DNA from: Olivibacter sp. SDN3
Lineage (GTDB): Bacteria; Bacteroidota; Bacteroidia; Sphingobacteriales; Sphingobacteriaceae
Direction of reading: 5' to 3'
NCBI RefSeq assembly: GCF_014334135.1
Contig: NZ_CP060497.1
Location: 3,224,001 to 3,288,000 of the forward strand
Length of the DNA stretch: 64,000 bases
How positions within the stretch are numbered: position 1 is the stretch's first letter; the number at the start of each line of letters is the position of its first letter. This document shows, piece by piece, positions 1-64,000 of the stretch. The notes beneath the pieces are model-generated. The model saw nothing but the letters and a program-made list of their open reading frames with translations, had not been told where the DNA came from and ran no database searches. Made by a program: the position numbers and the translations under genes.

Positions 1-2
1 TA

Positions 3-1112
3 GAAATACATATTAAAGCTTCTGATTGGTACAGGCATAAGCATCATGTAAATGCCGCATACAATAATGTTATCTTGCATGTGGTGTATGAAGCCGACAT
101 GCCCATCCGATTACAAGATGGTACTACACCAGAAACTTTTGAGTTGAAGGGCTTTATCGATCAATCTTTACTTGATGGATACCGTGTAATGGTGGAAAGC
201 TGTGAGTGGATTCCCTGTGCTTCACAAATTTCCGTAGTCAATACGTTTAATATATCGCATTGGTTAGAAAGATTACTCATCGAGCGGTTGATAGTTAAGC
301 AGCAATCGACAGCTACTGTTTTAAAGGCAAGCAAGGGCAGCTGGGACGACGTAACCTATATTTTATTGGCAAAAAGTTTTGGTTTTAAAGTCAATGCGCT
401 GCCTTTTGAACATCTCGCAGTAAGTTTGCCGTATAATTTAGTGATGAAATATAGGGATAATGCTCAGGTACTAGAGGCCCTGGTTTTTGGTCAGGCGGGG
501 ATGTTGCAACAGCAAATATTTATAGACGATTATCCAAATAAGCTGCGGAGAACTTATCTGTATTATCGCAAACAATATGGATTAAAACCCATGGATATAT
601 CCGCCTGGAAATTTTTGAGGATGCGACCTGGTAATTTCCCATCCCTTCGCTTAGCACAATTTGCAGCAATATGTATAAAGTTGGGTAGTTTTTTTTCTCA
701 AATCATCGCCGCACAGAGCCTTCAGGAATTGAGACAGCTGTTTGCAAATCTCCATGTTAACGAATATTGGGCGGAACATTATAGGTTTGATGTACCTGCA
801 AAAAAACACAGTTTAAGGTTAGGAGCAGCTTCCATTGACAATATCATTTTGAACACAATGGTAACAATTTTATTTAGCTATGGTAAATATATTGGAAAAG
901 AGGCGTATATTTACCGTGCGATTAGCTTTTTAGAGCAGTTAAATCCGGAGCGCAATGACGTTATTAGTAAGTACAAGTCATTGGGCATAAAGGTCAGATC
1001 AGCGGCGGATTCACAGGCTCTGTTACAGTTAAAGCAGTCATACTGTAGTATCAATAAATGTTTGGATTGTGGTATAGGCTTGCAGATATTTAAACAAAAT
1101 AGAATGCTATGA
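3..1112 (+). CDS. DUF2851 family protein (5' truncated by window edge)
   Basis: The open frame runs without a stop from base 3, so the gene begins before the window. The first in-frame ATG-like start (TTG at 75) lies inside a conserved stretch, so it is not the real start. The visible part resembles DUF2851 proteins of Bacteroidota: an N-terminal segment reading EIHIKASDWYRHKHH, a long central region with HLAVSLPYN and a basic aromatic-rich stretch near RMRPGNFPSLRLAQFA, and a C-terminal CLDCGIG motif. The family has no established biochemical role. It overlaps the next gene by four bases (ATGA), which suggests translational coupling. Family assignment is from recall of motifs. Confidence 0.8.
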   Translation, partial: EIHIKASDWYRHKHHVNAAYNNVILHVVYEADMPIRLQDGTTPETFELKGFIDQSLLDGYRVMVESCEWIPCASQISVVNTFNISHWLERLLIERLIVKQQSTATVLKASKGSWDDVTYILLAKSFGFKVNALPFEHLAVSLPYNLVMKYRDNAQVLEALVFGQAGMLQQQIFIDDYPNKLRRTYLYYRKQYGLKPMDISAWKFLRMRPGNFPSLRLAQFAAICIKLGSFFSQIIAAQSLQELRQLFANLHVNEYWAEHYRFDVPAKKHSLRLGAASIDNIILNTMVTILFSYGKYIGKEAYIYRAISFLEQLNPERNDVISKYKSLGIKVRSAADSQALLQLKQSYCSINKCLDCGIGLQIFKQNRML

Positions 1113-1330
1113 TACAACGTGTCATGATTTTTTTTGAACAACGCTCGTTTGGTGTATGTGCATATCTCGGAGAGAAACTAGGTGTTTCTATTTCTAAGAT
1201 TAGGTTGTTCTTTATTTACTCGTCTTTTCTTGCCGTAGGGTTTCCTATCATTTTTTATTTATTGGCAGGAATTGTGTTAGATATACGTAATTTCGTTAAA
1301 CGTATGCGGCATCGGTTGTGGGATTTTTAA
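1109..1330 (+). CDS. PspC domain-containing small membrane protein
   Basis: A 73-residue protein. Its N-terminal half (FGVCAYLGEKLGVSISKIRLFF) has the PspC pattern of GVCAGLAE-like followed by a helix that leads into a hydrophobic stretch. One strong membrane segment lies at about residues 30-58 (YSSFLAVGFPIIFYLLAGIVL), followed by a short basic tail facing the cytoplasm. PspC proteins take part in envelope-stress sensing in other bacteria; no other psp genes are visible here. The ATG overlaps the stop of the DUF2851 gene in an ATGA arrangement, so the two are probably one transcript. Confidence 0.8.
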   Translation: MIQRVMIFFEQRSFGVCAYLGEKLGVSISKIRLFFIYSSFLAVGFPIIFYLLAGIVLDIRNFVKRMRHRLWDF

Positions 1331-1344
1331 GTTTTACTGTCAAT

Positions 1345-1992
1345 TTAACGCAGTATTTTTGAAATTTCTGTAAACCCTTTCTCAGCAGCAAGGTCAGCAG
1401 CGGTTTTTCCAAAATCGTTTTTGATATCGATCCTGGCGCCATTTTCCAGTAGAAGGATAAGCATTTCTATATTTCCATTTTGTGCGGCTGCATGTAATGG
1501 AGTGGTTCTCGATGATTGCAACACATTCACTTCAGCTCCTCCCTCTACCAACATTTTAGCTATTTCATCAAAATTGGATCCTATGGCTGCATGAAGTGGA
1601 TATACATTATAACCATTCTGCGAGGGAAGGTTCACATCTGCACCTTTCAGCAATAAGTATCTTACAATCTCTGCGTTTCCAAAATGTGTTGCCATGCCGA
1701 GTGGGGTGAAGCCATGTTCAGAAAAGGCATTTAATAATGATGGCGACTCTTCCAACAGCTCACTGACAACGTCCGTTAATCCAGCGGCGGCAGCTTCGTA
1801 AATTGTTATTTCCTGCGTATGTTGCAAAATAATTTTGACAATCTGATGCTTGTTATAATAACAGGCAAGCAAAAGTGGGGATATCTCATGACTGGTTTTT
1901 TGCTGGCATAGGGCAGGATTGGTATGTAACAGGTTGTCTATCGCTGCCGCATTTCCAGATTCGATGTATTCCTCTAATAAACTAAGACTCAT
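1345..1992 (-). CDS. ankyrin repeat protein
   Basis: A 215-residue protein built almost wholly of ankyrin repeats. About five to six helix-loop-helix units are visible, with repeat cores such as GFTPLGMATHFGNAEIVRYLL, NGYNVYPLHAAIGSNFDEIAKML and TTPLHAAAQNGNIEMLILLLENGA. There is no signal peptide or membrane segment, so it is probably cytoplasmic and acts by protein-protein contact. The partner is unknown. It converges on the PspC gene with a 14-base gap. The upstream region holds a divergent promoter for a candidate small RNA. Confidence 0.85.
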   Translation of the reverse strand: MSLSLLEEYIESGNAAAIDNLLHTNPALCQQKTSHEISPLLLACYYNKHQIVKIILQHTQEITIYEAAAAGLTDVVSELLEESPSLLNAFSEHGFTPLGMATHFGNAEIVRYLLLKGADVNLPSQNGYNVYPLHAAIGSNFDEIAKMLVEGGAEVNVLQSSRTTPLHAAAQNGNIEMLILLLENGARIDIKNDFGKTAADLAAEKGFTEISKILR

Positions 1993-2092
1993 TTTTAACG
2001 GATAATTTATCTATTTGCAAACCTAACATAAAATTCACTATTAAGAAAACCAATCCTATGTAAAATTATTTTCGCGATAACGTAAGTTTTTA

Positions 2093-2123
2093 TTTGTGTT
2101 GTAAATATAATGCGTTATTTTTG
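2093..2123 (+). promoter_or_regulatory. Bacteroidota-type promoter for candidate small RNA
   Basis: TTTG at 2093-2096, a 19-bp spacer, then TATTTTTG at 2116-2123. This matches the Bacteroidota primary-sigma consensus (TTTG, 19-21 bp, TAnnTTTG). It points away from the ankyrin gene into a stretch with no coding frame. The expected start of transcription is about base 2129. Confidence 0.6.
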
Positions 2124-2127
2124 TAGT

Positions 2128-2192
2128 GCCTTGCTTAAGGCATGTTTTTCATAGGTAGATGTAGAGTCGGGTACTTGTATCCGACTCTTTTT
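2128..2192 (+). ncRNA. candidate small RNA with intrinsic terminator
   Basis: Between the promoter at 2093-2123 and a T-run at 2186-2192 lies about 65 bases that can form two hairpins. The first is TGCCTT/AAGGCA (2127-2132 with 2137-2142). The second is AGAGTCGG/CCGACTCT (2163-2170 with 2181-2188), directly followed by Ts, the shape of a Rho-independent terminator. There is no open frame of useful length. I do not recognise a known RNA family. The call rests only on promoter plus terminator spacing. Confidence 0.45.
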
Positions 2193-2196
2193 ATGT

Positions 2197-2223
2197 AAAA
2201 AACCGCCCAATAAGAGCGGTTTT
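2197..2223 (-). terminator. intrinsic terminator of the minus-strand metal operon
   Basis: AAAACCGC (2199-2206) pairs with GCGGTTTT (2216-2223). On the minus strand the stem is followed by a run of Ts. It lies about 45 bases after the stop of the His-rich lipoprotein gene. The flanking As and Ts make it potentially bidirectional. Confidence 0.75.
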
Positions 2224-2266
2224 ATTTGTAAATCAGACGTTTAAATAAAATATTTTTACTGATGTT

Positions 2267-2926
2267 TTAATGATCATGATCGTGATCATCACCCCCATGT
2301 ACAAAATGCATAGGTATAACCAACGATATATCTGTGCTTCCGGCATTGCTTAATTTGCTGAAATCATTCCAATCGTCTGCTGTAAGTCCTTCTTTTGCGC
2401 CAGTTTGCAGGTGAAAAAGGCGGTATTGAAAATTAAATGAATCCGAGTGTTCAGTCACGGTTATATAACCTGTAATACCTACGCGTGCATTTTCGGCATC
2501 TCCATAGTCGAATTCCATATGTTCTGTTAAGTCGAAGCGGTTATTTTCGTCATTTCCCGTAAATCCGAAGATACCGGCTTGGTGTATGTCTGCACGCTCA
2601 ATATATACTTGTTGTGATTCCTGCCCTTGAAAGTTATAGGTCGCAACCTCCATTTTATAAGTCTTTCCTTCTTCCAGGTCAAAATGATCGGTACTTGGAA
2701 CAAAACTTCCATCAAAAGTAATTGTTTCCGTAAATCCATCAGGAACGTCATGGTAGTGATAATGATCGCCATGTAATTCACGTTCTACCTCAGTAAACGT
2801 AATCTGCGCATTGGAAATTTCTTCCTGATCAACTTCCGGTTGGGGATCATCTTTGGAACATGAGGAAAAAGTCAACGTCCCAACAGATAAAAATGCAAGC
2901 AATGAGTAAATTTTTAATGTGTTCAT
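2267..2926 (-). CDS. histidine-rich lipoprotein of a TonB-receptor operon
   Basis: A protein of about 219 residues. I place the start at ATG 2926, not further upstream at 2989, because a lipoprotein signal begins there: MNTLKIYSLLAFLSV, then a hydrophobic stretch ending FSSCSKDD, so the Cys is the predicted lipidation site. The upstream start would also run into the TonB gene. The mature part has a HGDHYHYHD cluster and ends in HGGDDHDHDH, typical of metal-binding tails. No enzymatic domain is recognised. It follows the TonB receptor by 16 bases, so the two are probably co-transcribed. Zinc or copper handling is inferred from the histidines and context, not shown. Confidence 0.75.
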   Translation of the reverse strand: MNTLKIYSLLAFLSVGTLTFSSCSKDDPQPEVDQEEISNAQITFTEVERELHGDHYHYHDVPDGFTETITFDGSFVPSTDHFDLEEGKTYKMEVATYNFQGQESQQVYIERADIHQAGIFGFTGNDENNRFDLTEHMEFDYGDAENARVGITGYITVTEHSDSFNFQYRLFHLQTGAKEGLTADDWNDFSKLSNAGSTDISLVIPMHFVHGGDDHDHDH

Positions 2927-2942
2927 GATCGTATTATTTATG

Positions 2943-5300
2943 TTAAAAGTTATATTGTAGTCGTAATGTGATGTTTCGGCCCATTTCATGGGTATAATAC
3001 CTAAACCTATTCATGTAGTCTTTATAAAGTTTGTTTGTAAGATTGTCAACAGATGCATGGAAACTAAAGGTCTGCCCTCCCAATTTGTATTTAACGCCTG
3101 CCATTAGGTTGATCAGGTTATAGGATGGAGGAGGAGCTGCGTAATCGCTATTAGGTTCATAGCGGGTTTGCCTGGCAACAAAGCGATGGCCTACTTGAAG
3201 ATAGGGAGCATTCCAATTGCTGCCGTTATGCAGGTTAATATCCCAGCGCAGGTTATGTTCTAAACGGTCTGCCGGAATATAGGGCAGGTAAATATTATCT
3301 GTTGAATTTTTGGCTCTCACGATGGCTACATTCATGTTATAGGTTAGTGCTTTTAATATTTTATAGGAGCCGTCAAAGTCTATTCCCCAGAACCGAGCGT
3401 CTTTTTGCTCATAAATGAAAACTGGGAAAGTACCTCTGATAGTTTGACGTACACTGTCAGGATCAGGCGTAGCATAGATGTAATTGTTCACGAATTGCGC
3501 ATAAACATCTAGGTTTAGATGCCATTTGTCTGACGAGTAAGTCGCGGAATTTACCCATTTATATCCTTGTTCACTTTTTAGATCCGGATCACCTATTTCA
3601 TATAGCGCAGCTCCGTGGTGTACACCATCGCTAAAAAGCTCATTGGCAGCTGGAGCACGCCAGGCCAAACCAGCATTTGAACGTAAGCTCAACTGATTAT
3701 TAATGTGCCATACGGCACCTAATGACCCCGATACGTTGTTGAAATTTCTATTTCCGGTATACAAAACGTGATTGAGGGAGCCATCGGGATTTGGATGTTG
3801 ATAATCGTACCGATATCCAGCAGCATCAAAATATTTATAATCGTAGCGGACCCCTGCCTCCAACTCATAGTTATTACCAATATAGCGCTCAATTCCGTAC
3901 ACGCCCAGGGTGTAGCTATCGTAGTTAGGTATGAGTGGAGTAGTACCCGTTCCAGGTTTGTTATTGTTCACTTGCATGATCCCGTTTGCGCCAATTATGG
4001 TACGCCAGTGATTTTTCTTGAGATGATCATAGGAGACATCAAGTGTCTGTGTCGTTAATGTCAAGTCTAATGACGGCGTTGTTGGCGATTCGAATAAACG
4101 TATGTCATACTCTCTCCGATGATTTTTCTGAAAGGCATATTGTATATCCAGAGAGGCGCCATTATCGAAATCCTTATGCAGCTTAAGTTTAGCGAGGTCA
4201 TGGATAATTTTCTGTCGTGGATTCTCAATAGTATAGGTAAAAGAACCATCATCTATTGGCCGGCCAACTTGTATACGTTCGTAGATATCACTTGCCGTAC
4301 CTATATGCGATCCCTGATAGATGCCTATTTCGGTGTTAAAATGGCTAAAATACGCGTCAATTTTACCCCATGAGGCATTATAACCCAAAGCAGCTGAGAA
4401 ATTACTTTCCGTTACTCCCGTATTATTAATGAAATAATCAGGGCTTTTAATATTTCCAGCCTTCTTATAAGACCCCTGGGCTCTCCAAGCTAAACCTTTT
4501 AGTGATTTTATGTTTCCTTCGAGCATTCCCGAAAAGTTTCCCATCTGGCCATTAGAGGCGCCAACTAGATTTAGCTCCCCACTTATCGGGCGGTCAATAG
4601 GAAGGGGGGCGGGGGTGGCTAAAATGATTCCTCCCAATGCATCCGCACCATATCTCACACCCTCTGCTCCTTTTATCACACTAAGCGTTTTGGCAACGTA
4701 AGGGTCAATTTCAGGAGCATGTTCGGTTCCCCATTGCTGACCTTCTAAACGTACACCGTTATTAAGTATGAGTACGCGGTTACTGTGCATGCCATTAATT
4801 ACCGGTTTAGCTATTGTACTGCCAGTGGTGAGCATACTTACTCCGGCTATTTTGGATAACGCTTGAGCCAATGTGCTTCCTCTACTCTGTTCTAGCTGTT
4901 CCGCTTCCAATGTAGCCACTTTAGCAGTGGATTTTGCTATTGGTGCATGCCCGATAACTTCCACGTCATGAAGCAGGATATCGCCATGTTCCATTTCTAT
5001 ATTGAGTGTTGTGCTCTTTTGCAGAACGATTTGCTTGGCAATATCTGTAAATCCTAAACTCTTAAAGGTAAGTGTGTAATTTCCCTCACATAGTGATTGT
5101 ATACGATAATACCCGTGACCATCCGTCTTCGCAGACAAGTTGCCCGGCGTAACTGTAATGGATACGCCAGCTACGGGTAACTTGGTGTCGTGGTCGGTAA
5201 TACGTCCGTTAATCATAAAATTACATTCATCGCTTTGAGCACAAACATATTGTAAGCACAAAAGCAATAAAAACAGAGTCAGCTGTTCTTTAATTCGCAT
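2943..5300 (-). CDS. TonB-dependent outer-membrane receptor, probable metal or metal-chelate transporter
   Basis: A 785-residue protein with a signal peptide (MRIKEQLTLFLLLLCLQYVCAQ). It has a CarboxypepD_reg-like domain (about 27-110, INGRITDHDTKLPVAGVSITV), a plug domain (about 120-230, with GSTLAQALSKIAGVSM and NRVLILNNGVRLEGQQWGTEHAPEID) and a C-terminal 22-strand-type barrel ending in LRLQYNF with the terminal Phe usual for outer-membrane proteins. The plug sequence resembles ZnuD/CirA-like receptors more than SusC. It sits between a small CxxC protein and a His-rich lipoprotein, which together suggest uptake of a divalent metal. The substrate is an inference. Confidence 0.85.
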   Translation of the reverse strand: MRIKEQLTLFLLLLCLQYVCAQSDECNFMINGRITDHDTKLPVAGVSITVTPGNLSAKTDGHGYYRIQSLCEGNYTLTFKSLGFTDIAKQIVLQKSTTLNIEMEHGDILLHDVEVIGHAPIAKSTAKVATLEAEQLEQSRGSTLAQALSKIAGVSMLTTGSTIAKPVINGMHSNRVLILNNGVRLEGQQWGTEHAPEIDPYVAKTLSVIKGAEGVRYGADALGGIILATPAPLPIDRPISGELNLVGASNGQMGNFSGMLEGNIKSLKGLAWRAQGSYKKAGNIKSPDYFINNTGVTESNFSAALGYNASWGKIDAYFSHFNTEIGIYQGSHIGTASDIYERIQVGRPIDDGSFTYTIENPRQKIIHDLAKLKLHKDFDNGASLDIQYAFQKNHRREYDIRLFESPTTPSLDLTLTTQTLDVSYDHLKKNHWRTIIGANGIMQVNNNKPGTGTTPLIPNYDSYTLGVYGIERYIGNNYELEAGVRYDYKYFDAAGYRYDYQHPNPDGSLNHVLYTGNRNFNNVSGSLGAVWHINNQLSLRSNAGLAWRAPAANELFSDGVHHGAALYEIGDPDLKSEQGYKWVNSATYSSDKWHLNLDVYAQFVNNYIYATPDPDSVRQTIRGTFPVFIYEQKDARFWGIDFDGSYKILKALTYNMNVAIVRAKNSTDNIYLPYIPADRLEHNLRWDINLHNGSNWNAPYLQVGHRFVARQTRYEPNSDYAAPPPSYNLINLMAGVKYKLGGQTFSFHASVDNLTNKLYKDYMNRFRYYTHEMGRNITLRLQYNF

Positions 5301-5470
5301 ATTGTTAGTGGTTTTGAGTGTGTTGGGTATGATCTACCACAACACTAAGATGTATCTACCTTGTAAAAACATCTGCAACTTGAAGCCTTGACATCGTAAA
5401 CATACTCTAACCAATATTAGTTAACGGTATAAGTATCGTTTCCCAACGGAAGACAACAAACGGAAAAGAT

Positions 5471-5803
5471 TTAGACGAAAGGAGGACCTTTGTTCAGGTC
5501 GTTGGACAATGTTATTTCGCAAGGCGTCGCTAGATCAAGTCTCTGAAGAAGTATAGGTTTACTTCTAAAAACTTCGCTAAGCGTAAAAATCCCTGCAGGT
5601 AATTGCTGTGCTTGTTTTACTAAAATGTAATCACAAACTTGGCAGTTAACGTCTTTTTTTACGGTGAAATGCGTTTCTGCTTGATGAGTTAATAGATCAT
5701 CTTGGTGGTGATATGCATGCATAAGCTGTACACTCTGAATGTAACTAAACGTTGCAATCAGGCATATGGCTAAAAGCTTAAATATGTTTGCTTTGATAGG
5801 CAT
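5471..5803 (-). CDS. small exported CxxC protein (HYC_CC_PP-like)
   Basis: A 110-residue protein with an N-terminal hydrophobic signal or anchor (about 9-28), a YHH cluster, a CQVCDY motif and a C-terminus of NKGPPFV. Small Bacteroidota proteins with paired Cys and His and a terminal GPP motif are found beside TonB receptors, and I recall the name HYC_CC_PP for them. A role in metal sensing or binding is likely but unproved. It precedes the TonB receptor by 170 bases and carries a well-formed promoter just upstream, so it probably leads the operon. Confidence 0.65.
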   Translation of the reverse strand: MPIKANIFKLLAICLIATFSYIQSVQLMHAYHHQDDLLTHQAETHFTVKKDVNCQVCDYILVKQAQQLPAGIFTLSEVFRSKPILLQRLDLATPCEITLSNDLNKGPPFV

Positions 5804-5831
5804 AAGTATCGCGTTTCACCTAATTTTACTG

Positions 5832-5862
5832 CAAAGGTAGGATAAATGCATCTGCATTGCAA
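5832..5862 (-). promoter_or_regulatory. promoter of the metal-uptake operon, with internal palindrome
   Basis: On the minus strand, TTG (complement of 5860-5862), a 20-bp spacer and TACCTTTG (complement of 5832-5839) fit the Bacteroidota promoter consensus exactly. The spacer holds ATGCA-TC-TGCAT (5846-5857), an inverted repeat. Just upstream lies TAATATT-N6-AATATTA (5864-5883), which overlaps the xerD stop codon. Either repeat could be an operator for a metal-responsive repressor; which one, if any, is unknown. Confidence 0.7.
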
Positions 5863-5880
5863 GTAATATTGCTGTGAATA

Positions 5881-6777
5881 TTAAGCTCTGGGGTGAAAAT
5901 CGATCATCACCGAACGCAAGTAATCACGATCAAGGTGAGTGTATATTTCTGTTGTACTGATGCTTTCGTGGCCTAACATATCTTGTACCGCTCGTAAATC
6001 TGCACCCCCTTCGATGAGGTGTGTGGCAAATGAGTGTCGGAAAGTGTGCGGACTAATTTTTTTCTTTAGACCTATTTTTGCCGCCAGATCTTTGATCACG
6101 ATAAAAACCATAACACGCGATAGCGGCAAACCTCTTCGGTTGAGAAAAACATAATCTTCCATTCCTACTTTTTTTGGGAAAACTTTTCTCGTATGTTGTA
6201 AGTAAATTTTAAGATGCTTGACAGCGGTTTTTCCAATAGGTATTAAACGTTCTTTATTTCCTTTTCCAGTAACTTTTATAAACTCAATATCTAAAAACAA
6301 ATTAGATATCTTCAGGTTAGTTAATTCACTTACCCGAAGTCCGCAACTATATAATAGTTCGAGTATGGCTTTATTTCTAATACCTTCTGGTGTAGATAGG
6401 TCTATAGCGGCAATCAATGCATCAATTTCTGGAATGTTTAAGGTGTCTGGTAATTTTCTGGTCAACCTCGGTGCTTCAATTAGCGCTGCAGGACTGTTGT
6501 TTATCGTGCCTTCTATCATTAGATATTGGTAAAAAGCTTTGATGCCCGATAATATTCTGGCCTGGGAGTGGGCTGTCATCCCCAAAGCGTTGACCCATGC
6601 CAGAAAATCACGGATATCTTGTGTACTGATATCCAGCGGACCCTTCAGAACGCCGTATGTGGCGTGCTGTGCTAACTTCTCTACATCACGAACATACGCC
6701 TCAATAGAATTTTTTGCTAAAGATCGTTCTAGGCGTAAATACTGTGTAAAATCTCTCAGTGCTGATTTCCAGTCCAT
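5881..6777 (-). CDS. xerD: site-specific tyrosine recombinase XerD
   Basis: A 298-residue protein, the usual XerD length, when started at ATG 6777 (MDWKSALRDF). An upstream in-frame start at 6846 would add 23 residues of poor quality. The N-terminal SAM-like core-binding domain spans about 1-90 and the catalytic domain about 105-298. All catalytic residues are present: Arg148 (CGLRVSEL), Lys172 (TGKGNKER), His244 and Arg247 (HTFRHSF), His270 (LGHESIS) and nucleophile Tyr279 (EIYTHLD). XerD resolves chromosome dimers at dif together with a partner recombinase. It is next to a tRNA gene but there is no sign of an integrated element, so a housekeeping role is more likely than an integrase role. 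Confidence 0.93.
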   Translation of the reverse strand: MDWKSALRDFTQYLRLERSLAKNSIEAYVRDVEKLAQHATYGVLKGPLDISTQDIRDFLAWVNALGMTAHSQARILSGIKAFYQYLMIEGTINNSPAALIEAPRLTRKLPDTLNIPEIDALIAAIDLSTPEGIRNKAILELLYSCGLRVSELTNLKISNLFLDIEFIKVTGKGNKERLIPIGKTAVKHLKIYLQHTRKVFPKKVGMEDYVFLNRRGLPLSRVMVFIVIKDLAAKIGLKKKISPHTFRHSFATHLIEGGADLRAVQDMLGHESISTTEIYTHLDRDYLRSVMIDFHPRA

Positions 6778-6865
6778 TTCGTTTTTCTTGTGGTTAAAAT
6801 ATACCGTATAAGGGTATATGGCTAAATTACTAAAAAACAAAACCATAAAAATTGATAAAAAAATA

Positions 6866-6897
6866 TTTGCGACGTGTTAAGATATTATATATCTTTG
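6866..6897 (+). promoter_or_regulatory. tRNA-His promoter
   Basis: TTTG at 6866-6869, a 20-bp spacer and TATCTTTG at 6890-6897 form a textbook Bacteroidota promoter. Transcription should start near 6903, about 10 bases before the tRNA. It points away from xerD. Confidence 0.8.
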
Positions 6898-6911
6898 CCT
6901 CACTAAAAAAC

Positions 6912-6986
6912 GGTGGTTTTAGCTCAGTTGGTTAGAGCGCCTGATTGTGGTTCAGGAGGTCGCCGGTTCGAGCCCGGTATTCCACC
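6912..6986 (+). tRNA. tRNA-His (GTG anticodon)
   Basis: The sequence folds as a cloverleaf. The D stem is GCTC/GAGC. The anticodon stem is CCTGA/TCAGG with loop TTGTGGT, giving anticodon GTG at 6947-6949. The T arm is GCCGG-TTCGAGC-CCGGT. The extra G at 6912, opposite the discriminator C6986, is the G-1 diagnostic of tRNA-His. CCA is not encoded. The acceptor stem (GTGGTTT with ATTCCAC) has two adjacent T-T oppositions at pairs 5-68 and 6-67, which is unusual. A promoter and an intrinsic terminator flank the gene. Confidence 0.93.
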
Positions 6987-6991
6987 CTTGG

Positions 6992-7034
6992 CGGGACAAA
7001 ATGGTTTTATAAACTTTTTGTCCCGTTTTATTTT
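6992..7034 (+). terminator. intrinsic terminator after tRNA-His
   Basis: CGGGACAAAA (6992-7001) pairs perfectly with TTTTGTCCCG (7016-7025), followed by TTTTATTTT. It lies five bases after the mature tRNA end. Confidence 0.85.
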
Positions 7035-7162
7035 AAGCACATAATTTGCAAACATAGACTTTTACGATAAGAAAATAGCGTCCTTTTTTATAAAAAAGCT
7101 AATACTTTTATCGAGGAAGTCGAAAACAAAAGTCCCACCGTTATGGTGAGACTAGATGAAAT

Positions 7163-7420
7163 TTACATATATATAGAATTATTGACCCTATGAATATCAT
7201 TTTCGTATTCTAAGGCGCTCGATATATTATTACACATATCTTCATTCCCATTTTTTTTGTAATGAATGAGCGCTTGTTGCAATGAATTAAAACCATTGCT
7301 AATTACCGTATTTAGCATCCTGTTTCGATGGGTAATCTTCATGACAGCAAGAAACCGCTGCGCAAGTTTGTCTCGTCCGGGTAACATATACAAAGATACC
7401 GAGATCAGAGACCGATTCAT
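7163..7420 (-). CDS. hypothetical small protein (doubtful)
   Basis: An 85-residue frame with no signal peptide and no recognisable domain. It is rich in Asn and Ser, with a helical middle (NGFNSLQQALIHYKKNG). No clear promoter or ribosome-binding site lies upstream. It is the only usable frame in the 475 bases between the tRNA terminator and the DUF2911 gene. It may be a real orphan or chance. Confidence 0.3.
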   Translation of the reverse strand: MNRSLISVSLYMLPGRDKLAQRFLAVMKITHRNRMLNTVISNGFNSLQQALIHYKKNGNEDMCNNISSALEYENDIHRVNNSIYM

Positions 7421-7509
7421 AATAATATGGATTAGATTACTATTAAAATTTTGTTACTGCACAAGCGCTTTCCAGAAACCTTCACGTGAAAACTGACAGG
7501 CATCATTTG

Positions 7510-8613
7510 TTAGTTGAAGACTTTTTTATCGGCTTTCAGATCGGAAGCCAACGATTCAAATCGATTTTTCCATTGGGGGTCATCGCTTTGTTTGATGCCC
7601 TCTTCCGCTGTTCTTATTGCCTCGTCTTTTTTACCTAGAAAGTAAAAGCCCATAACCATCCCCAGGTGAGCATAATCATCTTCTGGATGTAAATTCAGAT
7701 TACGCTTGAAGATGTCAAATGCTTGCTGATGTTCTTTCATTTTGTTTAGTCCACTTCCATACATCACCAGTTGCACAGAAGTGGCCATAGGGATGGCCTC
7801 TTTCATAAGCGAATCTGCCTCCACATTACGATCAAATTTTCTTAACAACCCAGCGTATGTAGACAACGTCTGAAAGTTGGACTCGCCAAAATAAGTATTG
7901 ATCGAACGCTCTGCCCAGCTTAAGGCTTCTTCAAGATTGACATTGTTGATCAAACAATAGTTTGCCGCCATTTGCATATTCTGCCAATATCGATAGAAAA
8001 TCCCCGAATTGAACTCCCTTCTAAAAGATTCGACCTGGATTTTGTGCAGATCGACAGTAATTTTGAACGGGACTTTTACTTTTTCCCATTGCAAAGAAAG
8101 GATAGCTGCGTTTTCAGTTTGCCGCTCAAATTCATATTTCAAGCGTTCTACCGTATAGGGTAAATGCTCAATAGGTACCTCGACCCTCAAGGCGTCATCT
8201 TTAGGATCGTAGTAAAAGCTGCCCCAGGCTGAATTCACCCTTGAAAAGATCAAAGTCGCTTGATCTGGCCCCATCGCAATGAAAAATCCGTATTTGCCTG
8301 CCGGAATGGCCTTGTCCTCGATAAAAACATCCGTGCTGAATGCTATCGTCGTGTTTTCATTTGCACCTGCTCGCCATGGCGCTGCTTTGCTGGTTCCATA
8401 GTGCAGATCCTCAAAACCATAATGAACCAAATTACCCCATATTTTGCCTTCTCGACCATTGACACCGGGTCTGGAATAATCTACCTTAACGTTAGTGATT
8501 CCTATGTTTTCACTGACGGAAGCCTTTTTGTTTCCGTCAGGAGGGAGGGTGATCTGTGCTTGACAGATAGTATGAATAAATGTAATCAGATAAATAAACC
8601 AGAAATTTTTCAT
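7510..8613 (-). CDS. DUF2911 domain-containing exported protein with TPR-like tail
   Basis: A 367-residue protein. A signal peptide occupies about 1-19 (ending TICQAQ). Residues about 22-190 form a DUF2911 domain (NVKVDYSRPGVNGREGKIWG, then APWRAGANENTTIAFSTDV and IPAGKYGFFIAM), a periplasmic or surface domain of unknown function common in Bacteroidota. Residues about 225-360 are helical repeats of TPR type (YAHLGMVMGFYFLGKKDEAI). The gene is divergent from a membrane-anchored regulator at 8830, which may control it; the 216-base shared intergenic region holds repeated GTTCAAT words. Confidence 0.85.
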   Translation of the reverse strand: MKNFWFIYLITFIHTICQAQITLPPDGNKKASVSENIGITNVKVDYSRPGVNGREGKIWGNLVHYGFEDLHYGTSKAAPWRAGANENTTIAFSTDVFIEDKAIPAGKYGFFIAMGPDQATLIFSRVNSAWGSFYYDPKDDALRVEVPIEHLPYTVERLKYEFERQTENAAILSLQWEKVKVPFKITVDLHKIQVESFRREFNSGIFYRYWQNMQMAANYCLINNVNLEEALSWAERSINTYFGESNFQTLSTYAGLLRKFDRNVEADSLMKEAIPMATSVQLVMYGSGLNKMKEHQQAFDIFKRNLNLHPEDDYAHLGMVMGFYFLGKKDEAIRTAEEGIKQSDDPQWKNRFESLASDLKADKKVFN

Positions 8614-8829
8614 GTTGCTTTAATTGTATTTTGATTATTAACTTTATATTAGGTTATTGTTGCAGATTTGCTATGCCAGAATTTTGCTATTTTTACTATA
8701 ATCAAGGTAACGAACCTAATAAAATGAAAGAGATGACTTGTAAGCACAGCTAATGTCGGGAAAAATGGCAGCACGTCACCGTTCAATCTTGATCAATAGA
8801 GGTTCAATTTTGTTCATATCAATAATTAC

Positions 8830-10146
8830 TTGAAAATAAACCAATTGACATTGCATGCAAAAAATAAGGAGCTCGCTATTTGCCTTAAATTAATCGAGCA
8901 GAAATTGGCCTGGGGAAGTGGCGAAGACTGGGCAACAGATGACTTTGAAAAACTGAGCGATCTCATTAGGGCAGAAACAAAAGTGCATTTGAGTGTGAGT
9001 ACTTTGAAACGCCTCTGGGGCCGGGTGAGGTATGAATCCACTCCAACACGCACCACATTAAACGCACTGACTTGTTTTCTAGGCTATCAAAACTGGCATG
9101 TGTTCAGGCAGCATATTCAGCAATCTACTGCCGAAATGTCTAACACGGAAGAAGAAGAAGACTCAATCCCAAAGTTAGAACGGGCCGAGTCTAGCGTTGC
9201 GAAATATCGATGGTGGATTGTATCGGTATCTGTGCTGGTCGCGTTGTTCGGTGCAACGCTATTTTTAGTTCAGTTTAGTCCGAAGAACCCAGCATCAAAG
9301 GAATTCAAATTCAGTAGTAAACCCGTTACCACCGGAATTCCCAATTCAGTCGTCTTCAGCTATGACGCTAAGGCAGCTGGTATCGAACCGGTTTACATCC
9401 AGCAATCTTGGGACTCAACACGCCGAGTTTCCGTTGATAAGAACGGAACTTACCATACGGCCATTTATTATGAACCGGGTTTTTATCAGGCTAAGCTCGT
9501 TGTTGGCAGTCAGATTATTAAAGAGCATCCATTGATTGTTCCCACAGAAGGCTGGCTGGCCACTATATCGACCGAAACTGTCCCTATTTATTTGGAGCAA
9601 AAAAGTTATTTAAGATCTGATGAACTTCACCTTCCTATTGATACGATTATATCTCAAGGCATAAAAATGCAGCCACAGGCACCAGTGATTAAATATTTCA
9701 ATGTGGGCAATTTTGAAGCGATCGGCCTCAATGATTTTTCATTTAGTACGCGAGTCAAAAACACGTATGGTGGAGGCAATTCAGCTTGCCAGTTTTCTTC
9801 GATTATACTTTTAACCGATGGTATGCCAATCAGCATCCCATTATCGCAAAAGGGCTGCGTTTCTGAGCTCAGTTTGCTAGACGGGGAACGGGTGATTTCG
9901 GGTAAAGAAAACGACCTGTCCTCCTTCGGAATTGCTACGGATGATTGGATAGAAGTTGCATGCAAAAGTAGTGCGGGCAAGATGATCGACTATTATATCA
10001 ACGGTGCGCTTGTATATCGTTCTGTTTTACCCGCACAGAAGCTTAAAATCCTCGGCTTAATCTATGCCTTTCGTGGTGCAGGTGCTATTAAAGAGGTGCA
10101 ACTGGCTGATTCAAAACGGGTTGTTTTTAAAGCGTTTCCTGCGTAG
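8830..10146 (+). CDS. membrane-anchored protein with N-terminal HTH-like domain and exported beta-sandwich
   Basis: A 438-residue protein that starts with TTG at 8830; no in-frame ATG exists nearby and the conserved N-terminus needs this start. Residues 1-95 form a helical domain common in Sphingobacteriaceae (STLKRLWGRV, then a block ending FLGYQNWHVF), which looks like a DNA-binding or signalling module. A single membrane segment follows at about 133-155. The outer part (about 170-438) contains a PKD-like beta-sandwich and a C-terminal concanavalin-like fold with DYYINGALVYRS. The layout of cytoplasmic HTH, membrane helix and outer sensor suggests a one-component transmembrane regulator. 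Ligand and targets are unknown. Confidence 0.7.
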   Translation: MKINQLTLHAKNKELAICLKLIEQKLAWGSGEDWATDDFEKLSDLIRAETKVHLSVSTLKRLWGRVRYESTPTRTTLNALTCFLGYQNWHVFRQHIQQSTAEMSNTEEEEDSIPKLERAESSVAKYRWWIVSVSVLVALFGATLFLVQFSPKNPASKEFKFSSKPVTTGIPNSVVFSYDAKAAGIEPVYIQQSWDSTRRVSVDKNGTYHTAIYYEPGFYQAKLVVGSQIIKEHPLIVPTEGWLATISTETVPIYLEQKSYLRSDELHLPIDTIISQGIKMQPQAPVIKYFNVGNFEAIGLNDFSFSTRVKNTYGGGNSACQFSSIILLTDGMPISIPLSQKGCVSELSLLDGERVISGKENDLSSFGIATDDWIEVACKSSAGKMIDYYINGALVYRSVLPAQKLKILGLIYAFRGAGAIKEVQLADSKRVVFKAFPA

Positions 10147-10505
10147 AAAGAAGCTTTATACGCGTTCATTTGACTTGGAGTCATCATATTCCTAAATCAA
10201 ATATGTTCGTCTATTTTTAATTTATAGAAAATACTCACTTTTTTATATGGATAAAACTATCATAAACTAATTATAAAGTCATGTTCCCTTTTCACTTTCA
10301 GGAGGTTGAGGAAATATCTGGACGTGTTTTCCGATCAGGGTAATAGGCTAATATATTATAAAGATATCGATATTAGATAGGGAATATGTACATTTAGAAA
10401 CCTGAAATCGAATGAGCGCAGGGTTATGATAACGGCATTTATCAATAGTCAAAAAACAGGTAGGTTCAGGCAAATTTATAACCCATAAACTTAAATAAGC
10501 ATAAT
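10147..10505 (+). other. 359-base intergenic region upstream of the GH2 gene
   Basis: AT-rich, with no promoter matching the Bacteroidota consensus that I could find. One plus-strand frame from about 10303 reads coherently but is broken by a stop near 10377 and ends near 10485 (FINSQKTGRFRQIYNP). It may be a decayed gene, but I recognise no family. Confidence 0.4.
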
Positions 10506-13343
10506 ATGATAATAGCTAATAAACATCTGCAATTTAACCTAATTTTATGCTTTTTGGTATTACTGTATGGCGTAACTTCATTGCATGCACAGGATGGACA
10601 AGGCTATCAACGGGTCTATTTGTCGGGTTACGATGCTGCCAATACCGTAAATTGGGATTTTATGATGAGCGAGGGACGTAGAAGTGATGAGTGGACAACC
10701 ATTCCCGTACCATCCAATTGGGAGTTGCAAGGTTTCGGTAATTATAATTACGGGCACGACCACGATAAGGAAGGAGCTACCTTGGGAAAAGAACACGGTC
10801 TTTATAAACACCATTTTCAAGTACCCCATTCGTGGAAAGGAAAATCCATCCATATAGTTTTTGATGGCGCTATGACAGATACCAAAGTAAGGATCAATGG
10901 GAAATCTGCTGGCGATTTACATCAAGGAGGATTTTACCGGTTCAAATACGATATCACCAATCTTTTGCACTATGGAAAGGAGAATCTGCTGGAAGTAGAT
11001 GTCGCTAAACATTCGGCTAATGAATCGGTCAACCAGGCAGAGCGGGAGGCTGATTTCTGGATTCTCGGGGGGATATTTCGACCAGTATATCTGGAAGTAC
11101 TTCCAGAACAACACTTTGAGCGCATCGCTATTGATGCCAAAGCAGATGGAGCTTTTACCGCGCAATTGTCAGTCAACCGGATGGAGCCAAATACTTCGTG
11201 CGTGGTCGAGCTTTACACGCTAGACGGTGAAAAAGTAGGTGGAACGCTGGCAGGTGAATTTAAAGCAGGTGAACCGGTCTTGACGTTGCATGGCGCATTC
11301 CGCGATATCAGACCATGGAATCCCGAAAAGCCCCAGTTATATACAGTCAAATTTTCCTTGATGCGAGATAACAGACGTTTATACGAAAAAGAGGAACGCA
11401 TCGGTTTCAGAACAGTGGAATTACGAAAAAACAATGGCTTTTACATAAATGGAAAAAAGGTGGTATTTAAGGGCGTGAACCGACATTCATTCTGGCCTGA
11501 AACCGGTAGGGCACTTAGCGAAGAAAATCACTTACAGGATATCAGACTTATCAAGGAGATGAACATGAACGCTGTTCGGATGTCACATTACCCACCGGAT
11601 GAACGGTTTTTGGAATTATGCGATTCCTTGGGATTGTTCGTTCTAGATGAGGTCACAGGGTGGCAGGCTGCTTACGATACTATTGTAGGTCCGAAGCTGA
11701 TTAGAGAAGCTGTCCTGAAAGACGAGAATCACCCAAGCGTCGTGATCTGGGACCATGGCAATGAAGGTGGTTGGGATTTTGCAAATGAAAAGTGGTTTCA
11801 TACCTATGATATACAGAAACGTCCGGTTATTTATCCATGGTTGCAACGTAACGGTGTAGACACCTACCATTATCCCAGTTATAACTACGGTATCCAGCGG
11901 CTTTCCAAGGGGCAAGATGTGTTCATGCCAACGGAGTTTATGCATGGCCTTTATGACGGAGGGCATGGTGCAGGACTCGATGATTTTTGGAGTAGTTACT
12001 CCACCAGTCCGTTGTTTGCTGGGGGCTTTTTATGGGTGTTCTCTGACGAAGCGATCGTGAGAACTGATAAAGGTAACATACTAGATAGTGATGGTAACCA
12101 CGCTCCTGACGGCATACTGGGACCCTACCGAGAGAAAGAAGGTAGTTTTTACACCATCAGGGAGATTTGGTCTCCCGTACAGGTGCATCCCTTGGTTATC
12201 GATAGTCTATTTGATGGTAAGTTATCGGTTAAAAACACCTACTTGTATACAAACCTTAATCAGTGTACTTTTTCTTGGAGTATCTGTACAATCGATGCTT
12301 GGTCGGATAGTAAAGTGCTTGATAGCGGCACTGTAATAGGACCCAATTTGCCTCCGGGCGAATCGGGAACAATAGCGTTAAATCTGCCAGCTGTTTTGGC
12401 ACACGCAGAGTTGCTGACGCTCACGGCGAAGAATGCTTTCGGAGAAGAAGTGTGCACCTGGAATTGGCCAATAAAAAGACCACAAACAGTAGCGGAGAAT
12501 ATGCTGGAGCGAATAAGGCAAACGGGCGACTTAAATGACGTTAACTTAAGCGAGAAAACCGAAGCGGTAACCGCCGGCGTTGGACCACTACATTTTGATT
12601 TCAATAAGAAAAATGGTTTTTTAGAAAAGGTTACCAATGCATATGGCGAGGTTTCCTTTCATGGAGGACCGTTAGCGGTAGGAACAGGAAAGGAAGCCGA
12701 CGAAGAAGTTCAGTGGAAAATAGATAACAATGGTGATTTTATTTTACAAGTAAAACGAAGCAAATACCCTGAATTGGTACAATGGAAACTCACCCAATCA
12801 GGTCTATTAAATTTAAAGGTATCTCCTTTAGCTGCAAGTGAAAATGAATTAGACTACTTGGGGGTTTCTTTTAATTACCCTGAGTCATTGGTAAGGGCTG
12901 TGCGCTGGTTTGGAAAAGGCCCCTACCGTGTTTGGAAAAATAGAATGAAGGGTGCACAGGTAGCCGTTTGGCAGAAGGATTATAATAATACCGTAACCGG
13001 AGAATCATACGATAGTCTCATCTATCCGGAATTCAAGGGTTACCATGCGGACCTCTATTGGATGGAATTGCAAACAGCAGAGACCCCTATTAGAATCTTT
13101 ACCGAAACTCCCGGTCTATTTTTCAGGTTGTTTACACCTCCGACTCCACGAGCAGTAGCTGGAGGTGTTGCACCGGCTTTTCCTGAAGGAGATATATCGT
13201 TTCTACATGAAATACCCGCAATAGGAACCAAATTCAAGAAAGCAGAAAAGATGGGACCATCGTCCCAAAAAGGAGAAATCGGTTCGCATAAAGGCGATGA
13301 ATCTTATCCAATTTCCTTATGGTTTGATTTCAGGGGAGAGTAG
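10506..13343 (+). CDS. glycoside hydrolase family 2 (beta-galactosidase-like), exported
   Basis: A 945-residue enzyme with a signal peptide (about 1-28, ending TSLHAQ). Domains in order are the GH2 sugar-binding jelly roll (about 35-200, VPSNWELQGFGNYNYG), an immunoglobulin-like sandwich (about 205-300), a TIM barrel (about 305-590, with NRHSFWPETGRAL and MNAVRMSHYPPDE), a further sandwich, and a C-terminal LacZ-type beta domain (about 690-930). The acid/base Glu420 is in HGNEGGW and the likely nucleophile Glu477 is in PTEFMHG. The last 40 residues are a Lys- and Ser-rich linker unlike the rest. It stands alone, with no Sus genes adjacent. The substrate cannot be fixed from sequence. Confidence 0.9.
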   Translation: MIIANKHLQFNLILCFLVLLYGVTSLHAQDGQGYQRVYLSGYDAANTVNWDFMMSEGRRSDEWTTIPVPSNWELQGFGNYNYGHDHDKEGATLGKEHGLYKHHFQVPHSWKGKSIHIVFDGAMTDTKVRINGKSAGDLHQGGFYRFKYDITNLLHYGKENLLEVDVAKHSANESVNQAEREADFWILGGIFRPVYLEVLPEQHFERIAIDAKADGAFTAQLSVNRMEPNTSCVVELYTLDGEKVGGTLAGEFKAGEPVLTLHGAFRDIRPWNPEKPQLYTVKFSLMRDNRRLYEKEERIGFRTVELRKNNGFYINGKKVVFKGVNRHSFWPETGRALSEENHLQDIRLIKEMNMNAVRMSHYPPDERFLELCDSLGLFVLDEVTGWQAAYDTIVGPKLIREAVLKDENHPSVVIWDHGNEGGWDFANEKWFHTYDIQKRPVIYPWLQRNGVDTYHYPSYNYGIQRLSKGQDVFMPTEFMHGLYDGGHGAGLDDFWSSYSTSPLFAGGFLWVFSDEAIVRTDKGNILDSDGNHAPDGILGPYREKEGSFYTIREIWSPVQVHPLVIDSLFDGKLSVKNTYLYTNLNQCTFSWSICTIDAWSDSKVLDSGTVIGPNLPPGESGTIALNLPAVLAHAELLTLTAKNAFGEEVCTWNWPIKRPQTVAENMLERIRQTGDLNDVNLSEKTEAVTAGVGPLHFDFNKKNGFLEKVTNAYGEVSFHGGPLAVGTGKEADEEVQWKIDNNGDFILQVKRSKYPELVQWKLTQSGLLNLKVSPLAASENELDYLGVSFNYPESLVRAVRWFGKGPYRVWKNRMKGAQVAVWQKDYNNTVTGESYDSLIYPEFKGYHADLYWMELQTAETPIRIFTETPGLFFRLFTPPTPRAVAGGVAPAFPEGDISFLHEIPAIGTKFKKAEKMGPSSQKGEIGSHKGDESYPISLWFDFRGE

Positions 13344-13413
13344 ATAATCGAAAAAGATGTACTTTACCCCTGAATACCATAACTTTGTGATCATCTTTTT
13401 ACAAATACTCGCC

Positions 13414-13464
13414 ATGCAAGACAAACTAAGAGCGCATATAGAGCAGATAGTACCACTTAGTTAA
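13414..13464 (+). pseudogene. possible Crp/Fnr-type regulator N-terminal stub
   Basis: ATG at 13414 opens a 16-codon frame reading MQDKLRAHIEQIVPLS, then TAA. This strongly recalls the opening residues of Bacteroidota Crp/Fnr regulators, in which the cyclic-nucleotide-binding domain would follow. No such domain follows in any frame. I read it as a decayed gene start; 16 residues is too short for certainty. Confidence 0.4.
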
Positions 13465-13702
13465 ATATCTATACAACTTCTTCAGCAGAACTATAGATAC
13501 ACTTTGATATTTTACAAGCTTGAACAACTAATTATGACATTAAGCAAGCGCTTACGGTGTTGAGAAGTGAAAAGTATTTTGAAACATTACATGTAGAACT
13601 TGAGGCTACCGTTGTGAAATAGTCAGCTAAAGCGTATAGGTTATAGATAGGTTGTATCACTGTAAAAGCTAATCAACCTTTTTGTATTTGACTCGTCATG
13701 TA
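13465..13702 (+). other. intergenic region with a short coherent frame
   Basis: After the Crp-like stub, one plus-strand frame from about 13530 to 13620 reads without a stop (including LRSEKYFETLHVELEATVVK) and ends in TAG. It lacks a start and matches no family I know. It may be the tail of the same or another lost gene. Confidence 0.3.
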
Positions 13703-14341
13703 TTAATACGCAATTGCAGGCTTTTTGTGTATGAAGTCGGTTGAATGAATTTGACTAATGACAAAGTTTGCCAGATCTTTTCTGCTGATCTTTCGGCCGC
13801 CGTTCGGACAATAGTTTTGTTGGATACGATAATTCCCTTTTTCTGATCCGTTGGTCAGGCGGCTTGGGCGAATGCACGTCCACGAGATGTCTGTAGTGTG
13901 CTCTAAAATATCCTCCCATTTCTGCATGTCTACGTAAATGTTCTTTAGTAAGGGTCTCACGATAAACCTGAGAAGAAAGTTATTATAATTAGGGTCATTC
14001 GGATCAAATGCAGCGGCAGTGAGCGTTATGAGACGTTTTATCTTCGCTTTCCGCATGGCAGAAAGGATAGCTTGTCCGCCTTTGGAGTAAATTTCTGTTT
14101 TGCTTCTTGATGTTCTGGGGCCCAAGGTCGAAATCACGACATCGCAATTGCCCAATTCTTCCTGATAGGATTCGGGGTCATAGACATTGCCTTTTACAAT
14201 ATGGAAATTACTGGAAATATCCGCAAATGCTAATGCGGAAGGATCCCTTGCTAATGCAGTCACCTGAAAGTTGTCTTCCAATAAGCTTAACAAAATTTCC
14301 TTGCCTGTTCCGCCCGTTGACCCAAATAGGAATATTTTCAT
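13703..14341 (-). CDS. NAD(P)-binding atypical short-chain reductase (NmrA-like)
   Basis: A 212-residue Rossmann-fold protein with the N-terminal dinucleotide motif GSTGGTGKEIL (GxxGxxG), an acidic-to-basic switch after strand 2 (ALARDPSAL) and the VVISTLGPRTS loop. The YxxxK of classical SDRs is absent, as expected for the atypical NmrA/BVR-B group that acts as NAD(P)H-dependent reductase or redox sensor. It overlaps the upstream MarR-type gene by four bases (14338-14341), so both belong to one operon. The regulator may respond to the redox signal or substrate handled by this protein. Confidence 0.85.
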   Translation of the reverse strand: MKIFLFGSTGGTGKEILLSLLEDNFQVTALARDPSALAFADISSNFHIVKGNVYDPESYQEELGNCDVVISTLGPRTSRSKTEIYSKGGQAILSAMRKAKIKRLITLTAAAFDPNDPNYNNFLLRFIVRPLLKNIYVDMQKWEDILEHTTDISWTCIRPSRLTNGSEKGNYRIQQNYCPNGGRKISRKDLANFVISQIHSTDFIHKKPAIAY

Positions 14342-14793
14342 GTTTTCGGTGTATTGTTTATGTAGGGTTGTATATTTTGCAACATCTGTTTGACCACCCG
14401 AATAGTCGTTACATAATCGGCTTGTGTAATGTCAGTAAAAGATTTTTCAAGAATTTCAGCTTGAACTGCTGATGCTTTTTTGAAGGCCTTCATACCCAAT
14501 TCAGTAAACTCGATTTGACCTTCATTCCCAATCAAAATAAATTTCTTGTTTTCAAAGTCCTTGATCCTATGGTTCAGTTCCGTTTCATCTGTAAAGTACT
14601 GCAGTAATTTTTTTACCTCTGCAACCGAAGTGTTTGGATGATTATTTAGAAAGGTAAGGGATTGCCAATCAATTCTATCAAATGAGCCATAAGGAGTCTC
14701 CCTGGTTAAGTTGGTAAATGCCATATCCAAATCCTTGATCCAAGCACCTATGGAGCCTTCCTGTTTCATTAATTCCTCAATATTATATTTCAT
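14338..14793 (-). CDS. MarR-family winged-helix regulator
   Basis: A 151-residue protein. Residues about 40-110 form a winged helix: IDWQSLTFLNNHPNTSVAEV, a recognition-helix region DETELNHRIKDFENKKFI, then the wing GNEGQIEFTELGMKAF. Terminal helices suit dimerisation. In the usual arrangement such a regulator represses its own operon, here with the NAD(P)-binding protein whose start it overlaps by four bases. The ligand is unknown. There is no conserved Cys that would suggest thiol sensing. Confidence 0.8.
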   Translation of the reverse strand: MKYNIEELMKQEGSIGAWIKDLDMAFTNLTRETPYGSFDRIDWQSLTFLNNHPNTSVAEVKKLLQYFTDETELNHRIKDFENKKFILIGNEGQIEFTELGMKAFKKASAVQAEILEKSFTDITQADYVTTIRVVKQMLQNIQPYINNTPKT

Positions 14794-14840
14794 CTTGGCG
14801 ATTTTTTACAAAAATTACAATGTTATAGACGGATGAAATC

Positions 14841-15206
14841 CTACTCATGGGAATGAATTTGTAAATGATTCCCGTTAGGGTCGCGAAAAGACGCATAAAA
14901 CCCATGTCCGCCGCCGATCTCGGTTTTTTTCAGGGTGACTGAACCTCCAGAAGCGTTAATTTTGTCCAGCGTCTGTCCAATGTCCGCTACATCCACAACG
15001 ATTTGCGGTCCGCATTTTTCTGCTGCCGGTTTCAGCGAAGTGTTAAGCCCACCGCCTGTGTTGGTATCACCGATTAAAAAAAACGCATAGCTGTTTTCGG
15101 TTACTATTTCAATCCTCCAATTAAATACTGTTGAGTAAAAAGAAATAGCTTTCGCCAAGTCTGGCGCCGGAATCTCAATATGGGTAATGGTATTATTCTG
15201 CTCCAT
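14841..15206 (-). CDS. VOC family (glyoxalase-like) protein
   Basis: About 121 residues when started at ATG 15206 (MEQNNTITHIEIPAPDL); an upstream in-frame start at 15269 adds 21 unrelated residues. The vicinal-oxygen-chelate fold is clear, with paired beta-alpha-beta-beta-beta modules: IEIPAPDLAKAISFYSTVFNW, then GGLNTSLKPA, and a second half ending GFYASFRDPNGNHLQIHSHE. Putative metal ligands are His in the first strand and Glu/His near the end. The specific reaction is unknown. It is separated by 47 bases from the MarR gene and could share its transcript. Confidence 0.85.
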   Translation of the reverse strand: MEQNNTITHIEIPAPDLAKAISFYSTVFNWRIEIVTENSYAFFLIGDTNTGGGLNTSLKPAAEKCGPQIVVDVADIGQTLDKINASGGSVTLKKTEIGGGHGFYASFRDPNGNHLQIHSHE

Positions 15207-15395
15207 CTTTATACTGCGCTTTCCCGAATTTACGTTTCTTTTTATATTTATCAAAGTGAACATGATCAAGCTATACTAGAGTTGCTGTCGAGGCAGTCGG
15301 GACTACGTAATTAACAAATATCTAAATTGCTAGGTAGTGTTTTAAGTTGCTTAGCTTAGCAGTTTATTCTGGAAACATAGTGAAATTAGCTGAAA

Positions 15396-15455
15396 TTATT
15401 CACTTCTCAAGCTGTCAGCCGGATTAGCTAACGCCGCCTTAACAGCGTTATCGTC
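15396..15455 (-). pseudogene. C-terminal remnant of an FtsX/MacB-type ABC permease
   Basis: On the minus strand the frame ends in AVKAALANPADSLRSE and a stop at 15396-15398. This is the signature C-terminus of Bacteroidota FtsX-type permeases; compare AIKAAIANPVKSLRNE at the end of the intact gene at 60841. Upstream of residue LDDN the frame meets a stop, and only scattered similarity is seen in other frames. The rest of the roughly 800-residue gene is gone. Bases 15207-15395 and 15456-15636 hold nothing else I can name. Confidence 0.7.
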
Positions 15456-15636
15456 TAGTTGTCAGTACCAAATTGGGCAAAAGCCAATTATGCCCGAGAA
15501 TATCCAATAGCGTTAAAAATGTTAAAATACTAGGTTCTGGTACTGGTCGGGTTTAATTTGCAATAAGATTGATCAACCTAATATATAAGGTCTGTCTATC
15601 GGAGCTATTACAACAACTATCGCTCACTAAGAAATT

Positions 15637-17604
15637 ATGACTTTGAGAACGGCTCTCTACCTTTTAATTCTCCTCATCCCAATGCCTATATTCGGCCAGG
15701 ATAATTGCTATGCCGGCTTTATGTCGCTAACATTAAGCGATACAAGTAGACTATATAAGCCAGCCACGCGCGAAAACGACAGACTACATTATCGACCGGT
15801 TGATTTAGATATTTGGTATCCATCTTCTAAAAATAAAGGCGAGCCTATGCATTTTGGTGAACTTTTTACGCTATTTGAACAACGGGCGGTTGCCTATCAA
15901 GATAATGAAGACTATTCTGGAATAACCAATGAATTGGCACAATATTACGTTGCCGAATTAGGCCTGGGAATGAATGGCCAAGACTTACTTCATATTGTCA
16001 CAGATAGTTATGTGGATCTTCCGGTGGATAATAAACAGCATCCAATAATAATTTACATGGCAGGCCTCAACGGAATGGGTTTTGAGAATTATAAGGTACT
16101 GGAAAAACTTGCGCAAAGCGGGTTTGTGGTGGTTTCTATCTGGTCAGTAGGACAATACCCGGGTAACATGACCAATGAAATGAAGGATATGATGGAGCAG
16201 GTATACGACGCTGAATTCGCGTTGGAATACCTGAAAGAAAAAGAAATGTTCAATATCGATTTCGATAAAATCGGCGTGCTTGGCTGCAGTTGGGGAGGAA
16301 TGGGTGGGGGCGTTTTACTCAATAGAAACCCTAACATAAAAGCCATGGTTTCATTTGATGGCTCAGAATCACATTATTTTGGAGATATCAATGATCGTAA
16401 TCTGTACGCCAATGAAGCAGACGGTCAAGATAATGATGAGTATATTAACGCCATACACAAAGCCAACCTGCTAAATCCAGAAAGTCTGCATACGGCATAC
16501 CTATATTTTGAAAGCGGAGATAAACTAAATGAGTTTGTGCCAACAGCAGTGTACGATTATTACAAAAAGTCAAATGCAGAGAAATACTATTTGCGTTTTA
16601 CAGACAGTAGGCATGAAGACTTTATCTGTATCCCATCCGTATTAAATGCTTCTGACGCTTCGGTCAACATATATACAGACTTGACGAATACTGCCTTGGC
16701 TTTTTTTAACAAAATACTTAAAAGTAGAAATTCCGAGTTTAATCAGGTGTGGACAGATTTAATCACAAAAGATAATATTTCGATAATCCCATTTCAAATG
16801 GAAAAAAGTAGCACTAAAAGTGGACTTAAGGTACAATTGTCTGGACATATAGTTGATGCCAGATCAAAAACGCCGTTGCAGTATGCAAACATAGGCATTC
16901 TAGATAGAGAAATAGGGACGGTTTCCGACGATCAAGGTAAATTCAGTCTTACGATTGAAAAAGAATATGAAAATGACACCTTAAAAATTTCATCAACCGG
17001 ATATAAACCCAGTAAAATGCTAATCAAAGATATAACAACCAGATCGGCGTTATCCGTTGCGTTGGAAGAGGAAACAAATAACCTTGACGAGGTTATTATC
17101 ACAGCCAAAGGAGTTCGGAAGCAGACACTTGGCAATAAAACTAAATCTAGGTTTTTAAGTGCGGGCTTCCGATATAACCAGCTTGGCGCAGAAATGGGTA
17201 TAAAAATCAACATCCGTAAGAAACCAACGATGGTGGAAGCTTTTAACTTCAATATTCCCCATAACAGGCTCAGCGCCGGTGCAGTTTTCCGCTTGAATTT
17301 CTATAGCGTAGAAGACAATAGACCCCTTGATAACATTTTGACCAAAAACATATTGATTGCTATTGAACCGAAGCAGACGGGTTTGGTAACGGTTGATCTG
17401 AAAGACTACGGTATTGTATTAAGAGATGATGTAATCGTAATGCTTGAATGGGTGGCTTCAGAAGGAAAAAACCATAAAGGTGAAGCCATCTTTTTCTCGC
17501 TGGGTTTACTGGGTAATGGAACGATGTATAAAGAATCAAGTCAGGCAAAATATAAAAAATACGGTAGCTTGGGAGTGGGTTTTAATATTGAGGTGAGCTA
17601 TTGA
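15637..17604 (+). CDS. exported alpha/beta hydrolase fused to a CarboxypepD_reg-like domain
   Basis: A 655-residue protein. A signal peptide (1-20, ending PIFG) is followed by a dienelactone-hydrolase or PAF-acetylhydrolase-like domain (about 25-365) with nucleophile Ser218 in GCSWGGMGGG and a likely catalytic His326 in DSRHEDF; the Asp cannot be fixed with certainty. Residues about 398-485 are a CarboxypepD_reg-like sandwich (LSGHIVDARSKTPLQYANI through SSTGYKP) ending NNLDEVIITAKG, the hinge normally preceding a TonB plug or a surface domain. The final 160 residues form an unassigned beta-rich region. Fusion of a lipase-like hydrolase in front of a TonB-receptor-style domain is uncommon. 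Confidence 0.8.
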   Translation: MTLRTALYLLILLIPMPIFGQDNCYAGFMSLTLSDTSRLYKPATRENDRLHYRPVDLDIWYPSSKNKGEPMHFGELFTLFEQRAVAYQDNEDYSGITNELAQYYVAELGLGMNGQDLLHIVTDSYVDLPVDNKQHPIIIYMAGLNGMGFENYKVLEKLAQSGFVVVSIWSVGQYPGNMTNEMKDMMEQVYDAEFALEYLKEKEMFNIDFDKIGVLGCSWGGMGGGVLLNRNPNIKAMVSFDGSESHYFGDINDRNLYANEADGQDNDEYINAIHKANLLNPESLHTAYLYFESGDKLNEFVPTAVYDYYKKSNAEKYYLRFTDSRHEDFICIPSVLNASDASVNIYTDLTNTALAFFNKILKSRNSEFNQVWTDLITKDNISIIPFQMEKSSTKSGLKVQLSGHIVDARSKTPLQYANIGILDREIGTVSDDQGKFSLTIEKEYENDTLKISSTGYKPSKMLIKDITTRSALSVALEEETNNLDEVIITAKGVRKQTLGNKTKSRFLSAGFRYNQLGAEMGIKINIRKKPTMVEAFNFNIPHNRLSAGAVFRLNFYSVEDNRPLDNILTKNILIAIEPKQTGLVTVDLKDYGIVLRDDVIVMLEWVASEGKNHKGEAIFFSLGLLGNGTMYKESSQAKYKKYGSLGVGFNIEVSY

Positions 17605-17732
17605 ATTATAGCTGTAAGCGCTGGTACGCAGCTGTGCCAAAAGGCAGCATCAACAAGTTGAACAAGCGGTTGTTAGCGGAAAGTGGTTTTCTTAATTCAT
17701 CATTGAATAGCAAAGATGTTGTGTGTCGGAAA

Positions 17733-17759
17733 CGAACATTTGGTGTTCGTTTTTGAACG
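17733..17759. promoter_or_regulatory. palindromic sites upstream of ABC permease
   Basis: CGAACA (17733-17738), five bases, TGTTCG (17744-17749) form a perfect inverted repeat. The right arm is reused in a second, CGTT...AACG (17748-17759). They lie about 100 bases before the permease start, and a similar arrangement precedes the second permease at 60841. They are probably binding sites of a shared dimeric activator or repressor. Confidence 0.5.
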
Positions 17760-17851
17760 AAGTATGCTGCTTGTTTATGGTAATTATTTGTATATCAGGT
17801 TATTAATTGAGTGGTATAATTTTAGTAGGTCGGATAATATAAATCATAAAG

Positions 17852-20275
17852 ATGCTGAGACATTATCTGCTGACCGCTTTTAGAAATCTGCTGAAAAACA
17901 AAGTCTTCGGGGCTATTAATATTACTGGTTTAGCTGTCGGGTATACCGTAGCGATTTTGATTGCCCTTTTCATTTGTGACGAATTTAGTTTCGACCGATA
18001 CCACACGAAAGCTGACAGGATATTCCGTATCAACTCGGATTTTTTAGTAAATGGCAGCTCGTTTCATGTTGCTCACGCGCCTGCTCCACTAGGCCCTGCT
18101 CTGAAACATAACTACCCCAAGATAGCGGATGCGGTTCGGATCAAGCCAGAACAAGTAGTCGTAAAGACGGGCAATGAGCTTTTCCGGGAAGAGCACAGTT
18201 TTTTTGCCGATGCCAATCTATTTCGTGTTTTTGATTTCATTACCTTACAAGGAAACCCTGATAGATTCCTTCATAGTCCAGGTACAGTAGTTGTTTCCAA
18301 AAGAACCGCTCTGAAGTATTTTGGCCACACTGACGTCGCTGGAAAAACGCTTATGCTCAATGATAGCATGAATTACAGCATAGAAGGTGTGATAGAAGAT
18401 CTACCTCGGCAATCTCATGTTCGCTTTGATATTATACGATCTATAGCAGATGACCCGGAACTCCCCTCACGCAGCAACATATGGCTCAATGTTGGATATA
18501 CCACTTATGTGTTGGCAAACGAAGGAGTTTCCATTGGAGAAATCGATGCTTATCTCAAGAATTTAACGAAAAGCTACGCCGAACCACAATTGAAAAACTT
18601 TATAAATAGCTCATTAGAAGACATTGAAGTGAAAGGAGGGCGTTTTGGATTCTATGCATTCCCTTTAACAGACATCCACCTATACTCCACAATTGAAGAG
18701 CTGGAAGTTGGGAGTAACATCAAATATGTATATATGCTTGGATGTATCGGATTATTTATCCTCATCATTGCATGCTTCAATTATATTAATCTCAGTACGG
18801 TACAATCGATTACTCGCGTTAAGGAAGTGGGGGTGCGAAAGGTACTGGGATCTGGCAGACGGGGTATTATTTTGCAGTTTCTTTCAGAATCTGCACTGAT
18901 TGCTACTATAACAATCGTACTATGCCTCATTCTTCTGTATGTTTCCCTCCCTGTTTTTAATCAAATTTCTGGTAAAGATATCAGGCTGTTTAGCGGAACG
19001 GGAAAGTGGCTCACGCCAATAGGTCTCATTATTGCCACCTTTGCAGGGCTATTAGCATCTGTTTATCCCGCTATCTTTAGTTCCGTTTTTCAACCCTCAA
19101 AAGCCCTCAAGGGACGAATTCCATTTAATTTAAAGGGACAAAAACTCAGAAACGGTCTGATGATGGTACAGTTTGCCGCAGGGCTTATGCTAATTATCGG
19201 TACAATAACCGTGTATAAGCAACTGAACTTTGTGCTAAATACCCCACTGGGTTACAACCGAAATCAAGTAATTGTGCTGCACAACACCGCTGTTTTAGGT
19301 GTTCACGCGCTGTCATTTAAGCAGGACATACTAGCTATAAATGGTGTGGAAAAAGGTACTATGGCCGGTTTTTTGCCCGCCTATGCTGGAGATAATACCC
19401 GCCTTTTTAACACACAGGCAACAGCAGCACCAGGCCAGGCACATGCCTTGCGAACTTGGTTTGTGGATGCTGATTTTATTCCTACGTTAGAAATACCGAT
19501 GTTAAAAGGGAGAAACTTTTTACCTAACGAAATAAACGATTCTTCTGCTGTTGTAATCAATGCTAAAGCAGCCGATATACTAGGTTATAAGGGAAACGGT
19601 GGCGAGTCTGTCTACCAGATGGGAGGTGAGCCGGTTAAGTTGAGCGTGTTGGGAGTAATGGATAATTTTAATGATGGTTCTTTGAAGGTTTCCTCCCAAC
19701 CTTTGGTGTTAATGCTCAGTAAAAATTCCACTATGATGGCGTTTAAAATCAATTCCCGTCAAAATATGCATCATATTATTTCAAGAATGGAAGAGACATA
19801 CCGTGATGCGGTAAAGGAAATAGATGTGCCCTTCAACTATAGCTTTCTGGATGAAGGTTATCAAAATCTTTACCAAGCTGAAGAAAAACTTGGTAAATTG
19901 TTTTTATATTTCTCGTGTATTGCAATTATTCTGGCGGCATCTGGACTGGTTGGCCTCTTAGGGTTTATTATACAGAGAAGAATGAAGGAAATCGGTCTCC
20001 GCAAACTTCTCGGCGCCAATGTTTACAGTATTTATGGTATGCTGGCAAAAACTTACCTTTATCTGATTGGTTTTTCCATGCTCATTGCATTTCCCGCTGC
20101 ATTTTTTCTTATGAATCAATGGTTACAGGACTTTGCCTACAGAACATCCCTAAATTTATGGGTGTTCGTTGCTGCAGGTGGAATGATGATCCTAATTATG
20201 TTAATTATAATTAGCTATCAACTTCTGCGAGCTGCAAATGCAAAGCCAGTGACCGTTCTTAGAACTGACGAATAG
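17852..20275 (+). CDS. FtsX/MacB-type ABC transporter permease
   Basis: An 807-residue inner-membrane protein made of two MacB-like halves. Each begins with a membrane helix (about 21-45 and 430-455) followed by a large periplasmic domain and ends in three FtsX helices (about 285-405 and 690-800). Typical phrases are LTAFRNLLKNKVFGAINITGLAVG at the start, LSTVQSITRVKEVGVRKVLGSGR after the first helix and MKEIGLRKLLGANV in the second half. It has no ATPase domain; such Bacteroidota permeases use a separate ATPase not seen here. Likely roles are mechanotransmission or export of a lipid or peptide. It is one of two such genes in the window, plus a remnant. Confidence 0.9.
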   Translation: MLRHYLLTAFRNLLKNKVFGAINITGLAVGYTVAILIALFICDEFSFDRYHTKADRIFRINSDFLVNGSSFHVAHAPAPLGPALKHNYPKIADAVRIKPEQVVVKTGNELFREEHSFFADANLFRVFDFITLQGNPDRFLHSPGTVVVSKRTALKYFGHTDVAGKTLMLNDSMNYSIEGVIEDLPRQSHVRFDIIRSIADDPELPSRSNIWLNVGYTTYVLANEGVSIGEIDAYLKNLTKSYAEPQLKNFINSSLEDIEVKGGRFGFYAFPLTDIHLYSTIEELEVGSNIKYVYMLGCIGLFILIIACFNYINLSTVQSITRVKEVGVRKVLGSGRRGIILQFLSESALIATITIVLCLILLYVSLPVFNQISGKDIRLFSGTGKWLTPIGLIIATFAGLLASVYPAIFSSVFQPSKALKGRIPFNLKGQKLRNGLMMVQFAAGLMLIIGTITVYKQLNFVLNTPLGYNRNQVIVLHNTAVLGVHALSFKQDILAINGVEKGTMAGFLPAYAGDNTRLFNTQATAAPGQAHALRTWFVDADFIPTLEIPMLKGRNFLPNEINDSSAVVINAKAADILGYKGNGGESVYQMGGEPVKLSVLGVMDNFNDGSLKVSSQPLVLMLSKNSTMMAFKINSRQNMHHIISRMEETYRDAVKEIDVPFNYSFLDEGYQNLYQAEEKLGKLFLYFSCIAIILAASGLVGLLGFIIQRRMKEIGLRKLLGANVYSIYGMLAKTYLYLIGFSMLIAFPAAFFLMNQWLQDFAYRTSLNLWVFVAAGGMMILIMLIIISYQLLRAANAKPVTVLRTDE

Positions 20276-20297
20276 ATAAATTAATATTGATTATTTT

Positions 20298-20390
20298 ATG
20301 TATCCCGTGCTGGTACTTAAACAAGACGGTAGCGGGTTCAGGTTCACCAAGCTAGAAAAGCGATTAATTAGCCCCAAACCAGCGGTTTAA
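20298..20390 (+). pseudogene. short coherent frame, possible gene remnant
   Basis: ATG at 20298 opens a 30-codon frame (MYPVLVLKQDGSGFRF, then TKLEKRLISPKPAV and TAA). Its composition looks coding and it ends like a protein C-terminus. It follows the ABC permease by 22 bases. No family is recognised; it may be the tail of a lost gene or a small protein. Confidence 0.3.
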
Positions 20391-20394
20391 CCTG

Positions 20395-20898
20395 TCATTG
20401 GCGTTTGGTCTGATATATCGTATCGCCAACTTGGTCTGTATAGGCGTCAGGTAGATTCCGGTCGATTAGCCGATAAGTGCCATCTGCGTATACACCATTG
20501 CCAAAGCCACATTCGTTTGCTCCATTAAGCGTTTTTATAGTCAACGAATCACCATGAAACATCACCTCCCACTTACAGCCCTTATCACCATAGCCTTTGT
20601 CGTTCTCAAAAATTGCCAGATGACCGGATTCATCAACCGTTAGGGTATCGAACAGCGCGCCCATATTATAAGAAGGTGGCCCTACCGATAAATCGATTCC
20701 GAACAGTAAGGTTTTATTGTCGTTCGGAAAAACGGTCATGGTTCCCGTCCGTCCTTTGTCTGCCCCCGGCCCATAACCGTACTGGCCTGTAACTTCGATT
20801 TTATCACTGTCTTTACCGGAAGTTTCCGTGCAGTTATCAGAAGTAGAGGTACATGCAGAAATCAGGATAATACCTATCGATATAACTATTAATTTCAT
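20395..20898 (-). CDS. hypothetical lipoprotein
   Basis: About 167 residues from ATG 20898; the longer frame from 20952 adds 18 residues before a clear lipoprotein signal (MKLIVISIGIILISACTS, lipidated Cys in ISAC). The mature part is a small beta-rich domain with two Cys pairs, YGYGPGADKGRTGTMTVFPN and a C-terminal segment CGFGNGVYADGTYRLID. The layout resembles small Bacteroidota surface lipoproteins that measure little more than one beta-barrel, but I know no function. It converges on the permease gene. Confidence 0.75.
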   Translation of the reverse strand: MKLIVISIGIILISACTSTSDNCTETSGKDSDKIEVTGQYGYGPGADKGRTGTMTVFPNDNKTLLFGIDLSVGPPSYNMGALFDTLTVDESGHLAIFENDKGYGDKGCKWEVMFHGDSLTIKTLNGANECGFGNGVYADGTYRLIDRNLPDAYTDQVGDTIYQTKRQ

Positions 20899-21160
20899 AA
20901 CGTTTGCAAAAGGTGTAACAAGTTCACAATGAATCGACAAAAATTGAGCCATCCTTCTACCAAAAGCTATGTGCTTATCAGTGTTATTATTGCATATTTA
21001 ATGCTGAAGGCCGTATGCGAGGTGGTTCTTCAAAAGTTATATACTTCAATTATCGTCTCCAATAGTAGGTGGTCAAAATTAATCGGCCACTAATTGGTTT
21101 GCGTCTTTGACAACAAAAGATTATTTTGAGCTGTCGAATTTATGTATTTATTCCTATTTC

Positions 21161-22228
21161 ATGAGAATAATCATTTTTTTAGTATTGGTCGTCACCACGG
21201 AGACCGGGAGGTCCCAGATTTTTTTTGATACCTCTTCACATATCAACAATAACCGGGCGATTTTTTCGCTCGTGGTGTCCGTAAAAGACAGCATTGCCTA
21301 TGCGGGGTCTTTTAACGGTAAAGAGAACAATGATCTTTTCAATAATCAATCCTTAACTAAGAATGTTGAGGCGGTGCTGATAGGAATCGCGATTGATAAA
21401 GGTTTTATCAGATCACTTGATACAAAGATTGCTGATTTCTTGCCCGAGCTAAAAGACGAAACCGACAAACGTAAGCTTAATATTACATTAGGGGACCTAA
21501 TGAACCAGTCTTCCGGGTTGTGGCATGAAAATCTGGAACGGTTGGATATTTATCTGGGGCTTAACAACCCGTCAGGTCACGTATTGAAGCAGTCTCTGCT
21601 GTCAGAACCCGGTACAGAACTTTATTACAACAACGCAGCTTCCCATCTATTATCAGTAATCCTTTCAAAGGCCACCGGACAAACTACCTTCGACTTTGCT
21701 CGCAAATACTTATTTGAACCTTTGGGTATTCAACGGGTAGAATGGGCGAAGATGAAAGATGGCTATTATGATGGCAGTGGGTTATTAAGTGTACGTATGA
21801 GTACCATTGACATGAATAAAATAGGAAGGCTGTTACTAAACGGTGGTCATTATAGAGGAAAACCGATTGTTTCTCAAAAGTGGGTAGAAGCTCTACTTAA
21901 ACCTACAAAAACATTTCCGGCTCCCTGGGGCTTGCCAAATACCGAATATGGGCTTTGTTTTTACCACAAAAGGTATAAGGATAAAAAACTTACATACGGT
22001 ATGGGCTGGGGTGGGCAGTTCTTGATTTTAATTCCCGATTTAGATGCGGTAATATCCGTTAATCAGGAAATAAACGATCAAACAGCTATCCAACAAAGTG
22101 AAACTTTTATGGATAGGATATTTCCAATGATTTTTGACTGGATCAATGCTGGAAATCAAAAATCATCCGATAAATCCTACAAAAATACAGAACAGTATTG
22201 CTTAAAAACTACCAGCCTTATTCAGTAA
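21161..22228 (+). CDS. serine hydrolase, beta-lactamase/penicillin-binding-protein fold (class C type)
   Basis: About 355 residues from ATG 21161 (MRIIIFLVLVVTT, signal peptide to about residue 18); a TTG at 21107 would add 18 residues before the signal and is unlikely. The catalytic SxxK is Ser64-Leu-Thr-Lys67 (NQSLTKNV). The YxN element is Tyr156-Asn-Asn158 (YNNAASHLL). The third motif is the GWGG near residue 288 instead of KTG. Such enzymes are esterases, D-aminopeptidases or peptide hydrolases, rarely true beta-lactamases. A remnant of an S24 repressor tail lies directly downstream. Confidence 0.85.
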   Translation: MRIIIFLVLVVTTETGRSQIFFDTSSHINNNRAIFSLVVSVKDSIAYAGSFNGKENNDLFNNQSLTKNVEAVLIGIAIDKGFIRSLDTKIADFLPELKDETDKRKLNITLGDLMNQSSGLWHENLERLDIYLGLNNPSGHVLKQSLLSEPGTELYYNNAASHLLSVILSKATGQTTFDFARKYLFEPLGIQRVEWAKMKDGYYDGSGLLSVRMSTIDMNKIGRLLLNGGHYRGKPIVSQKWVEALLKPTKTFPAPWGLPNTEYGLCFYHKRYKDKKLTYGMGWGGQFLILIPDLDAVISVNQEINDQTAIQQSETFMDRIFPMIFDWINAGNQKSSDKSYKNTEQYCLKTTSLIQ

Positions 22229-22236
22229 ACATGAAT

Positions 22237-22359
22237 GAGACGCCGGAAATATGGCAATACGTCAACTATCAGTAGAATAACCTGCCAGAACCGGAAACCA
22301 GTCTCCTGAAGGTCGAGCAAATGTTGTCGGATATCAAGCAGAAATGAGCAAAGGAATAA
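22237..22359 (+). pseudogene. C-terminal remnant of an XRE/S24 (LexA-like) repressor
   Basis: The 41 codons from GAG 22237 to TAA 22359 align without a gap with the last 41 codons of the intact S24 repressor (52095-52217). Shared are EIW, YV, LPEPET, ML, D and KE. Two in-frame stops break it: TAG at 22273 and TGA at 22345, where the intact gene has TGG. The rest of the gene is missing; a serine-hydrolase gene ends eight bases upstream. This is a decayed paralog, cut off at the 5' side. Confidence 0.8.
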
Positions 22360-22458
22360 ATTATAAAGAGATAAACTACCAACGATTATATAGGAATTAA
22401 ATACGATACTCTTCATAGGATGTTCGAGCTAGTCTAGCCATGAATCGCATTTGTGAAA

Positions 22459-23367
22459 TTAAGTGATCGTTTGGTAGGCACCAGGTGTTATCCCTTCATG
22501 TTTTTTAAACATCCGAAAGAAATAGTTTAAGCTATTAAATCCGGCAGCAAAACAGGCTTCTTTTATAGAACTATTATTAGAAAGGTATTTTTTGGCTAAA
22601 CGTATACGCTCACGAATTACAAACTCGACTGGACTTACCCCCAGCTCCCGCTTAAACACTCTAAAAAATACGGGTTTACTCATTCCGGTTTTCTTGCAAA
22701 GCGTATCTATATGTAGATTTTCTGCTAAATGCTCACGAATGTAATTAACTACTACGGTCATACGCTCGTTTCCTACAAAAGATCCTTCTTTCTCAACAAG
22801 TATTAAATGTTGTGTTTGCATGATCCGAATCAAAAGCTCTTTGAGTGTTAAATCTGCCAGTACGTCTTTATGAATCTCATCACTGCTCCCAATTGCAATT
22901 AACTTGTTAATTGTTGCAGATAAAGCTGCATCATTCAGAAAATGATAATTCGTAAAGTCCAGCTGCCAAATTTCGTTGTTTTCACGTGGATGGTGTTCGT
23001 TTAAGTAATCAACAGTATTTATAATCTGCTGCCTATCGATTGCTAAGGCGGTACATTGCGTTGGTTGATCTAAAGTTGCGTCAGGAAAATCAATAAGCAT
23101 TTGGATGGCTGGAGGCACTATAACTGTTTCGCCAGGCAGGTAGTCAAACCCTGGACTGTTAAAAAGATGCATCACTTTTTTACCTCTCAACATATTGGTA
23201 ATCACAAAATCATTGAATTTTAAAGGGACTTTGTTGCACCGCTGATAGGTTTCGAATACATTAAGCTCACAATTATTCAAGGTATAAGCTCTCCTGTTCT
23301 CAACAACGGTTCTTAACTCCCTTTCTTTGCTTAATCGTACCTGAGTCAATACTTGTCCATTTGCCAT
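22459..23367 (-). CDS. AraC-family transcriptional regulator (AraC_N type)
   Basis: A 302-residue regulator. The N-terminal ligand-binding cupin of AraC_N type (about 25-185, with VIVPPAIQMLIDFPD) is followed by two HTH units: DTLCKKTGMSKPVFFRVFKRELGVSPVEFVIRERI from about 222 and SIKEACFAAGFNSLNYFFRMFKKHEGITP to the end. It is divergent from the aldehyde dehydrogenase gene, so it probably controls it. The shared intergenic region is 183 bases and carries a clear promoter for this gene at 23390-23420. Confidence 0.9.
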   Translation of the reverse strand: MANGQVLTQVRLSKERELRTVVENRRAYTLNNCELNVFETYQRCNKVPLKFNDFVITNMLRGKKVMHLFNSPGFDYLPGETVIVPPAIQMLIDFPDATLDQPTQCTALAIDRQQIINTVDYLNEHHPRENNEIWQLDFTNYHFLNDAALSATINKLIAIGSSDEIHKDVLADLTLKELLIRIMQTQHLILVEKEGSFVGNERMTVVVNYIREHLAENLHIDTLCKKTGMSKPVFFRVFKRELGVSPVEFVIRERIRLAKKYLSNNSSIKEACFAAGFNSLNYFFRMFKKHEGITPGAYQTIT

Positions 23368-23389
23368 AATATTACAATTGGGATAATAT

Positions 23390-23420
23390 CAAATTTATAA
23401 ATTTTCAAATTACGGTACAA
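23390..23420 (-). promoter_or_regulatory. promoter of the AraC gene
   Basis: On the minus strand, TTG (complement of 23418-23420), a 20-bp spacer and TAAATTTG (complement of 23390-23397) match the Bacteroidota consensus. The start of transcription should fall near 23384, giving a leader of about 17 bases. Confidence 0.7.
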
Positions 23421-23550
23421 CATAATCAACGTGCCGAAACACCTTAGATAGTATTGTTCACTACTCTGATAACATTGTGCAAAAGATAAAGTTTTTATAG
23501 ACCTATCTTCGAATAATCTACTTTTTTATAAAACTCTTTAAACTGATTTT

Positions 23551-25053
23551 ATGGCACTTATAGAAAAACCATCGTTCAAAGAACGATACGACAATTTTAT
23601 AGACGGTAAATTTATGCCGCCTGTAAACGGTAAATATTTTGATAACATATCACCGGTAGATGGTAAGGTCTTTACAAAGGCCGCCAGATCAAGCAAAGAA
23701 GATGTTGACCTCGCTTTAGATGCCGCACATCGTGCCTTTAAAACTTGGAGCAAAACCTCAGCTGCAGATAGGAGTAACATTTTATTGAAGGTAGCGCAAA
23801 AAATAGAAGATAATTTAACGTATTTGGCGGCAGTTGAAACGGTCGATAATGGCAAAGCTATACGCGAAACGCTCAACGCAGATTTACCTTTGGTAGTCGA
23901 TCATTTTAGATACTTTGCTGCCGCTATCCGCACTGATGAAGGAAGTATTTCAGAACATGATGAAAATACCGTGAGCATTAATTTGCATGAACCTATTGGT
24001 GTGGTTGGACAAATTATTCCCTGGAATTTTCCCTTACTGATGGCCACTTGGAAAATAGCGCCGGCGCTTGCAGCTGGGTGTTGTACTGTGGTAAAACCTG
24101 CAGAACAAACTCCAGCCTCCATTATGGTTTTAATGGAACTGATTGGAGATATCATCCCTCCAGGGGTACTCAATGTGGTAAATGGGTATGGCGTAGAAGT
24201 GGGTAAGCCTTTAGCCTCTTCGCCAAGAATAGCGAAAGTGGCCTTTACTGGCAGCACTACATCTGGAAGATTAATTATGCAATATGCGGCAGAAAATATC
24301 ATTCCTTCAACCATGGAGCTCGGCGGTAAATCACCCAATATATTTTTCAGCTCAGTTGCGGATGCAGATGATGATTATCTTGATAAGGCCATAGAAGGAG
24401 CGGTATTATTTGCCCTTAACCAGGGAGAAGTATGTACTTGTCCGTCGCGCATTCTCATCCAGGAAGACATATATGATAAGCTGATGCCTCGTATTATAGA
24501 ACGTACAAAAGCGATCAAAACAGGTCATCCGCTCGACGATGCCAGTATGATGGGAGCACAGGCATCAAATGAGCAGTATGAAAAAATTAAATCCTATCTG
24601 GAAATAGGAAAGTCTGAAGGAGCTGAAGTAATACTTGGTGGTGAAATAAACAACTTAGAAGAAGATTTAGGGGGAGGATATTATATACAACCGACGATTT
24701 TTAAGGGGAATAATAAAATGCGCATCTTCCAAGAAGAGATTTTTGGCCCCGTGGTATGCGTAACAACATTCAAAACGGTTGAAGAAGCCATTGAGATTGC
24801 CAATGATACGTTATACGGCCTTGGAGCTGGCGTTTGGACACGTGACGCTCATGAAATATACCAGGTTCCGAGAGCCATCCAAGCTGGCCGTGTTTGGGTA
24901 AATCAATATCATTCTTACCCCGCGCATGCGCCATTTGGTGGATATAAAAAATCAGGTTTCGGTAGAGAAAACCATAAAATGATGCTTGATCACTATCGCC
25001 AAACCAAGAACATGTTAATCTCCTATAGTAAGCAGAAACTGGGCTTTTTCTAG
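23551..25053 (+). CDS. NAD-dependent aldehyde dehydrogenase (acetaldehyde dehydrogenase type)
   Basis: A 500-residue ALDH-superfamily enzyme of full length. Catalytic Cys295 is in [11 protein letters not shown], general base Glu256 in MELGGKSPN and oxyanion Asn159 in IIPWNFP; the nucleotide loop is FTGSTTSGR (232-240). The tandem CTC context and the DUF779 partner gene are typical of the AldB/ExaC group that oxidises acetaldehyde and related short aldehydes to the acid. It is cytoplasmic. It is divergent from an AraC regulator and followed by the DUF779 gene 88 bases downstream, a conserved trio. Confidence 0.93.
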
Positions 25054-25141
25054 GGTGATACATTCAAACATATAGGATGTCCAAAATGTACGGTACCATT
25101 GTTTATCGTATGTTTTGAGACGTCCATTAATTTAAAACACC

Positions 25142-25507
25142 ATGGGCACCAAAAGAATTTTAGTTTCAGAAAAGGCTGCGAAAGTGATAAGGCGGTTAAA
25201 AGAAGATTACGGTGATCTTATATTTCATCAAAGCGGTGGTTGTTGCGAGGGCTCTTATCCTCACTGCTTTCAAGCAAATGAATTTAGAATTGGGGATAGC
25301 GATATTTGCCTAGGCGAAATTGAAGGTTGCAAATTTTACATGGCAAAAGATCAGTTTACTTATTGGAAACATACACAACTAACGTTGGATGTTTTAGAAG
25401 GTAGAGGCGCTTCGTTTTCTTTAGAGAGCGTGTTGGATATGGGTTTTATTATCCGGTCTCGTATTTTTACCGAGGCAGAACTTGAAGAGCTAGGGCCTAT
25501 AATTTAG
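25142..25507 (+). CDS. DUF779 domain-containing protein
   Basis: A 121-residue protein with the DUF779 pattern: FHQSGGCCEGSYPHCFQ, a central GDSDICLGEIEGCKFYM and a C-terminal SLESVLDMGFIIRSRIFTEAEL. The conserved Cys cluster (GGCCEGS, then HC) suggests metal or cofactor binding. It is regularly found directly after AldB-type aldehyde dehydrogenases, as here, and is presumed to help the same pathway, but its biochemical role is not established. Confidence 0.9.
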   Translation: MGTKRILVSEKAAKVIRRLKEDYGDLIFHQSGGCCEGSYPHCFQANEFRIGDSDICLGEIEGCKFYMAKDQFTYWKHTQLTLDVLEGRGASFSLESVLDMGFIIRSRIFTEAELEELGPII

Positions 25508-25616
25508 TAGGTATTTACTTGACCCCACACAGTTGTGTTATTCGTTTGTTGATTATAATTTTTTAAGATGAATACAACTTAAAATACGCTAATTAATAAG
25601 TTCATCCATCCATCAA

Positions 25617-25958
25617 ATGAGAAAACTGATGAGATCCTCTTCAAAACGGGGCAAAATAAAGGCAGAGAAGCCCTTAAATGGTGGTGAACCATAACAGTTT
25701 ACTAAAAATGCTTTTAGCATTCAAGGCCCATTTAATATACATCCAAGTGGTAAAGAGTTTATATATGTAGCGGATAACAGTATACTGCTTACGAATATTG
25801 AAACGGGACAAACAAACCGTATAACAACAAGATTTTCTGACGAAGAGCGACCAATAGGAGCACCTGTATATTCCAACGAGGGATCCCGTATCGCATATAA
25901 CCGTTATACTAAAGTAGGTAATCAGCTATTTATACAAATCTATTTATTAACAAAATAA
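25617..25958 (+). pseudogene. decayed WD40-like (TolB-type) beta-propeller gene
   Basis: From ATG 25617 the frame reads to LNGGEP, meets TAA at 25692 and continues in the same frame as QFTKNAFSIQGPFNIHPSGK, then EFIYVADNSILLTNIETG and further propeller-like sequence (GAPVYSNEGSRIAYNRY) to TAA at 25956-25958. The repeats are of the PD40/TolB type. The stop is probably a CAA-to-TAA change within a Pro-Gln-Gln run. The 5' part of the propeller is missing. Bases 25508-25616 and 25959-26102 hold nothing else I can name. Confidence 0.75.
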
Positions 25959-26102
25959 AAATACAAGCGGAGATGCCTTAAAGGTATTGTATGTATAAGT
26001 CGTTGCACCGGACCTTCAAGATTATTTTAATTAATTTTTTTAACGGCCTTTTTTTATATGAATCGGGAAAATGCATTGATAAATTTATTCGGTAAAACAC
26101 TT

Positions 26103-26561
26103 CTAAGGGTATCGATAACTGAGAAGAGAAGAACAGGCAAAGTCGATTACCATCCATTCTTCATCTATTCCTTTTTCCAATTTGAAACTTCCCAGAAGGC
26201 CTGTTTGCCGATTTAGCAATTGACAGCTAGCTCTATTACCTCCAATGCTTATGTTTTCCATGGAAATAACCGGAAAAGCATGTATTGTCTGCTTACCAAA
26301 AATTGGATTTTCTGCATACAAGGAATACTTCTGCACTTCCTGCTTAATTGTACAAGTGTTTTCTATAATGGGGCTTTTAATAAGAATTATGGTGTCACCG
26401 ATTTCCGTTTCAGTTATACTCTCAAATTCAGTAGAGTTTATACAACTTGCAAAAATAGCTGTTGTATCATTTCTTTGCGGAACATATGCCGCCGAATGTT
26501 TCAGTTGATGGCTACATGACAACAGCAGAAATAACAAGGGGATGAGATATAAACGAACCAT
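26103..26561 (-). CDS. hypothetical lipoprotein
   Basis: A 152-residue protein with a clear lipoprotein signal (MVRLYLIPLLFLLLSCSH, lipidated Cys in LLSC). The mature domain is beta-rich with four further Cys (ASCINST, ENTCTI, ASCQLL, FACSSL), possibly two disulfides. No known family is recognised. No clear Bacteroidota promoter is visible upstream. It stands alone between a decayed propeller gene and an AraC gene. Confidence 0.65.
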   Translation of the reverse strand: MVRLYLIPLLFLLLSCSHQLKHSAAYVPQRNDTTAIFASCINSTEFESITETEIGDTIILIKSPIIENTCTIKQEVQKYSLYAENPIFGKQTIHAFPVISMENISIGGNRASCQLLNRQTGLLGSFKLEKGIDEEWMVIDFACSSLLSYRYP

Positions 26562-26768
26562 GCAGATCTTTTAAGTTTAGGTACTTTTGTAAGGAGGCGA
26601 AATTATTTAAATTGTCCTGAACATAATAAATCTTTACACAGAAAGCTTATTTCCTTACACGAAAACAACAAAATCAGCTCGATCGATGATTTAATAGGCT
26701 CAAAATTCCTCCCGCTCTAGAGGTACACCGTTACATACATCTTTAATAAATGGGTAAGTGCTTTTGAC

Positions 26769-27878
26769 CTAGGTGGGATTTTCGAAAGATTTTAAGAATG
26801 TTGTTGGCGTTTGGCCGGTTATTTTTTTGAAGGTTGTATTGAAGGTGGTTTTAGAATTGAATCCGGCGTAGGTGGCAATACCACGCATGTCCAGACGGTT
26901 AACCTCGTCAGATGCCAGCAAACGCTTCGCTTCCTCCACACGCATCTCATTAACAAACTGATAAAAATTTTTAGATAGTCCGTTATTTAACACATAAGAA
27001 AGCTCGTGCGTACTGATCCCAATTTTATCAGCTAGCGCAGGCAATGTTAGTCCGGGTTCCAAATATAATTTTTCCTTTTCCATGAAAGTCACAACTTTTG
27101 TTTTGAGCATGTCAACTTGTTCGGTAGTCAGTCTTTCAGTTGTTGGTTTCTTACTGAATACTTCGGTCAATTCGTGTAACTGTGCTGGCCGTATAGGATA
27201 AATGACGCCCTGTTTCAAAGAAAAATAAGCAAGCAGCGCGGTACCGAGAAAATAGAGCACCGGTAGGTAGGCCGATAGTGGCTCAAATACGCTTGCGGAT
27301 ATACGTAAAAACAATAAGAACAGCAGTGAAAACAGCACATATTTTATCCAGGTCAAGTCGATGCGCTCGATGGAAGAAGCTATCAGGCGTATATTCTGGG
27401 CATGGATGCGTACCGCGACAAAACACAGCAACCAGTAAACGACTAGTTGAAGGGAAAAGAAATGGCTGATTATCAAAGGAGCAAAATTAGGTAAGTCTGG
27501 TAATGGATTGGCTTTTCCCGAAAATGGAGGCATAATATACACAAGTGAAAAAAGAAGAAAAAGCAGTACAGGTGTAAAATGAAAAAAAATGGTCAAAGAC
27601 TTCCTTCCAGGGTTAACAAAGTATAGCATGGCCATATAAAAGCAGGGGAGCATAGCCCACCTTGGTAGTTCCAAATAATGAATAAGTAAGGGATATCGAT
27701 GAACAAAATCAGAGGATTCGATGTAAAGTTGTGTAAAAGTGCAGGCAAGGATAAAGTAAAAAGCTCCTAGCCATCGGTTAGCTTTGACGTTAACACCCGG
27801 AACGTTCATCAGGAAAAGAAAGGACAGTAACCATAAGCTACCCGAAGTAAAAGCGAAAAAAAAGTGCGTCAATTCCAA
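26769..27878 (-). CDS. membrane-bound AraC-family regulator
   Basis: A 369-residue protein. The N-terminal 230 residues hold about seven hydrophobic helices (starting ELTHFFFAFTSGSLWLLSFL), a topology shared by many Bacteroidota membrane AraC proteins. The C-terminal 110 residues are an AraC HTH pair: LADKIGISTHELSYVLNNGL with FYQFVNEMRVEEAKRLL, then MRGIATYAGFNSKTTFNTTFKKITGQTP. The membrane part probably senses an envelope or extracellular signal. The target genes are unknown; a decayed serine hydrolase lies upstream on the same strand. Confidence 0.88.
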   Translation of the reverse strand: MELTHFFFAFTSGSLWLLSFLFLMNVPGVNVKANRWLGAFYFILACTFTQLYIESSDFVHRYPLLIHYLELPRWAMLPCFYMAMLYFVNPGRKSLTIFFHFTPVLLFLLFSLVYIMPPFSGKANPLPDLPNFAPLIISHFFSLQLVVYWLLCFVAVRIHAQNIRLIASSIERIDLTWIKYVLFSLLFLLFLRISASVFEPLSAYLPVLYFLGTALLAYFSLKQGVIYPIRPAQLHELTEVFSKKPTTERLTTEQVDMLKTKVVTFMEKEKLYLEPGLTLPALADKIGISTHELSYVLNNGLSKNFYQFVNEMRVEEAKRLLASDEVNRLDMRGIATYAGFNSKTTFNTTFKKITGQTPTTFLKSFENPT

Positions 27879-27992
27879 AACCTAAAAGTCAAAAATCTAT
27901 TTAACCCTACTAATATATGGGATTTCAAAGAATAAACAATTAAAGACTCCGTATACACATACCTACCCGGCCGTTGATGAAAAGTACGGCAA

Positions 27993-28237
27993 CTAGGTAA
28001 AAAAGAAAGACCAGAACAAGACCGTATCTTCACTATTGACAGCATGGGTTCCCGGGATCTGTTCACGTTGCATGGTTTCTTCCAGCGAAACAAGAAGCTT
28101 TTTAATGTTAACCGGCTGGTTATCGCTTGCATCGCGTATGGTAACCTTTGCATATATTGAGGAACCCAAAATACACTTTCCATAATAAAGCACAAGATTA
28201 TCCAAACTACTTTGTTCAGATTTTTTCCCAAAGTCAT
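27993..28237 (-). pseudogene. N-terminal remnant of a serine beta-lactamase-like hydrolase
   Basis: Minus strand: ATG 28237 begins a signal peptide (MTLGKNLNKVVWIILCFI). A frameshift moves the coherent reading to the next frame, giving GSSIYAKVTIRDAS, then LLVSLEETMQREQIPG and VNSEDTVLF. The LEETMQREQIPG...VNSxDTVLF pattern is the start of class C-like serine hydrolases. A stop follows soon after and the SxxK region is absent. No intact copy of this gene is in the window. Confidence 0.65.
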
Positions 28238-28462
28238 AAAACAGCCGTTTTTTACAAAAAAACTTAATCACGTTGATTATGCCGTTCGAATGGATACAAT
28301 GGAACATGATAAAAAACGGTCAACACCCCTTGAAAAATCTTTGTGAAAAACTAAGTTCAGGATTTCGAAAGAAAACTTATTTTTAAAGAGACCTTTTTGG
28401 AGTAATTTATACCCAAATTCAAATGCTGAACTTGAGATAATAAGGTATTTAGGAATTAGAAG

Positions 28463-28639
28463 TTGAACAGTAAAGCTCAACTTGACAGACAAGCATTGAA
28501 ATTAGAAATGAGAAACATGAGCGAAGCAGAGAAGTCTCGTTGGTCTGGTATTCATTCTAAAAAGAAATATGTGTTTTCCAGTCAACCAAAACAAGACAGT
28601 CTATCATCCAGGCCGCTTTTACCGCCAATTTATAGGTAA
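28463..28639 (+). CDS. small basic ORF of unknown nature
   Basis: A 58-codon frame starting at TTG 28463 (an ATG at 28508 would give 43 residues). It reads as coherent coding sequence, rich in Lys, Arg and Ser (QALKLEMRNMSEAEKSRWSG; KKKYVFSSQPKQD), and ends at TAA 28637. It lies 56 bases before the CarboxypepD-like gene on the same strand. It could be a small protein or the tail of a decayed gene. No family is recognised. Confidence 0.3.
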   Translation: MNSKAQLDRQALKLEMRNMSEAEKSRWSGIHSKKKYVFSSQPKQDSLSSRPLLPPIYR

Positions 28640-28695
28640 ACAAAACTAAATGTTACTATGTTATAAATAACTAAGGATATCCGTAGCTCAGTCAT

Positions 28696-29880
28696 ATGTG
28701 CCAATTCAGAAAGTTAAGTTGCCTTTTTCTTTTCATAACTTTTCCTGTCTTAGGCTACACCCAGGTTGTCTTACAGGGCAGAATCGTTAACGGCGAGAAT
28801 GACCAGCCTATTGCTGGAGCAAGTATATACTTAAATAACACCAGCATCGGCAGTAGTGCCGATGAATTTGGAAAATTCTCTTTTTCGATCAAGCAGCCGG
28901 GCAATTATGAAGTAGTCGTATCCTCGGTAGGCTTTGAGCCTTTGGTGTTTATCCTGCAAGTGGGTAAAAACAAACTTGCAAAGCGGCTGGTTAAGATAAA
29001 GCCGGCATCTAATGTATTAGATGAGGTGGTTGTTGAAGCTGATCCGGGCGCTGGGTGGCGTAAGTGGGGGAGGGTTTTCGAAGAAGCTTTTATCGGTACG
29101 GGGAGAAACGCCCGATCTTGTAAAATATTGAACAAAGAAGATATCTATTTTGAATACGATAAAGAAAGAAGATTACTGCAGGTCTTTGCGCGTAAGCCAA
29201 TTACCATTGAAAACAAAGCTTTGGGGTATAAGATAGATTATCTATTGATCGATTTTCATATAGACTATCGCCGTAAAACGCATTTTTACGCAGGTTATCC
29301 GCATTTTGTTAAGATTGATACCGGAAAGAAATTCGAACGACGTCGAGAGCAGGCTTATAAGAATTCACTTATGCATTTTATTAGAAGTCTTTATAAAAAC
29401 AATATCATTGAAGAAGGTTTTGAGGCACGCTATTTAATTAAAAGCCCAAATAAAGAGAAATCTCGTGTAATGCAAATTGATAAAGAGCGGAAAAACTACC
29501 CCGACGATTCACTTTCGTACTATCGGAAAGTCATGAAACAGCAGGACACGCTATCTTATCTCTCTTCGGATCTATTAACGGCCGACAGTGTTATAAAAGT
29601 TGACGATGATGGAAATAAATGGTTCTCAAGTACACACGATCTGCAAATTGTTGGCACTGAGACTAAAGAAGAACCATTATTCGTTATGCAACAGTTAAAA
29701 ACGAGAAGAGGAGTACAACATCCTATCTCAATGTTACACTTTAAACCAGGAAGTCGGGTTGTCATCGACGCGAACGGCACTTTTTACAGTCCGCATGATC
29801 TCCTGATTGGGGATTATTGGGGATGGGCGAGCCGAATCGCAAATATGGTACCCCTAGACTATGAGGCAGTTGAGGATTAA
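28696..29880 (+). CDS. exported protein with CarboxypepD_reg-like domain
   Basis: A 394-residue protein. A signal peptide (1-22, ending LGYTQ) is followed by a CarboxypepD_reg-like sandwich (about 24-105: LQGRIVNGENDQPIAGASIY through VSSVGFEPLVF), the hinge NVLDEVVVEAD, and a 280-residue basic, aromatic C-terminal domain with no transporter barrel. This architecture is common in Bacteroidota and is thought to be surface-associated. No enzymatic motif is visible. It follows a small unassigned frame and has no clear operon partner. Confidence 0.8.
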   Translation: MCQFRKLSCLFLFITFPVLGYTQVVLQGRIVNGENDQPIAGASIYLNNTSIGSSADEFGKFSFSIKQPGNYEVVVSSVGFEPLVFILQVGKNKLAKRLVKIKPASNVLDEVVVEADPGAGWRKWGRVFEEAFIGTGRNARSCKILNKEDIYFEYDKERRLLQVFARKPITIENKALGYKIDYLLIDFHIDYRRKTHFYAGYPHFVKIDTGKKFERRREQAYKNSLMHFIRSLYKNNIIEEGFEARYLIKSPNKEKSRVMQIDKERKNYPDDSLSYYRKVMKQQDTLSYLSSDLLTADSVIKVDDDGNKWFSSTHDLQIVGTETKEEPLFVMQQLKTRRGVQHPISMLHFKPGSRVVIDANGTFYSPHDLLIGDYWGWASRIANMVPLDYEAVED

Positions 29881-30035
29881 CCGAAGAGCTATGGAGAGCA
29901 TATTCACGGTATAAGAAAGCGGCATCGTTCGGTACATGGCTTAAGCTGTTAGATAGATAGTTGATGTACTAAGTTCCCATAGATGAGCCCGGCCGATCAT
30001 TCCGCTTGTTATAAGAATTGTCAAAGAAGGCAATT

Positions 30036-30569
30036 TTACCATTCCTGTGGTGGGTTTTGATCTGCCCACCAGGGAAACCCTGTCATTCTTTTTTCTTTTT
30101 GCCGCTCAATAAGTTGTGCTGTATGGTGTTGGATGTGACGGATACTATTAATATGTAGCTCTAAACGAGTGTAAGGATACCATTCAAACCCCGAATCTTG
30201 GTCGAGCGGTAACGTTTCAACGGCGTGTTGTAGGTTGTTTTCAATGTCGTCGATGAATGCGAACAATTCTTCTTTTGTATGACTGCCTTCCACAACTACG
30301 CCTTCATCAGGGTTTTCCCAGTCTTGGCTTCCACCAAGGCTTTCCGCACCATCAATAGCGTTTTCCCAAGGAATATAACATTCAGGGTTAGCTCCAAGAT
30401 AGAATTTTACTCCCCATAAAATATGATAGGCAATCTGCCAGTTTGGATTGTTATATTCTTCATTGTTCCATTGCTCTAGCGGTATTTTCTCAATGGCTTG
30501 GCGAAGCATACCGAGACCTGCCTTGTACTGTGATACAATAATGGTTGTTATAATTATGCTGTTATCCAT
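30036..30569 (-). CDS. DinB-superfamily protein
   Basis: About 177 residues from ATG 30569 (MDNSIIITTIIVSQYKAG); an upstream ATG at 30587 overlaps the preceding gene by 11 bases. It is a four-helix DinB/YfiT-type fold with the usual His ligands in NWQIAYHILW and HIRHIQHHTAQLIE-like context (IRHIQHHTAQL), able to bind a metal. Such proteins act as metal-dependent thiol-S-transferases or have no known role. It is the last gene of a three-gene minus-strand group with SRPBCC and GyrI-like proteins, an association typical of accessory ligand-binding or detoxification operons. Confidence 0.8.
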   Translation of the reverse strand: MDNSIIITTIIVSQYKAGLGMLRQAIEKIPLEQWNNEEYNNPNWQIAYHILWGVKFYLGANPECYIPWENAIDGAESLGGSQDWENPDEGVVVEGSHTKEELFAFIDDIENNLQHAVETLPLDQDSGFEWYPYTRLELHINSIRHIQHHTAQLIERQKEKRMTGFPWWADQNPPQEW

Positions 30570-30576
30570 AGTGATA

Positions 30577-30999
30577 TCAGTTCTCAATCGCTAATCTTTT
30601 CTCAATTTCTTTCATTTTCTCATTCCAATAGATTTTCATTTCTTCTCTCTGGGTGTCGTCTAGAAGCTTTTCCTGATGAAAGCTGATCGTCGCCTTCTTC
30701 TGATTGCCTGTTACTCTTACCTGAACGGTTGACATATTATCCCAGCTTTTCTTTTTCCAATTCATTCGGATATGGGAATATGGCGTAAATACCCGGACAA
30801 GGCCTTCTATTCCTTCTTTGGTTTTATATGTTTTTTTGATTTCCAGTCTTTCATTAAGCTTTCCAAGCCAAATCTCCAGTCCTTTGTCAGAAAACATAAA
30901 ATCCCATAGATATTCCTGTGAGTAGGAGAACGTTTTTCTCAGTCCAAATTGCCAACCAACATCTTTGGTTAGTCCGATGGATTTTTCTCGCGTTTTCAT
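30577..30999 (-). CDS. SRPBCC (AHSA1-like) domain protein
   Basis: A 140-residue START-like fold: an N-terminal beta strand and helix (KTFSYSQEYLWDFMF), IWLGKLNERLEIKKTY, a central beta sheet (GLVRVFTPYSHIRMNW) and a long C-terminal helix (YWNEKMKEIEKRL). The family binds hydrophobic ligands or assists Hsp90 in eukaryotes; the bacterial role is mostly unknown. It lies between the GyrI-like gene (56-base gap) and the DinB gene, probably in one transcript. Confidence 0.85.
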   Translation of the reverse strand: MKTREKSIGLTKDVGWQFGLRKTFSYSQEYLWDFMFSDKGLEIWLGKLNERLEIKKTYKTKEGIEGLVRVFTPYSHIRMNWKKKSWDNMSTVQVRVTGNQKKATISFHQEKLLDDTQREEMKIYWNEKMKEIEKRLAIEN

Positions 31000-31055
31000 A
31001 TTGTAGGTTTTTCAGATTATCCATACGCTTTATACAACCCTAGCTGCGGGGCTTC

Positions 31056-31679
31056 TTATTTTACGGGCTCTCTCAATATAGTCTTTAGTCTGTTCGGTTT
31101 TGTTTTATTGAAATCCGATAGATAAATCTCGTGATGCAATCCATTTTTTTCAAACCCATTCTCTTTCATTAAACAAGCCATTTTCTCCAATGTTTCCGGC
31201 TCTGTTGAAAATGGTCCAGTGTGGAGCATCTGTACAGATTTCCCTTCTGTCATTTCATAAAACTCAATTTTCTTGATAAGTTCGATTTTCTTTTTTTTAA
31301 AGGCTGTTTCAATACCTTTTTTTACATCATTTTCAGTTACATATTCAGGTAACCTGATTAAAAGGCGATATTCCCACTCGCTTCTCGCTATTTTTTTTGG
31401 TGTTTCTGAAAAGGAAAGCCCACCAAATTTATTTTCGTCAAACCACCATAGGCATTCCAATTTTGAAACAGTAAAATCTTTGCTCGACTGCTTAAACATA
31501 AATTTGATCGTGTAAGCAGTTGTGTACAGTGCTTGGATTTTTTCCAAGAAAGATTTACCCGAGGGGTCACCTTTGCCAGTTAAAGAAAGGAATTGTGCCG
31601 TTCCTATTTCAATAATCTCGGGTGTCGTTTTCGCTGTGAAGTAGGTTTTATACTCCTTTGTTAAATCTAATTTTTCCAT
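31056..31679 (-). CDS. GyrI-like small-molecule-binding protein
   Basis: A 207-residue protein of the GyrI-like/SHS2 type. It begins MEKLDLTKEYKTYFTAK, then has an effector-binding sandwich with LECLWWFDENKFGG and the terminal HTGPFSTEPETLEKM that resembles the conserved GPY/F-xx-Ex-Hx pocket. Stand-alone GyrI proteins bind small cationic or aromatic molecules, and some are hydrolases. It is first in a three-gene operon. A TGACA-N6-TGTCA palindrome 48 bases upstream may be its operator. Confidence 0.85.
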   Translation of the reverse strand: MEKLDLTKEYKTYFTAKTTPEIIEIGTAQFLSLTGKGDPSGKSFLEKIQALYTTAYTIKFMFKQSSKDFTVSKLECLWWFDENKFGGLSFSETPKKIARSEWEYRLLIRLPEYVTENDVKKGIETAFKKKKIELIKKIEFYEMTEGKSVQMLHTGPFSTEPETLEKMACLMKENGFEKNGLHHEIYLSDFNKTKPNRLKTILREPVK

Positions 31680-31726
31680 TTTAGAACAGTGTTTAACACT
31701 ACCATAGCAAATTAAAAAAGTACGGG

Positions 31727-31742
31727 TGACAACCCTATGTCA
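31727..31742. promoter_or_regulatory. palindromic operator-like site upstream of the GyrI operon
   Basis: TGACA (31727-31731), ACCCTA, TGTCA (31738-31742) form a perfect inverted repeat 48 bases before the GyrI start. It looks like the binding site of a dimeric regulator, perhaps a WYL/YafY-type protein, which often governs such operons; no such regulator gene is in the window. Confidence 0.5.
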
Positions 31743-32121
31743 GTAAGTTTCGAAACATCTAGATAGTTTCCTTTACCATAGGGGAATGGGTAAAATTAGG
31801 TGCCGATCAAATTAAAATTGGGATTTCGCAAGTTAAACGGGGATAACCTGCGTTTTGAGACAAACCGAAGAAACAATGAATCAAAATGATGTGCCTCTTT
31901 AGGATGAATTACCTTCTTTTGTGAAGGTGCGTAAAATACCAATTACGCCTGTTTAAATAACCAATTGTATAATTCGTTATACCCATATGGAAATTCGTAG
32001 ACTACACATGGTATTTACCATTTATTTTGTGACGTTGAGGTCAATGCTGTCCGCCACAAAGTTTTATTGCCTGGTAGTTAAAACGATTAATTAATCAAAT
32101 GTTTAATTTAAAAGATTGACT
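31743..32121 (+). other. 379-base region between the GyrI operon and the GH43 gene
   Basis: AT-rich, with no consensus promoter found for the GH43 gene. One plus-strand frame from about 31808 to 31890 reads coherently (LGFRKLNGDNLRFETNRRNN) and ends at TGA, possibly a decayed tail. Nothing else is recognised. Confidence 0.35.
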
Positions 32122-33150
32122 ATGCATTTCTCAAGGTTTTGGATTTTTGGAGTTGCGATCGCAGTTTTGGTTGGCGCATGTGCTAAAAGCGATGCGTATA
32201 GGGCGGTAGATGAAGATCATGAAGTAGTGGATGATACAGACTATGAAGATGTGGTTCAAGCGGACCCAACGGTTTTTTATCATGAAGGCGTGTATTATCT
32301 GTACGGCACCAATGACCAGAATCCCAACCAGGGGTTTCAAGTATATACATCGACAGATCTTGAGATATGGGAGGGGCCGGCAGGCCCAAGTTCAGGATAC
32401 GCCCTAGATCGTGCGGATGTATTTGGCGACCAAGGTTTTTGGGCTCCTCAGGTGTGGTATGAAGGCGGCCTTTTTTACATGGCTTATACCGCCAATGAAA
32501 ACATTGCGATTGCAACCAGTAACAGTCCACTAGGGCCATTTGAACAAGCAGAACAGCGCCCTTTGGCAGATGGTATAAAACAAATTGATCCATTTGTCTT
32601 TACCGATGAGGATGGCAAGCGATATCTTTTTCACGTGCGGTTGTCGGAAGGAAACCGTATTTACGTAGTGGAGTTGGAAGATGACTACTCGGGTATAAAG
32701 AGCGAAACACTGGAAACCTTAATTGTAGCCGATCAGCCTTGGGAAAATGTCGACAATGTAAGCTGGCCTGTAGCCGAAGGCCCCACCGTGATCCGCTTGG
32801 GCGACCGGTACTACATGTTTTACTCAGCAAATGATTTTCGTCACCCTGAATACGCAGTAGGCTATGCTGTAAGTGACAATATCTTGGGACCGTGGCAGAA
32901 AGCAGGCGAAAACCCTATTCTGAGCGTACATAACACGGACTGGCCCGGAAGCGGACATGGAGATTTATTTGTGGGGGGTGATGGCAACTACCACTATGTA
33001 TTCCATACGCACTTCTCCGAAGACGAGGTGCGACCCCGTCGGACAGCCAAAGTCCCGGTAACATTTGAAGACATAGGCAACGGGCTGTTTCAGCCTCACT
33101 TTGATGGAGCAAACACTGTTTTCTTTAAAGCTGTGCAGCAGGAGGATTAA
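32122..33150 (+). CDS. glycoside hydrolase family 43-type lipoprotein
   Basis: A 342-residue lipoprotein from ATG 32122 (signal MHFSRFWIFGVAIAVLVGAC, lipidated Cys20). The five-bladed propeller of GH43 is recognised from its three acidic residues: general base Asp48 (ADPTVFYHEG), pKa modulator Asp156 (QIDPFVF) and general acid Glu219 (AEGPTVI). Family members cleave arabinose- or xylose-containing glycans, and some are galactosidases; the subfamily cannot be fixed here. It is surface-anchored and stands alone, with no Sus genes adjacent. A weak terminator follows. Confidence 0.9.
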   Translation: MHFSRFWIFGVAIAVLVGACAKSDAYRAVDEDHEVVDDTDYEDVVQADPTVFYHEGVYYLYGTNDQNPNQGFQVYTSTDLEIWEGPAGPSSGYALDRADVFGDQGFWAPQVWYEGGLFYMAYTANENIAIATSNSPLGPFEQAEQRPLADGIKQIDPFVFTDEDGKRYLFHVRLSEGNRIYVVELEDDYSGIKSETLETLIVADQPWENVDNVSWPVAEGPTVIRLGDRYYMFYSANDFRHPEYAVGYAVSDNILGPWQKAGENPILSVHNTDWPGSGHGDLFVGGDGNYHYVFHTHFSEDEVRPRRTAKVPVTFEDIGNGLFQPHFDGANTVFFKAVQQED

Positions 33151-33190
33151 CGATGTGGCGGACATACCTCCAATGGTAATAGGCTAAACT

Positions 33191-33220
33191 CCGCAAGACT
33201 TGAAGGGCGGTTTTTATTTT
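33191..33220 (+). terminator. weak intrinsic terminator after GH43
   Basis: CCGC (33191-33194) and GCGG (33207-33210), with partial pairing inside, are followed by TTTTTATTTT. The stem is short, so efficiency is uncertain. Confidence 0.45.
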
Positions 33221-33251
33221 ATTATATTGCAGGTTTAATCCGAAATCCCAT

Positions 33252-34160
33252 ATGAATCTCATCCCAAGAGAAATAAAAAAAATAAATGCTTTTATAAAGC
33301 AGCCGGCAGAATACCTTCAGGAGCGGCTAACTGCAAAAGATAAAGTTCGAATTTTCTTAGTCGCCATCTCTTATAAAGCACTATTTACCGGTATGGTACT
33401 TTTTATTATCTACCTGGTTGATCGGTATCTGTTGGTGTTGCGGGGACCTTTACTCAGCATGCAGTTGTGGGTGATACTTTTATATGCCGTTATTATCGCT
33501 CCGTTATTTGAAGAATTGGTATTCCGCTTACCATTGCGTTATGACAGAAATTGGCTTTGGCGTAAAATAGAAGGTTGGTTTCGTTTAAAACCCCGCATAT
33601 TTTGGGCAAAAAACTATCGGTATATCCTATATACCTTTGTGGCTGTTTTTGGTTTGATACACTTAAGTAACTATAGTAATGAAGAATTTCTTTTTTATCT
33701 GATGGCTCCGTTAATAGTCGGATCGCAATTGTTCGGAGGTTTATTGCTAAGTTACACGCGCTTAAAACTAGGTTTTTGGTGGGGTGTTGCACAGCACGGT
33801 TGCTGGAATGGGATGATTATTATGTTGTCGTTACTTTTGTTTCATAACAAAGAGGTGCTGCAGATTAATCGGGAAGACCTTGCCTTATCGATCCATGAAT
33901 TGGGTTATTTGGACAGGAGTGAACAGGTGTTTAGGGTCTCCCAATTGGAAAATGGAACAATCAATGGAATTGAACTAAAAAACAGTTCTCTTCAACAAAT
34001 AATAGATAGCCTTTATGCCGACAATCATCTTGCGGTATTGAACGATACATGGTTGAATTTAAAACTGAAGGCGCCAAAAGGGATTGACAGAGCAGTGTTA
34101 CTCGATGTGTTAAAAAAGCAATATCGTATTAAACCAGTGTCAGATAAGAAACCGAGATGA
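33252..34160 (+). CDS. CPBP-family intramembrane glutamic protease
   Basis: A 302-residue membrane protein of the CAAX-protease/bacteriocin-processing (ABI) family. The catalytic motif 1 is Glu87-Glu88-x-x-x-Arg92 (FEELVFRLPL), motif 2 is FxxxH with His137 (FGLIHLSN) and motif 3 is His182 (AQHGCWNG). About six to seven helices lie between 35 and 200. The last 90 residues form a soluble tail that is longer than usual. Bacterial members work in processing of peptides or in immunity to self-made bacteriocins; the substrate here is unknown. Confidence 0.88.
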   Translation: MNLIPREIKKINAFIKQPAEYLQERLTAKDKVRIFLVAISYKALFTGMVLFIIYLVDRYLLVLRGPLLSMQLWVILLYAVIIAPLFEELVFRLPLRYDRNWLWRKIEGWFRLKPRIFWAKNYRYILYTFVAVFGLIHLSNYSNEEFLFYLMAPLIVGSQLFGGLLLSYTRLKLGFWWGVAQHGCWNGMIIMLSLLLFHNKEVLQINREDLALSIHELGYLDRSEQVFRVSQLENGTINGIELKNSSLQQIIDSLYADNHLAVLNDTWLNLKLKAPKGIDRAVLLDVLKKQYRIKPVSDKKPR

Positions 34161-34251
34161 GGATTCGTTTATACGTCTGTATACAGCTCTAAAAAACTTC
34201 ACGTACATTTGTATATGTATATGTAAAAATAATATTTAAAAATATACGCAT

Positions 34252-34980
34252 ATGCCATTTGAATATTACCATCCCTCTGCATGTCTAACCCCATATTTAC
34301 GTTCCTACTGGCTGCTAAAAGGGGGAGAAGAAGGCTATGATGTGTTATATCCGGACGGCTGTATTGACATTGTAGCAAACTTAGGGAAAAAGTTCATGGT
34401 AGCACAGAAAAACACTGTACTGGAAGAGAACGGTATTTATCTGGGCGGTGCCTTAACCGAAGCTATCTATGAACGTATACCCTCCGATGTTTTACTTTTG
34501 GGAGTTCGATTTCAACCGGCGTGTTTTGGATACTTCTATCCGCCATATTCCTTAAGCGACGTAAAAGATGATTGTGCCCGTGTAAGTGAAGCTATGCTGC
34601 CACCGTTAGCAAGTTTAAAACAGAACTTCCAAAAGGCTTTAGATAATTTCTTTTTGGATAAGCTGAAAGCATACGACAACCCTTTAAAAAAAGCTACAGT
34701 TGCAATTGCCGGATCAGGAGGAAGAATTTCCCTCGATGAAATAGCCTCCCTGTGCTGCAGATCGACCAGACAGACAGAACGCCTCTTTAAGCAGACCATA
34801 GGACTTACGCCCAAACAGTTTTGCAGGATTATTAAATTCACCCTATCCCAACAATTAATAGAAGCCAAGAATCCAGATGAAACCCTATTGCAAGTTGCAT
34901 TGGATGCAGGCTACTACGATCATGCCCATCTGTCGAGGGAGTATAAAAAAATTACCCGTCACAATCCCTCCGGAAAATAA
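34252..34980 (+). CDS. AraC-family regulator
   Basis: A 242-residue regulator with the N-terminal domain (DUF6597-like) that starts FEYYHPSACLTPYLRSYWLL and contains LYPDGCIDIVANLG. The C-terminal AraC HTH pair has SLDEIASLCCRSTRQTERLFK and TLLQVALDAGYYDHAHLSREYKK. It is followed 58 bases on by a small membrane protein on the same strand that may be its target. Its signal is unknown. Confidence 0.88.
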   Translation: MPFEYYHPSACLTPYLRSYWLLKGGEEGYDVLYPDGCIDIVANLGKKFMVAQKNTVLEENGIYLGGALTEAIYERIPSDVLLLGVRFQPACFGYFYPPYSLSDVKDDCARVSEAMLPPLASLKQNFQKALDNFFLDKLKAYDNPLKKATVAIAGSGGRISLDEIASLCCRSTRQTERLFKQTIGLTPKQFCRIIKFTLSQQLIEAKNPDETLLQVALDAGYYDHAHLSREYKKITRHNPSGK

Positions 34981-35038
34981 TTGTCGTTTTTTTACAAACA
35001 CTATTATTTATTAAAGCACCACCTTTACCAAAAAAAAG

Positions 35039-35368
35039 ATGCTTACGACTTACAAAATATTGATTGCTTTAATCATCATCTTTGCTTTAGGGCACATGGC
35101 TTACACCTTTTATTATGATGATTTTGAAACGGTCGAATCTAAGATGTGGTTTTTTTCTGCGGGATTGGCAATGCTTTTTGACGGGTTTATCAATTTGATT
35201 TACACGAAACTAAAATTGCCGGTAGTTAAATTCAGCGTAATCACGGCCAATTTATCCATGCTGGTTTTCCTTATTCTGCTGTCGAACATTATCCCGGAGC
35301 CACATGTTATGGTATTAACCATTATTATGCTGGGAACGACGATTATAACAGCCTTACTCCGCAGGTAA
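35039..35368 (+). CDS. small four-helix membrane protein
   Basis: A 109-residue hydrophobic protein with four predicted membrane helices (about 5-25, 35-58, 65-85 and 90-107). It starts MLTTYKILIALIIIFALGH. A family is not certain. It follows the AraC gene by 58 bases, so both may be one transcript. Confidence 0.7.
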   Translation: MLTTYKILIALIIIFALGHMAYTFYYDDFETVESKMWFFSAGLAMLFDGFINLIYTKLKLPVVKFSVITANLSMLVFLILLSNIIPEPHVMVLTIIMLGTTIITALLRR

Positions 35369-35502
35369 GACAGTAAAGAAAGCAACAATCAATTAGTGGT
35401 ATAACTGGCAACGCCGTTTATCCGCACCCATTTCTTCTGTTATATGATGGTTCAAACTTATACAATCTTGTATTGACCTGTTTGGTAAATAAATTAAAAA
35501 CA

Positions 35503-35976
35503 ATGCGTATAAATTTAAAAAGTTATTACATAGCAAAGATTAGTTTTATCATTGCTGCTGCCATTATCCTGGTCTGTGGAATATTACATTTGCACGGGAC
35601 GTTTTTCTCGACAGACCTTTATCCAGCGGATAACGATTTAATAGCTCGACTTAAGTCATCGAATATACAAATGGACGAGTCTGGGATCATGTGGAAATTA
35701 TGGATAGGTTTTAATGCGATGTTCGGCGCAGGTCTATTTTTTTTAGGCTCGATAATATTATATCTAGTCGTGAAGGATTTTCCGTATTTAAGTAGGTTAC
35801 ATTTCGTGTTCATTTTAACCATCTCTTGCAATGCATTTTTTGTATGGGTAGGATGTAAATATATGATAACGGATTTTGTAGCTAGTATGTCGATTCCACT
35901 GGTTTTGTTTTTGATTGGGTATTTATTGTTGTTAATGCTACCACGAGCTCCCAAGGTAAAAAAACATAGATCCTGA
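35503..35976 (+). CDS. four-helix membrane protein with HLHGTFF motif
   Basis: About 157 residues from ATG 35503 (MRINLKSYYIAK); the frame could extend to TTG 35473 but the added residues are poor. Four hydrophobic helices are visible (about 10-30, 65-90, 97-122 and 125-148). A conserved-looking ILHLHGTFF follows helix 1, and the loop has DESGIMWKLWIGFNAMFGAG, a pattern I have seen in small Bacteroidota and Leptospira membrane proteins. No function is known. Confidence 0.7.
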   Translation: MRINLKSYYIAKISFIIAAAIILVCGILHLHGTFFSTDLYPADNDLIARLKSSNIQMDESGIMWKLWIGFNAMFGAGLFFLGSIILYLVVKDFPYLSRLHFVFILTISCNAFFVWVGCKYMITDFVASMSIPLVLFLIGYLLLLMLPRAPKVKKHRS

Positions 35977-36002
35977 CCTTTGTCAATATCCTGCTACAAT
36001 TG

Positions 36003-36386
36003 CTAAAAGTTAACTAAAAATTGTGTGTCAGAAAAATCCTCCGCTTGGACAACACAAAACGAATTTCCATCCGAATCATGCAGAACTACGTAATCTGCAT
36101 CCTGTTCATAATTCCATTCTGTCAATTTCCTGGCACCTAACTTGATTAATCTTTCTACTTCTGCTGGCTGGTTGTCTGTTATTAAGTCTATATGATGCCG
36201 TTGAGGTTTGGCTGACTTTGTTAACTTAAGTGACAACTGAATTCCCGACCTATTCTTTGGTGTTAATATTGCAAAATCTTCATCTGGTGTTCGCTTCAAC
36301 TCATAGTCTAAAGCTTTACTCCAAAAATCAATGGCTGTCTGTAAGTTTTTCACTCCCCAAACGACTGAAAGAATATTTAGACCCAT
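36003..36386 (-). CDS. VOC family (glyoxalase-like) protein
   Basis: A 127-residue VOC-fold protein. It begins MGLNILSVVWGVKNLQTAIDFW and has the second module PQRHHIDLITDNQPAEVERLI, ending DSDGNSFCVVQAED. His in RHHIDL and Glu/Gln near the end fit the metal-site positions, but several ligands may be missing. It is convergent with the membrane-protein gene at 35503, with a 26-base gap. The substrate is unknown. Confidence 0.85.
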   Translation of the reverse strand: MGLNILSVVWGVKNLQTAIDFWSKALDYELKRTPDEDFAILTPKNRSGIQLSLKLTKSAKPQRHHIDLITDNQPAEVERLIKLGARKLTEWNYEQDADYVVLHDSDGNSFCVVQAEDFSDTQFLVNF

Positions 36387-36596
36387 ATTTTTATCTATCT
36401 ATCAACAAAAAAAGAAATCAGTAAAACATTACTGAGATACTTGATCTACAAAAAAGTTTACGTTTTGTTGGCGATATCATCAAATTATTAACTATTGTTT
36501 TTCATGTACAATTACATCTCTACTTGGTGTTTTGTTGTGATTTAAAAAACAAAATGGGATTCCTGAATGTCCTAATAGTACATTAAGTAGCTAACT

Positions 36597-37172
36597 ATGA
36601 AAACAGCAATATTAACATTAATCACACCGGCAATACTTACATTATTTGCGTGTAACAGTAGCACATCTGAAAGTGGTACCAGCAATTCAGATACAACATT
36701 AACCGCTACAGGTCAAGATCGGGGCGGGGGCGTTGAATCAGCAAGAGGCAACCTGAATGACGAGGAATTTGTGAAAGAAGCGGTTAATGGAGGCATGGCT
36801 GAAGTCGAACTCGGCGAGCTTGCCGTCGAAAAAGCCGAAGATGCTAAAGTCAAAGAATTTGCCAATATGATGATTACCGACCATACAAAAGCGAACGAAG
36901 AACTGAAAATATTGGCAGACAAAAAAGAGATCTCCTTGCCAATCGAGCCAACAGCAGAAAAAAAAATGGTCAAAAAGAATTTGTCGTCACTATCCGGGGA
37001 AGAATTCGACAAAGCTTACATCGAACAGATGGTAAAAGATCATACAAAGACCATCTCGTTATTTGAGAAACAGATGACATCGGTAAAGGATCCCGAACTC
37101 AAAACATTTATAGAAAATACGCTTCCCACGATAAAAGGGCACTTAGAGCATTGTCGAAAGCTATCGGAGTAA
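36597..37172 (+). CDS. DUF4142 domain lipoprotein
   Basis: A 191-residue lipoprotein: signal MKTAILTLITPAILTLFACNSS, a Ser/Thr-rich linker, then a ferritin-like DUF4142 helical bundle (about 55-191) with the repeated phrases NGGMAEVELGELAVEKAEDAKVKEF and FIENTLPTIKGHLEHCRKL. The family is widespread in soil bacteria, often called YkwD- or OmpA-like stress proteins without proof. It is monocistronic, followed by a long hairpin at 37197-37226. Confidence 0.88.
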   Translation: MKTAILTLITPAILTLFACNSSTSESGTSNSDTTLTATGQDRGGGVESARGNLNDEEFVKEAVNGGMAEVELGELAVEKAEDAKVKEFANMMITDHTKANEELKILADKKEISLPIEPTAEKKMVKKNLSSLSGEEFDKAYIEQMVKDHTKTISLFEKQMTSVKDPELKTFIENTLPTIKGHLEHCRKLSE

Positions 37173-37196
37173 TTGCATCGAATAATACTGCATAAC

Positions 37197-37226
37197 GGTC
37201 TCATCTGTCTATAGACGGATGAGATC
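37197..37226 (+). repeat. long inverted repeat (13-bp stem, 4-base loop)
   Basis: GGTCTCATCTGTC (37197-37209), loop TATA, GACGGATGAGATC (37214-37226). The stem has two G-T pairs and no T-run follows. It lies 25 bases after the DUF4142 stop. It may stabilise the mRNA end or be a factor-dependent terminator. Confidence 0.7.
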
Positions 37227-37491
37227 ACCAATTGACGCCTCAAAGCTTCGTGTCCATACTATCGCACAACAAATCCCCCGCCATCGTACACTACCCATCA
37301 AAATATAAGAATAAAAACAAATAAATGTTAAAAAAGGGGTACTTTTGACTGGCGTTCCTGATCATTTTCACGCTAATTATTAGCCAGTCGGTCAAACCAT
37401 TTAAAGATGGCGGTCGCGTCATGTTTGCTGATAATAGAGGGCTCAAAGCTGATAACAGAGAAACACCATATCACTATAACACCATGATCAT
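37227..37491 (+). promoter_or_regulatory. upstream region of the GH92 gene with partial promoter
   Basis: TACTTTTG at 37340-37347 matches the -7 element TAnnTTTG. No good -33 TTG lies 19-21 bases upstream, so this may be an activator-dependent promoter. Nothing else is recognised in the region. Confidence 0.35.
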
Positions 37492-39828
37492 ATGAATAAC
37501 CAGTTACAAAGGAATTTGGGCTATATCTATTTTTTTCTACTCTTGGTCTCTTTGTCTTGCAGTGCACCAAACGATAAGCAAGAACCTGTTTTGGCAGACT
37601 ATGTTAATCCATTTATTGGGGCCAGCACCAGTGTGGGGGCTGCTGGCGTTTATCACGGTTTGGGAAAAACAATTCCGGGCGCAACCACCCCCTTTGGGAT
37701 GGTTCAATTGAGTCCAAATACCATCACAGGAGGAGATAACGGGTCGGGTTATAGCTATGAACATAAAACGATCGAAGGTTTTGCTTTTACACAGATGAGT
37801 GGGATTGGTTGGTTTGGTGATTTAGGTAATTTTTTGGTGATGCCCACCACAGGACCGCTTAAAACCAATGCAGGCGTCGAGGGTAAAACCACGGGGTATA
37901 GAAGTCATTACGAAAAGAAAACGGAAAAGGCCACCGCTGGTTATTACGGGGTAGAATTAACAGATAATGCTATCGGGGCTGAAATGACTGCTGCACCGCA
38001 CAGTGGTATCTTGCGTTTTACTTTTCCAGAGAGCGAACAAGCCAACATCCAGATTGATTTGGCCAGACGGGTGGGAGGAACATCAACCGCTCAATCTGTA
38101 CAGGTTCGCGATAAAAATAGTATTTCAGGTTGGATGCGTTGTACCCCCGATGGTGGTGGATGGGGCAATGGGGAGGGACAAGCGGATTATACCGTATATT
38201 TTTATGCAGAATTTAGTAAACCGCTGGAAAATGTCGGTGTTTGGAGCGCGTCAATTCCAGATACTGCTAAGCGAAAAAAGGAAAACGTCGAGGCCGAATA
38301 CTACCAGCAATGGGTTGCAAATGCCGAGATACTAGCCGGAACACAGCAGGCGGAGGGTAAACATATTGGTTTTTACACCACTTTTGCTACCGAAGATCAG
38401 GAGCAAGTATTGATGAAGGTCGGTATCTCTTTTGTGGATGAAGCCGGTGCCGAACGGAATCTGAAAGCAGAAATAACAGACTGGGATTTTAACAAGGTGC
38501 ATATTGCCGCTCGAGAAAGTTGGTCAGCTGCATTGTCGAAGATACAGGTTGAGGGTGGTACCGAAGAAGAAAAGACCGTGTTTTATACCGCTCTGTACCG
38601 TACCCTACTGGATCCGCGTAGCTTGCAGGATGTGGATGGTCGTTTCCCGGGGGGAGATGGAAAAATCCATCAAGCCAGTAACGGACACGTACGACGTACG
38701 GTTTTCAGTGGCTGGGATGTGTTCCGAAGCCAAATGCCTTTACAGAGCCTCATTAATCCGCAAGTGGTAGGTGATGTGGTAAATTCGTTGACCGATTTGG
38801 CCAGGGAAAAGAACAAAACGTATTTTGAACGTTGGGAATTGTTAAATGCCTATTCGGGCTGTATGATTGGAAATCCCGCAGTGAATGTTTTAGCGGAAGC
38901 CTATGCAAAGGGGATCCGTAATTACGATGTGGAAGCGGCTTATCAATTAGCAGTCGGTTCTTTGGAAAAGTTTGGGAATGGTTCTCAGCATTATTCACCG
39001 GGCAATCAGGGTGTCTCTTTAACCTTGGAATATGCCTATAACGATTGGTGCCTTGGGAAATTGGCAGAAAAGCTTGGTAAACAAGATGATGCGGATAAGT
39101 TTTTAAAGCGATCCTTGGCGTACCAAAATGTATTTGATATCAAAAAGGCATGGTTCAGGCCAAGGGATGAAGCAGGGAACTGGCTTCCCTGGCCAGCGAA
39201 GGGCAGAGAAGAACATTGGTATGGTACCATTGAATGTAACCCTTATCAGCAGGGTTGGTTTGTTCCACATGATGTTGATGGTTTAGCTGATTTGATGGGA
39301 GGGAAGGATGTTATGTTAAACGATTTGGAGGAATTCTTCGAAAAAACACCCCCCGATTTCAGTTGGAACGACTTTTACAACCACGCCAATGAACCGGTTC
39401 ATCACGTTCCTTTCATGTTCAATAAGCTTGGCAAGCCTTCATTGACACAAAAGTGGACGCGACAAATTTGTGAACAAGCGTATCATAATGCGGTTGAAAA
39501 AGGGCTGGCAGGAAACGAAGACGTTGGCCAGATGTCTGCCTGGTATGTATTGGCGGCCAGTGGTATCCACCCAGTTGCAGCAGCAGACGGGACCTATGAA
39601 ATCACAAGCCCTGTTTTTAATCGTATCCGCATCCGTATTGGGAATGAACGAGGGAAAGACATTTATTTTACCATTAGTGCCCCTCATAATTCGTCGAAAA
39701 ATCGCTATATCCAAAGTATGCAGTTAAATGGAAAACCTTATCATCAATATGCCCTTCGGCACGACGAAATGCTTAAAGGAGGCGAACTTATATTAGAAAT
39801 GAACGATAAACCTAATGACGCTATATAA
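37492..39828 (+). CDS. glycoside hydrolase family 92 alpha-mannosidase lipoprotein
   Basis: A 778-residue lipoprotein (signal MNNQLQRNLGYIYFFLLLVS, lipobox LSCS). It has the GH92 two-domain layout: an N-terminal beta-sandwich (about 35-290, starting VNPFIGAS) and a helical (alpha/alpha)6 domain (about 330-770). Family motifs include GWDVFRSQMPL (407 on), NEPVHHVPFMF (Glu634 region, harbouring catalytic and Ca2+-binding residues in solved members) and GNEDVGQMSAWYVL (674 on, with the catalytic Asp). GH92 enzymes are Ca2+-dependent exo-alpha-mannosidases acting on N-glycan or fungal mannan chains. It precedes a SusCD locus by 2.5 kb. Confidence 0.92.
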   Translation: MNNQLQRNLGYIYFFLLLVSLSCSAPNDKQEPVLADYVNPFIGASTSVGAAGVYHGLGKTIPGATTPFGMVQLSPNTITGGDNGSGYSYEHKTIEGFAFTQMSGIGWFGDLGNFLVMPTTGPLKTNAGVEGKTTGYRSHYEKKTEKATAGYYGVELTDNAIGAEMTAAPHSGILRFTFPESEQANIQIDLARRVGGTSTAQSVQVRDKNSISGWMRCTPDGGGWGNGEGQADYTVYFYAEFSKPLENVGVWSASIPDTAKRKKENVEAEYYQQWVANAEILAGTQQAEGKHIGFYTTFATEDQEQVLMKVGISFVDEAGAERNLKAEITDWDFNKVHIAARESWSAALSKIQVEGGTEEEKTVFYTALYRTLLDPRSLQDVDGRFPGGDGKIHQASNGHVRRTVFSGWDVFRSQMPLQSLINPQVVGDVVNSLTDLAREKNKTYFERWELLNAYSGCMIGNPAVNVLAEAYAKGIRNYDVEAAYQLAVGSLEKFGNGSQHYSPGNQGVSLTLEYAYNDWCLGKLAEKLGKQDDADKFLKRSLAYQNVFDIKKAWFRPRDEAGNWLPWPAKGREEHWYGTIECNPYQQGWFVPHDVDGLADLMGGKDVMLNDLEEFFEKTPPDFSWNDFYNHANEPVHHVPFMFNKLGKPSLTQKWTRQICEQAYHNAVEKGLAGNEDVGQMSAWYVLAASGIHPVAAADGTYEITSPVFNRIRIRIGNERGKDIYFTISAPHNSSKNRYIQSMQLNGKPYHQYALRHDEMLKGGELILEMNDKPNDAI

Positions 39829-39843
39829 TATCTTTTAGAATAA

Positions 39844-40029
39844 ATTAACCAATATATCAAGAAAGATACCTATCCAGACAGACAGAAACAATTGTACGGA
39901 ACACAGATCAAATATGATGAAAGCGGTAAAGCACAAATCATGCCTATCGAAGACGGAGCTCATGTAAATGAAAGAAGAAGATCAGTTGGTTTGGGTACCC
40001 TGCAAAAATATCTAGATCAGTTCCGATGA
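39844..40029 (+). pseudogene. C-terminal remnant of a DUF6624-like protein
   Basis: The frame after TAA 39841 reads DTYPDRQKQLYGTQIKYDES, then IMPIEDGAHVNERRRSVG and LGTLQKYLDQFR, ending at TGA 40029. The KQLYGTQ...PIEDxxxVNERR...VGL pattern is the C-terminus of DUF6624-type proteins. There is no start codon before the middle of the fragment. It lies 15 bases after the GH92 stop. Confidence 0.65.
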
Positions 40030-40399
40030 GTTTATTTACTCAAGCTTTTTATATAACCCAGTTTCCGGAGCTCGCTCAAGCGGGTTTAATTACAAATTTT
40101 CGATAGTTAAAAACACACAGATAGCAAGAATCGTAAAAATGATTTGCCCGAAGTACACTTACTAATTTAGCTGATTTTATCGTACTTTATATAAATAGTC
40201 TGACAAATTATATTTTTCGACTTTGTAGCGTACATCCTATTTTAAACCGGCCTATGTCAACTTGTTTAAATCGAAAAATCGAAATAACGATAAGTATGAA
40301 TGACACACCTATTTAAATCAAAAAATTTTGGACAATGCTAAAATTTATGCTGAAATTGCAGGCCAGGTATAACACAATTGGAGCTCCTATCCGTAACCA
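40030..40399 (+). other. 370-base region upstream of the ECF sigma gene
   Basis: Strongly AT-rich and non-coding in all frames. It presumably holds the promoter of the sigma/FecR pair, but no consensus promoter or ECF-type repeat stood out. Confidence 0.4.
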
Positions 40400-40984
40400 A
40401 TGACCAAAATGAAGGAAATTCCGAATATGCTGAAGCGCATGCATGAGGGCGACACAACGGTATTGGCTCCAATTTTCAAATACTATAATCAACGTTTGCT
40501 TTACTTCGCTAAAAGTTTGGTGCGTGATGATGGTGTGGCGGAAGAGATCGTGGCAGACAGCTTCGTGAAACTCTGGCAGGGAAGAATGCGTATACAGCAA
40601 CAGGATAGCATCAAGGCCTTTCTCTATATTGCCACGAAAAATGCCTGCCTCAATTATAATAAGTCGGCCCATGCCAAACAGTATTTTGATCATGAACTGG
40701 ATGAAGCATTGCTTATGGCCGACCCGGAGGTTTACACCAAAATACTGCGCGCAGAATGGCTGCAGCAACTGCATGAGGCACTGCAGAAGCTTCCAGCTAA
40801 ACAACGGGAGGTATTCAAACTGTCTTTTCTAGAGGGCCTGACTACCTGCGAAATCTGCGCGGAACTGAAAATGTCACCAAATGCGGTTTTTGCGAACCGA
40901 TCGCGCGCATTGGAGGCTTTGCGTAAGGTGCTCAAAGAGCCTATCCTCCTTTGGCTCATTTATCTGCTAGCCAAACTTCCCTAA
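40400..40984 (+). CDS. ECF sigma factor (FecI-like, RNA polymerase sigma-70 family)
   Basis: A 194-residue ECF sigma factor. Region 2 is FKYYNQRLLYFAKSLVRDDGVAEEIVADSFVKLW (about 26-60) with the usual DNA-melting and core-binding helices. Region 4 is LPAKQREVFKLSFLEGLTTCEICAELKMSPNAVFANRSRALEAL (about 130-175). In PULs it is held inactive by a FecR anti-sigma factor, encoded 68 bases downstream, until the SusC receptor signals ligand binding. The C-terminus has an extra hydrophobic stretch (LLWLIYLLAKLP), unusual but seen in some Bacteroidota members. Confidence 0.93.
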   Translation: MTKMKEIPNMLKRMHEGDTTVLAPIFKYYNQRLLYFAKSLVRDDGVAEEIVADSFVKLWQGRMRIQQQDSIKAFLYIATKNACLNYNKSAHAKQYFDHELDEALLMADPEVYTKILRAEWLQQLHEALQKLPAKQREVFKLSFLEGLTTCEICAELKMSPNAVFANRSRALEALRKVLKEPILLWLIYLLAKLP

Positions 40985-41052
40985 AAAAATGAAATTGTTT
41001 GTAAGGTTTGGTAATTCTTGTTGTATCTATAGATATAACAACGAATTGAGCC

Positions 41053-42237
41053 TTGAATAAAACAGATCATATCCTGGCATTGATGCATAAACATGCTGCC
41101 GGCACGTTAACAGCTGCTGAGCGTGAAGAGCTACGTGCCTGCCTCGTCAACAACCCTTCCTTACAGCAACTGCTGCGGGAGACAAAGGATGAGGACCAAC
41201 TATTGGAGCACCTGAAGGATTTTGAACGGGTGTATCACGGTGGAAAAGAAGCAGCACAGCTGCGCATGATGGCACATATCTATAAAGATATAGCTGAGCG
41301 GCCAGTGCCGAAAAAGGTCAGCATGAGTTGGCGGCTGAAATGGGCGGCGGCAGCTTCGCTGGTGCTTGTGCTATTCTCCTGGGCACTTTATCAATACGCG
41401 TACCGCCCTGCTGAGAAACGCGAAATGGCAATGTATGAGGCCCCAAAGATCTATGCAGAAAATAGTCCGGTTACACTAACATTGGATAATGGCCAAACGA
41501 TTCAGCTCGCGGTAGATCAAAAGGGGATCGCGGTGCAGGGAGAGCGATTAACCTACCAGGACGGCTCGCCACTGCAGGGGCTGGATGCAACAGCCGGGTG
41601 GTATACGCTGCATACGCCAACAGGTACACAATATCAGCTGATACTGCCCGATGGAACAAAGGTGTGGATGAATGCGGCCAGTAGTATCACCTATCCAAAG
41701 GCGTTTGAAGGTGCAGAGCGACGAGTGAAGATTGAGGGAGAGGCTTATCTAGAGGTTGCAAAGAATCCTAAACTACCCTTTAAAGTGGAAAGTGAAGGGC
41801 AGGAGATCGAGGTATTGGGCACATCTTTTAACGTGAAGGCCTATACCAATGAACGGATAACACGTACCACCTTGTTTGATGGTGCGGTTAACGTGAAGGC
41901 GCTCACGGAAGAGCGGGAGTCAGGGGATGCGCAATTGCTGAGGCCCGGATATGAAGCTTGGCTACTAGATGCTAAAGTTTTGCTAAAGGCAGCAGACCTG
42001 AATGAAGCGAAGGCTTGGCGCGTGGGTAATTTTTATTTTATGGAGACACCTTTTGATGACATGATCAAACAGCTGCAGCGCTGGTATGGAATAGAAGTGA
42101 TCTATCGGGGGCAGATTCCGGAAGATACCTTTACGGGAGAAATGAGCCAGAAGCTCGACCTGCTTACGGTTCTCGATTTCTTAAAGGGGTCTGATATCGA
42201 CTTCAAGCTAGAAAATAAGAAACTGTATATTGATTGA
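41053..42237 (+). CDS. FecR-family anti-sigma factor
   Basis: A 394-residue inner-membrane protein, probably started at TTG 41053. A cytoplasmic N-terminal domain (about 1-95, HAAGTLTAAEREELRACL) binds the sigma factor. One membrane helix lies at about 96-116. The periplasmic FecR domain (about 135-300, LPDGTKVWMNAASSITYPKAF) and a C-terminal DUF4974-type domain (about 322-394, ETPFDDMIKQLQRWYGIEVIY) contact the TonB-receptor STN domain. It forms a pair with the upstream sigma factor. A terminator follows before the SusC gene. Confidence 0.92.
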   Translation: MNKTDHILALMHKHAAGTLTAAEREELRACLVNNPSLQQLLRETKDEDQLLEHLKDFERVYHGGKEAAQLRMMAHIYKDIAERPVPKKVSMSWRLKWAAAASLVLVLFSWALYQYAYRPAEKREMAMYEAPKIYAENSPVTLTLDNGQTIQLAVDQKGIAVQGERLTYQDGSPLQGLDATAGWYTLHTPTGTQYQLILPDGTKVWMNAASSITYPKAFEGAERRVKIEGEAYLEVAKNPKLPFKVESEGQEIEVLGTSFNVKAYTNERITRTTLFDGAVNVKALTEERESGDAQLLRPGYEAWLLDAKVLLKAADLNEAKAWRVGNFYFMETPFDDMIKQLQRWYGIEVIYRGQIPEDTFTGEMSQKLDLLTVLDFLKGSDIDFKLENKKLYID

Positions 42238-42294
42238 TTTTTTATCCAGATTAGAAAGGAGGTAAGGATGGTAAATTGATGAACCTTTAGTCTG

Positions 42295-42329
42295 AAAACA
42301 GGGAAGTGTCGCAACCACCCCCTGTTTTT
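42295..42329 (+). terminator. intrinsic terminator between FecR and SusC
   Basis: AAAACAGGG (42295-42303) pairs perfectly with CCCTGTTTT (42320-42328), with a 16-base loop, followed by T. It separates the sigma/FecR transcript from SusC/SusD, fitting a layout in which the regulators are transcribed apart from the target genes. Confidence 0.7.
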
Positions 42330-42391
42330 AAGCAATAGCTACATGCTAGCCAAGATTAACCAGAAATGTAAACTATTATTACTCAAACTTA

Positions 42392-45300
42392 ATGATAAAA
42401 AAGATATTATCGCTCTGGAAAATACAAATTTCCGGAGCGATGAACCAATTATTGTTCGTCATGCGGATAACGGCCTTTTTATTGTTCGTGGCATGTATGC
42501 ACCTAAGTGCAACTTCCTTATCGCAAACTATGAGTTTACATGCGGAAGGCCAGTCCCTGCAACAGATTTTTGCAGAGGTGAAGGTGCAAACAGGCTATCT
42601 TGTCATTTATAGCAATCGGGTAATCGGTAATACCAAGCCGGTTAACATCCAGGTAAAGGATATGCCACTGGAAGCATTTCTGACAAAGGTGCTACAGGAG
42701 CAGTCCTTGACGTATACGGTCAAGGAAAAGAACATCTTGATTAAACGATTGCAGGAGGATGGGCAAAAATCTCAAGGTCTGATAACAAAGCAGGAAATAA
42801 TGTTCTCCGGAAGAGTGTTGGATGAGCAGGGGCTCCCTATTCCTGCAGTGAGTATTGCACTGAAAGATGGCACGCAGTCTTTAACCTCTACCGATAGCGA
42901 GGGCTATTTTAAGGTAAATATGCCAAAAGTACCTGTTGTGGTAGTGTTTTCAAGTATTGGCTACGTGCCAGCGGAGAGAGAGATTTTAGGGAATGACACT
43001 TTGCAGATCACCTTAAGATCTTCCGTGGCCGATCTTAATGAGGTAGTAGTGGTGGGTTACGGTACGCAACGCCGATCGGATATTACTGGCGCAATTGCCT
43101 CGGTAAAGATGGACGATCTGAATGGGGTGCCGATCAGGAGTATGGACCAAGCACTGCAGGGACGCGTTTCGGGGGTGATGATGTCGCAAACGGGCGGGCA
43201 ACCTGGAGCGGGAAATAGTATCCGCATACGGGGCGGAAACTCGATCACGGGAAGCAACGAGCCGCTATATGTAATCGACGGGATTCCGGTTTATGTAAGC
43301 CCTACGGATGCTACCTCATTAAACCCTTTGAATTCCATCAGCCCAACGGATATCGTGTCGGTTCAGGTGCTGAAGGATGCCTCGGCAACGGCAATCTACG
43401 GGGCGAGAGGGGGAAATGGTGTGGTGCTGATTACCACACGGCGTGGCAAAAGCGGTCAAACGAATATTAGCTTGAATGCTTCCACAGGCTTTCAAAAGGA
43501 AATCAAACGCTTGGACCTGTTAACGGCCAAGGAGTTTGAACTATTGGCAAACGAGGCAAGTGTGTCTGAAGGTGGGCCGCAGCTGTATGACCCGGCGCTG
43601 AATCCGCAAACAACCGATTGGCAGGAGGCACTATTCCGTGATGGGGCACCCTTACACGACTATCAACTGTCGGCCTCCGGGGGAGGTGAGGATAACCAAT
43701 ACTTGCTGTCGTTGGGTTATTTTAATCAACAGGGGATCATGGAATCATCGGATATAGAACGCTATTCTACCCGTTTAAATATGGATCGGAATATCGGTAA
43801 ACGGATAAAGATCGGTAATAACCTTACTTTCAGCCATGTGACAACAAATCGGGTAAATAGTGCGTCGATGTTCAGCATGTTGACTACACCGCCCGATCTG
43901 CCGGTCTTTCAACGGGATGGCTCGTATACGCGCTATAATCAACAGGGTATTGGCTTTAATAACCCGGTGGGGCTGATGAACGATTATAAAAATTTCAATC
44001 GTGTCTTCAGAGGGCTGGGGAATGTCTTTGCATCGATCGAACTGTTGGAGGGCTTGAGCTTTAAAACCATGTGGGGACTGGACGCAAATTTCATGAAGAA
44101 CGATAGCTATATGCCGCAAACGGTGGATGCCGGAGCGTTAGTTGGAGGCGAAGGGACGGTTTCTACCAACCAAACTTTCATCTGGATAAACGAGAATACG
44201 CTGAATTTTAACAGGCAATTTGGTCAGCACCGAGTGGATGCCTTACTGGGCTATACGCAACAGTCATCGCGCTATGAAGCGTTGGGAGCCTCCGCAACAG
44301 GTTTCTTGAATGACAATACGAGCAGTAATGACTTGGGCTTGGGAAACCCTGATCAAGCGGTGTTACCTACTTCACAAACGGCCAACTGGACTATTCTGAG
44401 CTGGATTGCCCGGGTGAACTACGGATGGTCGGATAAGTACCTGCTCACCCTCACCGGGCGCTACGACGGCTCTTCACGCTTCGGCGCCAACAATCGCTGG
44501 GGTTTATTTCCTTCTGTGGCGGTGGCATGGCGGCTGGTAGAGGAAGATATGGTCAAAAACTGGAATGTGTTCAGCGACCTGAAACTACGGGCTAGCTACG
44601 GTACAACGGGTAACCAAGATGGTATTGGCAACTATCCGGCACTAGACCTCTGGGGAGGGGCCAATTATGTACTGGGAAACCAGATCGTCACAGGGATTAC
44701 GCCTACGCAGATTGCAAACCGGAATTTACGGTGGGAATCGACTGCTTCTACCGACATCGGCTTGGAGATGGGTTTTCTGGACAACCGTATTACGTTTACC
44801 GCTGATGTGTACTATAAAAAGACGCGTAACCTGCTATTGGATGTGACCGTGCCTGCTACGTCGGGTTTTGTAGAGGGTACGAAAAATATAGGCTCCCTGG
44901 AGAATAAGGGACTGGAGCTGACGCTTAACGCGGTGCCGCTGCAGGGTGAGTTTAGCTGGGATGTGGGCTTTAACATTTCGTGGAACCGAAATAAGATATT
45001 AAGTCTGGGTAATGCCGATCAGATCATACCGGCAGGGGTGAATACCACTTTGCTGAAGGTTGGCGAACCGCTCGGTAATTTTTTGGGGTATATCAGCGAT
45101 GGCCTTTTTCAATCCATTGAAGAGGTGGCGGAAGGCGCACAGCCAAATGCAAGCCCGGGAGATGTACGCTTCATCGACTTCAATGGCGATGGTATTATCA
45201 ACGCTGCCGACCGGCGTGTGATGGGGAACGCGCAACCGAATTTTTATGGTGGGCTAAACAACCGCTTTGCTTATAAAGGTTTTGATCTTTCTTTCTTTTT

Positions 45301-45730
45301 GCAATTTGTGTATGGCAATGCCATTTTCAACCAGAACACCATTACCTTGGAAGATCTCACCGGCCTCCGCAACCAGAGTCGCACGGTGCTTAATCGATGG
45401 ACACCCGATAATAGGGATACGGAAATCCCCAGGGCAACTACCGTGAAGCCGAATAATGATGCTTATGACCGTTATGTGGAGGATGGATCTTATTTGCGTC
45501 TAAAAAATGTGCAGCTTTCGTACCAGATTCCATTGGAAAAAGTGACGCAGCAGATTCTGAAGCAGCTAACGCTATTTGCGAATGCACAGAACTTGTTTAC
45601 GCTGACCAATTATTCGGGGATGGACCCGGAAACGAATCGTTACGGTAGCAATAATGTACGGCAGGGATACGACTCGGCAGCCTACCCCAATGTGAAAACT
45701 TTTACGTTTGGCGTCCGCGCCGGCTTTTAA
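42392..45730 (+). CDS. SusC/RagA-family TonB-linked outer-membrane receptor with STN domain
   Basis: A 1112-residue receptor. After a signal peptide (start MIKKILSLWKIQIS; cleavage near TSLSQ) it has an STN signalling domain (about 45-120, LHAEGQSLQQIFAEV through KEKNILIKR), a CarboxypepD_reg-like domain (about 132-215), a SusC hinge ADLNEVVVVGYGTQRRSDITG, a plug and a TonB barrel ending TFGVRAGF. The STN domain lets it signal to FecR and the ECF sigma factor upstream. It imports an oligosaccharide captured with the downstream SusD partner. The ATG at 42440 is an alternative start. Confidence 0.93.
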   Translation: MIKKILSLWKIQISGAMNQLLFVMRITAFLLFVACMHLSATSLSQTMSLHAEGQSLQQIFAEVKVQTGYLVIYSNRVIGNTKPVNIQVKDMPLEAFLTKVLQEQSLTYTVKEKNILIKRLQEDGQKSQGLITKQEIMFSGRVLDEQGLPIPAVSIALKDGTQSLTSTDSEGYFKVNMPKVPVVVVFSSIGYVPAEREILGNDTLQITLRSSVADLNEVVVVGYGTQRRSDITGAIASVKMDDLNGVPIRSMDQALQGRVSGVMMSQTGGQPGAGNSIRIRGGNSITGSNEPLYVIDGIPVYVSPTDATSLNPLNSISPTDIVSVQVLKDASATAIYGARGGNGVVLITTRRGKSGQTNISLNASTGFQKEIKRLDLLTAKEFELLANEASVSEGGPQLYDPALNPQTTDWQEALFRDGAPLHDYQLSASGGGEDNQYLLSLGYFNQQGIMESSDIERYSTRLNMDRNIGKRIKIGNNLTFSHVTTNRVNSASMFSMLTTPPDLPVFQRDGSYTRYNQQGIGFNNPVGLMNDYKNFNRVFRGLGNVFASIELLEGLSFKTMWGLDANFMKNDSYMPQTVDAGALVGGEGTVSTNQTFIWINENTLNFNRQFGQHRVDALLGYTQQSSRYEALGASATGFLNDNTSSNDLGLGNPDQAVLPTSQTANWTILSWIARVNYGWSDKYLLTLTGRYDGSSRFGANNRWGLFPSVAVAWRLVEEDMVKNWNVFSDLKLRASYGTTGNQDGIGNYPALDLWGGANYVLGNQIVTGITPTQIANRNLRWESTASTDIGLEMGFLDNRITFTADVYYKKTRNLLLDVTVPATSGFVEGTKNIGSLENKGLELTLNAVPLQGEFSWDVGFNISWNRNKILSLGNADQIIPAGVNTTLLKVGEPLGNFLGYISDGLFQSIEEVAEGAQPNASPGDVRFIDFNGDGIINAADRRVMGNAQPNFYGGLNNRFAYKGFDLSFFLQFVYGNAIFNQNTITLEDLTGLRNQSRTVLNRWTPDNRDTEIPRATTVKPNNDAYDRYVEDGSYLRLKNVQLSYQIPLEKVTQQILKQLTLFANAQNLFTLTNYSGMDPETNRYGSNNVRQGYDSAAYPNVKTFTFGVRAGF

Positions 45731-45774
45731 TGGAAGCTGACTATTTTATGATGGAATCGATAACCTATTGTAAC

Positions 45775-47241
45775 ATGAAGAATTTAAATATTTATATCGT
45801 TTGTCTGCTATCCGCTGTATGGCTTGCCTGCGCTAAATTGGAGCAGGTGCCAGATGGTATTAATACAACGGATAACCTCTTTAAAAGCGAGAGCGATGCA
45901 CGGGCGGCGGTCAACGCGATGTACTCTTCGCTGGGCTCGCCTGATATCTATAACCAGTTTAATGAAACCATACAATCGCAGGGAACCGATGATGCAGAGT
46001 GGGGCTTCGGGCGGAATACATCCAATGTGGATAAGCTGGCAATGGATAAGTTTTCATTTACGGCTACGAGCGATCTGGTTTACCGTTACTGGGAGGTGCA
46101 TTACCGCAATATAAACCGGGCAAATATTGCCTTGAAACATATTCCACAGATAGATTTTGCCGAGGAGAAAAGAGCGCAGTATCTGGGGGAGGCGCATTTT
46201 ATCAGGGGTTTGATGTATTTTAACCTGGTGCGCTTATATGGCGCAGTACCGATCGTGCTGGAAGCAACAGAATCGCTGGATGATCTCCAGATCGCACGGG
46301 CACCGATAGAAACGGTCTATGAACAGATTGTAGCTGATTTTGTCTTTGCCAAGGAGCACCTTCCATTAAATTATGAGACTGCAGAATTGGGAAGGGCTAC
46401 GAAAGGGGCAGCCATGGCTTTGCTGACAAAGGTTTATCTGACGAATAAAGGCTATCAACAGGCGGTGAATGAGGCAAAGGAAATCACTGATATGGGGCAG
46501 TATAACTTATGGCCAAGCTATAAAGAGGTCTTCGAAATAACCAATGAAAACAAGGTAGAATCTATTTTTGAGATTCAATACCTGAGCTTGGGCGCTTCCG
46601 GTAATACCAATGGCTCGTCCTATGCGGGTTATTTTAAACCTTCGGCTTTGGTCATACCACCACCGCCGGATGGTTTTGGCGGTTTTGGCGATAATCCGGT
46701 GACCTTGAATCATTTTCAGGCTTATCCGGAGGGTGATCTAAGACGCGATGTGAACGTGCTGCACGTGCCTGCGGCACCCGCCTCTATCCGCTATCCTTAT
46801 TACGTAAACAAGTATCAGGATCCCGATGCTTTTAATGTTGATGATGGCGGGAATAATTATTACATCGCCCGCTATGCAGATGTATTATTGATGTATGCAG
46901 AGGCGCTACATGAGCTGCAACCGGGTAGCGTTGAAGCTTATGATGCTTTTAATCAGGTGCGGAGAAGAGCGTATAGCCTGCCGCTATCACTTGCCTCGGA
47001 TCACGACCTCACACCGGGACTGTCTGTCGAGCAGTTCAGGGATAGCATTCTGTTGGAACGCCGCCTGGAATTTGCATTTGAAGGGCATCGGCGCTTCGAC
47101 CTCCTCCGTATGGGCAAACTGAAGGAAGCCATGAACAGGCAAGATCCGACCGTTACGGTGCAGGACTGGCACGTTCTGTTGCCTGTTCCTCAAGACGAGC
47201 TAATGGTAAATCCCCTGCTCGATCAAAATGAAGGGTATTAA
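45775..47241 (+). CDS. SusD/RagB-family surface glycan-binding lipoprotein
   Basis: About 488 residues when started at ATG 45775 (MKNLNIYIVCLLSAVWLACAK, lipobox LACA). An upstream ATG at 45730 overlaps the SusC stop but precedes the signal. The SusD fold is clear: N-terminal helices (FKSESDARAAVNAMY), TPR-like units (GEAHFIRGLMYFNLVRLYGAVPIV) and the C-terminal RRLEFAFEGHRRFDLLRMGKL. It forms the lid over the SusC barrel and binds the glycan. It is directly followed by the FAD oxidoreductase gene. Confidence 0.93.
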   Translation: MKNLNIYIVCLLSAVWLACAKLEQVPDGINTTDNLFKSESDARAAVNAMYSSLGSPDIYNQFNETIQSQGTDDAEWGFGRNTSNVDKLAMDKFSFTATSDLVYRYWEVHYRNINRANIALKHIPQIDFAEEKRAQYLGEAHFIRGLMYFNLVRLYGAVPIVLEATESLDDLQIARAPIETVYEQIVADFVFAKEHLPLNYETAELGRATKGAAMALLTKVYLTNKGYQQAVNEAKEITDMGQYNLWPSYKEVFEITNENKVESIFEIQYLSLGASGNTNGSSYAGYFKPSALVIPPPPDGFGGFGDNPVTLNHFQAYPEGDLRRDVNVLHVPAAPASIRYPYYVNKYQDPDAFNVDDGGNNYYIARYADVLLMYAEALHELQPGSVEAYDAFNQVRRRAYSLPLSLASDHDLTPGLSVEQFRDSILLERRLEFAFEGHRRFDLLRMGKLKEAMNRQDPTVTVQDWHVLLPVPQDELMVNPLLDQNEGY

Positions 47242-47261
47242 AAAATTAACAAAAAATAATA

Positions 47262-48899
47262 ATGAACAGATATTTAGGAACGCTTGCGGTGGCGATCATC
47301 TGCACAATGCAAGCTTTGGGTATACAAAAGACATATGACTTAGTGGTTTATGGTGAAACTGCTGCTGGAGTTGTCGCAGCGATTCAGGCAGGTAGAATGC
47401 AGCAAAAGGTGGCGTTGATAGCACGCGGTCAACATGTGGGAGGAATGGTTACTTCGGGGCTTACGGCAACCGATATGAACAGAAATCAGCTGGTGGGGGG
47501 TGTCACCAGGGAATTCTATCAACGTATATATGCCTATTATGAAAAGGCAAATGCCTGGCGCAATCAGGATAGAGAAAGTTTTATGCTATCTACGCTTAAA
47601 CGCACGTATACAGGAAAGAATGACTCGCTACGCATGCAGTGGGTATACGAATCACATGTGGCGGAAGAGATTTTGAAGGAGATGCTAGAGGAAGCGAGTG
47701 TAGAGCTGATTTTTGGTGAAAGGCTGGACTTACAGGCAGAGGTCAGGAAAAATAAAGGTTATATCAGCGAAATTACAATGGAAAGCGGACGCTCTTTCGG
47801 GGGGAAGATGTTCATTGACGCAACCTATGAGGGCGATCTGATGGCGCGGGCAGGGGTCTCTTATATCGTGGGTAGAGAAGCAAATAGTGCTTACAAAGAA
47901 ACCTTGAACGGAATCCGTATGAATCACGTCATCGGATCGGATGAAAAATCGGTGAGCCCTTACGTGGAAGTGGGCAACCCAGCCAGTGGCCTGCTGCCTT
48001 ATATAGACGGGGAACTGTGGGGAGCTCCGGGAACAGCCGATGGACGCACACAGGCTTATTGTTACCGCCTAACGCTTACGGATGATCCGGCGAATCGCCT
48101 GGAAATAACTAAACCCGCAGGGTATAACGCACACTGGTACGAGGTGCTGGCACGTAAACTGCAGATGCAACCGGAAACAACCTTACAGCAGATCATTACC
48201 TTAACACCCATGCCCAACAGAAAAACAGATACAAATCACCTCGACTTCTTTGGTGCAAGCTACGATTATGCAGAAGGGGACTATACAGAACGCCAGCAAA
48301 TTGAACAGCTGCACAAGGATTATGCCTTGGGAATGTTGTGGTTTTTGGCTAATGATCCGAGGGTAACGGATACCATTCGGAAGGAAATGAAAAACTGGGG
48401 CTTACCGAAGGACGAATTTCTTGATACAGAACACTTTCCCTACCAGATTTATGTGCGGGAAGCCCGCCGTATGATCGGGTCTTATGTGATGACCGAACAT
48501 AATATCAGGGGAGAAGAAAAGGTGGAAGCGCCACAATCGGTAGGATTGGCTACATATGCATTGGACTGCCATTTCGTTTCGCAGGTGGTAGATAGCACGG
48601 GTCGGCTCCGTTATGAGGGGACCATGTTTGAAGGCGTAAAACCTTATCCGGTCAGTTACCAGGCATTGATACCAAAAGCGGAAGAGTGTAAGAACCTGCT
48701 GGTACCTATCTGTTTGTCTTCGTCACATGTGGCTTATAGCTCTATCCGAATGGAACCAGTGTATATGCAATTGGGGCAAGCAGCGGCAACGGCTGCAGCC
48801 CTGGCACTGAAGAATGAAAACAAAGCGGTGCAGAAAGTAAGTTATGAGAAACTGCGTGACCAGTTGCTAAAGGATAAACAGATCATCGCCGTGCCTTAA
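47262..48899 (+). CDS. exported FAD-dependent oxidoreductase of a PUL
   Basis: A 545-residue FAD_oxidored-type protein with a signal peptide (1-20, ending ALG). The N-terminal dinucleotide fold begins YDLVVYGETAAGVVAAIQAGR and includes GGMVTSGLTATD, typical of the family found among Bacteroidota and Planctomycetes PULs. The middle carries FIDATYEGDLMARAGVSYIVGRE, also diagnostic, and the C-terminus closes with YMQLGQAAATAAALAL. These are thought to oxidise sugar or polyol moieties in the periplasm, but no substrate is proved. It is 20 bases after SusD, so it is in the same operon. Confidence 0.88.
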   Translation: MNRYLGTLAVAIICTMQALGIQKTYDLVVYGETAAGVVAAIQAGRMQQKVALIARGQHVGGMVTSGLTATDMNRNQLVGGVTREFYQRIYAYYEKANAWRNQDRESFMLSTLKRTYTGKNDSLRMQWVYESHVAEEILKEMLEEASVELIFGERLDLQAEVRKNKGYISEITMESGRSFGGKMFIDATYEGDLMARAGVSYIVGREANSAYKETLNGIRMNHVIGSDEKSVSPYVEVGNPASGLLPYIDGELWGAPGTADGRTQAYCYRLTLTDDPANRLEITKPAGYNAHWYEVLARKLQMQPETTLQQIITLTPMPNRKTDTNHLDFFGASYDYAEGDYTERQQIEQLHKDYALGMLWFLANDPRVTDTIRKEMKNWGLPKDEFLDTEHFPYQIYVREARRMIGSYVMTEHNIRGEEKVEAPQSVGLATYALDCHFVSQVVDSTGRLRYEGTMFEGVKPYPVSYQALIPKAEECKNLLVPICLSSSHVAYSSIRMEPVYMQLGQAAATAAALALKNENKAVQKVSYEKLRDQLLKDKQIIAVP

Positions 48900-48932
48900 C
48901 AAAAATTGTTTACAAACCATATTATAAATCTT

Positions 48933-50306
48933 ATGCCTATCAAAATGTACATGACAGGACTGATGGTGGTATGCCTATCGGTTTCCTGTAAGAAAAATTT
49001 AGAAACATATACCGCACCGGAAAAAGTAAGTGAGGTGCAACTGGCCAACAAAAAGGTGCAGTTAGCACAGAACAACGGAGAATGGCACCTGTACAAAAAC
49101 GGGGAGCTCTTTTACATCCGGGGTGCAGCGGCCAGCGCGTCTACTGCGACAGATCCAGATTATTATTGCCAGTTACTAAGCGAATATGGAGGTAATGCTT
49201 TCCGCACCTATAGTGTGAACGAAAATACCCAAGCGATGTTGGATGCCGCACAGGCACATGGCCTGGTGGTGGCACTGGGTCTTTGGGTAAACCGAGAGGC
49301 AGATAATTTCGACTACGATAACGAGGCAGCAGTGCAGGCGCAGTTGGAACAATTGACGGTTCAGGTACAGCAGTATAAGGATCATCCTGCTCTGCTTATG
49401 TGGTACGTGGGAAACGAAGCAGACGCCTCATATACCAATACCAAGCTGTGGGATGCCATCAATGATATTTGCGCCATGATTCATCAGAAGGATCCAGATC
49501 ATCCTGTTACAACGGCGTTGGTAAACTCAGAGCAGAAGAAGGTGGAACTGATCAAAGAGAAGGTAACTGAACTGGACTTCCTGTCGATAAATTCTTATGC
49601 GCCCAATTTGCCCAGTGTAATAACAAATCTACAGGCTGCTGAGTGGGATAAACCTTATATTATTTCGGAGTTCGGCCCGCGTGGCACCTGGCAGATGAAC
49701 CCAGAGCCAGATCGTATACTGCCCTGGGGAAACCCAAAACGTTTGGTGGAGCAAACTAGCACGGAAAAGGAACAGGTTTACCGAACGGTTTTTCAAGACC
49801 ATATCATGGCAAATGCCAATAATGGATGTATAGGTTCTTTCGTTTTTGCGCTCGGCTACCAAACCCATGGAGAGGTATTGACTTGGTTTGGGCTGAATGA
49901 TATAGACGGACGGGCTTTTGGCGTATTGGATGCGATGCACTTCTGTTGGACTGAGGAATACCCTTCAAACCGGGCACCCCAGATCCATTCCCGGCAAGAT
50001 ATGCTGTTGAATGGTATGCGGGCGGAAGATACGGTGATAATAGCGCCGGGTAGCACGAACCAGGCGACGGTGGTGGCATCTGATCCGGATGGAGATCCCT
50101 TGAGCTATCATTGGCTGATTGCACCCGAAGGACTGGGAGGGCCCAATAATGGTCCGCACCCCGGTATCCCAAATTTAATTGATGAACCAATGGCCTCGGA
50201 AATTACATTTACAGCGCCCGGAGCAGGGCAATACCGGCTGTATGTGTATGTTCGGGATGATCATAATAAGGTAGCGAGTGCCGTTATCCCCTTTTTAGTT
50301 GAATAG
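48933..50306 (+). CDS. glycosidase-like lipoprotein (GH2-type TIM barrel) with PKD-like tail
   Basis: About 457 residues from ATG 48933 (MPIKMYMTGLMVVCLSVSCK, lipidated Cys19). A TIM barrel (about 60-350) resembles the GH2/GH5 clan: GGNAFRTYSVNENTQ at strand 2, acid/base Glu162 (WYVGNEAD) and nucleophile Glu246 (IISEFGPRG). Residues about 365-455 are a PKD/cadherin-like sandwich (VASDPDGDPLSYHWLIAPEG). The jelly-roll domains of a full GH2 are absent, so it may bind or cleave a short glycan at the surface. It ends the SusCD operon, 33 bases after the FAD oxidoreductase. Confidence 0.85.
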   Translation: MPIKMYMTGLMVVCLSVSCKKNLETYTAPEKVSEVQLANKKVQLAQNNGEWHLYKNGELFYIRGAAASASTATDPDYYCQLLSEYGGNAFRTYSVNENTQAMLDAAQAHGLVVALGLWVNREADNFDYDNEAAVQAQLEQLTVQVQQYKDHPALLMWYVGNEADASYTNTKLWDAINDICAMIHQKDPDHPVTTALVNSEQKKVELIKEKVTELDFLSINSYAPNLPSVITNLQAAEWDKPYIISEFGPRGTWQMNPEPDRILPWGNPKRLVEQTSTEKEQVYRTVFQDHIMANANNGCIGSFVFALGYQTHGEVLTWFGLNDIDGRAFGVLDAMHFCWTEEYPSNRAPQIHSRQDMLLNGMRAEDTVIIAPGSTNQATVVASDPDGDPLSYHWLIAPEGLGGPNNGPHPGIPNLIDEPMASEITFTAPGAGQYRLYVYVRDDHNKVASAVIPFLVE

Positions 50307-50327
50307 TGAATTTCAAATAGATAAAAG

Positions 50328-50519
50328 ATGAATGCTGGTAACTATTTAGGTATACGGCTGATGCTGGGTTGCGCTGATACTGGCATATGTTTCCTGTAAA
50401 AAAAAGAGATAAATACAGGAAGGATTTTATGGTTCAGCTTCCGGTAGATGCTGTTTTTTCCATTATATGCCTACACGCTGCGACTTGGGAAAATCACTGA
50501 TGGATTATAAAATTTCTAA
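50328..50519 (+). pseudogene. frameshifted lipoprotein remnant
   Basis: ATG 50328 starts MNAGNYLGIRLML; a one-base frameshift joins it to VALILAYVSCKKK, together a typical lipoprotein signal. A stop follows, and no frame stays open beyond. It is 21 bases after the last PUL gene and may be what is left of a further surface protein. Confidence 0.5.
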
Positions 50520-50586
50520 ATAAATCGGCAAGATTGAAAGCAGATAACCCATCAGGCTTACGTCTTTGATCTTAAAGTGTAAAAAT

Positions 50587-50636
50587 TTCACTTTGACCCA
50601 GTCCAATGTATAAAATTTGGACTGGGTCAAAGCGAA
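50587..50636 (-). terminator. long hairpin terminator after SRPBCC gene
   Basis: CTTTGACCCAGTCCAA (50591-50606) pairs perfectly with TTGGACTGGGTCAAAG (50617-50632), with three further outer pairs after one mismatch. On the minus strand it is followed by AAATTTTT, 14 bases after the stop of the SRPBCC gene. It may also stop plus-strand reading from the PUL. Confidence 0.7.
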
Positions 50637-50650
50637 GTAAGATAAACCCA

Positions 50651-51100
50651 TTAAGCATCTGGGATTTCAGGTTCTACCAACTTGATTAGCTTTTCCAGTG
50701 ATTCCTGCCAGCCCAGATAACACATTTCTGCGGGAATCACAGCAGGTATTCCTTCCTGCAACACTTTTAATTCTGTCCCTACGGATGTTTTGTTAAGCCA
50801 CAGGGACGTTGTCATTACGTCCGGCAGGTTGGGATCGTCAAATTTATCCGAATACTTTAAGAATTCATTGGGTTTCACTTCTAAGTATTCCCCTCCGAAC
50901 GAGTGGCTATTGCCGGTGGTGAAGTTTTGGAACGACATTTTATAAGTGCCACCTACACGAACATCAATTTCATGAACGGTGCAAAGAAAACCATAGGGTG
51001 GCAACCATGATGCAATGGCGAGGGCTTCCGTGAAAGCCCGGTAAACCTTTTCTGGAGATGCTTTAATAACTCTGTGCAATGAGACCTTATTCTCTAACAT
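50651..51100 (-). CDS. SRPBCC (AHSA1-like) domain protein
   Basis: A 149-residue START-like protein: ASPEKVYRAFTEALAIASWLPPYGF at the N-terminus, the central sheet with GGTYKMSFQNFTTGNSHSFGGEY and a C-terminal helix YLGWQESLEKLIKLVEPE. It matches the AHSA1/YndB group in length. Ligand and role are unknown. It is a monocistronic minus-strand gene that separates the PUL from the S24/HD module. A long hairpin terminator lies downstream. Confidence 0.88.
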   Translation of the reverse strand: MLENKVSLHRVIKASPEKVYRAFTEALAIASWLPPYGFLCTVHEIDVRVGGTYKMSFQNFTTGNSHSFGGEYLEVKPNEFLKYSDKFDDPNLPDVMTTSLWLNKTSVGTELKVLQEGIPAVIPAEMCYLGWQESLEKLIKLVEPEIPDA

Positions 51101-51359
51101 AACATTATTTTTTTTATTATTCCGACTCGTATGGCTTTTCGGTTAGCCCGTTTTTTTTATGTGGTCGCTGCTCCACTTTTTGGATGATTGTATTGCTATC
51201 AATCTTACTTTTAACAAAGGTCATAACAAAATTTCATCTTTAGCAGGGTCGTATGCGACAGTTTAGCGGGCAGTTTAGGTCGAATCAGTCTGGATCTATA
51301 AAGCGCTGTAATGATTTTGCTTTTTTTCAACGCCCTTTTTCATCTCCCAAATTAATTTT
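51101..51359. other. divergent intergenic region between SRPBCC and S24 genes
   Basis: On the SRPBCC side, GTCG-CATA-CGAC (near 51252-51263) is an imperfect operator-like palindrome about 150 bases before the gene. No clear consensus promoter for the SRPBCC gene was found. Nothing coding is visible. Confidence 0.35.
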
Positions 51360-51406
51360 TATATTTGTCATTATTAATAACAGTTAAAATGTCATTAATA
51401 ATGACA
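51360..51406 (+). promoter_or_regulatory. tandem palindromic operators overlapping the S24 gene promoter
   Basis: The -7 element TATATTTG (51360-51367) overlaps operator 1, TGTCATTATTAATAACA (51366-51382). Operator 2, TGTCATTAATAATGACA (51390-51406), is a perfect 8+1+8 palindrome. Their centres are 24 bp apart, about two helical turns, and operator 2 ends seven bases before the S24 start. This is the classic arrangement for cooperative autorepression by a dimeric repressor. Confidence 0.75.
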
Positions 51407-51413
51407 ATAAAAA

Positions 51414-52217
51414 ATGGAAAGCGAAGGCACAAAAGTTTTTTTCAGGAACAATCTGCTTTTTCTGCGGAAGCGTAAAAAGTTCAGCCAGGAGCATCTTGCG
51501 AAGCTGCTGGGGTTCACGCGTAGCAAGTACACCGCACTGGAGAACGGGCAGACCGAAAACCCACTATTGGCAGATTTAATCAAGATATCGGAATTTTTTA
51601 GCATATCAGTGGATCGCCTTCTAAAAACCGATCTGAGCTACTGGAGCGAATACGATCTCCGCAAAATGGAAACCGGCGGTAGGGAATATATCAATGGTAA
51701 AAACCTGCGTGTACTTTCGATTACCGTCACGCCAGATAACCGGGAAAATATGGAATATGTACCGATCAAGGCCAAAGCCGGTTACAGTGCCGGTTATGCC
51801 GATCCAGAGTTTCTGGCGGCTCTGCCCAAGTTTTCTCTGCCCAACCTACCCAGTGGAGGTACCTACAGGATGTTCCCCACTACGGGAGATTCCATGTTGC
51901 CCATTCCAGAGGGGAGTGAGGTGGTGGCTCGTTACGTACAGGACTGGAAAACGCTAAACCCCGCTACATTATGTATTGTCATTCTCAGGGGCGAGCAAGA
52001 CTTTGTTTTCAAGGAAGTCACCGTGCAGAAAAACGGCACATTGCTATTACGCTCCTTCAATAAAAACTACGCCCCCTATACGGTGGAGGCTAACGAGGTG
52101 CTGGAGATATGGCGATATGTCAAACACCAGACGGATAAACTGCCGGAACCGGAAACCGATCTACAAGAGATCAAAAAGATGCTAGCAGATATGCAGCATA
52201 AGTGGACGAAGGAATAG
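51414..52217 (+). CDS. XRE-family LexA-like repressor with S24 autopeptidase domain
   Basis: A 267-residue protein. The N-terminal HTH (about 12-68, FSQEHLAKLLGFTRSKYTALENGQ) is of XRE type. A linker leads to a peptidase S24 domain (about 115-235). All three LexA landmarks are present at fitting spacing: an Ala122-Gly123 cleavage site (KAKAGYSAG), nucleophile Ser160 (TTGDSM) and Lys200 (FVFKEVT), 40 residues on. Cleavage after DNA damage or another cue would relieve repression. A helical tail (240-267) is extra. A decayed paralog tail lies at 22237. Directly followed by the HD gene. Confidence 0.9.
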   Translation: MESEGTKVFFRNNLLFLRKRKKFSQEHLAKLLGFTRSKYTALENGQTENPLLADLIKISEFFSISVDRLLKTDLSYWSEYDLRKMETGGREYINGKNLRVLSITVTPDNRENMEYVPIKAKAGYSAGYADPEFLAALPKFSLPNLPSGGTYRMFPTTGDSMLPIPEGSEVVARYVQDWKTLNPATLCIVILRGEQDFVFKEVTVQKNGTLLLRSFNKNYAPYTVEANEVLEIWRYVKHQTDKLPEPETDLQEIKKMLADMQHKWTKE

Positions 52218-52240
52218 AAACACAAGGAATAAATCATATA

Positions 52241-53077
52241 ATGATCATATACGATACCCTGTATGGGGAATTTGAAATTGCACCGGTTATTGAGGCGCTT
52301 ATCGCTTCGGCGCCTGTGCAGCGCCTGAAAAAAATCCATCAGGGTGGAGCTATCTTCCTTATAGCACCAGCTATCAACCATTCCCGTTACGACCATTCCA
52401 TTGGCGTGATGTATCTGGTGAAGCATCTGGGCGGTAATATCGAAGAGCAGATCGCTGCGCTCCTGCATGATGTGTCGCATACCGCATTTTCGCATGTAGT
52501 CGATTATCTGTTCGAGCGCGAAGGGGAGGATTACCATGAAGATCTCTTCAGAACGGTCATTCTGGAATCTGCCATACCTGATATACTTTTAAGCCACGGC
52601 TACCATGTTGAAGACCTGTTTACCAAAGCCTATCCCTTGCTGGAACAGCCATATCCCTATCTGTGCGCAGATCGTGTGGATTATGCGCTGCGCGATTCGT
52701 ACATGGCTGGGCTGATGACTATTGACGAGATCCGGCAGTTCATGCGGGAGCTTACCATACGTGATGGGCGTATCACCTGTGAGAACAATGTAAAACTGCA
52801 GTGGTTCAGGGCAAAATTCAGGCAGCTCAACGAAGATTACTTCCGTAAACCCGAATACCTATATGTCAACCATCACCTGGCAGATTTGCTTCATCATGCG
52901 CTGTACCTGGAAGTTATCCGGGAAGAAGACCTGATGGGCAGTGACGATGAGCTGCTTGCGCTGTTGAACAGCCACCGGCTCACACACGGAGGCCTGTCGG
53001 CAATAGGCCGGCTGTTAGGCTTTGACACATTTGATGTAGAAGCCGCTGCGGCGAAACTCAAAACGCGTGAGCTATAG
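52241..53077 (+). CDS. HD-superfamily phosphohydrolase (SAMHD1/COG1078-like)
   Basis: About 278 residues from ATG 52241; a GTG at 52202 would overlap the S24 gene by 16 bases. The four metal ligands of an SAMHD1-type dNTP triphosphohydrolase or related HD enzyme are in place: His47 (HSRYDHSIGV), His76-Asp77 (LLHDVSHTAFSH) and Asp144 (CADRVDYALRDSY). The QRLKKIHQGG segment matches the family too. The regulatory C-terminal region of SAMHD1 is absent. Being 23 bases after a cleavable repressor, it is probably induced by stress. dNTP or another nucleotide is the likely substrate by family. Confidence 0.88.
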   Translation: MIIYDTLYGEFEIAPVIEALIASAPVQRLKKIHQGGAIFLIAPAINHSRYDHSIGVMYLVKHLGGNIEEQIAALLHDVSHTAFSHVVDYLFEREGEDYHEDLFRTVILESAIPDILLSHGYHVEDLFTKAYPLLEQPYPYLCADRVDYALRDSYMAGLMTIDEIRQFMRELTIRDGRITCENNVKLQWFRAKFRQLNEDYFRKPEYLYVNHHLADLLHHALYLEVIREEDLMGSDDELLALLNSHRLTHGGLSAIGRLLGFDTFDVEAAAAKLKTREL

Positions 53078-53136
53078 TTGAGGGGCGTACAAAGACATGC
53101 CCCAACAAAATAAAATATCAATTGAAAAACGTTACA

Positions 53137-53394
53137 ATGAACGAAATATTTTTAATCGAAGTGCCCTATAGAAATAGTACATATACCTTTGAAGCACGTT
53201 TGTTGAGTATCGGCTATACGTATAAAATAGATGTAGAAGTTGCGGGAGCAACGGTGAGCTTTGAGCCCGATGAGGAGCGCCGGTTCCGGGCAGTCGTAGC
53301 CGATCAGGCGGGCAGCAATGCCAAGTTATTGGAACCGGCGCTGGTACAGGCAATCGGGAGCTTTCTGGAGAAGCAATTGGGTGTGAGGTATTAA
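53137..53394 (+). CDS. small conserved-looking protein downstream of HD gene
   Basis: About 85 residues from ATG 53137 (MNEIFLIEVPYRNSTYTFEA). It is beta-rich with a short C-terminal helix (LVQAIGSFLEKQLGV) and a motif TVSFEPDEERRFRAVV that I associate with small Bacteroidota proteins of unknown function. It follows the HD gene by 59 bases on the same strand, so it is probably the third gene of the S24/HD operon. The alternative TTG start at 53122 adds five residues. Confidence 0.7.
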   Translation: MNEIFLIEVPYRNSTYTFEARLLSIGYTYKIDVEVAGATVSFEPDEERRFRAVVADQAGSNAKLLEPALVQAIGSFLEKQLGVRY

Positions 53395-53626
53395 CTACTC
53401 TGCCCCTTTGAGAAGTAATTACTCCTCGTAGTGTACTTCTCGTTTCGTTAGCGGAAACTCCGGGTGTTCGGTCCGTGTTTCCGATATGGATCGCACGTTC
53501 ATCCCGTTTCCATTACCGATGAAACATGTTTTGTGAAAATGTAAATAACTCCCCGTTCGGCCGCACATACCAAGTACTTGTCATTAAGACCAACTATTTA
53601 AATTTGTTACTTTATATAATATAGTC

Positions 53627-55276
53627 TTAGCGTAGTATAGCGGGAATAACAAACTGCTCAATGATTTTGTCTGCTTGACTATGGGCATAAGCCTGGCCAT
53701 AAGCGGTAGCCGTGATAACCACAACCAAAGGCTCATCGGTGAATACAAATATTTTATTTCCCCCATTACCCGAGCAGTAGAAAGTCTCGTAACTTTTGCC
53801 ATCACTCTGGTAGGTTTTGTTCCAGAATAGATAACCGTAATATTCCTCTTCACGATCGGGGATGATTTCATGTTTGGTAAAGGTTTTGCCTATCCAGGAT
53901 TTTGGCACGAGTTGCTTACCTTTCCAAGAACCTTTGTTTTGGTACAGCTGTCCATATTTGGCCAGATCAAGTGCCTTCATCCGAATACCTCCTGCGGTAC
54001 TTACCACACGTTGTGGGGTATACTGCCATTGATATTCAGTAATATGCATCGGGACAAATAGTTTAGCTTCCGCGTAATCCTCCAAGTTATTGGGAACTAA
54101 ATCGTTCAAGGTATTACCCAGCAACATAACGCCCGCAGTAAAATAGTGCCATTGGCCAGCATATTTAACCGTATCCATTGGTAAACCTAGGGTAAACTTT
54201 ACCCAGTCATCAGTAGGGTACATAAACTCTTCATTTCCAGGCGAGCTGGCATCATCATCATCTCCATCGAAATTGGCGCTCATGGTCAGTAGATCTTTTA
54301 GAGATACATCTCCTTTCGCTGTTGAGAAATGATCGTAAGTTTCCAGATCGTAAAACTCCTTTAACGTTTGATGCTCTGAATGCAGATATCCTTCGTTTAT
54401 GGCTATTCCTGTAAGCGTAGAAGCAAATGATTTTCCTACCGATCGTACATCATGTAAGCTATCACGGGTAGCACCGTTAAAGTATTCCTCTACCAATATT
54501 TTTCCTTTTTTCAGTATGACTACACTTGATATGTGTTTAAATACGTCCGCTTCGATATTGGCCTTAAGTTCTCTGATTCGCTTACTGTCAAAATCATCAG
54601 TGGATATTTCGAGTCCAGTATAAGGTTTTAACGAAGAAAGCTCCACGGTATCGACATTGACGATAACTTTACGGTTCACCTGTATTGGCAGCTGTCCAGA
54701 CGCAATGATATCACCCACCTTCATTTGAGGTGTTTTTACGTAAGGTCGGAGCTCAATCCTTAGCCTATGCTTACCATCGGTCAAGGCATTATCACCACCA
54801 TTATACATAAAGCGATTCCAGGCCGATTGGCTCCACAATGCTCCTTCATGTTGGTTGTCGATTAAAGGGCGGCTCCAGAAGGTTTCCGTTTGCTGCTGCG
54901 GAGGTAGAGGTGCCCCGGGGATTAATTCGGTTTGGTAAATCAGGTGCTCATCAACATAGAACGAGAACTGGTAGTTCCCTATCTTTGCCAGAGAGTCGGT
55001 CGATAAATCTGGAGCCAGAAAGCTCAGGAAACCAGTGAGTGGTTTTTCGAGAAAAACAGAAATAAACAGGTTACTTCTGTTTGTTAACGTGTATCGGCTT
55101 AGAAAGTTGGCCGAGTCGGCTTTATCCTCTTGTATAGCTGTTTCAGAAAATTTGATTTTTCCTATATGCTCGTTGTACTTTACGGCAGAATCATTTGTTT
55201 GGCCATATAGATGATCACGAGAAAGTGCTGCAAGAAGTAATCCACTAAGCAGAACCGATAAACAGTATAATTTCAT
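53627..55276 (-). CDS. serine hydrolase with N-terminal beta domain (beta-lactamase fold)
   Basis: A 549-residue exported protein (signal ends near LYGQ). Residues about 30-225 form a beta-rich domain without a family match. The C-terminal 310 residues are a class C-like serine hydrolase with Ser279-x-x-Lys282 (RSVGKSFAST), Tyr378 in WHYFTAG in place of YxN, and GNGGNKIFVF for the third motif. Likely esterase or peptidase rather than a beta-lactamase. It is followed on the same strand (upstream position 55348) by an AraC regulator gene 71 bases away, which may control it. Confidence 0.85.
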   Translation of the reverse strand: MKLYCLSVLLSGLLLAALSRDHLYGQTNDSAVKYNEHIGKIKFSETAIQEDKADSANFLSRYTLTNRSNLFISVFLEKPLTGFLSFLAPDLSTDSLAKIGNYQFSFYVDEHLIYQTELIPGAPLPPQQQTETFWSRPLIDNQHEGALWSQSAWNRFMYNGGDNALTDGKHRLRIELRPYVKTPQMKVGDIIASGQLPIQVNRKVIVNVDTVELSSLKPYTGLEISTDDFDSKRIRELKANIEADVFKHISSVVILKKGKILVEEYFNGATRDSLHDVRSVGKSFASTLTGIAINEGYLHSEHQTLKEFYDLETYDHFSTAKGDVSLKDLLTMSANFDGDDDDASSPGNEEFMYPTDDWVKFTLGLPMDTVKYAGQWHYFTAGVMLLGNTLNDLVPNNLEDYAEAKLFVPMHITEYQWQYTPQRVVSTAGGIRMKALDLAKYGQLYQNKGSWKGKQLVPKSWIGKTFTKHEIIPDREEEYYGYLFWNKTYQSDGKSYETFYCSGNGGNKIFVFTDEPLVVVITATAYGQAYAHSQADKIIEQFVIPAILR

Positions 55277-55347
55277 TCTTTAATTATTTACGCAAAGGTA
55301 AGCATCGTTTAACGTATAAAATAGAACGGTATTAACATGAAATCAAC

Positions 55348-56157
55348 CTAAGTGAGCAGCTTGCGGTAAGCTAGGGGAGTAATATGATGAAGAGCCTTAA
55401 ACGAGCGGATGAAGTGGCTTTGGTCCGCAAAACCACTCTGAAGCGCTATTGTTGTTAGCGAGAGTTGCTCGTCGGCAAATAAATTTAACGCTCGCTGTAC
55501 CTTCAATGTTCGGAGATAATCTCCCAGACCACAATTAAAGTATTTAGGGAAATCTCTTGATAAATGCACAGGGTGAAGATTCAGGTATTGCGAAAGAGCA
55601 GACAGCGTCCATTGCTGATCCATTGGAGCATCATGCAATAATTCCCTGAGCTGTTTTACCCATAGTGGCTTTGTGTTCTTTTGCGGTTTACCAGTACCTG
55701 TAGCAGTCGTAAACAATGCAGCCAGTAAAGAGTCAACTGCCAGTTGGGCCCCTTTGCCATCGAGCTTGGTTTCCTTTACAATGTTATACATCAGCGTTGT
55801 CAGCGCAGGGTGTTTTAAATGAATACTGCCCTGTAACATATTTTTATCTAAACTACAATGGGCAAACCATTCTGGTGTCAGCTCGATATGAAATCCACGG
55901 GTAAAGCCTTTGGGTTTTATATTGTAGTGTGCTTCCTGCCAGTGGTGAAATATTAGATTTCCGGGCGAGCAGTGGTAGACCTCTTTTCTATTGCCTTCTA
56001 TAACATTTCCCTGTAGGATAAATGTAAAATAAGCGTTCTCGTGATAGTGCCAATCTACATACTCATGTGTATATTCGGTATCTGTTAGCGTAAGCCCATT
56101 AAACCGAAGTGTTTCATTCGTTTGCCCGAAAAACTCACCCGTATGCAGGATATCCAT
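55348..56157 (-). CDS. AraC-family regulator (cupin-type)
   Basis: A 269-residue regulator. The N-terminal cupin (about 20-105) carries the YVDWHYHENAYFTFILQG phrase and His residues. The C-terminal HTH pair is LSALSQYLNLHPVHLSRDFPKYFNCGLGDYL and LTTIALQSGFADQSHFIRSFKALHHITPLAYRK. It lies 71 bases upstream of the serine-hydrolase gene on the same strand, so the pair may be one transcriptional unit with autoregulation. Confidence 0.88.
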   Translation of the reverse strand: MDILHTGEFFGQTNETLRFNGLTLTDTEYTHEYVDWHYHENAYFTFILQGNVIEGNRKEVYHCSPGNLIFHHWQEAHYNIKPKGFTRGFHIELTPEWFAHCSLDKNMLQGSIHLKHPALTTLMYNIVKETKLDGKGAQLAVDSLLAALFTTATGTGKPQKNTKPLWVKQLRELLHDAPMDQQWTLSALSQYLNLHPVHLSRDFPKYFNCGLGDYLRTLKVQRALNLFADEQLSLTTIALQSGFADQSHFIRSFKALHHITPLAYRKLLT

Positions 56158-56380
56158 GTGCTAAAGTTAATTAAATAAAATCGATTAAGTAATGTCTGTG
56201 GGTTGTTAAGCCGGTATAGGCATCAGAATCGATGTTCATCGGATTTGAAGGTGGGTCGTGATATTCAGCGTTGATTGGACTTAAACAGACACAAAAATTT
56301 TTTAGACAAAAAATTAAAAGAAATTCTGTTCGGAAATCCTGGTAACCAGTCGGTCAGAAAATATTTTATTCGATAAAAAC

Positions 56381-56410
56381 TTGCATAACAATAATTTATA
56401 TCTATCTTTA
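56381..56410 (+). promoter_or_regulatory. promoter of the cold-shock gene
   Basis: TTG (56381-56383), a 19-bp spacer and TATCTTTA (56403-56410), one mismatch from TAnnTTTG. Predicted start near 56416, giving an AT-rich leader of about 32 bases. Confidence 0.6.
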
Positions 56411-56447
56411 TGACAATTATTTATTTTTTTATTTTAATTCAATTGCC

Positions 56448-56639
56448 ATGCAAGAAGGCGTAGTAAAATTTTTTAACGAAACTAAAGGTTTCGGATTCAT
56501 CACCCCGTCAGACGGTGGACGTGAAATTTTTGTCCATTCATCGGGTCTTAAAGACAACATTCGGGAGAATGATGATGTATCCTTTGAGGTACAACAAGGC
56601 CAGAAAGGCCTCAATGCAGTAAATGTTAAGTTGATCTAA
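56448..56639 (+). CDS. cold-shock domain protein (CspA family)
   Basis: A 63-residue single cold-shock domain. RNP1 is KGFGFI (residues 13-18) and RNP2 is IFVHSSG (about 27-33), both intact, so it should bind single-stranded RNA or DNA and melt mRNA structure. The length fits the CspA family, slightly short. The gene is alone, with a promoter at 56381-56410 and a strong terminator 22 bases downstream. Confidence 0.95.
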
Positions 56640-56661
56640 TTGATTTTTGCATATATTGTGG

Positions 56662-56695
56662 AAGCCGTCCCGACCTCGGGACGGCTTTTTTGTTT
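56662..56695 (+). terminator. intrinsic terminator after cold-shock gene
   Basis: AAGCCGTCCCGA (56662-56673) pairs with TCGGGACGGCTT (56676-56687), followed by TTTTTTGTTT. A strong Rho-independent terminator. Confidence 0.9.
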
Positions 56696-56813
56696 ATCGA
56701 AAGATCATTTCGTATCCCTTTTGATAGTAAGCTTTTAGGCGATCAACTTCCATCATTTAATGTAACAGGGGCCCCACATAGTTTCTAAACTCTTTTCTCG
56801 TTGAAGAACTTGC

Positions 56814-57108
56814 TTATTTTACAATGCAATCATCTATTGTGCCGGGGGGCTTGGAGCATAAGTTAAAACACGATGTTATATATCCATCGGCTATAGGTGT
56901 GCCATCTGCTTTCAGACTTTCCAAATAACCGGAAACAAACAGAATATCGTTTTTTTTCCTCGTATTGATTGTCAAAATCTTTTAATAACGGTTTATTAGC
57001 AAACACTTGTTTCTTTTTTCCACTTCCCAATCCATCAATCTCTTTGTAATCAAAATTTTCAGTTATGACTGTTTTGACTGTGTTGTCAGACAATATTTTT
57101 GAATTCAT
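56814..57108 (-). pseudogene. small gene with a frameshift at an A8 run
   Basis: ATG 57108 (MNSKILSDNTVKTV) reads to NQYEEKK and then enters poor sequence. Skipping one A in the eight-A run (complement of 56950-56957) gives a much better reading: KNDILFVSGYLESLKADG, then TPIADGYITSCFNLCSKPPG and a stop at 56814-56816, 97 residues in all. No family is recognised. It may be a sequencing error, a pseudogene or slippage-dependent expression. Confidence 0.7.
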
Positions 57109-57343
57109 GTTTAAAAAAAACAAATCGAAAATTTTTGAATTATAGTTAACATTTTATTAACAATTGAGCATTTGTCTTTATATTTTATATAGATTATATT
57201 AGTATTTTATCCACTAACAGCGCTATCCGTAACAAAATAGTACTCAGAGCTACGACCATTATAAACAACAGATTCCATAGGTAGTGCACTATGAAATAGC
57301 TACAAAAAATGAAATAAGTTATAACAATCCATTTCTATAATAT

Positions 57344-58900
57344 ATGGCAAATCATGTTTTTAGCGATAGATTTCTTTTTGTGTTAACTGTTTGCGGTGTT
57401 TTCTTTTTTACAATTTCCTATCAACAATGCTTGTCACAAACCGTTAGCGGAAAAATTTTAGGCAAAAAAGTAGATAGCATCAATTTTTATTTTCCGGCCG
57501 AGCAGCTCGGTAGTAGTGAGCAGGAAATTTCTTCCGTTTATCCCGATACAACCGGTCGTTTCGAATTCAGCAAAAGTGTAGCATCCGGTACTTTTTTGCA
57601 GGGATTTATCTTTGGGAAAGATCGGGTTTTGTGGGATAGGCAATTTTATTTGTCGCCAACAGATAGTTTATCGCTATTAATTAAATTTGCAGGCGATAGC
57701 AATCAGGTTGAAACCCAAGTGAGCGGACGGGGGAGCCAGCACAATCAACCGCTTGGTTTCAGCCTATTCTATACGGATCTGGAGGTCTTTAGGGAAGATA
57801 CAGCCCCTGATCGAGTATTGGGCCACTTGGCCGCCGACAGGGCGAAAAAAGAGCAGTTATTTAGCGATTACATTGTAAAATATCAACCTCAAAATGCATT
57901 TGTCAAAGATGTAAAAACTCAGCTCGTTTATTCCCAAACCTACCATTATTACCATTTTTTAGAGAATAATAAATTTCAAATAAGAGAATCTTTTGAAAGG
58001 AATAATGGCTTATGGTATCAGGCCTTAGATTCCTTATTGACGATCACACCTAAGCAAAATGACGCATTGCTGCATATTCCGGCATATAAACGGATGGGCT
58101 GGTTGTTCGTCGGCAGAACAAAGGAAGCACTTTGGCAACAGAAACGGGAAAATCCGGAGTCGTTCTACCGCGATTGGTTTGATGCGGATACTATTAAAGG
58201 GAAGGCTATTTTGGGCCACGATCTAACTAATCTGATCTGCAGGCAGATTATCGATCACCACTTCGAGGCGAAAACGAAGGAGTTTTTAATGGCCAGACTC
58301 ATCACTACATCGTTGGAGGAAGGTCTTTTGGAGAACTTGGACAAGCTTTATCAGGCCTTTAACGACGAATATCCTTCAAGTGCGTATGCTACGCATTTTC
58401 GAGCTGGTTTTGAAGAGAAAATGAAAGCTTATCAGCGCCCGTTGAATGAGCAAATGAAGTTATTGGACAGTACAGGCACAGCTTTTGAAACCATAGAGGG
58501 GCTATTGCAACAGTTTGCAGGTAAGGTCGTTTTTTTAGACATGTGGGGTACATGGTGCGGCCCCTGTAGATCAGAACTTCAGGCACATTCAGAGGAGATT
58601 CGTAACGGTTTTAAGGACGATGAAGTGGTATTTCTATATGTTGCAAACCATGATATCAACAATACGGCTGTTTGGAGAAAACTCATCCCTTACTATAATT
58701 TGGAGGGTCATCATATTCTGGCCGGAAGGGCTTTAACAGACGATATCATGAAAAAAACAGGAGGGAGAGGATTTCCTACCTATATCATCGTGGATAAAGG
58801 AGGAAATTATCGGCTGGCTGAAACACAATATCCTATGGATGCCAATAAGCTGGTTGCCCAGCTGAAGCAATTGTTGTCTTCAACCGACTGCGTCCAATAG
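57344..58900 (+). CDS. TlpA-like thioredoxin-fold protein with long N-terminal domain
   Basis: A 518-residue exported protein (signal ends near CLSQ). The first 380 residues contain a beta domain (SGKILGKKVDSINFYFPAE) and a helical region, as seen in Bacteroidota TlpA/ResA relatives. The C-terminal thioredoxin domain (about 390-510) carries the active site W401-G-T-W-C405-G-P-C408 (Cys405 and Cys408). It ends with GFPTYIIVDKGG, the cis-Pro loop. It probably reduces disulfides in periplasmic proteins. A similar gene follows at 59032 and an ABC permease at 60841. Confidence 0.88.
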   Translation: MANHVFSDRFLFVLTVCGVFFFTISYQQCLSQTVSGKILGKKVDSINFYFPAEQLGSSEQEISSVYPDTTGRFEFSKSVASGTFLQGFIFGKDRVLWDRQFYLSPTDSLSLLIKFAGDSNQVETQVSGRGSQHNQPLGFSLFYTDLEVFREDTAPDRVLGHLAADRAKKEQLFSDYIVKYQPQNAFVKDVKTQLVYSQTYHYYHFLENNKFQIRESFERNNGLWYQALDSLLTITPKQNDALLHIPAYKRMGWLFVGRTKEALWQQKRENPESFYRDWFDADTIKGKAILGHDLTNLICRQIIDHHFEAKTKEFLMARLITTSLEEGLLENLDKLYQAFNDEYPSSAYATHFRAGFEEKMKAYQRPLNEQMKLLDSTGTAFETIEGLLQQFAGKVVFLDMWGTWCGPCRSELQAHSEEIRNGFKDDEVVFLYVANHDINNTAVWRKLIPYYNLEGHHILAGRALTDDIMKKTGGRGFPTYIIVDKGGNYRLAETQYPMDANKLVAQLKQLLSSTDCVQ

Positions 58901-59031
58901 TGCATCCTATGACAACCAACTGTAAATACCGACTATGAGATGCTGTTTGATTTTATTAGAGACGTTAAAACCCCCATAAACCGGTCCGCCAAGGCATTGT
59001 AATAAAGCGTGATATATAATTTTTGAACAAT

Positions 59032-60549
59032 ATGAAGCATCCATTGACTCCTTGTCTTTTTATATTCATCCTACTGAATTTTTATTCTACGATATCCTTT
59101 TCGTATCAAGAGGCCAAAAAAGCTACGCTAGCTGGACAGATCACCAATTACGATTCCAAAACATCCGTTACATTGTTTATAAATAGACTTGGACAGATAA
59201 ACGAACCCCTGCAAATACAGCCTGATAGTAACGGAAGGTTCCATACAACCTTTGAGGTTTATAATCCCACCGATGCCTGGCTAACTTATCATGCAAACTT
59301 TCTGATCTTGGTCCACCCCAATGATAGTTTGTATATCGAATTTGATGGCAGCAAAAACGGCAGACCCCAACTTCTATCAACAGTGCAATTCGGAGGTGAC
59401 AGAGCGGAAACCAACCGGGATATTGCCCTTTTTCAAAAAATGTATTTTTCAAATGAAATATATACCAACCGGGATAATCAGACAAAGGCTGTGAAAGAAC
59501 TGGAAACAGAAGACTATTTAGCATTTAATGATATAATCAGGCGGAAGGGCCAGGCGTTATATGAAGCGTTTATTCAAAAACATCAGCCGAATCAAGAAAG
59601 CAGACAATGGGCTTCCTTTTTCATCGAGGACGATTATTATAATAATATCCATTTTTATCCGATGGATCATAGAGAATCAAGGCACCTGGAATGGACAGAC
59701 ACTTCCTGGGTTGTTCCGAAAGGTTATTTTGAGAAGCTTAGGGAACGATTACCCCTAACTTTATCCAATTTAATGAACACATATTCCCTTAACAGTTTTG
59801 CAAATGCCTTCACTTCTTATGTAAACGAAAAACTGAGGGGTGAACACAAGGTCGGCGATAATTGGGGCGTTTCTCCGGCGGGAGGTTTGATGGCACCGAG
59901 CCAATCTGTTGATTCAATAAAAATTCACGGCATAATAAAATACGTCCCCGACAGCCTTTTAATGGAAATCATGCTGACCAATGTTTTTTTCGATGCTTTA
60001 AAAAAACAAAATATAGCGCCCTATGAAAAATATTATTACATCGCCGAAGACTTTATAAAACAGCCATATTTAAGGGAACCACTTTATCAATTGTATCTCG
60101 AAACAAAGAATAGGATAGAAAAACCCGAGTTCTACAGCGAAGCGATTTTTAGAGATGTAGCCTCCTCAGGTTCAAAAGAAGTTTTTGATGAAATTTTAAC
60201 CGCGAACAAAGGCAAGATCATCTATATCGATCTATGGGCTACATGGTGCGTCCCGTGCTTAGCTGAATTTCCCAATTCTAGAATAGTAGAGAATGAATTG
60301 AAAGACAGTGTGAGTTTTGTATACATATGCATTGACTCAGAAAAAGACAGGTACCTGTCCACGGTTTCCAAATATCAGTTGGGAGGGCAGCACTATTTTT
60401 TATCGAACCAACAGAGCCAAGAGCTAAGACAAATGTTGGGGATAAATGGCATTCCCTATTATATATTAATTGATCAAAAGGGGGTAGTAAAGGAGCAGGG
60501 AAACCATTTGAGACCACCTAGCATAAAAGAAAAAATAAAAAAATTATAG
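59032..60549 (+). CDS. TlpA-like thioredoxin-fold protein, diverged copy
   Basis: About 505 residues from ATG 59032 (MKHPLTPCLFIFILLNF, signal ends near SYQ). It has the same architecture as the gene at 57344: a beta domain, a helical middle, and a C-terminal thioredoxin domain with W402-A-T-W-C406-V-P-C409 and cis-Pro loop GIPYYILIDQKG. The CVPC site differs from CGPC and should change the redox potential. The middle regions have diverged strongly, so the duplication is old. A TTG at 59023 is an alternative start. Confidence 0.88.
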   Translation: MKHPLTPCLFIFILLNFYSTISFSYQEAKKATLAGQITNYDSKTSVTLFINRLGQINEPLQIQPDSNGRFHTTFEVYNPTDAWLTYHANFLILVHPNDSLYIEFDGSKNGRPQLLSTVQFGGDRAETNRDIALFQKMYFSNEIYTNRDNQTKAVKELETEDYLAFNDIIRRKGQALYEAFIQKHQPNQESRQWASFFIEDDYYNNIHFYPMDHRESRHLEWTDTSWVVPKGYFEKLRERLPLTLSNLMNTYSLNSFANAFTSYVNEKLRGEHKVGDNWGVSPAGGLMAPSQSVDSIKIHGIIKYVPDSLLMEIMLTNVFFDALKKQNIAPYEKYYYIAEDFIKQPYLREPLYQLYLETKNRIEKPEFYSEAIFRDVASSGSKEVFDEILTANKGKIIYIDLWATWCVPCLAEFPNSRIVENELKDSVSFVYICIDSEKDRYLSTVSKYQLGGQHYFLSNQQSQELRQMLGINGIPYYILIDQKGVVKEQGNHLRPPSIKEKIKKL

Positions 60550-60706
60550 ACGAATACCTTGTTAGTGCAGGTTTTTCTCCGATGATCAGCCGACCAATAA
60601 ACTTTCATCCGGAAGACAACGCGGATGTGACCCCACGATATAACGAACAAGATATGAATGATCGTTTCCTTCTTTTTCCCTTTCGATAAAGATATTGTCC
60701 AATACT

Positions 60707-60732
60707 GAACATCAAATGTTCGAAAACGGACA
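60707..60732. promoter_or_regulatory. palindromic sites upstream of second ABC permease
   Basis: GAACAT-CAA-ATGTTC (60707-60721) is a perfect inverted repeat, overlapped by TGTTCG-AAAA-CGGACA (60717-60732), one mismatch. They lie about 110-130 bases before the permease start. This matches the arrangement at 17733-17759. Confidence 0.55.
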
Positions 60733-60784
60733 GTTAATCGTGTTTCATGTAAATTATCTATCTCATTATCAGAAGGTATTGATT

Positions 60785-60801
60785 TTGGCGTAACAAATGA
60801 T
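60785..60801 (+). promoter_or_regulatory. possible sigma-54-type promoter
   Basis: TTGGCGTAACAAATGAT partly fits the -24/-12 consensus (TTGGCACG-N4-TTGCA): TTGGC and TG are in register, the final C is not. It lies between the palindromes and the permease start, as expected for activator-dependent transcription. The match is weak, and no matching element was found at 17852. Confidence 0.3.
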
Positions 60802-60840
60802 ACTTTTATAAAAATAAGCCAACGATTAAAAGTTTAGCGC

Positions 60841-63201
60841 ATGATCAAGAACTACTTCAAGATAGCATGGCGAAATCTGGTAAGAGCCAAAGGATACGCA
60901 TTTATCAATATTTTTGGATTAGCCTTTGGTATGGTTGGTACAATGCTTATTCTGCTGTGGGTTCAGCACGAACTTAGTTTTGATAAGTTTTATTCAAAAA
61001 GCGAACGCTTATATGAAGCCTATCTGCAATTGCCTTTTGATGGAGAGATTAGAAGCATGAACGCTACTACACAGCCATTGGCACCGGCACTGGTAGACGA
61101 AATATCGTCGGTTGAGCGCGCTACGAGATTCCGTGCTGCTGGCGAGTTTCTTTGGAAAGTGGGAGATAAATCCTTCCGGCAGAAAGAAGTTTATGTAGAT
61201 CCCGAATTTCTTTCCATGTTTGATGTCAAACTCTTACAGGGAGACGAAAGCACAGCTTTGGCTGATCCGCGGGGTGTGGTAATCAGCGAACGCTTTGCCG
61301 AAAAACTATTTGGCCATCAGCCTGCAATCAATAAGCAGGTTTCTCTCAATGACACTTTACAGGTAACAATCAGAGGTGTTTATGAAAACATGCCCGCTAA
61401 TAGTCGGTTCCGTTCGGTAGACGCGCTTTTCTCTTGGTCATTTTATGTAGCAAACTATGGATATGATGAAAATTGGACAAACCTTTGGTTACAAACGTTT
61501 GTGGAAGCCAAAGCCGGTGTTTCTGAGCAACAGCTTAATCACCAGATCAAAGATGTCGTACAGCGACGGATAGAGGGTTATAATGGAATTATCTTCTTGC
61601 ATCCTGCCGCGAAATGGCATTTATGGTCAAGATTCGAGAATGGCGTAAATACAGGGGGTCGTATTGAAACGGTCAGGATGTTTAGCCTAATCGCCTGTTT
61701 TATCCTGTTGATCGCCTGTATAAATTTTATGAACCTCAGTACTGCCAGAAGCGAGCAGCGGGCAAAAGAAGTAGGTATACGGAAAGTTTCGGGTGCAAAA
61801 AAAGGTATACTGATCGGTCAGTTTATTGGCGAATCTATACTATTAGCCTGTTTATCAGCCTTAATCGCGATGATAATCATACTGGGGGTATTGCCAACTT
61901 TCAGTAATCTTATTGGTGGACCATTGCATATTCCTATAAAAAGCAGCTGGTTTTGGGTAGCTTCAATTGGCTTTGTTTTATTAACAGGTTTGCTAGCTGG
62001 AAGTTACCCAGCGTTGTTTCTCTCTTCGTTCAGCCCTGCGAAAGTGTTGAAAGGATCTTTTAAGGTTTCCTCCTCAGCTTTTTCAGCCAGAAAAATATTG
62101 GTTGTTTTGCAATTTACCTTTGCAATAACACTTATAGCCTGTACTTTTATCGTTCGGAAGCAGATTCAATATACGCAAAATAGGGATGCCGGGTATCAAA
62201 AGGATCAGTTAATCTATCATGATATCGAGGGAGATATAGGGAAAAATTATGAACTGATCCGTAGGGAGCTGATAGACAAAGGAATTGCTCTTTCTATGAG
62301 CAAAACTTTTTCACCCCTGTCCGAAAGCTGGAGTACCACGTGGGGTGTTGATTGGAAAGGCAAAGCGCCAGGTGCTACCATAAATTTTAATAGATACAGT
62401 GTCGATGCAAATTTCGCTCAAACTGCCGGTGTCAGGATCGTGATGGGTAGGGATATCGATTTTCGGAAATTTCCCACCGATTCAACTGCCATGTTGCTGA
62501 ATGAAGCAGCGGTAAAGGCGATGGGATTCACGGATCCTATCGGTCAGTTGATTAGTGATAGTGGCACCCAATATCACGTCATAGGTGTTGTGGAAGACTT
62601 TATCATTGAATCGCCCTATAATCCTGTTACACCTATGATTATCGAAGGACCTAAGCAAGAAGCAATGGTGGTACACATCCGTCTCAATCCACAAAACCGC
62701 ATGACAGAAAATCTAAATGCGGCAGAGCAAATATTTAATACATACAATCCGGCATATCCCTTTGATTATAAATTTGTAGCGGAGGAATATGCATCGAAAT
62801 TTGAAAACGAGCAACGTACAGCTAAACTAACAGGATTTTTCTCTGGCCTTACTATTGTTATATCCTGCCTAGGCTTATTCGGACTTGCTGCCTACACCGC
62901 AGAGCAAAGGCGTAAAGAAATTGGTGTTCGTAAGGTGTTGGGTGCCAGCGTTGAGGGTGTCGTTCGGTTGTTATCAGGTGAGTTTATCAGGCTCGTAGGC
63001 ATAGCTTTTCTTATTGCTGCTCCAATAGCTTGGTATATCATGTATCAATGGCTTCAGGGTTTTAACTACAGTATTTCTGTGCCTTGGCAAGTTTTTATAG
63101 TTACTGGATTACTAGCGGGCGTCATCGCCATTTTGACGGTGAGCTTCCAGGCTATCAAAGCGGCAATAGCCAATCCTGTCAAATCGTTAAGAAACGAATA
63201 A
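60841..63201 (+). CDS. FtsX/MacB-type ABC transporter permease
   Basis: A 786-residue inner-membrane protein with the two-half MacB layout: a helix near 21-42, a periplasmic domain, three FtsX helices (about 283-400), then a second unit (helix about 424-444) and a closing triad (about 668-780). Typical phrases are WRNLVRAKGYAFINIFGLAFG, STARSEQRAKEVGIRKVSGAKK and RRKEIGVRKVLGASVEGV, ending AIANPVKSLRNE. It has no ATPase domain. The best relative in the window is the gene at 17852, from which it has diverged. Palindromes upstream suggest common control. Confidence 0.9.
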   Translation: MIKNYFKIAWRNLVRAKGYAFINIFGLAFGMVGTMLILLWVQHELSFDKFYSKSERLYEAYLQLPFDGEIRSMNATTQPLAPALVDEISSVERATRFRAAGEFLWKVGDKSFRQKEVYVDPEFLSMFDVKLLQGDESTALADPRGVVISERFAEKLFGHQPAINKQVSLNDTLQVTIRGVYENMPANSRFRSVDALFSWSFYVANYGYDENWTNLWLQTFVEAKAGVSEQQLNHQIKDVVQRRIEGYNGIIFLHPAAKWHLWSRFENGVNTGGRIETVRMFSLIACFILLIACINFMNLSTARSEQRAKEVGIRKVSGAKKGILIGQFIGESILLACLSALIAMIIILGVLPTFSNLIGGPLHIPIKSSWFWVASIGFVLLTGLLAGSYPALFLSSFSPAKVLKGSFKVSSSAFSARKILVVLQFTFAITLIACTFIVRKQIQYTQNRDAGYQKDQLIYHDIEGDIGKNYELIRRELIDKGIALSMSKTFSPLSESWSTTWGVDWKGKAPGATINFNRYSVDANFAQTAGVRIVMGRDIDFRKFPTDSTAMLLNEAAVKAMGFTDPIGQLISDSGTQYHVIGVVEDFIIESPYNPVTPMIIEGPKQEAMVVHIRLNPQNRMTENLNAAEQIFNTYNPAYPFDYKFVAEEYASKFENEQRTAKLTGFFSGLTIVISCLGLFGLAAYTAEQRRKEIGVRKVLGASVEGVVRLLSGEFIRLVGIAFLIAAPIAWYIMYQWLQGFNYSISVPWQVFIVTGLLAGVIAILTVSFQAIKAAIANPVKSLRNE

Positions 63202-63360
63202 TAAGACTTCATCCGTTAATCGAAGTTCCACAGTTTTTTTCTTTTTGACAATAACAGGTCAGGGAGAAGAAAGCGAGCAATATGCATAAATTGAATAGCT
63301 TCATTGTAGGATTTCGGCTTTTTCAATAGCTTAAAGAAACAGTTTTCTCAGGTATAATCT

Positions 63361-64000
63361 TTATTCGGAAAGCACCCATTCGTCTGTTCTGAAAGGAGAT
63401 ACCGGTAATCCCTTTTTATTGAATAAGTTAGGCATTGCGGTTTCGGTAAAACCAAAACGTACGGCCACCGGTTTGGATACCTTCGAAGATGAAACAACCA
63501 ACGTATTCCCTTCTATCTTTCCTTCAGCTTCATGGAATACACTGTCTGCCCCCGCAATATAAAGATCCTGAATACGATTACCCTTAGTCATTAAGCCTCC
63601 AGTCAAATGGTCAAAATGAACAACAAGGGTATTGCCTTGAATAGCGTAACTTTTATATAGTGGAGATTTGTAATCCTGATCATCACCCACCTCATAGTGC
63701 TCATTGAGCGCTAGGTTTGCTAACCGTTTGGCCACTTCTCTCTTCTGTATTGGATGAATATCATCAATATTGTCTACCAGATCCGTAATGACAACCATCC
63801 CGGTATGATCAAGCGAATTAGCAGTTTTGCTCTGTTGTTCGCGTAGCAGTGCTGCCATAGGGATTTTATTATCATAAGCAAATGGAGCAATCTGAACAAA
63901 ATAAAAAGGCAAATCTTCATCCCAGGCCATCCTCCAGGAGTTAATCATTGTGCGCATCAGTTTATCGTAGTCGGGCCAACTGTTCACGTTACTTTCGCCT
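63361..64000 (-). CDS. sialate O-acetylesterase, C-terminal part (5' end beyond window)
   Basis: The minus-strand frame stays open to the window edge, so the start lies beyond base 64000. The visible part begins with GESNVNSWPDYD, which belongs to the family phrase WYQGESN. The catalytic His is in DDIHPIQKREVAKRL, preceded by the Asp of the DxxH pair. The C-terminal beta region (LYIAGADSVFHEAEGKI, then VAVRFGFTETAMPNLFN) is typical of the SGNH sialate 9-O-acetylesterases of Bacteroidota. It would remove O-acetyl groups from sialic acid or other glycans. Confidence 0.88.
   Translation of the reverse strand, partial: GESNVNSWPDYDKLMRTMINSWRMAWDEDLPFYFVQIAPFAYDNKIPMAALLREQQSKTANSLDHTGMVVITDLVDNIDDIHPIQKREVAKRLANLALNEHYEVGDDQDYKSPLYKSYAIQGNTLVVHFDHLTGGLMTKGNRIQDLYIAGADSVFHEAEGKIEGNTLVVSSSKVSKPVAVRFGFTETAMPNLFNKKGLPVSPFRTDEWVLSE

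Follow-up and report, generated by a model that had tools for sequence, protein, structure and literature searches.

Does a bacterial SAMHD1-like phosphohydrolase belong to the response to DNA damage, and how did its gene come to stand behind that of a LexA-type repressor? This question is raised by a locus of Olivibacter sp. SDN3, situated in a 64,000-nucleotide stretch (hereafter the window; NZ_CP060497.1, positions 3,224,001 to 3,288,000) that is part of a single 6.1-Mb chromosome. A sequence-only reading had proposed a self-regulated module of three genes, encoding a cleavable S24 repressor, an HD-domain enzyme and a small protein, which would deplete dNTPs during damage or phage attack. 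In the best-studied bacteria, the SOS response goes along with mutagenic synthesis and an increased supply of dNTPs. Induction of a SAMHD1-type enzyme by damage would work in the opposite direction, with dNTP limitation acting as a bacterial checkpoint, as a brake on error-prone synthesis or as a barrier to replicating phage. The explanation that we favor, and consider moderately probable, is a small DNA-damage operon under a private LexA-type switch, the HD enzyme of which would most likely hydrolyze (d)NTPs.

Gene order and surroundings

The three co-directional open reading frames were confirmed at the place where they had been proposed, all on the plus strand. They encode an S24 repressor of 267 aa with a CI-type HTH and an S24 peptidase domain (51414..52217), a SAMHD1-like HD-domain phosphohydrolase of 278 aa (52241..53077) and a protein of 85 aa (53137..53394). 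The HD gene starts 23 bp behind the repressor gene, and a scan of the region, this gap included, detected no terminator-like site on the plus strand. The gap contains a sigma-70-like match with a -10 hexamer that extends into the start codon of the HD gene, six such matches lying in the region versus 4.6 expected. These features bear on the possibility that the HD gene came to lie next to the repressor gene by chance and owes its expression to a promoter elsewhere, with no functional link at this locus: the promoter-like match speaks for it and the short gap free of terminator-like sites against it. Taken with the evidence from relatives given below, we regard such a chance neighborhood as unlikely.

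The flanking genes are annotated as AHSA1-like and beta-lactamase-fold, and further neighbors include glycosyl hydrolase, FecR, SusD, TonB-receptor, AraC, thioredoxin and MacB-like genes; none of the annotated neighbors of the locus is phage-like. The impression that the G+C content of the region exceeds that of its flanks turned out to be weak and not distinctive, since positions 52001-53000 have 48.4% and the stretches beside them 43.3% and 44.2%, yet 50-51% is found at 43-45 kb of the same window.

The repressor and its predicted operators

The HTH of the repressor matches PF01381 (HTH_3) at 2.1e-08, above the Pfam cut-off, and its S24 domain scores 21.9 bits against a cut-off of 23.3, the primary copy in this genome likewise falling just below. 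The autocleavage residues that had been pointed out (Ala122-Gly123, Ser160 and Lys200) are present, and all 56 usable S24 rows, that of the window among them, have the Ala-Gly site, the serine and the lysine; a 57th row, which was mistranslated, was left out.

According to Sanchez-Osuna et al. 2021 (PMC8565304), S24 repressors of Bacteroidetes act as LexA via CTAA-N5-TTAG or GGA-N5-TCC motifs, and extensive paralogy and diverged motifs are found among these non-canonical LexA proteins. The window protein shares with them the combination of a CI-type HTH and an S24 domain, the Ala-Gly site, the Ser-Lys dyad and dyad operators at its own promoter, but has twin TGTCA-N7-TGACA sites instead of either of these motifs. 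A primary LexA copy, 41% identical to the window repressor, is encoded elsewhere in the genome, and its promoter has its own CTAA-N5-TTAG box (CTAATAATATTAG). Since such a primary copy exists, and since the operator of the window protein differs from CTAA-N5-TTAG in the manner described for paralogues, the S24 protein is, judged by sequence, a diverged paralogue of the Bacteroidetes non-canonical LexA and not the SOS LexA.

Upstream of the repressor gene lies a -7-like element, TATATTTG (51360..51367, plus strand), which is of the TAnnTTTG type. We take this to be the Bacteroidetes -7 consensus, and 53 of 58 S24 rows, among which L073 and L074 each appear twice, have an exact copy in their short upstream sequence. 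Two predicted operators, O1 (TGTCATTATTAATAACA, 51366..51382) and O2 (TGTCATTAATAATGACA, dyad TGTCA-N7-TGACA, 51390..51406), neither with an assigned strand, were identified by genome search, by pairs in relatives and by shuffles. These are the two 17-bp palindromes, 24 bp apart from start to start, of the sequence-only reading, and none of 1000 dinucleotide shuffles reached their joint dyad score. The claim that they cover the -7 element needs correction: O1 shares with it just its last two bases, and O2 sits downstream, between the element and the S24 start codon.

The arrangement is common among relatives. A joint dyad score of >=12 was observed in 38 of 56 S24 upstream regions versus 4% of shuffles, and operator pairs 23-24 bp apart were present in 43 of 56 (shuffles, by the half-site rule: mean 0.17, maximum 2); the 13 upstream regions lacking a pair include six of the distant loci and three of the copies without a divergent polymerase gene. 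A search of the Olivibacter genome revealed no third operator at 0-1 mismatches beyond O1 and O2, and the four two-mismatch sites are at control level (6 per strand in all versus 7 for the reversed pattern). Because no second operator pair with 0-1 mismatches is found in the genome, the repressor is predicted not to be a global SOS regulator here and to have no multi-gene network, a point that counts against the favored explanation. Its self-regulation, predicted for a cleavable LexA-type repressor as had been proposed, is well supported by the conserved twin operators and the intact cleavage residues.

Partner genes of the repressor in related genomes

Relatives of the repressor were detected at 56 places in 52 of 399 genomes of the family, and the neighborhoods of 46 places, that of the window included, were examined. 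As in the known imuA-imuB-dnaE2 mutasome cassettes under LexA, the repressor gene is divergent from imuA in 25 of the 46, with imuB and dnaE2 behind imuA in 24 (the contig ends in the other), and 14 copies lie beside a divergent DinB-like gene, each such locus having a DnaE-like match; error-prone polymerase genes are accordingly the partner of 39 copies. The seven copies beside neither comprise that of the window, where the cassette is absent, a contig-edge copy, one behind the dnaE2 of another copy and four others; row L184 starts 198 bp before S24, so that a divergent partner could not show. For one non-canonical LexA paralogue, PMC8565304 describes induction by mitomycin C, together with that of the error-prone polymerase gene which lies divergently next to it; in the window this kind of neighbor appears to have been lost and an HD phosphohydrolase comes next.

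The window repressor belongs to a clade of eight (98/90), the remaining seven members of which are all imuA-linked, and in Olivibacter jilunii a relative of the small gene lies directly behind S24, ~30 bp 3' of it. The simplest history that these comparisons suggest is that the polymerase cassette was lost and that the HD gene was acquired behind S24, ahead of the small gene. At E<=1e-20, the genome yields a single imuB, which is 1.1 Mb away and split by an insertion element with transposase ORFs; upstream of the imuA at that locus are two boxes of the CTAA-N5-TTAG type, one exact and the other near.

The polymerase genes that face 39 of the 46 copies also argue against a prophage or defense remnant, in which a phage CI-like repressor would be combined with an anti-phage dNTPase. 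PHROG phage repressor families do match the S24 protein, and dNTP-depleting enzymes defend bacteria; however, no S24 or HD relatives were confirmed in the viral contigs scanned, the annotated neighbors are not phage-like, and neither the HD enzyme nor the small protein matches any PADLOC model, which makes such an origin very unlikely. The last result also sets the locus apart from known anti-phage systems and gives no support to the role in phage attack that had been proposed. For the S24 protein, PADLOC returned regulator-type models alone, e.g., HTH_VI, Control_protein and capH.

Active site and predicted chemistry of the HD enzyme

The metal ligands named by the sequence-only reading proved correct for His76, Asp77 and Asp144, which are conserved in 111 of 111 HD relatives, but not for His47 (99 of 111); the true ligand is His52 of the RYDHS motif, which is conserved in all 111 and corresponds in the alignment to the histidine of the SAMHD1 motif RFEHS. 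Arg49, His80, His85, Asp88, Arg145, Asp147 and Tyr148 are likewise invariant in all 111, and His99, Arg151 and Asp152 are conserved in 110. His80, His85, Asp88, His99, Arg145, Tyr148 and Asp152 presumably represent SAMHD1 catalytic positions, SAMHD1 having a lysine at the position aligned with Arg145 of the family.

A profile of the HD protein matches 2hek at 1.9e-27 over residues 3-273, nearly its full length, and SAMHD1 at 4e-18 over residues 2-122; with respect to the C-terminal regions for allostery and oligomer formation, a second stretch of the SAMHD1 match does not reach significance by itself. The HD metal ligands with their surrounding residues and an N-terminal DxLYG-type strand are shared with SAMHD1, 2hek and 2o6i (the last of which we take to be EF1143). 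The window enzyme, a putative dNTPase, differs from these in being a 278-aa minimal form and in belonging to a family linked to SOS boxes, and its size, compared with 480-672 aa for the SAMHD1 and 2o6i chains, counts against the favored explanation; a structural model made without an alignment was of insufficient quality for use (pLDDT 41). Given the profile matches and the invariant active-site residues, the protein fits a predicted dNTP triphosphohydrolase.

Considering that the HD superfamily is chemically diverse, the enzyme might instead be damage-regulated but act on another phosphate ester, as a signaling or clean-up enzyme for a nucleotide second messenger, a nucleoside monophosphate, a damaged nucleotide or a nucleic-acid end. 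We think this somewhat unlikely. In its favor, Pfam reports a generic HD domain and nothing finer, the NCBIfam matches, to HD-fold phosphonate oxygenases, all stay below the cut-off, and the strong similarity to SAMHD1 is limited to residues 2-122. On the other hand, the metal-site residues are invariant in 111 or 110 of the 111 relatives, the closest relatives in the PDB whose names state a function are SAMHD1 dNTPases, and a MazG-like gene precedes an HD relative in the two Priestia plasmid contexts viewed, all of which speaks against such an alternative.

Distribution of the HD family

The short HD family was found in 110 of 399 genomes of the family at E<=1e-30 and in 4 of 395 genomes of the class at large, this one included and all belonging to the same family. 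Longer and more distant HD relatives are general, with a match in all 60 relatives searched and one, at 1.75 Mb, in the Olivibacter genome itself. For the analyses of upstream regions and residues, 111 of 113 HD places were used, two partial places being left out.

Both S24 and HD genes occur in 22 genomes at the thresholds used, counted by hand from the two genome lists, and this is the only one of the 22 in which they are adjacent. The S24 gene was not found in the available flanks of the other 110 HD loci or in 23 wider ones (E<=1e-3), and no neighbor of HD genes is shared by more than 4 of 24 loci. This adjacency count, together with the usual polymerase partners of the repressor, rules out a conserved trio module, so that the claim of three genes forming one unit was not borne out. 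Adjacency in one genome only also counts against the damage operon that we favor and is the main point on the side of a chance neighborhood.

The best-scoring HD relatives in collections of plasmids and phages are 39-46% identical and come from Listeria, Priestia, Lysinibacillus and Hymenobacter records, the "phage" records listed being unannotated. For the four HD contexts viewed in Bacilli, the gene table, which is incomplete, shows no S24 gene. One Listeria HD relative has a GAAC-N4-GTTC site with one mismatch at -46, which is not rare by chance in 400 bp and may be taken as a lead.

SOS boxes upstream of HD genes

An exact CTAA-N5-TTAG box was found <=300 bp upstream of 79 of the 111 HD genes, in comparison with a mean of 0.78 and a maximum of 3 in 100 rounds of shuffled upstream sequences. 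Control stretches gave 1 (coding) and 0 (downstream), and altered spacers gave 0 (4, 6 and 7 bp) and 1 (3 bp). Two boxes are present upstream of 26 of the 79 genes, and box positions range from -40 to -184. By genus, the box is present in 67 of 76 genes in g14, 10 of 15 in g15, 2 of 4 in g1 (the genus of the window), 0 of 15 in g16 and 0 of 1 in g5, and after identity thinning it remains in 39 of 66 (75%) and 24 of 50 (60%). Long HD paralogues, which served as a control outside the short family, have it in 0 of 25. As CTAA-N5-TTAG is not enriched genome-wide (93 versus control 185), the result rests on the place of the boxes and not on their number.

Several observations weigh on the other side. 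Thirty-two HD genes, including all 15 of g16, have no exact box within 300 bp. In addition, upstream conservation by itself can lift a motif, since a second conserved palindrome, TCAA-N5-TTGA, occurs upstream of 40 of the 111; the remaining arm orders tested reach at most 3, and when all 256 arms were compared, the next after CTAA and TCAA was the A+T-only AATA with 20.

The HD copy of the window has no CTAA-N5-TTAG box and stands behind S24, while a same-genus orthologue with 66% identity has CTAAATTTATTAG at -184. Some other boxless genes also have informative neighbors. Two of them, in two genomes, lie 8-9 bp behind an alkB-like gene, one of which passes Pfam 2OG-FeII_Oxy_2 and has a box 1431 bp upstream at its locus, and two boxless HD places in a third genome are behind SRAP genes (identified by Pfam in one case and by clustering in the other). 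Contexts of three kinds thus indicate damage control of the HD gene, and the enzyme is probably an unrecognized member of the SOS regulon in Sphingobacteriaceae whose control, in this genome, has been handed over by the main LexA to a paralogue of it.

This result also bears on the chance neighborhood. Because HD relatives are already linked to SOS boxes, the HD gene would retain its control when positioned behind a LexA-type promoter, and the operators and cleavage residues of the repressor are intact, both of which speak for the damage operon. The notion that a SAMHD1-like enzyme is driven by a repressor capable of cleavage is, owing to the SOS boxes of the relatives, better supported than first thought, although the trio is not a conserved unit; the original observation is in this sense partly confirmed and its interpretation partly supported.

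In the literature searched, no paper on an SOS-controlled HD dNTPase was found. The words phosphohydrolase, COG1078, dNTP and dGTPase are absent from the main text of PMC8565304, and the accessible part of PMC12186491, on a Caulobacter dNTPase, does not mention SOS or LexA. The SOS link of the short HD family thus appears to be unpublished within this literature.

A proposed damage-regulated operon in Olivibacter

In the favored explanation, the S24 protein would hold the operon low by binding to the twin TGTCA-N7-TGACA operators in the promoter region of its own gene. DNA damage would load RecA, whereupon the repressor would cut itself at Ala122-Gly123 by means of Ser160 and Lys200, and the repressor and the HD phosphohydrolase, perhaps with the small gene, would be induced. 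The genes, the operators, the orthology, the swap of partners, the SOS boxes at HD relatives and the active-site residues are evident from the sequences, and binding, cleavage, co-transcription and induction are what we infer. The HD family would ordinarily belong to the main LexA regulon via CTAA-N5-TTAG and would here stand behind a LexA paralogue that guards imuA-imuB-dnaE2 in relatives and has probably lost that neighbor in this genome. The most likely chemistry would be hydrolysis of (deoxy)nucleoside triphosphates, and the physiological role might be to lower or clean the dNTP pool during damage.

A broader proposition, which we put forward tentatively and hold at somewhat less than even chances, is that a SAMHD1-like dNTP hydrolase is a regular part of the damage response in Sphingobacteriaceae, restricting or cleaning dNTPs, and that the Olivibacter gene passed to a LexA paralogue that is without its cassette. 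The general view of Escherichia coli is that the supply of dNTPs goes up, not down, during the SOS response, which counts against the favored explanation. If the broader proposition is true, Olivibacter would represent a regulon swap in which the target was replaced and the switch kept, and the locus would offer a natural experiment in regulon evolution, the targets of a LexA paralogue changing while its operators stay.

The small gene and a decayed second repressor gene

The plus strand at 22203..22358 contains what is left of another S24 gene, a decayed 3' end with stops (blastn 7e-11, tblastn 1.6e-13). A second S24-HD junction at 22.2-22.5 kb was considered and rejected: the S24 end is real, but the resemblance to an HD start behind it lacks significance, since 122 of 2000 shuffles reached it.

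Between the HD gene and the small gene lies a hairpin with a 7-bp stem and an 8-nt loop (53082..53103, plus strand) that has no T-run; its z-score is -2.41, and 3 of 200 shuffles fold equally well. It is possibly a weak attenuator and no clear terminator, and it may separate the small gene from the HD gene, which counts against the favored explanation. For the 85-aa protein, searches of Pfam, NCBIfam, PADLOC and PHROG gave no family, and a fold search with its model gave nothing at E<=0.001; the model, with a mean pLDDT of 76, consists of five strands and one helix.

Upstream palindromes and HD relatives in Bacilli

A second palindrome, TCAA-N5-TTGA, is present in 40 of the 111 regions upstream of the SAMHD1-like HD phosphohydrolase genes (for example, at loci L232, L235, L236, L239, L241, and L245). 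Eight of the upstream regions were inspected, six of which have TTTCAA-N5-TTGAAA in common; in five of the six, it precedes the SOS box (CTAA-N5-TTAG) by approximately 70 bp.

Among Bacilli, a Listeria record in the plasmid collection (L031, position 4001) contains an HD relative with about 45% identity, whose GAAC-N4-GTTC site at -46 (one mismatch), not significant alone, would fit an extension of SOS control of HD relatives to this class. In Priestia megaterium plasmids (L032 and L034), a MazG-like gene of the nucleotide pyrophosphohydrolase type is immediately followed by an HD relative.

S24 remnants and the mutasome

Within the window, a second S24 gene survives as a decayed 3′ end (22203-22358; DNA 69% identical to the window's S24 repressor gene), which lies where a beta-lactamase-fold ORF ends, ahead of an AraC-type gene. 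In O. domesticus, the intact S24-imuA locus lies within about 35 kb of both a partial second S24 copy (L074, 19267-19659) and a relative of the small gene with an internal TAG (L076, 6383-6610), whose proximity is a sign that these surroundings may have been rearranged repeatedly.

The sole imuB found in the window's genome (L210, 8732-11490; chromosome G000:C1, about 4.394-4.396 Mb) is interrupted by ~1.2 kb with two transposase ORFs of the HTH_Tnp_1 and rve families, and the main mutasome of this genome is therefore probably broken.
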